Assembly (NCBI GenBank): GCA_002690445.1
Contig: NZER01000224.1
Coordinates: 1 to 22,497 of the forward strand
Reading direction: 5' to 3'
DNA: 22,497 nt
Source: Candidatus Pacearchaeota archaeon
Lineage (GTDB): Archaea > Nanoarchaeota > Nanoarchaeia > Pacearchaeales > GW2011-AR1
The position numbers and the translations under genes were made by a program. Shown in pieces: positions 1-22,497 of the stretch (positions are counted from its first letter, which is position 1; each line of letters begins with the position of its first letter). The notes beneath the pieces were generated by a model. The model was not told the origin of the DNA and ran no database searches. It saw only the letters and a list, made by a program, of their open reading frames with translations.

Positions 1-1112
1 AGAGAGCCATCTGTGGTAGATGTCGCATCTGTAGTATCCTCAGTCTTGAGGATGCCATCGAACGTACCAGTTCCGGTAGTGCTGATTGTGGCTCCACTGC
101 TGCCTGTGCCACCGCCGAACGTAGCCCCCGCCTCGCAAACCAAAGACGCCAGAGTCGCGGCACCGTCCACGTCTATCGTACTGGAGATATCCAGCGTAGC
201 CGCGTCCAGTTCGCCCGTCAGGGTGACATTCCGAAAGCTCGCAGCATCTTTATTACTGTCCACAACCACGGCTTTAGATGCAGCAACGGTGCCTGCTGTG
301 ATTCCATCCAGAAACTCCAACTCTGCCTCTGTTAATTCAGCACCAGATCCCAGGGTCAATGTTCCTGTGACTGTCAGGTTATCAGCCACAGTTACTTCAG
401 ATGTGGTATGGCCGATTGTAACAGCTATCCCCGATGTCTCTGTTGCTATCTTCAGCGCACCAACGGCATTGGTTATATAGGAGTTAGAGCCGTCGTGATA
501 TAAGGTCAGATCCTGGCTGTCACCGATTTTCAGCGGAGTGCTATCTGTCAGCAGTAGCGAATCTGCCGATTCATCCCACAGCAAATGGCTCCCAGCAGTT
601 GCTCCAAAGAACTTTACGTCATGGCCAGTGTCATTCACTCCTACGGTGAGCGTAGATAGGAAGGTGGCCGCTGATGAGGTGAGCAGCAGCAGATCCGCCG
701 TCGTTCCCACGGTGAAGGCCATATCATTGGCATTGTGATCGTAAACGATCTTGCCAATGTCGTTGTCACCCGAATCGCCAAAGTGGATTGACGCGGTGGA
801 ACTGGTTCCTGCAAAGATGGTCATGCCGGTATTGGCGGAGGATTCCAACACCAGGTCATTGGCATCGGCATGGGCCGCTACACTTCCAGCAGAGGACGCA
901 TGAACATGCAGCTTGCCATCCCCGCTGCCTGCGGCAACCCCAGCCCCCAGCACCAACGATCCGAATAGGTAGTCATCGGTCTGGGATAAGTTGTCGTTGT
1001 TTAGAGCGTTGTCATTGACGCCCGTCAGGATGCCGTTGAACTCTGCGTTCAGGTTAGCTGCCGTGAGAGTCTCGTTGGCGTTCCACGTCTTTGTTCTGCT
1101 AATGTTGGGCAT
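1..1112 (-). CDS. Tail fiber / receptor-binding protein, N-terminal part (cut by window edge)
   Basis: Reading leftward from ATG at 1112 the frame stays open to base 1 (370 codons), so the C-terminus lies outside the window. The start MPNISRTKTW followed by ETLTAANLNAEFNGIL is the usual N-terminal pattern of phage fiber proteins that dock on the tail. The middle holds stretches such as GVNDTGHDVKFFGATAG, HLLWDESADSLLLTD and LTLYHDGSNSYITN, which I recognise from many marine phage fibers. It ends in Thr/Ser/Ala/Gly-rich beta-type repeats (LTLTGELDAATLDISS-like). Expected role: trimeric fiber that binds the host surface. It follows the 743-aa protein by 29 nt, with AAAGG as a modest ribosome site about 9 nt before ATG. 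The gene order (connector, nozzle, internal proteins, fiber) matches T7-like phages. Receptor and tip domain are unknown. Confidence 0.85.
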   Translation of the reverse strand, partial: MPNISRTKTWNANETLTAANLNAEFNGILTGVNDNALNNDNLSQTDDYLFGSLVLGAGVAAGSGDGKLHVHASSAGSVAAHADANDLVLESSANTGMTIFAGTSSTASIHFGDSGDNDIGKIVYDHNANDMAFTVGTTADLLLLTSSAATFLSTLTVGVNDTGHDVKFFGATAGSHLLWDESADSLLLTDSTPLKIGDSQDLTLYHDGSNSYITNAVGALKIATETSGIAVTIGHTTSEVTVADNLTVTGTLTLGSGAELTEAELEFLDGITAGTVAASKAVVVDSNKDAASFRNVTLTGELDAATLDISSTIDVDGAATLASLVCEAGATFGGGTGSSGATISTTGTGTFDGILKTEDTTDATSTTDGS

Positions 1113-1127
1113 TTGGTTACCTTTGGT

Positions 1128-1152
1128 ATAGCTCTCGGGCTTCAGGCGGAAG
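1128..1152. repeat. Direct repeat copy A (partner at 3209-3233)
   Basis: These 25 bp match 3209-3233 at 24 of 25 positions, in the same orientation. This copy spans the stop codon of the 743-aa gene and the gap before the fiber gene. The other copy lies inside the 5' coding part of the same gene, where it encodes FRLKPESY in another frame. Confidence 0.8.
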
Positions 1153-3373
1153 GCGGCGAAGTGCCAATGCCGCCGATGGTGGACAAATCTACCCGAGGAC
1201 GAGGAGCGAAGTCGCCCCCTTCTCCCTCGACCCCTGTGCTGATCTGTAGTCTTTCAGAAAGCTGTCCTAATGTAATCCCTTCACGGGCCATAGCTTTTGC
1301 TAATTCTCCGCCCGTACTCCGATTGGCCTTCTGCAAGGCATCTACCATGTCGATCCAGCCTTGTTGTGCTTTACTGATTTTCTCGGCCCCGCGCGTATAA
1401 GCTCTCACTCCTTTGCCCGGAGCGCCCGATTCCACGAGCCGCAAGAACATTTCGTTTGCTCCCGCTGGAGAGAAAGCTATTACTGCAGGAATTGAGCCGA
1501 GGCCAAGGCCAGCTGACCCGGAACCCACGATCATTGCGGCCACGCCTCGTAAAATCTGAGATATTTCTGACCGGCCTACCAGTCCAGAGCCAAACAGTTC
1601 TGACGACCCTGCGCCCACAAGGGCAGGGGTGATCGTGGTGTCCCCGCCCTTTTTCTCAAGATCGCGCAAGGTAGACAGGGGCGTTTCGACTTTCCCTGTC
1701 AGCGCATTGATCATCTTTTTTGCTGTATCGGAAACAACGAGGTCACGAATCTCCCCGGCTGCGTTCAGGTGGCCTGGGGATAAACCCAATTCACCTGCGT
1801 AGGTGAACAGGTCGGCGGAGGATTGCTCATACTTCGCCATTGCATCTGTGTAACCCGGAACCTCGCTCAGTTTGTCCGCCATGATCTGCCGAAGGCCCCC
1901 GAGGGCCACTCTCGCCTCGCCTGACACGTCCGCGCCTGCGGCCTTGAGCGCGTCGTCAATCGCCCTGCGATACATTATCATGTCGCCAACGGAAACAATA
2001 TCGGGGGCGTTGATAAGCCTTCCAAAGGCTTCCTCAATCAGCGCGCGACCAGTGCCCTGCGAGGCAACAGCCGTTGTCTGGTCGAACTCGTCGCCAAAGT
2101 CAGGGAACTCAAAGGTCGCCTGCCGCGTAGGCACCCTGGTGCCCGTACGCTGCTGGAACGGCCTCGGTCCTGACGCCGGAAACTGAGATCCCTCTGGAAG
2201 ATCGCCCTCTGGCTCAAAGACGGTGATCGTTTCATCAACTTCGGCGTTCTTGGTCTTGACTTTCAGATCATCGAGAGCGGCCTGCGCTTCACGGCGCATG
2301 TCGAGGTCTACATCAATGCGCTGGCTGGTGTCTATGCGCTCAAGACCTTTCGCGTATTCCTCCCCCATCTCTTTCTTGATGCGATCTACCGACTCAAGGC
2401 CGCGGGTGACAATAATCTTTTCGGCGTCACCTTGATCCATCGTTCTAAACTCGCGCTGGATTTTTACGCCCGACCCCGGCTCCATGCCTGGGCGAGTAAA
2501 AACGGGTTCGTCTGTTCCTGTGCGAAACATTTCACGAACAAACCGAGGGCCACTGCCTGTGGATAGTCCGATTATGGACGCGGCCGCCTGAGAGCCAAAA
2601 CCAGTCCCGTCAGATTTTTGCAGCGCCCGTGCAAAGCTCTTTGCCGACTCAAATGTTTCGCTGGCGACCCTGCCAGTGAGGCCCAAAGCTAAATCTGCCC
2701 CTTTCTTCACGCCGCGCCCAACTGCGCGGAACGCGGTGAAGGGCAGTTCCGCGGGGTCGATAATGTTCCTGGCCTTCCGAGCTATGTTGAGGGCGCGAGA
2801 AAACTTGCCCACTTTGCCTAATTTCTGTGCGACGTTTGCCCCTGCGCCACCGGGGACGGGTATCAGTGCGTTGGAGAGGGCCAGCGCCGGACGTTTCTGT
2901 ATACCTGCAGGGCTGACCGAATGGACCATCTCGTCAGCAAAGTCCGATGCGGCCTGCGTTGTCTCTGGCGAAAAATCCATCTGGGCAATGGCGCTTAGAA
3001 GACTCGGCACAGGGCTATGCTGTCGCGCTTCTGTGCGAGGAATCTTCCTTTCCAGGTTTTGAAGGCCAGCACCGGCCATCTTCACCATCTCTTTCCCGGT
3101 ATCCCAGGGACTCCACACCATCTGGCCAAAGCCCTCTACTGACTCTCCTGCGGTTTCCCCGACATCGGGGATGAACCTCTTGGCGGCAGTGGATACGTCG
3201 ATGTCGCCATAGCTCTCAGGCTTCAGGCGGAAGATTGCGGCGTACTTGGGGTTGGACAGAGCCATCTCCCCAATCTCTTCACGATCCCTTCCCTGCAGGC
3301 CGGGAAGTTGATCGATCACAGCCTGGCCAAGGTCTTCGATATTGGTGAAGGTGCCGCCTGTTATTGTTGCCAT
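1142..3373 (-). CDS. Large putative internal virion (ejection) protein, 743 aa
   Basis: Function is not recognised from sequence alone. Its place between the 766-aa protein and the tail fiber is that of the largest ejection protein (gp16-like) in T7-type gene order, so a role inside the capsid or in DNA delivery is inferred. Visible: a helical N-terminus; a basic, Ala/Gly/Leu-rich amphipathic region at about 160-250; an acidic, charged middle at about 300-520 with likely coiled coil; a hydrophobic Gly/Ala/Ile-rich stretch at about 605-645 that could enter a membrane; and a Gly/Pro-rich C-terminal tail. No lytic transglycosylase or peptidase motif was found. It starts 3 nt after the stop of the upstream gene, with GAGAGAA as ribosome site. 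An almost exact copy of its FRLKPESY-coding segment sits at its stop codon. Confidence 0.75.
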   Translation of the reverse strand: MATITGGTFTNIEDLGQAVIDQLPGLQGRDREEIGEMALSNPKYAAIFRLKPESYGDIDVSTAAKRFIPDVGETAGESVEGFGQMVWSPWDTGKEMVKMAGAGLQNLERKIPRTEARQHSPVPSLLSAIAQMDFSPETTQAASDFADEMVHSVSPAGIQKRPALALSNALIPVPGGAGANVAQKLGKVGKFSRALNIARKARNIIDPAELPFTAFRAVGRGVKKGADLALGLTGRVASETFESAKSFARALQKSDGTGFGSQAAASIIGLSTGSGPRFVREMFRTGTDEPVFTRPGMEPGSGVKIQREFRTMDQGDAEKIIVTRGLESVDRIKKEMGEEYAKGLERIDTSQRIDVDLDMRREAQAALDDLKVKTKNAEVDETITVFEPEGDLPEGSQFPASGPRPFQQRTGTRVPTRQATFEFPDFGDEFDQTTAVASQGTGRALIEEAFGRLINAPDIVSVGDMIMYRRAIDDALKAAGADVSGEARVALGGLRQIMADKLSEVPGYTDAMAKYEQSSADLFTYAGELGLSPGHLNAAGEIRDLVVSDTAKKMINALTGKVETPLSTLRDLEKKGGDTTITPALVGAGSSELFGSGLVGRSEISQILRGVAAMIVGSGSAGLGLGSIPAVIAFSPAGANEMFLRLVESGAPGKGVRAYTRGAEKISKAQQGWIDMVDALQKANRSTGGELAKAMAREGITLGQLSERLQISTGVEGEGGDFAPRPRVDLSTIGGIGTSPPSA
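3209..3233. repeat. Direct repeat copy B (partner at 1128-1152)
   Basis: This segment lies within the 743-aa gene and encodes FRLKPESY on the minus strand at about residues 48-55. It matches 1128-1152 with one difference, about 2.08 kb away. Confidence 0.8.
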
Positions 3374-3376
3374 TAG

Positions 3377-5677
3377 TTATTCTCTCAAAAAGTCGCGTTC
3401 GGAACCCTCGACGGTTCCTCCGGTAGTACCCAAATCTCTTTCCATTTCCTGCCCATCGGCGGTTAGTCTGTTGTCCTGAATGAACTTTTCGGCCATAACG
3501 ACCAGAGTTCTGGGGACGTATTCGCCGCCACCCGCCTGCACTCGACTCTGCTCTGCCTCTATTGCCTTAACACGTTCAGAGAAAATTTCTTGCAGAAAGC
3601 GCATCTTCTGCTGTGCAAGTCCGGGCGAATCGCTCTGGAGCGGCAACAGCCTTGCCGCCGCGACGAGATCTCGGTCGCTTGGACGACCACCATTGAGGAT
3701 TCGGGCGATCTTGAGGCCGAATCCCGCAAGGGCGTCGTTGAGATTTGCCGAGTCGTCGAACAGATATCTTGCGAGGAATCCAGATTTGGGGTTTTCGTTC
3801 TTAGCATCGAACCCCGCGCCGAGAGCGGACATCACACCAAAACTGAAGCCCCGCAACCCGGCTTCCTCCCATAGGCCCGTGACCCTGGAACCTACCTGTT
3901 TCCCGTCGTCGTTGTAGATCGGTACTTCTTTGTAAATCTGGTCCAACTCGCCCTGGAAGGATTTGGCGTCGACCATCTGCAGGCGCTCGGTGGCCGAAGT
4001 GACCATTTTGGCGCGCAGTTTTTCCATCTTCTCGGCCACGTCAACGGCTTGCAGGCGCGCCCCGCGCATAAATGCGGCACGGATTCCTCCTTGCACTTCT
4101 TTCGTTTTGCTATTGTAGAGTTCCTGCGTTCCTTCGTCTTCCAGCATCTCCTCCCAAGAACCCAACTTTCGTCCCTGCTCTTCCATAAAGTCCAGATATG
4201 AATCAAGGACGTCATTTGGCGCACTCAGATCCCCTGCAAGGAATTGTGACCACTCGTTTGTCTCGCGGTCCAGTTGCCACCAAGACCCATCGTCGGCCCT
4301 TACCGTTTGCCTGTTTGGCTCACGTCCCGCATTTCCGATGGAGACTTTGACTAAGCCATCTTCACCCTGAACCAGCTGGAAAATCTCGCCGCCTATGGTC
4401 TTTACTCCTGCGAGCGCCGCAATGCGTTTTTCTTTATCCCGCTGCAACTCGTGCCGCTCCTGGGAAAGTCTATAATTTCTCTCTTTTAGATCCCTCTCCA
4501 GATTGGAATCTGCAAGCTTGCCCAAGGAAAGTCGATTAGCGAACTGGTCCTGTGATGCCTTTGTCTCTGCCTGCCTGCCTCCTCGAATGGCCTCAGAGAT
4601 TCCCTTTACGCCACCAAGAAGAGCGCCGAGGCGTCCCTCTGACGGAGTCGTTTGGGTTCCCCTTGCGCCACCCCTCGAAGACAAGGCGTTGATAAGGTTT
4701 GCACGGGCCTGCGAAGCACGGTCCTGCTTTTGAGCCTTCCTCATAGACCTGTTGGCAAATAAAGACTGGCCAATGTTTGCGGCTGCTTCGAGCAGCCGCA
4801 AGCCGGTCTGTGGCTTGTCCTGTTTAGGAAGAGGGATTCCCTGCTGGCCTGGGGGAGATCCGAAACCTGCCATAGATTGTTCATGTGATACCAAGCGCCG
4901 CGCAACGGCGATAGACTCCTTTGGGTCCATGCCCAGACCGATGAGTTGTCTCGCTCGTTCCTGAACTGCTTCAGTTTCGCCAGTCAAATCTGCTTCTGCG
5001 GTGGGGTCACCTTGTGTCGATGGAGTTTCGTCAGTGACCTCGATACCCTGTTCGTCCCCTCGACCAGAGATCATCGACTGAGCTTGAGTCAGGTAGCGTT
5101 GCCACCAGTCACCGGAAGCAGAGGGTGGCGGTGGGTCTTCTTGTGGGTCTTCTGCAACAACAGGGTCCGCGTCCGTGGGCGTTCCATATTTTTGGTGCAA
5201 CTCTTTCAGCGCAAGGGCCGTGGCCTGGACACGGTCGTCTGAGGCTTCAGTCGGGTCTTCTGCAACAACAGGGCCTTTGGAGCCTGGATCAAGCAGTTGG
5301 TCCAGGTAACGATCAAACGGACCACGTCGCTTGGCTCGACCCTGACGCCGGTCTTCCAACCAGTCAGAGTCAGATTGAACCTCAGTGTCCTCACCCAACT
5401 GGGGAGATGGTCCCGCCAAAGCGTCTGCAGAGGCCCCGCCAAAGGTGGCTGCTGTCGTCACGCCCGGAGGGGGGCCTGTGGGCGTCACGCCCATGAGGTC
5501 CACATCTCTCGGCAAAGGAATTGCCGAGAAATCCGTGGACCGCATTATTTCCTCGATCTCGTCATCCGACAAATCGCTGTAGAGTTTTTTCAACAGATGA
5601 CGATAAGTCTGGCGGTCGGGACTCGCACCATTGGTCCCTTCTGCCACGTCTAAGAGACTACCTATTCCTTTGGCCAT
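3377..5677 (-). CDS. Putative internal virion (ejection) protein, 766 aa
   Basis: No known domain is recognised. By position (after a small hydrophobic protein, before the 743-aa protein and fiber) it corresponds to a gp15-like internal core or ejection protein; this is inference. The first ~230 residues are acidic and Pro-rich and look disordered, with the heptapeptide PVVAEDP twice, 36 residues apart, and related RYLxQ segments. At about 290-400 the protein is Ala/Arg/Gln-rich and helical (coiled-coil-like, ERDLKERNYRLSQERHELQR). A more globular part with a Trp-rich patch (DDGSWWQLDRETNEWSQFL) follows, then long helices to the C-terminus. The ATG directly abuts the TAG of the upstream gene, and GGAGA lies about 7 nt before it, indicating translational coupling. 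No catalytic motif was seen. Confidence 0.75.
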   Translation of the reverse strand: MAKGIGSLLDVAEGTNGASPDRQTYRHLLKKLYSDLSDDEIEEIMRSTDFSAIPLPRDVDLMGVTPTGPPPGVTTAATFGGASADALAGPSPQLGEDTEVQSDSDWLEDRRQGRAKRRGPFDRYLDQLLDPGSKGPVVAEDPTEASDDRVQATALALKELHQKYGTPTDADPVVAEDPQEDPPPPSASGDWWQRYLTQAQSMISGRGDEQGIEVTDETPSTQGDPTAEADLTGETEAVQERARQLIGLGMDPKESIAVARRLVSHEQSMAGFGSPPGQQGIPLPKQDKPQTGLRLLEAAANIGQSLFANRSMRKAQKQDRASQARANLINALSSRGGARGTQTTPSEGRLGALLGGVKGISEAIRGGRQAETKASQDQFANRLSLGKLADSNLERDLKERNYRLSQERHELQRDKEKRIAALAGVKTIGGEIFQLVQGEDGLVKVSIGNAGREPNRQTVRADDGSWWQLDRETNEWSQFLAGDLSAPNDVLDSYLDFMEEQGRKLGSWEEMLEDEGTQELYNSKTKEVQGGIRAAFMRGARLQAVDVAEKMEKLRAKMVTSATERLQMVDAKSFQGELDQIYKEVPIYNDDGKQVGSRVTGLWEEAGLRGFSFGVMSALGAGFDAKNENPKSGFLARYLFDDSANLNDALAGFGLKIARILNGGRPSDRDLVAAARLLPLQSDSPGLAQQKMRFLQEIFSERVKAIEAEQSRVQAGGGEYVPRTLVVMAEKFIQDNRLTADGQEMERDLGTTGGTVEGSERDFLRE
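4777..4801. repeat. Perfect 10-bp inverted repeat inside the 766-aa gene
   Basis: TTGCGGCTGC and GCAGCCGCAA flank a 5-base loop (TTCGA). It encodes the LRLLEAAAN region on the minus strand. It may be a coding coincidence or a stable mRNA hairpin. Confidence 0.5.
5145..5273. repeat. Pair of identical 21-bp direct repeats (5145-5165 and 5253-5273)
   Basis: The two copies are identical and 108 bp apart, so the frame is kept. Each encodes PVVAEDP in the disordered N-terminal part of the 766-aa protein. This suggests a partial internal duplication of a 36-residue unit. Confidence 0.75.
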
Positions 5678-6136
5678 CTATCGTCTCCGACCATCGAACG
5701 GAGTGGTTCTGATCCACGTTTGGCGCTGTGCCATTGAAATAGATGGATCGTTCGCTTCCTGTGCCGTTACCGGTCGTCCATCGGGCCAAGACCACGGCGT
5801 TGCCTGCTGTGCGGACTCCCCTGCGATGGCACCCAAAGTGCCTACTTTCCCTGCGTTAGCGACGGCGTTCGGATCGACACCTTCTGAAAAGAGTTTGTTA
5901 ACAAGGCCGGTGATTTGGTTCTGCACAAGAGGGTCGCTCACCATCTGTTGGGCAAAGCTCGGACTTGCTGCTGCGCCTGCGGTACCCCGGCTTCCCTGTT
6001 GGCCAAGGCCCTGCAGAACTCTGTCCATCGCCGCGGCTCGGTCGCTTTTACGATTGGCCGCTTTCTGTGCGCGGTGGGCCATAAACAATTCTGCGCCTTT
6101 TAGCGCAGCAGGGATGGCAAGTGCTGGAAATCCCAT
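5678..6136 (-). CDS. Small putative internal virion protein with hydrophobic N-terminus, 152 aa
   Basis: Residues 3-20 (FPALAIPAALKGAELFMA) form a hydrophobic helix that could insert in a membrane. A Lys/Arg/Gln-rich stretch follows (HRAQKAANRKSDRAA), then Gly/Ala/Gln-rich linkers and a compact 90-140 region. A short protein with an N-terminal hydrophobic helix, between the nozzle and two very large proteins, fits a gp14-like ejection protein, but this rests on position and length only. The start is well supported: AGGAG overlaps the stop of the 946-aa gene and lies 6 nt before ATG. Its TAG directly abuts the ATG of the 766-aa gene. The C-terminus ends in DGRRR. Confidence 0.7.
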   Translation of the reverse strand: MGFPALAIPAALKGAELFMAHRAQKAANRKSDRAAAMDRVLQGLGQQGSRGTAGAAASPSFAQQMVSDPLVQNQITGLVNKLFSEGVDPNAVANAGKVGTLGAIAGESAQQATPWSWPDGRPVTAQEANDPSISMAQRQTWIRTTPFDGRRR

Positions 6137-6145
6137 GGGAGGCTC

Positions 6146-8986
6146 CTATCTCGGAAGGTTGAGTTTGGTTCTAAGGTTTTCCACTATGTGGGGCGGCAGG
6201 TTCAGCAGTTCAAGCATTGCCGCTCCAAACCCTTTCTGTAACTCATCTCCCGTACTAAATTGTACGGCAGGATCGAGCGCCGCAATGATCGAAGCAATCA
6301 CGTCCATGTCAGCTTGGCGCGCGTCGAGCGTCTGTTGGTCGCCAAGTACGCCTGTCAGTTCGGCTCGGGCGATTTCTCTGTCGGAAAGGGTTCGACCGAG
6401 GTCTGTGCCTGCGGTAATGCCTGCAGTCCTCAAGAGCCTTGCTCTTTCTGCCGCATCTGCAAGTGCGGAAAGTTCTGCGCGAGCCTGGTCGTCTGCCCGG
6501 AGGTTGGCCAGGTCGATAGTGTCACCGCCTCGAATGACACCAAAGCGACTCAGTTGCTCTCGATCAGCCTCCGCTCGGCGCAAGAACTTCGCTTGCAGAT
6601 CTGCCAGGATAGATTTTGTAAGCGGGTCTTCTCTGAGTTCTGCAGCTGTCTCCGGTCCTGCAAGGTCTGCGCGAATCGCGTCCTGCACATCACCGAAGAT
6701 TCCACCCGCACCAGGTACGGTAGGCGTCAAACCACCTATTTGGCCCTGAAGGGCGTCAAGGCGCTTTAGAATCTCACTCAAGTCCATTTCGCCGCCCTCG
6801 CCACCTTCACCGCCGCCGACCCCACCATATTCTGGCGTTATACCTTCCACTGCCGTGCGAAGATCAGCCAGTTGTCCGCCAACGCCGCCTGCGCCTACGT
6901 CTCCAAAGAATTGAGGCAGGCCAAGGTCTGCGAGTTGACTGCGAATGTCCCCGGAAAGACCTGTGCGGAGGTCGCCGATCATACTACGTATTCCAGAATC
7001 GTCAAACGGCTCTCCAGTGATATTTACATCACCCGATACCCTGTCGAGCAGATCGTTTACGGTGATGCTTGGAAAGCCCAAATCGCCAATGCCAACATCC
7101 GGTAAACCCAAATCGCTCACGCCAAGGCTGGGCAGACCCAAATCGCTTACACCAACATCTGGCAGGCCCAAATCGCTTACACCAACATCTGGTAAACCCA
7201 AATCTCTTACGTTGATGTCCGGCAAAAACTGATCGGGAGTGAGTCGCGTACTGCCCAAGGCTTGTAACAGATCCTCTTCTTCAACCTGTCCTAAGAACTG
7301 GTCCGCACCGAGTCGTGTGCTGCCCAAAGCTCGGGCCAGGTCTTCTTCGCCAACCTGTCCTAAGAACCGGTCAGGGCTGAGGCGCGTACTGCCCACGGCT
7401 CGAGCCAGATCTTCTTCTCCGACCTGTCCTAAGAACCGGTCGGGCCTCAGTCGTGTGCTGCCCAAGGCTTGTACCAAATCCTTTTCTCCGACCCGCCCTA
7501 AGAACTGGTCAGGAGTAAGTTGCTGACTTCCCAAGGCGCTGGCTAAGTCTTCTGGCCTTAGTCGCGGCAGGATCTGCTCGGGCCTTAGTTGCTGATCTCC
7601 GAGCGCACTAACCAGATCCTCTGGCCTTAGTTGCGGCAAAATCTGCTCGGGAGTGATCCGTTGATCTCCCAGCGCACTGGCTAAGTGCTGGGGCAAAACC
7701 GGCCCCAGGAACTGATCGGGGGAGAGTCGCTGGCTTCCGAGCGCCTTGGCCAGATCCTTCTGGCCAACCTGCCCCAAAAACTGGTCGGGAGTAAGTTGCT
7801 GGCTCCCCAGCGCATCGGTCAGATCCGCTTTGCGAACCCTCGGCAAGATGTCACTTGCAACCAAACCCGCTCCAGGCAAGGCATCCAGTAGATTCTGGCG
7901 TTCGATCAGTGGTAGAATGTCGTCCACGCCCAGCAAGTTGGCCAAGGCCAAGATATCCGTCCGCGCACCACCAATCGCTTTACTGATGGGATTAATGTTA
8001 AACGCGGTAGGCAACTGTCCAATTTCCGTCCGCAGGTCGGGTATATCGGTTTCTGCCAAACTCGTAACTTTGTCGCTCAATAGCCCCGTTTGCTCCAAGG
8101 CATCAGCCAACTGCCCCCCACGAGGAAAGAAATCTCCGGGGCCACCGCCAAATGAGCCGCCTGCGATATCCCTTAAAAAGCCTTGAGATTCTAAGAGAGA
8201 ATTTCTGACTTTGTCTATCGATGAGGGCGTTTCAAACGCAGAGATATCGTCAAGAATGCCACCGCTTCCCTCGAGCCTTTCAAGGAATGCGGAGAATTTA
8301 TCCGGCGTATCCCAATTACGAAACCGTTCACTTGTCGTGCCCCCGGTTTGGATGCTGTTGAGCATCTGCGCCAACGGAGAGCTTGGGTCCAGACCGATCT
8401 GTTGGAGTGCCTGCAGCAACGGAGGCAGGGACCGAAGATCGTTTAATGCCCTAAGCCTTTGGTCGGCGGTATCGAAGGCCCCACCTCGGTCTGGCCGGTT
8501 CCATTGGGGGTTGACGTACGGATCATATTCATAGTCGACCTCAATAGGTTCCTCGGGCCACAGATCTTCGTCAAGTTCAAATTCATTCGAGCCACGCGGC
8601 GGTACAGCGTTGGCGTCGGAGACGTGGGTCGAAAGGGGTTTTACTTCGGCTATGGGGCTGACAGACCCTTGATCCGAACCGCCTCCGCCGGGAGGAGCCG
8701 ACCCGCCGCCTGCTACTGCATTATTTGCGCCAGTAGAGGAGGACGTTGTCGTGGGCATGAAGCTGCCGAACCCCTGCGAGTGCCCCGTGACATTTCGGCC
8801 CGAAGTCGCGCCGATAAGAGTCCCGTCCGCAAAGATGCTGCGGTTGCCTTGCGTGTCCAGATCTCCGATCTGAATGCCGGGATCGAACCCTTGGTTACCG
8901 CGGCGAAGACGTCGCTTATCGAAACCCTCGCCAGTAATGTTGACAAGGTCTGGGTTTTTGAAGACGCTGAATGAACCTTCTGCCAT
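6146..8986 (-). CDS. Virion protein with two kinds of tandem peptide repeat, 946 aa
   Basis: Probably a structural or internal virion protein by position directly after the nozzle gene; family not recognised with certainty. The N-terminal ~120 residues are Gly/Ser/Thr-rich and followed by an acidic stretch (about 135-155). Helical, Leu-rich sequence runs to about 360. Residues 365-589 hold about ten 23-residue repeats of the form DLxxALGSxxLxPDQFLGQV. Residues 590-649 hold 10-residue repeats (DVGVSDLGLP). After a Gly/Glu linker (about 720-735), a long Ala/Arg/Leu helical C-terminal domain (about 735-946) resembles the conserved helical part of other phage proteins found at this locus. The start overlaps the previous stop (TAATG), with GGAG 8 nt upstream. 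No enzymatic motif is visible. Confidence 0.75.
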   Translation of the reverse strand: MAEGSFSVFKNPDLVNITGEGFDKRRLRRGNQGFDPGIQIGDLDTQGNRSIFADGTLIGATSGRNVTGHSQGFGSFMPTTTSSSTGANNAVAGGGSAPPGGGGSDQGSVSPIAEVKPLSTHVSDANAVPPRGSNEFELDEDLWPEEPIEVDYEYDPYVNPQWNRPDRGGAFDTADQRLRALNDLRSLPPLLQALQQIGLDPSSPLAQMLNSIQTGGTTSERFRNWDTPDKFSAFLERLEGSGGILDDISAFETPSSIDKVRNSLLESQGFLRDIAGGSFGGGPGDFFPRGGQLADALEQTGLLSDKVTSLAETDIPDLRTEIGQLPTAFNINPISKAIGGARTDILALANLLGVDDILPLIERQNLLDALPGAGLVASDILPRVRKADLTDALGSQQLTPDQFLGQVGQKDLAKALGSQRLSPDQFLGPVLPQHLASALGDQRITPEQILPQLRPEDLVSALGDQQLRPEQILPRLRPEDLASALGSQQLTPDQFLGRVGEKDLVQALGSTRLRPDRFLGQVGEEDLARAVGSTRLSPDRFLGQVGEEDLARALGSTRLGADQFLGQVEEEDLLQALGSTRLTPDQFLPDINVRDLGLPDVGVSDLGLPDVGVSDLGLPSLGVSDLGLPDVGIGDLGFPSITVNDLLDRVSGDVNITGEPFDDSGIRSMIGDLRTGLSGDIRSQLADLGLPQFFGDVGAGGVGGQLADLRTAVEGITPEYGGVGGGEGGEGGEMDLSEILKRLDALQGQIGGLTPTVPGAGGIFGDVQDAIRADLAGPETAAELREDPLTKSILADLQAKFLRRAEADREQLSRFGVIRGGDTIDLANLRADDQARAELSALADAAERARLLRTAGITAGTDLGRTLSDREIARAELTGVLGDQQTLDARQADMDVIASIIAALDPAVQFSTGDELQKGFGAAMLELLNLPPHIVENLRTKLNLPR
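7040..7219 (-). repeat. Six tandem 10-residue repeats (30-bp units) in the 946-aa protein
   Basis: Residues 590-649 hold six units of consensus DVGVSDLGLP. Copies at 600-609 and 610-619 are identical; outer copies are degenerate (DINVRDLGLP, SLGVSDLGLP, DVGIGDLGFP, then SITVNDLLDR). The array starts exactly where the 23-residue array ends. Confidence 0.9.
7220..7894 (-). repeat. About ten tandem 23-residue repeats (69-bp units) in the 946-aa protein
   Basis: Units begin at residues 365 (degenerate), 388, 411, 434, 457, 480, 503, 526, 549 and 572 (shortened), with exact 23-residue spacing. The core is DLxxALGS, Q/T, R/Q, LxPDQFLGQV and a charged triplet. Two sub-types are present: a PEQILPRLRPE type (434-479) and a PDQFLGQVGEE type. 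The DNA copies are also similar, so the array could expand or contract by recombination. Confidence 0.92.
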
Positions 8987-10575
8987 TATGAAACTCCTGC
9001 GCCGATACGGCGCTTGCGGCCAATGTTCTTGTACGTCGGATGTGTTCTACGAATACGGAAAAACTCATTGATAGTGTTGTTTGTGAATTTGATGCTCGAG
9101 TGCGGGTCATACTCACTGAGATCTGTGTCGTAGGCCAGCATTCTTACGGTGCCAAGTTCGGCCTCGTCAAGATTGTCCTCGTCCAAATCAAATCCACCGC
9201 CAGACACATTCAAAGTCTTTGTTGTTCCGGTGACGCCAGAAGACTCCTGGTTGACCGTGATGTTGTAGTTCCCTGTGGCATCGTAGTAGGTCCGAGCATA
9301 GAGCCAGCGGAGCCGCACTCCAGAACCTTCAGGAGCCGGGGCACCTGTGCGGAAGTAGGCACGGATAGCGATTCCGCTGGCAGATGCGTCGTCGTCCTTG
9401 TAGGTATTGTCAGGCTCATGGTCCATGACTTTACCGCCAATCGACCCCGACGAATTAAGAGTCCCCGCATGGGGTTTTCCGTCGATAGAGGCCGCACAGT
9501 TGCGGTAGAAATAGGAACCCGATCCGGTCATCGGGCCAAACCAACAATCGTGCCGATCCGAATAGACGATGATGTGATTCATTGCCGTCTGGCCAGTCCC
9601 ATAAGGAACCCAAAACCACGCCTCGGCTTCCTTGGGATAATAGACGGCAAACGCTTGCGTCAGGCGGCTGGTGACCAGCTCGGGCCAGTAGCCCAGGTCA
9701 AGCTGAAAAGACTTTTTCTCGACCTCGTCTTCCCCGTCCCACAGGTAAATCCCGTCTGCGCGCAGGAAAAGCTGCCTGTCGCCCGGAAGCACAACTATTG
9801 CACGGCCATTCAAAGCCGCGCGCCCTGCTCTTACACCACCGGAGTTCTCTCTCCCGGTCTTCTGCTGCTGCTGATAGGGGATGTCGGCATTGCCTGTCGG
9901 CACCAGCGTATAGATGCCACCCGTTGTATGCACGGTCAGCGCATTGCGGGTCGGGACCAATGCCGTGATGGGGTGGCCGAACTGGTAGAACGACGTTGCT
10001 CCGACAGTGTCAATGTCTGCGATGTCGGAATACCATAGCCGATCATATGACGTATCAACATTGCCCCACCAAACGCGGTTGTCCCAAAAGGCGACATGCT
10101 CCGCAGTGGTAAACCTCGAGTCCACGTCAGCCGCGGCGGCGGTGCTTGACCCCGTCCACTTCCAAGGGGGGTTTACGCCGTTGGTTGCCAGCAAAGTTCC
10201 GGTCGCCTCGTCCACTGCCCATTCAAACGTATTATCGTCTGCCGCAGTAATCGTCAGGCTTCCTGTGATAGCCTGCCATACGGGGGAGGATGCTGCCGAG
10301 TATTGGTAGATCGCTGTGCCAAATACCGCCACGACGTGGGTCGTAGAGGGCGGCACAGTAAACTCTGCGATCATTGTACAAGTAGGATTGGAGGTGTAGG
10401 CGGCAGCGGACTTATAGGACACAGTCCCCGGACGCTTCTCGCAGGCTCCTGCAGGCTGAATACGAACGTTTTCCATGGCGGAAATCTCGTCTTCAGCCAC
10501 ATCCTCTTCGGGGCGGGAATACCACACTCCGCCGGTCCAGGGGCCTAATTGAATGTCTTCGCCGTCAATAGCCAT
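8986..10575 (-). CDS. Tail nozzle / tail tubular protein B-like, 529 aa
   Basis: The protein is beta-rich with many Trp/Tyr residues and repeated blade-like segments (for example NGRAIVVLPGDRQLFLRADG, IYLWDGEDEVEKKS, AFAVYYPKEAEAWFWVPYG, IIVYSDRHDCWFGP). This is typical of the beta-propeller nozzle proteins of short-tailed phages (T7 gp12 / P22 gp10 type). The N-terminus contains SAMENVRIQPAGACEKRPG, a common opening for this class. Role: the last ring of the short tail, below the connector, through which DNA leaves. It follows the connector gene with its ATG next to the previous TAA, and ends in a TAATG overlap with the 946-aa gene. The ribosome site is weak (GGCGG), so coupling is likely. 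Nozzle fits well; the exact family is less sure. Confidence 0.8.
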   Translation of the reverse strand: MAIDGEDIQLGPWTGGVWYSRPEEDVAEDEISAMENVRIQPAGACEKRPGTVSYKSAAAYTSNPTCTMIAEFTVPPSTTHVVAVFGTAIYQYSAASSPVWQAITGSLTITAADDNTFEWAVDEATGTLLATNGVNPPWKWTGSSTAAAADVDSRFTTAEHVAFWDNRVWWGNVDTSYDRLWYSDIADIDTVGATSFYQFGHPITALVPTRNALTVHTTGGIYTLVPTGNADIPYQQQQKTGRENSGGVRAGRAALNGRAIVVLPGDRQLFLRADGIYLWDGEDEVEKKSFQLDLGYWPELVTSRLTQAFAVYYPKEAEAWFWVPYGTGQTAMNHIIVYSDRHDCWFGPMTGSGSYFYRNCAASIDGKPHAGTLNSSGSIGGKVMDHEPDNTYKDDDASASGIAIRAYFRTGAPAPEGSGVRLRWLYARTYYDATGNYNITVNQESSGVTGTTKTLNVSGGGFDLDEDNLDEAELGTVRMLAYDTDLSEYDPHSSIKFTNNTINEFFRIRRTHPTYKNIGRKRRIGAGVS

Positions 10576-11706
10576 TTATGCCGCCGTTAGGCTTCCAGCA
10601 GCAGGGCTGTAGTTAAACCCGCCGGACGAGGGCAGGGACTGCCTGCGCCATATTCTGTTACCCCAAATGGTTCTGTTGGTTTCCTTGGCTGCTTTTACGA
10701 TCCGATCATGCTCATACCGGTTGGAGGCAGCGGCTTCCTCGTCGCCTTTTTCCTGCAGGTACAACTCAGCAGCACCCATCCACAGCGCAGGCTGTAGCTC
10801 CTCGGGAAACCACCGAGCCATGTCGGTAGAGTCGTCTGAAGAAGTCCAATCTGTGATGCGACCGAGGTAGCGGTAGCGAATGTCGTCGCCAGGAGTCTCG
10901 CTGATCGGATGAAAGCGGATCAAAATCTTGCCAGTAATCGAGTCGATTCCCTCATGGTGCCACAGGCGACCGTCAGCGTTGTAGTCTCTATCCGCGTCAG
11001 CCGCGTCAATGAAGTCCATGCCGGTAGCACCCAGAGGTCTGTCGTTCGTCACGTCTACAAACGAGTGTGGGGTAATCACATCCGAACCAAGAGCGTAGGT
11101 CTGCGTACTGGCGATGCTGGAATACGTGCCAGAGGCACCGGACGAGCCACCCGTCAGCGTCTCAGACGCGGTGAACGCCCCAGACAGTGCATTTATCAGC
11201 AAAGCGGTGGGATAATTGGTGGCGTCATACGCAGCGTCAACCACGCAAGAAGATGCCGTGAAAGAAGAGAAGGTCGCAGTGGCCGACGATGTGCCACCAG
11301 TTATTGTTTCGGACGATGTGAAGGTGCCCGAAACAGAACTAAGTGTGATCGAAGTGGAACCGTCGTATGCGGTTGTGATGACTCCTGTTCTTCCAGAAGT
11401 GCCCCCAGTCACAGTCTCCCCGGCAACAAAAGTCCCACTGATCCCAGTGACCACCATCGTGCCAGAAGAGCCACCAGTCACCGTCTCACCAACAGTGAAC
11501 GCGCCAGAACTCACCGTGATGGTGATAGTCCTGGTAGTTACAAACGTGGACGACTTGTGCAAAAACCACCACTTACCGCCGAGTAAGTTGACGATCCCCG
11601 TGGCCGCAGTATTCAGGTAGATCCGCGCTTGGTCCTTGTATGTCGCGTTGGTCGTGTCCAAACCCGCCCGAGACAGCACCATCGAAATTGCAGTAGCCAG
11701 TGTCAT
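10576..11706 (-). CDS. Head-tail connector / adaptor (tail tubular protein A-like) with repeat insertion, 376 aa
   Basis: Residues 1-55 (LATAISMVLSRAGLDTTN, YKDQARIYLNTAATGIVNLL, KWWFLHK) and the C-terminal part from about 205 (ITPHSFVDVTNDRPLG, IRYRYLGRITDW, FPEELQPALWMGAAELYLQEKGDEEAAA) form the helical pattern of adaptor proteins that sit under the portal. Between them, residues 67-196 hold four copies of a Gly/Thr/Ser unit like SGTFVAGETVTGGTSG, predicted to be beta-strand and surface-exposed. Without this insert the protein would have the usual length of about 230 aa. The start overlaps the previous stop by 4 bp (ATGA); the ribosome site is weak, indicating coupling. It precedes the nozzle gene directly, as in T7-like gene order. 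Confidence 0.78.
   Translation of the reverse strand: MTLATAISMVLSRAGLDTTNATYKDQARIYLNTAATGIVNLLGGKWWFLHKSSTFVTTRTITITVSSGAFTVGETVTGGSSGTMVVTGISGTFVAGETVTGGTSGRTGVITTAYDGSTSITLSSVSGTFTSSETITGGTSSATATFSSFTASSCVVDAAYDATNYPTALLINALSGAFTASETLTGGSSGASGTYSSIASTQTYALGSDVITPHSFVDVTNDRPLGATGMDFIDAADADRDYNADGRLWHHEGIDSITGKILIRFHPISETPGDDIRYRYLGRITDWTSSDDSTDMARWFPEELQPALWMGAAELYLQEKGDEEAAASNRYEHDRIVKAAKETNRTIWGNRIWRRQSLPSSGGFNYSPAAGSLTAA
11119..11508 (-). repeat. Four GETVTGG-type peptide repeats inserted in the connector
   Basis: Copies lie at about residues 67-88, 90-109, 126-146 and 175-196. Shared pattern: S-G-(A/T)-F-T-x-(G/S)-E-T-(V/I/L)-T-G-G-(S/T)-S. Spacing is irregular, with longer inserts after copies 2 and 3. 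Similar units occur in other marine phage structural proteins. Confidence 0.88.
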
Positions 11707-12008
11707 ATCAGATTCGCCCAGGCTCCGTTTTCGTAGCCTTGAAATTTGTTGGTGCTACTGTTGTAAATGATCATGCCGTTGGAGGCAGTGAGCGCATCCC
11801 TCTGCGTGGTCGTGAGGTTCGCCAGCTTTAAGAAGGACGACAGGGTGACTGTCTGCGCTGTAATAACTCCGAATAGACCAACCTCCCCGAAGGAGGTGGC
11901 CTGGTTCTGCTGCCCGGACACAACAGGGTTGGCTGCGGATCTCCTCCGCACCGGCTGTCCGAGCCGTGGGGACGCCTGCTTCCGCTCAGACCGAGGTCTG
12001 GCAGGCAT
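11703..12008 (-). CDS. Small fiber-like virion protein, 101 aa
   Basis: The N-terminal ~35 residues are basic and Pro/Ser-rich (RPRSERKQASPRLGQPVRRR). The C-terminal part contains LKLANLTTTQRDALTA, SNGMIIYNSSTNKFQGYE and NGAWANL, a module common at the ends of phage fiber, head-fiber and decoration proteins. A virion surface role is likely; the attachment point is unknown. It sits between a 135-aa unknown protein (TAATG overlap) and the connector (ATGA overlap), so it is translated as part of the structural operon. It could be a head fiber or a trimer-forming tip. No enzymatic residues are seen. Confidence 0.7.
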   Translation of the reverse strand: MPARPRSERKQASPRLGQPVRRRSAANPVVSGQQNQATSFGEVGLFGVITAQTVTLSSFLKLANLTTTQRDALTASNGMIIYNSSTNKFQGYENGAWANLI

Positions 12009-12415
12009 TATTCTACGGCCAGATCCGCTGCTTCTTCAGGAGACATCGTCATCTCTCCAGATGCGATATTCATTTGATCAGCGTCACGCCCCGTGATCGT
12101 GCTGGAAGCGCCTGTGATGCCCTGGTTCCGCAGGTAACGCTCTGTGGTGACCCGCTGGGCCTCTTCCTTGCCAAGAGCCGCTACAAGGCCCTCAGAGGGC
12201 TTTGGCTCAAACCCTTCGGGATGCAGGATCTCTCCTACCGTAAAGGCAATTCGCTTGGCATCGGCATTGTTCTGGGGCGGCTTATTCTTCTGGATCACAC
12301 TTCCTGTGCCGAGCGCGTCACGCATCGCCGACTTGTAATCTGCAGGGGCCTGCTTAACAAGTTCCAGAAGGCTGTTAAGCTGGGTCTTTGTATCAGTCTT
12401 TGCTTGCTCGGCCAT
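12008..12415 (-). CDS. Unknown structural-operon protein, 135 aa
   Basis: Family not recognised. The start at 12415 (MAEQAKTDTK) is chosen over an ATG 12 codons upstream because GGAG lies 6 nt before it and the upstream ATG has none. The N-terminal half is helical (LNSLLELVKQAPADYKSAM). The middle is Lys/Asn/Pro-rich, with a short hydrophobic IAFTVGEILHPEGF. The C-terminus is acidic (SPEEAADLAVE). Its position between decoration protein and connector is where head-completion or assembly factors are often found, but nothing in the sequence proves that. A strong hairpin lies just upstream (12440-12470). It ends in a TAATG overlap with the 101-aa fiber-like gene. Confidence 0.65.
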   Translation of the reverse strand: MAEQAKTDTKTQLNSLLELVKQAPADYKSAMRDALGTGSVIQKNKPPQNNADAKRIAFTVGEILHPEGFEPKPSEGLVAALGKEEAQRVTTERYLRNQGITGASSTITGRDADQMNIASGEMTMSPEEAADLAVE

Positions 12416-12439
12416 AATATCTCCGTTGTGTTGGTTGAT

Positions 12440-12470
12440 GAAGGCGGACACAAAAAATGTGTCCGCCTTC
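12440..12470 (-). other. Strong RNA hairpin after the decoration gene (12-bp perfect stem)
   Basis: Bases 12440-12451 and 12459-12470 are perfect inverted repeats (GAAGGCGGACAC) with a 7-base loop. On the transcribed strand the loop contains six T residues, but no T-run follows the stem, so it is not a standard intrinsic terminator. It begins 8 nt after the stop of the decoration gene. It may protect the 3' end of the capsid mRNA or attenuate downstream transcription. Confidence 0.75.
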
Positions 12471-12478
12471 GTTGTTTG

Positions 12479-13270
12479 CTACGGCACTAAGCCTTGCAGG
12501 ACAACGCCAACATGAGCATCGTCATCCGATGCATACGTAGTGTAACCCACCAAAGGCTCAGTTTCAGCATCCTTCAACTGAACATGGCCAGCATCACTGT
12601 CGGACAGCGTGCAATTCACTCCAATAGCAAGGGCACCATCAGATGAAATCAAAGCAACCCCAGCAGTCTGAAACCACCCGTAGTAATTGGCGGTAAATGC
12701 AATAGGACTAACTCCAGAAATGATATAATCCGTAGCAGACGTAGCAGCCCGCACGTTATACCACAGCCCACCAGTGATTGCGATATCAGACGCAGTCGTC
12801 AAGGCGACTTTGATCGGATCATACAGCTCAATGTCTACCTTGCCAGAGGTCGTAAACCCCGTCGCACTGTTGCTTTTGATTCGATACTGAATCCCCTCGC
12901 CAGTGCCATCTCCTCCATCATTGGCGATTTGCAGATATGCCCCGGCATACTGGTCCTTCGTTATGCTTGCGAGGGTAATCTGGAGCTTCGTCGAACCAGC
13001 CGCAGGAGAGAATCCGTTAGCGGCAGCGATTACGATATTATCTGTTTCGACCAGACAGGTAGCCGAAACATCCTGGGAAACTAATTCAGCAGCGTTGATA
13101 GCCGCAGCGGTATACCCGTAACGGAAGACCCTGCCATCTGCAAACTCCAACTTATCGCCAATGGCAGCCTTGGGAGTAGAAGACTCCTCGTAAATCCCTT
13201 GGCCGGTTCTTGCCCCGTCTCCGTCACCGCCAATGCGATTGGTAATATGGTTGCGATTTAAGTAACTCAT
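12479..13270 (-). CDS. Probable capsid decoration / minor capsid protein, 263 aa
   Basis: It lies directly after the major capsid gene. The protein is rich in Ala, Gly, Ser, Thr and Asp, almost free of Lys, and predicted to be mostly beta-strand. Visible segments include AIGDKLEFADGRVFRYGYTA, NIVIAAANGFSPAAGSTKLQ and FTANYYGWFQTAGVALI, resembling proteins found next to the capsid gene in environmental phages. An outer capsid decoration (cement) role is inferred from position and composition. The start at 13270 is supported by GAGAGG about 9 nt upstream. Two small hairpins separate it from the capsid gene and a strong one follows its stop. A minor capsid or head-fiber role is possible. Confidence 0.65.
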   Translation of the reverse strand: MSYLNRNHITNRIGGDGDGARTGQGIYEESSTPKAAIGDKLEFADGRVFRYGYTAAAINAAELVSQDVSATCLVETDNIVIAAANGFSPAAGSTKLQITLASITKDQYAGAYLQIANDGGDGTGEGIQYRIKSNSATGFTTSGKVDIELYDPIKVALTTASDIAITGGLWYNVRAATSATDYIISGVSPIAFTANYYGWFQTAGVALISSDGALAIGVNCTLSDSDAGHVQLKDAETEPLVGYTTYASDDDAHVGVVLQGLVP

Positions 13271-13285
13271 TTCTTACATCCTCTC

Positions 13286-13323
13286 CCCTGTGAGCAGGGT
13301 ATGAACCCCCATTGGCTTGGGGG
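13286..13323 (-). other. Two small hairpins between capsid and decoration genes
   Basis: CCCTG/CAGGG with a 4-base loop lies at 13286-13299, and CCCCC/GGGGG with an 8-base loop at 13306-13323. Neither is followed by a T-run. The first ends beside the ribosome site of the decoration gene, so it could tune the capsid:decoration ratio. Confidence 0.5.
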
Positions 13324-13331
13324 CAAGGTTA

Positions 13332-14324
13332 TTAGGCCAGATCGTACAGCACGCCCTGACGGCGTCTGTTGTTGGTGACCAACTGTGCGCCGAATACGAC
13401 GAACGCAACACGGGCCAACTGGTTGGACGGCTCACGGAACGGGGTCTTGGCGAAGTTCTTGCCACCCTGCACCTTGAGCTTGAGATACTTCGTATTCAGG
13501 AAGTACATGTTGTCCGTGGTGCAGTCACGGTCAGCGATAACCGGTGCGCCGCGGAACGTCACGTCGCCCTCGGCTCCGAGGCCAAAGTTTGGACCTGCTC
13601 GCTTGCCGCTCTCGACAAAGCGGGTCATACCCGTGCCCTCGAAAATAGCCTCGTAGTTCCCGTAATGGGTGAACGAAGCCAGAATAAGGTCGGGCTTATC
13701 ATTGCCCTCGGAACACTCGTTCCACATCGCGCCCATCCGCAGGGTGCCTTCATATTGGTCACCCGATTTGGTCAGGAAAGAGGTGTAACTCGCGTTGAAA
13801 TCTTCGCGCTTATTGTCCCACCATGTATTGGTGGACTGCGAGATGCCGCCGAGCGTGGTTCCCGTGGACTCAGCACAGATGTCCTGCAGGCCCAACATGG
13901 ACTTGCCAGACTGCGAGCCGAAGATTGCAGAGTTGACCGTGTCGAAGGACTTGGTCATCGCCTGCTTGCTCTTGGCGGTAATTAGCTTCGTCGAACCGGC
14001 CTTGCGGGATTCGGCGTCCTCTGTGTCGGAGATGACAACAGAAGTGGCGTTGTAGCGGAACTGATAGAAAGCCGCCGTGATCCCATCGACCGCGTTGGTC
14101 GAAAGCACGTCGAATCCATCGAACCACTCAGAAGAACCAAGACCATACATCAAGTCTTCCTGGATCTCCTTACCGCCTGTCTCGACTTCCATGACTCCGG
14201 CTTTGCGGAATCTCCCAAGAGTCGGGTAGGAATCACTGATATTGTCGGTGAGGCGCTTGCGATGCGCCCTCATCGTCAGTGTCCACGCCGCATCCCAGGT
14301 TTCACTGGTAGTTGCAGCAACCAT
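13332..14324 (-). CDS. Major capsid protein, 330 aa
   Basis: This is the shell protein of the head. It follows the scaffold gene and precedes a decoration gene, the usual order. The sequence agrees with capsid proteins of podovirus-like environmental phages: N-terminal WTLTMRAHRKRLTDNISDSY, then GLGSSEWFDGFDVLSTNAVD, RYNATSVVISDTEDAESR, LILASFTHYGNYEAIFEGTG, GAPVIADRDCTTDNMYFLNT and the C-terminal LVTNNRRRQGVLYDL. These belong to HK97-fold capsids without an obvious cleaved N-terminal scaffolding domain; a separate scaffold gene is present. No protease gene was seen, so maturation is probably non-proteolytic, as in P22/T7; this is inference. Two stop codons occur in tandem (TAATAA). The ribosome site AAGG lies rather far from ATG. 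Confidence 0.88.
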   Translation of the reverse strand: MVAATTSETWDAAWTLTMRAHRKRLTDNISDSYPTLGRFRKAGVMEVETGGKEIQEDLMYGLGSSEWFDGFDVLSTNAVDGITAAFYQFRYNATSVVISDTEDAESRKAGSTKLITAKSKQAMTKSFDTVNSAIFGSQSGKSMLGLQDICAESTGTTLGGISQSTNTWWDNKREDFNASYTSFLTKSGDQYEGTLRMGAMWNECSEGNDKPDLILASFTHYGNYEAIFEGTGMTRFVESGKRAGPNFGLGAEGDVTFRGAPVIADRDCTTDNMYFLNTKYLKLKVQGGKNFAKTPFREPSNQLARVAFVVFGAQLVTNNRRRQGVLYDLA

Positions 14325-14350
14325 GGCTTAGTATGCCTTTGTTGTCTACT

Positions 14351-15235
14351 TCATGGAGTTAATCCAAGTTTTCTCAACTCGGAAGCAAGTTGTTCTTCAG
14401 ATAAAGATCCCTGCTCCGAATCAGCAGACACTGGCGACGGCGGGGTCAACGACCCTGTGGCGGTGCGGCGAACGTTGTCCTCTTGCTCTTTCAGCTGTGC
14501 GCTTTGCTGTGCGGAGATCCCGTGGATCAACTCGTACGCCTCAGTCGGCGTATAGTTGAGGCCCGTAACCCTGTTCTGCACACCAGTTAACGCATTCACC
14601 TGGTCAGCACTCTGGTCAATGTCGGGATACTTCTGCCGAGCTTGACTGGCTGCTGTATTGGCGGTCTGGGTTGCTCCGTTGGCCATGTGGAGAGCAATAC
14701 GCCGAACAAACTCAGTGAGTTGCGCGACCTTCTCCGTCTGTGCCTCCAGTTCCTTGCCAACCGTCATTTTCGAGACTTCACTGATCACGTCCAACGAACG
14801 CTGTTCGTCTTGGTCCAGTGTCGATCTCAAAGAACTTAAGGGGTCAGGCTCCTCTTGTGGAGGAGTCTCCAACCGATTCACACGCTCCTCAAGGCGCTGT
14901 TGCTGGTGCGCCTCTAACTCACGGCGGTGACCTGCCAAAGCCTGCATCCCTTGGGTAAACCTACCCTTGAGTTGCTTGGCCAGTGGCTGTAATTGTGCAG
15001 GAAGGGAGTCCACGTCCACGTCCCCGATATTATTGGGGATCTCGGCGGGTCGCTCCGGGGCGTCCTTATCGGTCGTTCTCGCTTCCGTGGCACCGGCAGG
15101 CAAAGACTCATCATCGACGGGCGCTGCTTCGACTGCTGGGGCGTCTAAATCGGCACCCAAGTCGATCAGTCCGTCGTTCGTAGTCTCTTCTGCCGCAACC
15201 TCTTGGCTCGAGTCCGTTTGGACAAGTTCAGTCAT
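14351..15235 (-). CDS. Scaffolding protein, 294 aa
   Basis: It guides capsid assembly and is expected to leave before DNA packaging. Evidence is position (between portal/zinc ribbon and capsid) and composition: an acidic, low-complexity N-terminus (about 1-85, rich in Asp/Glu/Ala), a Gln/Glu/Arg-rich coiled coil at about 105-190 (MQALAGHRRELEAHQQQRLE, EEPDPLSSLRSTLDQDEQRS), and a short C-terminal helix (LSEEQLASELRKLGL) of the kind that contacts the capsid protein in P22/phi29 scaffolds. There is no membrane segment or catalytic motif. The scaffold stop is 27 nt before the capsid start. No internal protease is fused to it. Confidence 0.8.
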   Translation of the reverse strand: MTELVQTDSSQEVAAEETTNDGLIDLGADLDAPAVEAAPVDDESLPAGATEARTTDKDAPERPAEIPNNIGDVDVDSLPAQLQPLAKQLKGRFTQGMQALAGHRRELEAHQQQRLEERVNRLETPPQEEPDPLSSLRSTLDQDEQRSLDVISEVSKMTVGKELEAQTEKVAQLTEFVRRIALHMANGATQTANTAASQARQKYPDIDQSADQVNALTGVQNRVTGLNYTPTEAYELIHGISAQQSAQLKEQEDNVRRTATGSLTPPSPVSADSEQGSLSEEQLASELRKLGLTP

Positions 15236-15262
15236 CTGATACTCCTATTCGAGGTGTGCTGG

Positions 15263-15649
15263 TCAATCTGACCAACCACTATCCGCATGGGGTTTTCGGG
15301 GACCGGGGTCATCTTTAATATGACCCCGGCTCCCGCCGACAGGGTCAGCACCTTCCATGACCCCTAACTCCTTCATCACGCGCTGTTTGTGGGCGTAATC
15401 CTTTACGACCACTCCAAGTCCCGGCTCATACTTCCCATACATACTGCTATGGTCAGAATGAATGTGGTTCTGCCGTCGCCCGATCAACACATGATCAGAA
15501 GTTTCACCGCAATGCGGACAAGCTCTCGTCGGAGTTACAGACTCCTTCTTCTCGAAGAATACATCGATTTCGTCTTTTCCGCAAGATTCGCAGTGATAAT
15601 CCTCAAGGCGGGGATGTGACCCGCCTCTCATGTTGATTTTGTATGCCAT
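15263..15649 (-). CDS. FmdB-like zinc-ribbon protein, 128 aa
   Basis: Two CxxC pairs (C20-C23 in HCESCGK and C44-C47 in CPHCGE), separated by 20 residues, form a zinc ribbon like that of the FmdB/putative regulatory protein family. The rest (RRQNHIHSDHSSMYGKYEP, GLGVVVKDYAHKQRVMKELG) is a pattern I know from phage genes sitting between portal and capsid. Function is unproven: a nucleic-acid-binding, packaging-associated or virion role is possible. The C-terminus is Gly/Pro/His/Asp-rich and disordered. Its 3' coding part contains a 10-bp hairpin (15303-15329). The ribosome site is weak (AAAGGA, about 11 nt before ATG). Confidence 0.75.
   Translation of the reverse strand: MAYKINMRGGSHPRLEDYHCESCGKDEIDVFFEKKESVTPTRACPHCGETSDHVLIGRRQNHIHSDHSSMYGKYEPGLGVVVKDYAHKQRVMKELGVMEGADPVGGSRGHIKDDPGPRKPHADSGWSD
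15303..15329 (-). other. Strong RNA hairpin in the 3' end of the zinc-ribbon gene (10-bp stem)
   Basis: CCGGGGTCAT and ATGACCCCGG flank a 7-base A/T-rich loop. A second GGGTCA/TGACCC pair lies beside it (15342-15347 and 15358-15363). It is in coding sequence 40-66 nt before the zinc-ribbon stop, upstream of scaffold and capsid genes. Size and loop resemble the hairpin at 12440-12470. Confidence 0.65.
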
Positions 15650-15697
15650 CCAGAAAAGTTCCTTTCAGGTTACGGGCGTTGTCCAGATGCGAGCATT

Positions 15698-17761
15698 TCA
15701 ATTCTGATTCCTGTCAATAGCGGCAACTGCTTGCGATGTCTCCTGGGCCGAACTTCTGACAGCAGAGTCTACCTTGCTCAACTGCTTCCGAACCGTATCC
15801 AGGCCACCCGCGTCTGACAGGTTGCCTACTCGAGCGGGAGCCGAACCACTGCCTGCCATCTGCTGCAGGGCCTGCTGGTGCTGCTGCATGTGCTGATCGA
15901 GGGCCGGAGCAATTTGCTGTGCCAGTAGAGGATTCTGCTGAACCAACTGCTGCCACTGCGGTGTCTGTGGCACCTGTCGATGAACCTCCATGTGCGCCCT
16001 GTGGTTCTCCTGTGGGTGAACCTGAACGTTCTGTCCCGACAGAAAGAGCATGTTCTCGTATTCCGCAGTGCGCTTGGCGTCGAGGTTTGCGGCACCGCCG
16101 ATCAACTTGTCCGTGTTGGGAACACGGAAAGCTCTGAGTAGATGTTTGATCGACTCGATGCGAGGGATCTCAGGCAGCTGTATCATGTGCCCGAACAGCG
16201 CAAGAGCGTCCTCCCTTTCAAGCTCCTCGAACATCGGCTTCATCGAGCCTGCCTCTACGTGGACCCGGAATCTTGCCTGGAGCATATCAGACCGAACCAC
16301 TTGGAACACAGGGTCATCTTCACCTTGTGCTGTATTGACGAGGAAGGACTTTGGCTCGTACCGCTTGTCCCCCATGATACGAACCATGTTGTAGGAGATG
16401 TCCTCGAAGACCTGTGCAACCTGGTTCTGCATCCAGTCTCGGTTTAGCTGTCCAAAGGATGCAGTGAGAGCCGCTTGCGTGGCCGTAACCCTGCTTCCTC
16501 CTCCCATAGCCATCTGGCTGACGGCGAGGATTTGTTCCTCGTAGGCGCGAAGGTCGGACTCGAGGCCCAACTGATCTGCAGGCGGAGTGGCTTGAGACAT
16601 TTCTGCGAATGCGTTGTTCACGTCATTCACCCAAACGATCTTGCCGTCCTTGCCCTGCTCGATGTCGTCGCCCACAGTGGGGTTCTCTGTCTGCTCTGCC
16701 TTCTGGCCGAGAATGACACGGGCGTTTCTCTTGGTTCCTGCGGATCGACGGGAGAGTGACTCCACGATCCCTTTCTGTGTGTCCTCGGCGTAGGCCATCA
16801 TCGGCACACCGTAAGGGCCTTCGTGAGTCATGTCGAGCGTCAGTTTGATATAGGGCGTCCCACCCGATACCAGATACCCGCCGGTGGGTTGGAACTGACC
16901 GGTCACTCTTTCCTCTCCATCAATGGGGTCGATGGCGATTTGTGACTCACCAGCAAGGAAGGGATGCGGGATCTCTTCGATGGGTTGCTCAACGCCCTGG
17001 GCGAAGGTGATCCTCTTTTTGTGCAGGCGGTCGTGGACCTCGCGCAACTGGACGTAGCCACCTTCCTGTTTGGCCCTCTCGATCATCTGCTGCTGCTCGT
17101 CGCCATCATCTCCATTGGAGTCTTCCCAGTCGGAAAGCATCCCGTCGAGATCTTCCGTCGTCAGCGGTTTGATCTCGTTCTTGTGCTTAAACCGCTTGTC
17201 CTTCTGCACGAACTCGTTCGGCACCAGCATTTTCTCGTAATCGAAGCGCGCTTGGCCGGGGTCGTGGGGCGGAGTCATTACATCAGTGTAGAAGTTGAAT
17301 GGACTCACTCGGGCGACATAGAACATGCCGTTCTGCATCACGTCATTCGCTACGTAGGGGGCGACAATATCATTGTCCCCGATAGGATTAACGCCGCACT
17401 TGAGGATGCCCTTGTAGCAATAGAGGGAGTCGAAGGTCATCTGCTGGACGTGGCGCTTGGCGTGAATCAATCCCAAGCCATCGTTCACAACGCGCTCAAG
17501 AATCTCTGTCTGGAACTGACTATTGTTGTCTTCGACGCGCATGAAAACGCGGGGGTTCTGGAACACCACTGAGGCGATGATCTGGCGCGTAAGCGGATAG
17601 AACCGTGAGATTTTTTTCTGGTCGCCATCAGCGATGCCGAGATCATCAAAGTCCAGTTCATACAGTTTGATGAGTCTGCGCCACATTGCGTGGTGCTTGA
17701 CCATATACTTCTCGGTCGTTTCAAAGGTCTTGGTCCAAAACTGCAGTTGCTTGGGCGTCAT
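15698..17761 (-). CDS. Portal protein (P22-type), 687 aa
   Basis: It forms the dodecameric ring at one capsid corner through which DNA enters and leaves. The length and order are those of P22-like portals: N-terminal WTKTFETTEKYMVKHHAMWR and SRFYPLTRQIIASVVFQNP, a middle with VARVSPFNFYTDVMTPPHD and THEGPYGVPMMAYAEDTQKG, a helical clip/stem region around ESLSRRSAGTKRNARVILGQ and QMAMGGGSRVTATQAALTAS, and a Gln/His-rich helical C-terminus (about 600-687) that may form a barrel inside the head. It overlaps the large terminase by 4 bp (ATGA), as expected for the packaging pair. Start MTPKQLQF has no clear independent ribosome site, consistent with coupling. Confidence 0.87.
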   Translation of the reverse strand: MTPKQLQFWTKTFETTEKYMVKHHAMWRRLIKLYELDFDDLGIADGDQKKISRFYPLTRQIIASVVFQNPRVFMRVEDNNSQFQTEILERVVNDGLGLIHAKRHVQQMTFDSLYCYKGILKCGVNPIGDNDIVAPYVANDVMQNGMFYVARVSPFNFYTDVMTPPHDPGQARFDYEKMLVPNEFVQKDKRFKHKNEIKPLTTEDLDGMLSDWEDSNGDDGDEQQQMIERAKQEGGYVQLREVHDRLHKKRITFAQGVEQPIEEIPHPFLAGESQIAIDPIDGEERVTGQFQPTGGYLVSGGTPYIKLTLDMTHEGPYGVPMMAYAEDTQKGIVESLSRRSAGTKRNARVILGQKAEQTENPTVGDDIEQGKDGKIVWVNDVNNAFAEMSQATPPADQLGLESDLRAYEEQILAVSQMAMGGGSRVTATQAALTASFGQLNRDWMQNQVAQVFEDISYNMVRIMGDKRYEPKSFLVNTAQGEDDPVFQVVRSDMLQARFRVHVEAGSMKPMFEELEREDALALFGHMIQLPEIPRIESIKHLLRAFRVPNTDKLIGGAANLDAKRTAEYENMLFLSGQNVQVHPQENHRAHMEVHRQVPQTPQWQQLVQQNPLLAQQIAPALDQHMQQHQQALQQMAGSGSAPARVGNLSDAGGLDTVRKQLSKVDSAVRSSAQETSQAVAAIDRNQN

Positions 17762-19134
17762 GCGGTTTTCCTTGCTGGCAGACTATCCAACACGTTGCCT
17801 CCGTAGAACGGGTTCCGCACGGCGTCATGTTTGGGCAGTGATGGTCGATAGATGTGCATCATCGCGTATCGGAGTTCATCGGCTGCATGGTCGTCCGAAT
17901 GCGTGTCCACATCTTCTGGGTTCGATGTCGATCTTGGTAGAGCGGGTAGTGTTCGGGTAAGGTTGTCGTTCCATCCTCCAAACACATAAAACTTCTTCTT
18001 GGTCAGCGCATCGTTGATGACTCTCCATCCTGTGATGCGGTCGTTGTTCCCCTTGGTGAGATGCAATCCCTGCTCGGAGAAAATATCGTAGGGCGAGTGC
18101 GTCACCGCTTCCGTGAGCCTCCGCTTGGCCCACATCGATGGATCTGCATAAATCTGAGAAGGCGGTCGCCCACCCGTAAAAGGATTCGACTGGATCATCT
18201 TGTCGATCTCGTACGCATGGGTCGATGCAGCAGCGCCTGCTTGATAGTACTCACCGATACGATAGATGTTGCCGTCAAAGTCTATAGTGTAGAGTCCAAA
18301 AGAGGTAGGCGAAGCTTCGCCGTAGTCAAGCCCCCCGAACAGGGGCCATGAGTCGGGGACGGGAAACGAGGGGATGACGCACTCGTTGCTCCATGACGTG
18401 AAATACTGTCCGACAAAGGAATCCCAATCTCCTTCGAGCCACGCTTTAACCAGATGCTCATCTCCGACGCCTTTGAGTCGGTCGATGTATCCGGGGTCGG
18501 CAGCGAGCAGGATTCGGTTGTCTGTGACAAGGGATTTGATAAACATCCGAGGGTTAATGGACTGATCGTCCTGGATGACGACTTCGCCCTCGGGGGCAGG
18601 ATCGATGAAGTATTCCTTGACAGCCTGGTGCCCCACTCCACCGGGGTTTCCTGTAGACCGAATCCGCATGTTCGCCACACCCGCGGTGGAGCGGAGGCAG
18701 GCTTTAAGTTTCTTGTAGGCTTCGAGGGAAGGCCAGTTGGGCAACTCGTCGAACGAGATCCAGGTATACTGGTGCCCCATGTAATGGTCTGCATCCCCGA
18801 CGTTCTCCATGTGTCGCAGGCGAAGCACCACATCACCGGTTGCATGTGGTATGCGAAATTCGTGGACGCCTACTTTGTATTCAGTTCCGGGGAAGGCTTT
18901 GTAGAGTACCCGCTTGCCTTCTTCGACAACTTCATCGAGTTCGGGATAGGTTCGACGGAAGACGATCCCTCTCCATGCGGAGCCGTTTTCTTGCACATCG
19001 GCTGCAAAGTCTCCCATAAGGAAAGAGGTCTTGCCTCCTCCTCTGGCTCCACCGAAAAACAACTCTTCGATGAACGCCGCCCGGATCGCCTTTTCCTGGG
19101 GTCCGAGTTGGGGTTTCCAGACTTCGTCAGGCAA
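17758..19134 (-). CDS. terL: Terminase large subunit (packaging ATPase and nuclease), 458 aa
   Basis: The motor pumps DNA into the head and cuts concatemers. All key motifs are seen: Walker A GGARGGGKT (residues 28-36); Walker B TWISFDE (124-130, with the catalytic Glu); a coupling-type motif STGNPGG (about 160-166); and the RNase H-like nuclease with D270 (GGLDYG), D331 (YADPS) and D415 in the DDHAADELRYAM stretch. Length is normal for the family. The start codon is TTG (19134-19132): the first upstream in-frame stop is only three codons away, so no ATG extension is possible. GAG lies 6 nt before it. It overlaps the portal by 4 bp. A small ORF ends inside its start region and may couple its translation. 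Confidence 0.95.
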   Translation of the reverse strand: MPDEVWKPQLGPQEKAIRAAFIEELFFGGARGGGKTSFLMGDFAADVQENGSAWRGIVFRRTYPELDEVVEEGKRVLYKAFPGTEYKVGVHEFRIPHATGDVVLRLRHMENVGDADHYMGHQYTWISFDELPNWPSLEAYKKLKACLRSTAGVANMRIRSTGNPGGVGHQAVKEYFIDPAPEGEVVIQDDQSINPRMFIKSLVTDNRILLAADPGYIDRLKGVGDEHLVKAWLEGDWDSFVGQYFTSWSNECVIPSFPVPDSWPLFGGLDYGEASPTSFGLYTIDFDGNIYRIGEYYQAGAAASTHAYEIDKMIQSNPFTGGRPPSQIYADPSMWAKRRLTEAVTHSPYDIFSEQGLHLTKGNNDRITGWRVINDALTKKKFYVFGGWNDNLTRTLPALPRSTSNPEDVDTHSDDHAADELRYAMMHIYRPSLPKHDAVRNPFYGGNVLDSLPARKTA

Positions 19135-19234
19135 GATTACTCAAAATTTCTTCTATGCGTCGGTAGACTGCTTTTTTCTCTGCCATCTTAATCTGTTCTT
19201 TTGTTGCCGATGGGGGTTCAAGCTTGGACCTCAC
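19127..19234 (-). CDS. Possible very small ORF overlapping the terL start, 35 aa (or 19 aa)
   Basis: An open frame begins with GTG at 19234 (RSKLEPPSATKEQIK) or ATG at 19186 (MAEKKAVYRRIEEILSNLA) and stops 5 nt past the terL TTG start. The peptide is charged and helical and uses plausible codons, and it fills the otherwise empty gap between the ParB-like gene and terL. No strong ribosome site precedes either start. It may act only to carry ribosomes to the TTG start. The rest of the gap (19235-19289) shows nothing. Confidence 0.3.
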   Translation of the reverse strand: MRSKLEPPSATKEQIKMAEKKAVYRRIEEILSNLA

Positions 19235-19289
19235 ATCGGCGGCTATTTATCCAGGTTTATCGCTTGTGTTGGTCGATCTTGAAAGGACG

Positions 19290-20009
19290 CTACTGAAATT
19301 CTCGGACAAGAAGTGCTGGGATGTTTCCAACCTCTTCCCCTTGGTTTCGCAGCAACCTCAGAGCCTCAAGCCGGTGCGCTCCCTCAAGGACAGTGGGGAA
19401 ACCCTGGGCGTCATCTACGACGATCAGCGGGTCAATTCTTTTGGACTGTTTTATGGCCTCTGCCAACTGCTCGGATCTACGGAGGCTATTTGCTGCGACA
19501 AAACCCCTCTGGTCAAGATCTGTTAGGTGAGTCAAGGGAATCTCCCTGACTCCAGGCTGGACTGCATAGTCATCGAGCGACGAAGAGATTGACGATGTGT
19601 TGGGTATTTCTCCCCCCACGCTAAACCCAGATACCTCATCCCCAGCCTTTGGAAACTCTCCAAAGTTACCGCGCCGCAAAGGATTGGAAAATCTTCTCAA
19701 GGCATCTTTACCCGCAGCCAACTTGGAAGCCAACTTCAACAATCCACGCAAATCACCAGGACTCAGCGGCACTTCAGAAAAGGTCGGCTCTGGCGGCAGA
19801 TCACCGCCGAGGGCCACATCCATACGAGTTCGTTGCGGATAGTCTGTGGAGGGCAACCGATGGGCGCGGCCCGTAGAAGACTTGGTGAAGGTATCATCCA
19901 CCGGCGGTAACTGGTTCTGTCCTTTGCGGCCCGAAGTTGCAGCGATGGCGACGTAAGGCGCAATTCGCGCCAGGTTAGTCAACAAGGCTGTTTGGTTCTT
20001 CTGTGCCAT
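19290..20009 (-). CDS. ParB/sulfiredoxin-fold domain protein, 239 aa
   Basis: The C-terminal ~90 residues carry the ParB N-terminal-domain pattern: REIPLTHLTDLD, then NSLRRSEQLAEAIKQSKRID, PLIVVDDAQGFPTVLEGAHR and LEALRLL. The EGAHRLEAL segment (E209, H212, R213) corresponds to the GxxR nucleotide-binding box of ParB-like proteins. The first ~150 residues are unrelated: a hydrophobic N-terminal helix (TALLTNLARIAPYVAIAATS) followed by a Pro/Ser/Gly-rich linker and a basic patch. No helix-turn-helix domain follows, so it is not a full plasmid ParB. Start 20009 is chosen for AGGAGG 6 nt upstream, not the ATG seven codons earlier. It overlaps the 82-aa gene by 35 bp. DNA binding, nuclease or packaging roles are all possible. 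Confidence 0.7.
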   Translation of the reverse strand: MAQKNQTALLTNLARIAPYVAIAATSGRKGQNQLPPVDDTFTKSSTGRAHRLPSTDYPQRTRMDVALGGDLPPEPTFSEVPLSPGDLRGLLKLASKLAAGKDALRRFSNPLRRGNFGEFPKAGDEVSGFSVGGEIPNTSSISSSLDDYAVQPGVREIPLTHLTDLDQRGFVAANSLRRSEQLAEAIKQSKRIDPLIVVDDAQGFPTVLEGAHRLEALRLLRNQGEEVGNIPALLVREFQ

Positions 20010-20223
20010 CCTGTTCCTCCTCTGGTACAAACCAGGCTCGTATCTTTGGATTTATTTGGGAAAAATCGTCATCGGTAAAGGCGAACCCCATACCAAGAGA
20101 TTTTACAAACCCCTGCAAAAAGATACCAAGTTGTTCCGCCGTGCAGTTTTTGGGGATTTGGAGTTCATACTGGCGCATCTTGGGAATGCCGAGAATCGGG
20201 ATGCTTGGACCGTCTTGATTCAT
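19975..20223 (-). CDS. Unknown small protein between terS and the ParB-like gene, 82 aa
   Basis: Family not recognised. Visible segments are PILGIPKMRQYELQIPKNCT, AEQLGIFLQGFVKSLGMGFA and an acidic C-terminus (VPEEEQDGTEEPNSLVD). A mix of beta-strand and one hydrophobic helix suggests a small globular protein. It is supported by a 4-bp ATGA overlap with terS and by a coherent hydrophobic pattern. Its end overlaps the ParB-like gene by 35 bp, which carries the strong ribosome site for that gene. Position suggests a packaging or DNA-binding accessory, which is inference only. Confidence 0.65.
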   Translation of the reverse strand: MNQDGPSIPILGIPKMRQYELQIPKNCTAEQLGIFLQGFVKSLGMGFAFTDDDFSQINPKIRAWFVPEEEQDGTEEPNSLVD

Positions 20224-20795
20224 GGGGTTCCCACTGGAAATTGGTTATTTACTCGAGAAATGGCACCCTTCGTGGTCGAAAAACGGGCAGGAAGTTCCGA
20301 AATCACCTTTTCGGGGGGTTCGACAGGCGGTTCCTCGACAACTTCTGCATCTACGATGCGATCTTTGTCCATGATGGCATTCTGCTTGTTCCATTCCTCG
20401 TAAGTTGAAGCTCGAGGCGGTAGATTCACGCCCACTGCACCCTGGTGTGTAACTTCTACCTCGATTTTATCATCTCCAACCTCGGCACGGACGGCAGAAA
20501 GGATCTTGATCTTCATGGCAGTCTGGGAATCCGTCAGATTCTCGTAGATAGCCTCCAGCTTCTTGACCCGCTCCTTGCGGTCTGCCAGCTGTACGTCATC
20601 GAAGTTTGCCCGATATAATTTGACCTGACGGTCGTATTCCTGTCTGAACAGAGAAGACTTACGCCATTTCGTAATGGTTACCGGCAAAACCCCCACGTTG
20701 GCGGCAACCGCAGCGTTGAGATCTCCCTTGGTCCAGCGATCCATCACCAAATAGTGAATCGCCTGCTTTTGCTGCTCTGACAGAGACTTAGCCAA
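20220..20795 (-). CDS. terS: Terminase small subunit, 191 aa
   Basis: It recognises the packaging start site and hands DNA to the large subunit. The N-terminal helix-turn-helix is clear (residues about 24-55: DLNAAVAANVGVLPVTITKW, RKSSLFRQEYDRQ), in the style of the phBC6A51-type terminase HTH. A Lys/Arg/Asp/Glu-rich coiled coil follows (DVQLADRKERVKKLEAIYEN), for ring formation, and then a Pro/Glu-rich C-terminal tail for contact with the large subunit. It is the first recognisable packaging gene of the leftward operon and overlaps both neighbours (8 bp with the 90-aa gene, 4 bp with the 82-aa gene). An intervening ParB-like gene separates it from terL, which is unusual. Confidence 0.82.
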   Translation of the reverse strand: MAKSLSEQQKQAIHYLVMDRWTKGDLNAAVAANVGVLPVTITKWRKSSLFRQEYDRQVKLYRANFDDVQLADRKERVKKLEAIYENLTDSQTAMKIKILSAVRAEVGDDKIEVEVTHQGAVGVNLPPRASTYEEWNKQNAIMDKDRIVDAEVVEEPPVEPPEKVISELPARFSTTKGAISRVNNQFPVGTP

Positions 20796-21060
20796 GATTC
20801 CTCGCTATATGCTGCAGAGTCGCAATGATGTTTTGCATATCAGATTCAAGATTGGAAAGCCGCTGCGACATCATCTTCTCATGGAGCGCCTGACGATCCT
20901 GAAGCAAATTAAGAGAAGCACGGAGGCTGTGGATGTCATCCAAAGTGCCACAAGAAATATCCACCAGCGTAGACTCCATGCCCGAATCAAAAATCATCGC
21001 GCGCACAACATCATCATAAGGCGCGTCATCCTCCAAAGCCAGCACCTGACTACGCTCCAT
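20788..21060 (-). CDS. Unknown coiled-coil protein upstream of terS, 90 aa
   Basis: Family not recognised. Start at 21060 (MERSQVLALEDDAPYDDVVR) is preferred over an ATG at 21099 because GGATGG lies about 6-10 nt upstream and the overlap with the previous gene is only 11 bp. The N-terminal half is acidic with a short hydrophobic patch (MIFDSGMESTLVDISCG). The C-terminal half is a likely coiled coil (LRASLNLLQDRQALHEKMMS, QRLSNLESDMQNIIATLQHI), so oligomers are expected. It overlaps terS by 8 bp, so it is probably coupled to it. Confidence 0.6.
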   Translation of the reverse strand: MERSQVLALEDDAPYDDVVRAMIFDSGMESTLVDISCGTLDDIHSLRASLNLLQDRQALHEKMMSQRLSNLESDMQNIIATLQHIARNLG

Positions 21061-21283
21061 AGCGATCCATCCAAGCCTCAACCCGTGAATGGTGAACATT
21101 GAGCCATGTGGAATCCATTCCGCAAGTAATCCGCGTTCCAGAAAATTTGCCAGGCTTCATCAAAAACATATGCCCCGTCTTGCGCGACAATGCCTTCATC
21201 CGCAGAAACTCACGCAAACAACTGTCCACCGTCAGTGCATGACACTGACCCACCGCTGACGGACACTCCTTCACTGCAAACAT
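21050..21283 (-). CDS. Unknown small protein, 77 aa
   Basis: Family not recognised. It has four Cys residues (C8, C14, C22 and C54 by my count), a basic middle (REFLRMKALSRKTGHMFLMK) and an aromatic C-terminus (WLNVHHSRVEAWMDRYGA). The cysteine spacing is not a standard zinc finger. It is supported by tight packing: 23 bp after the RHH gene, overlapping the 90-aa gene by 11 bp, with GATGAGAG about 7 nt before ATG. Position between the regulator and terS could mean a control or packaging role, but the sequence does not show it. Confidence 0.55.
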   Translation of the reverse strand: MFAVKECPSAVGQCHALTVDSCLREFLRMKALSRKTGHMFLMKPGKFSGTRITCGMDSTWLNVHHSRVEAWMDRYGA

Positions 21284-21306
21284 ACAAAACTCTCATCCAA
21301 AAAACA

Positions 21307-21528
21307 TCACACCACATGTCCCTTGTCGAGTAAACCAGTCGAACGCTCCTTCAAATGATCCACCTCCCGACGCAACTGAGCCAACTGCTCACGCACATCA
21401 ACGTCGAACGAAGGCTTGTCCATCGCCACGTTAATCAACTCCCGCACAACCTCACTCATCGATGGACCCTGGCCACGCAACCAAGCCACATGACCCTCCT
21501 CCAACATCACATTCTGTCTAATCATCAT
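21307..21528 (-). CDS. Ribbon-helix-helix DNA-binding protein, first gene of the leftward operon, 73 aa
   Basis: The start MMIRQNVMLEEGHVAWLRGQ gives the beta-strand and first turn. SMSEVVRELINVAMDK gives the two-helix part of a ribbon-helix-helix (Arc/CopG/omega) fold. A C-terminal coiled coil follows (VREQLAQLRREVDHLKERS), suggesting dimers or tetramers. RHH proteins bind operators as dimers through the beta-ribbon. The length is close to plasmid omega and P22 Arc/Mnt-size regulators. Start 21528 or 21525 (adjacent ATGs). The frame is open upstream to 21786, but that part is low-complexity and reads through the hexamer array, so it is not counted. GGAGG lies 13 nt before this ATG; a four-codon out-of-frame ORF between them ends in an ATGA overlap. 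Autoregulation through the array is inferred. Confidence 0.72.
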   Translation of the reverse strand: MMIRQNVMLEEGHVAWLRGQGPSMSEVVRELINVAMDKPSFDVDVREQLAQLRREVDHLKERSTGLLDKGHVV

Positions 21529-21658
21529 TGATTCATCATTTCCTCCACCCCAAACAATAACACCCCACACCAGATTACACAACCATGCGGAAGTGGTAAT
21601 GATATAGACACTGACCTGCAATAGCCCCCGTAGTCCCCCCGGATCGGCTTCACCTTCG

Positions 21659-21730
21659 ATTAACGTTGACGTCAACGTTAAGTTTAAAGTTGACGTTGAC
21701 GTTAACGTTAAGGTTGACGTCAACGTTGTG
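21659..21730. repeat. In-phase array of twelve GTTRAC-type hexamers
   Basis: Hexamers abut with no spacer. GTTGAC starts at 21665, 21689, 21695 and 21713; its inverse GTCAAC at 21671 and 21719; GTTAAC at 21701; GTTAAG at 21677 and 21707; ATTAAC at 21659; TTTAAA at 21683; GTTGTG at 21725. Bases 21660-21681 form a perfect 22-bp palindrome, 21702-21711 a 10-bp one and 21713-21724 a 12-bp one. Unspaced short repeats in both orientations are typical of RHH-protein operators (omega/ParR style) or replication iterons. Confidence 0.93.
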
Positions 21731-21855
21731 CCTCGAGTGAGGGTGGTTGTCGCTAGGTGGTGATGGACGTCCGTACAGGGGCACACAATACACGGTAGGG
21801 TTCGGGTTCGACAATCCCCGGTCTTCTCTCCTTATACCCCTTTACGGCTACAGAC

Positions 21856-21890
21856 GGGACGCTCCGCGCAAGCGTCCCCGGCTTCCGGGG
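21856..21890. repeat. Two overlapping GC-rich hairpins
   Basis: GGGACGCT (21856-21863) pairs with AGCGTCCC (21871-21878) around a 7-base loop. CCCCGG (21876-21881) pairs with CCGGGG (21885-21890) around CTT. They share bases 21876-21878, so both cannot form fully at once. No T-run follows on either strand, which argues against a simple terminator. Confidence 0.8.
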
Positions 21891-21924
21891 ATAACTTTAT
21901 TTGTACGCTCCCCCTGTTTTCGTG

Positions 21925-21953
21925 TTGCGTTAATGCAGAGTCCCCCGTACATT
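21925..21953 (+). promoter_or_regulatory. Candidate sigma70-type rightward promoter
   Basis: TTGCGT (21925-21930) and TACATT (21948-21953) are separated by 17 bp; each matches its consensus at four of six positions. Transcription would start near 21960 and drive the rightward small genes. Not unique enough to be certain. Confidence 0.4.
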
Positions 21954-21961
21954 CTGTCATA

Positions 21962-21980
21962 CGTTAACAATCGGTTAACG
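21962..21980. promoter_or_regulatory. GTTAAC inverted-repeat operator candidate
   Basis: CGTTAAC and GTTAACG are separated by 5 bp, and a further GTCAAC follows at 21982-21987. The same hexamers make up the array 230 bp away. The site covers about +2 to +20 of the candidate rightward promoter, so a bound protein could block it. Confidence 0.55.
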
Positions 21981-21998
21981 TGTCAACGGGGGCACAGC

Positions 21999-22082
21999 AT
22001 GACGACGTATCGCACCACAGCGCAAGCGCCCCGTATTACACACTTACCAGTAGGGGGATGTAATGAGGACTCGCAAGCATAG
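21999..22082 (+). CDS. Possible leader ORF of the rightward operon, 27 aa
   Basis: ATG at 21999 has GGGGG 6 nt upstream. The peptide MTTYRTTAQAPRITHLPVGG then CNEDSQA ends 20 bp inside the next gene. Composition (Thr/Arg rich) resembles its neighbour. It may be a translated leader or chance; a longer TTG-started frame through it (from 21747) is not convincing. Confidence 0.3.
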   Translation: MTTYRTTAQAPRITHLPVGGCNEDSQA

Positions 22083-22236
22083 CTCAATATCTCGTAGCGA
22101 GATGGCCGAGAAATTGAGGACACACCGAACCAGCCGGGACGCTTACTATACGGTGAGCACGACGGGCTCACGGTCACTGTCGATCGAACGGGACGGAAAC
22201 TACCGCCACTATTACACCGAGAGGAAAGCGTCATGA
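22063..22236 (+). CDS. Unknown small basic protein, 57 aa
   Basis: Family not recognised. The peptide runs MRTRKHSSISRSEMAEKLRT, then HRTSRDAYYTVSTTGSRSLS, then IERDGNYRHYYTERKAS. The first half is basic and helical. The second half has alternating residues suggesting two or three beta-strands, with many Tyr. A nucleic-acid-binding role is possible by charge alone. The start is supported by GGGGG 5 nt before ATG. Its TGA overlaps the ATG of the next gene (ATGA), so the two are translated together. It is the first well-supported gene rightward of the control region. Confidence 0.6.
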   Translation: MRTRKHSSISRSEMAEKLRTHRTSRDAYYTVSTTGSRSLSIERDGNYRHYYTERKAS

Positions 22237-22394
22237 CACGGGGACGACCACAGAAACACGGGGAGAAGACGCGCGCCGTTAGTTTGCGCGTCCCCGTGTC
22301 AGTATATGAGACCGTCGTTGACGCTCAACGGGACGGGGAAACGTGGACGGACGCCGCAGTAAGAATCCTAAAAAGAAAGCGCAGGAATAAATGA
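22233..22394 (+). CDS. Second ribbon-helix-helix-type DNA-binding protein, 53 aa
   Basis: The basic N-terminus MTRGRPQKHGEKTR leads into the beta-strand AVSLRVPVSVYETV and the helical part VDAQRDGETWTDAAVRILKR, ending in a basic tail (KRKRRNK). This strand-helix-helix order and length fit Arc/CopG-type regulators. GRP in the first residues also resembles an AT-hook-like contact. It has its own ribosome site (GAGAGGAAA about 8 nt upstream) and overlaps both neighbours by 4 bp. A 13-bp inverted repeat begins at its start codon and may control its translation. As the second gene rightward of the control region, it is a candidate partner or antagonist of the leftward RHH protein. Confidence 0.65.
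   Translation: MTRGRPQKHGEKTRAVSLRVPVSVYETVVDAQRDGETWTDAAVRILKRKRRNK
22235..22300 (+). repeat. Inverted repeat spanning the start of the second RHH gene
   Basis: GACACGGGGACG (22235-22246) is perfectly complementary to CGTCCCCGTGTC (22289-22300), and the pairing extends one base outward to 13 bp. A second ACACGGGGA at 22256-22264 could pair with the same right arm instead. Two exclusive RNA folds near the start codon are possible. Confidence 0.6.
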
Positions 22395-22497
22395 CACAGA
22401 CCAAGTGGCCACAATCGTTTTTCGAATTGACGGGGATGATCGAACATTGCGGCAACGTGTTAGCCGATATCGAAGTCGAAGGTGACGACGACAATGA
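22391..22497 (+). CDS. Start of a third rightward gene (cut by window edge), unknown
   Basis: ATG at 22391 overlaps the stop of the RHH gene by 4 bp (ATGA), and the frame stays open for 35 codons to the end of the window: MTQTKWPQSFFELTGMIEHC, then GNVLADIEVEGDDDN. It is acidic at the visible end, and not recognised. The overlap chain makes it a probable member of the small-gene operon. Confidence 0.5.
   Translation, partial: MTQTKWPQSFFELTGMIEHCGNVLADIEVEGDDDN

Follow-up and report, generated by a model that had tools for sequence, protein, structure and literature searches.

Results

A hexamer array in the divergent gap of a phage

In an uncultured phage, twelve in-phase hexamers of the class GTYRAC, set end to end in both orientations, form an array. 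The array is conserved in one relative, and its hexamer recurs in promoter gaps. We predict that the array is a multi-promoter operator for a phage regulator, a reading that we consider a serious candidate, somewhat short of probable. The DNA analyzed was a stretch of 22,497 bp (the window), which is an IMG/VR virus record. The genes of RHH1 (130 bp from the array), terS, terL, and the major head protein are on the minus strand to the left of the array. A small rightward operon, which begins at 22063 and includes RHH2, is on the right. Thus, the array sits in a divergent gap (Table 1). The first ORF of this operon had no significant family match. Comparison of positions 20500-22497 with 50,697 phage records found no similar DNA.

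Two other features of the window were recorded. A 946-aa ORF (6146-8986) contains tandem repeats (30 and 69 bp; 7070-7826) as part of its coding sequence, and a minus-strand gene (19290-20030) encodes a protein with a C-terminal ParB-like match (PHROG 1033, E 3.6e-6).

Table 1. Positions of the array, neighboring features, and AATC repeats of relatives
Feature	Position	Strand	Basis or remark
GTYRAC-class hexamer array	21659..21730	.	Twelve contiguous in-phase units, both orientations
Possible hairpin, 21 pairs, 8-nt loop	21661..21710	+	Predicted fold, also in G001
Possible late-gap element GAAGGTGAAGCCGATCC ... TATATCATTACC, adjoining the array	21595..21657	-	By-eye likeness to the element of relatives
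Promoter-like TTGCGT-17-TACATT, immediately before the second cluster	21925..21953	+	By eye
Second cluster, three exact GTYRAC (21963, 21974, 21982)	21963..21987	.	Overlooked in the preliminary description
RHH1, 73-aa RHH-like protein, candidate binder	21307..21528	-	ORF and family matches of relatives
RHH2, 53-aa RHH-like protein, candidate binder	22233..22394	+	ORF and family matches of relatives
57-aa ORF, leading gene of the small rightward operon that follows the second cluster	22063..22236	+	ORF list
terS, small terminase subunit	20220..20795	-	PHROG terminase small subunit, E 3e-7
AATC repeats	L138 1138, L148 6250, L192 5100, L195 7011, L197 7113, L125 3783, and six others		

The twelve units read, in order, ATTAAC GTTGAC GTCAAC GTTAAG TTTAAA GTTGAC GTTGAC GTTAAC GTTAAG GTTGAC GTCAAC GTTGTG. 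The preliminary description had counted twelve GTTRAC hexamers. Its strict 6-bp phase and both orientations were confirmed, but its count was loose: seven of the twelve units fit GTYRAC exactly, three have one mismatch, and two have two mismatches. The perfect palindromes that it had listed were all found again in the window, one of 22 bp (21660-21681), one of 12 bp (21713-21724), and two of 10 bp (21699-21708 and 21702-21711). The in-phase score of the array was 65 of 72; the highest scores in 20 Markov shuffles of the window were 36-43. Three consecutive GTYRAC with at most two mismatches gave eight matches in the window, against an expected 0.02 and a maximum of one among 100 shuffles. The array is real and far above chance.

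The array core is conserved in the closest relative

A search with RHH1 found only one close relative with DNA, G001 (IMGVR_UViG_3300030329_003188, 37,234 bp; also L011 and L038 in our locus sets), which is 94.6% identical over the array region. Its array (8939-8998) has ten units. The array core of the window (21659-21712) differs from G001 at 1 of 54 positions, and this change (21673) stays within GTYRAC. The second cluster region (21955-21995) differs at 1 of 41 positions, and the stretch between the array and this cluster at 40 of 224. Compared with the 224-bp stretch, Fisher p was 0.0012 for the array core and 0.009 for the second cluster. The flank towards RHH1 (6 of 130 positions differ; p 0.68 against the core) is conserved like the core, so the footprint is clear on one side only. 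The outermost three units of the array differ at 7 of 18 positions.

A protein of a third close phage, P0002, is 92% identical to RHH1. Its N-terminal reading leaves the window frame where the last array unit would be; if this reading represents upstream DNA, that phage would have different letters at the last unit. G001 also carries, on its minus strand (424-918 and 792-1295), genes for a RusA-like resolvase and a Mom-like DNA modification protein. An HTH protein is encoded at 3890-4108 of the same genome.

The same hexamer recurs at other gaps

GTYRAC clusters were defined as at least three sites with gaps of at most 18 bp. The window has two, at 21665-21724 (seven exact sites) and 21963-21987 (three). 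G001 has three, at 6035-6052 (three sites), 8667-8691 (three), and 8939-8992 (six). All five are intergenic. Any such cluster appeared in only 2 of 300 order-2 Markov shuffles, for the window and for G001 alike.

In the second cluster of the window, two hexamers are within an inverted repeat, ACGTTAAC-N5-GTTAACGT (21961-21981). The cluster is at about +2 to +28 relative to the promoter-like sequence in front of it, and alignment placed TTGCGT-17-TATATT at the counterpart position in G001. A divergent gap of G001 contains the cluster at 6035-6052, which forms a perfect palindrome of 18 bp. TATAAT follows it 9 bp downstream, so that by the usual spacing the palindrome covers about -39 to -22. 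A consensus promoter scan listed neither of these by-eye promoters and showed no excess of promoter-like sites; both promoters are therefore putative.

Hexamer clusters at other promoter gaps are as expected for the sites of a trans-acting DNA-binding protein, and it is chiefly for this recurrence that we favor an operator over a local accident. In the operator that we predict, a phage-encoded dimeric DNA-binding protein would recognize GTYRAC hexamers and fill the contiguous sites of the array cooperatively. The operator gap would be the one between the leftward late genes (RHH1, terminase, and capsid) and the rightward RHH2 operon. The same regulator would use the smaller clusters at other promoter gaps (21963-21987 in the window and 6035-6052 in G001), and several transcription units would thereby come under joint control. 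We infer both the binding of a protein to the array and repression by it.

Predicted folding of the array

On the plus strand, the array of the window folded with a z of -6.1, and the matching strand of G001 gave -7.2; none of 200 shuffles reached so low a value in either case. The opposite-strand folds had z of -3.4 (window) and -1.8 (G001). The inverted repeat at 21661-21710 might be a structural element, either an RNA stem of a rightward transcript or a DNA cruciform, with the hexamer look being secondary. The long stem predicted in both phages is consistent with this, and the sole core change (21673) turns a C-G pair into U-G and keeps the stem. However, a single change is no covariation, and folding is inevitable for hexamers arrayed in both orientations, so the stem by itself is not decisive. 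The gaps of relatives also gave strong folds, in all 36 loci folded (best z -2.1 to -8.3, calculated with no control region), but they occurred on either strand. A scan found no T-run terminator at the array. The contiguous 18-bp copy in G001 and the spaced second cluster form no long stems. A hairpin would explain the in-phase hexamers and the kept stem but not the spaced second cluster, and we regard it as quite unlikely.

RHH1 and RHH2 as candidate binders

It is plausible from the gene content that an RHH protein binds the array. That this protein is one of the two RHH-like proteins encoded nearby is, taken alone, a tentative assignment. Among 5.8 billion proteins, RHH1 had four homologues and RHH2 had two, with 91-98% identity. 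A search of IMG/VR with RHH1 gave three loci, two of them over 32 residues only. A profile of RHH1 (window, G001, and L058) found orthologues in L126, L124, L052/L128, and L130 (E 9e-23 to 6e-10), where L126 scored the same as its seed. Four aligned orthologues were 24-30% identical to RHH1 of the window.

Family profile searches gave no significant match for RHH1 or RHH2 themselves. For L142, a relative of RHH2, the Pfam family RHH_5 matched with E 1.4e-5 (25.2 bits versus a cut-off of 26), and NCBIfam BrnA (5.5e-4) and a nickel regulator (0.041) matched far below their cut-offs. L130, a relative of RHH1, had a NikA-like match (E 0.02), and the RHH1 profile matched the antitoxin MazE7 (E 0.065). 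AlphaFold monomers of RHH1 and RHH2 (mean pLDDT 69.0 and 67.9) contained helices and no strand. The strand of an RHH protein forms in the dimer, so strandless monomer models say little. Foldseek with the RHH1 model gave no match at E <=0.001 and no RHH protein among the best 50 matches listed.

The preliminary description had placed the array next to an RHH gene. The 73-aa ORF is there, with the array upstream of it, and the relatives of both RHH-like proteins have weak family matches, but the RHH fold found no support in the AlphaFold and Foldseek results.

The late gap of distant relatives contains other repeats

With terS as the anchor for finding relatives, a TerS profile gave 124 of them. 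In GTDB genomes searched by TerS profile, 43 stretches matched a pattern, and none was confirmed. The loci of 80 relatives were taken, and the sequence upstream of terS was analyzed, up to 6 kb, in every one of the 39 loci that had 1.5 kb or more of it. In 38 of the 39 (L190 was the exception), repeats in the densest window were denser than in any of 10 shuffles; the 39 include near-duplicates, and some densest windows, that of G001 among them, are one-strand arrays. The densest window was also outside ORFs of at least 160 aa in 34 loci; it was inside a long ORF in L128, L138, L191, and L194. The gene caller used in this analysis misses small genes.

The repeated words were CCATTGG/CCTATGG with GGCC (L124, L125, and L130), TAGGCCTA (L153), TTCAATAGG (L142), CTAGTACTAG with CCAAGG (L154, L170, and L164), GTCTAGAC (L179), and ACCAAGT (L138); they were AT-rich in L155, L158, and L167. 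Eleven hand-chosen arrays had 22-110 inverted 6-mer pairs each, compared with 0-11 in one-strand arrays. Among 46 loci tested, one had a GTYRAC array, which was G001. L129, L131, and L136, outside this run, had no two adjacent GTYRAC upstream of terS. An array was located upstream of the RHH1 orthologue in all five loci with enough upstream sequence (G001, L124, L125, L126, and L130); none was seen in the 430 bp available upstream of the orthologue in L128. Many loci in which no RHH1 was found had short-unit repeats of other words in the same gap.

For 5 of 12 arrays (G001, L154, L138, L145, and L171), the array's own word recurred elsewhere above the maximum of 30 shuffles, the counts for L145 and L171 being those of GC-rich words in loci with genes not called; the other seven showed no recurrence above this level.

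Conservation of the array in related genomes, a test named in the preliminary description, thus holds for G001, the 1 of 46 relatives with a GTYRAC array. Arrays are upstream of RHH1 orthologues in other relatives too, but they use other words there and occur without RHH1 as well. The proposal of a control-region operator gains from the strict phase of the hexamers, from conservation in G001, from recurrence of the hexamer at promoter gaps, and from the short-unit arrays upstream of RHH1 orthologues. Counting against it are the rarity of GTYRAC arrays among the relatives, the equally conserved flank towards RHH1, the diverged outer units, the P0002 reading, the repeats in gaps without RHH1, and the seven arrays whose word does not recur.

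The repeats of relatives bear on a further explanation, in which the late gap gathers tandem and palindromic repeats through replication slippage and template switching, with no binding protein, and the array would be merely the current product in this lineage. Consistent with this, relatives have dense repeats of short units in the same gap; their words are unrelated, and many of the repeats run in one orientation. Slippage would account for these other words and for part of the in-phase hexamers, but it leaves unexplained why the same hexamer is clustered at further gaps of the genome and why a conserved core lies beside a diverged stretch. We consider it unlikely. An operator explains the in-phase hexamers and their recurrence directly, and the other words of relatives if specificity changes fast. 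Under the operator reading, phages of this family would usually have a dense, often palindrome-rich array in their late-gene control gap, with differing words, and some would use their own word again at another gap far away. Operators would then form a code that switches quickly, each lineage having a single regulator specificity, a generalization that we regard as doubtful.

In two relatives, genes at 4699-5882 (L197, beside an HTH gene) and 4048-4995 (L195) resemble tyrosine recombinases by eye, so part of the phage family may be temperate.

Coding and centromere readings

A scan of IMG/VR for four consecutive GTYRAC gave 30 stretches, most of them in ORFs. Besides G001, mixed words were present only in L017, L029, and L040, with one second-word copy each, and frames of 363, 102, and 109 aa, respectively, span these stretches.

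The array might be a coding dipeptide repeat, since a 159-aa frame runs through it in the window, a 165-aa frame does so in L003, and most of the IMG/VR arrays are in ORFs. The part of the 159-aa frame between the array and RHH1 had one synonymous and four non-synonymous changes on 32 and 97 sites, respectively. These changes show no purifying selection, and a coding repeat was disfavored. A plasmid-like centromere was grouped with it, as the architecture of the array is parS-like. However, a search for ParA was negative in both records (the window and G001, both perhaps fragments), while all 14 control genomes were positive. The centromere reading of the preliminary description lost support with this result. 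Together, a centromere or a coding repeat is scarcely credible as the explanation.

A conserved late-gap element and its possible relation to packaging

In relatives, the gap contains a single-copy element with no known name, GARG[TC]GAANCGACC ... CGAACCCGNATATACTC. A regular expression around CGAACCCG-ATATAC had 13 matches in 521,226 bases (38 loci), one per locus and all within 3 kb upstream of terS; it had no match in the window or G001. Profiles of the element extend to further relatives. In IMG/VR, it was present in 33 loci, some of which are slices of longer contigs, and a second, stricter pattern matched one contig. The copy nearest to a locus end was 132 bp away. A cos end was considered unlikely, as all 33 loci have the element in an internal position.

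In 29 of the 33 loci, the repeat density found within 700 bp of the element was higher than the 99th percentile for the remainder of the locus, and in 18 it was the locus maximum. The loci were picked regardless of repeats, and the value near the element is the maximum over about 140 windows, which makes the comparison generous. Many repeats near the element are in one orientation. In the window and G001, GAAGGTGAAGCCGA(T/A)CC adjoins the array and resembles the element of L153 and L155 by eye; by profile, the likeness did not reach significance (E 6.4 for G001, compared with E 0.34 for the best shuffled match).

The element is possibly a late promoter or a pac site. For the array itself, a packaging site would mean that the small terminase binds it near its own gene. 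The array is 864 bp upstream of terS, and relatives have the conserved element in the same gap, both of which fit. However, clusters at other promoter gaps would be unexpected for a pac site, and phages with no array word in common have TerS proteins that are 39-52% identical. We regard packaging as highly improbable.

AATC repeats and a possible origin

One-strand direct repeats with an AATC core were observed 2.9-6.2 kb upstream of terS. Their net count was at least 8 per 100 bp in 12 of 24 loci, with shuffles at 5 or fewer in those (Table 1). G001 has five copies at about 5871-5965, not above shuffles by net count. These repeats are possible iterons of an origin.

The array could likewise be an iteron-like initiator site of a replication origin. 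It consists of contiguous repeats in a divergent gap, and the relatives have iteron-like AATC repeats in a separate early gap. However, no initiator was recognized near the array among the scanned proteins. The usual iterons are long direct repeats, from which the mixed-orientation 6-bp units differ, and the AATC arrays are better origin candidates. An origin at the array is therefore very unlikely.

Discussion

The nearest known architecture to the phage array is that of the plasmid omega/parS arrays. In pSM19035, parS has six sites of 7-10 consecutive 7-bp repeats in mixed orientation and overlaps the promoters of three genes. The RHH protein omega (ParB) binds it, and full activation of the ATPase requires four or more contiguous repeats (PMC9499535). 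The phage array resembles parS in its contiguous short repeats of mixed orientation, in its clusters at several promoter gaps of one replicon (promoters partly by eye), and in the small candidate RHH genes nearby (PMC9499535). It differs in its unit, 6-bp GTYRAC versus the 7-bp WATCACW given there for parS, and in that the hexamer is near-palindromic as a class whereas the heptad is not (PMC9499535). Unlike omega/parS, the phage records yielded no ParA. By analogy, the phage array may work like the omega/parS kind.

The met boxes of MetJ are 8-bp tandem sites of an RHH repressor. Similar to these, the phage array consists of unspaced tandem palindrome-like sites, and GACGTC occurs in it where GTTGAC meets GTCAAC. 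A difference is the 6-bp step, and a MetJ-like binder of the phage array would be conjectural. Mycobacteriophage stoperators are a further parallel, in which one repressor uses many dispersed genome sites and the immunity specificities of relatives evolve. Stoperators are described as dispersed and asymmetric, whereas the phage array is contiguous and near-palindromic, and the protein type differs. In a literature search that had most subscription papers outside its scope, nothing relevant on phage hexamer-type or short-repeat arrays was found.

An array of contiguous 6-bp units whose word recurs at several promoter gaps of one phage offers a substrate for studying how a small dimeric regulator might spread on DNA when the step is neither 7 nor 8 bp. 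The gap of relatives, written in other words, is a natural series for following either the co-change of operator and regulator or the decay of a gap into regulator-free repeats.
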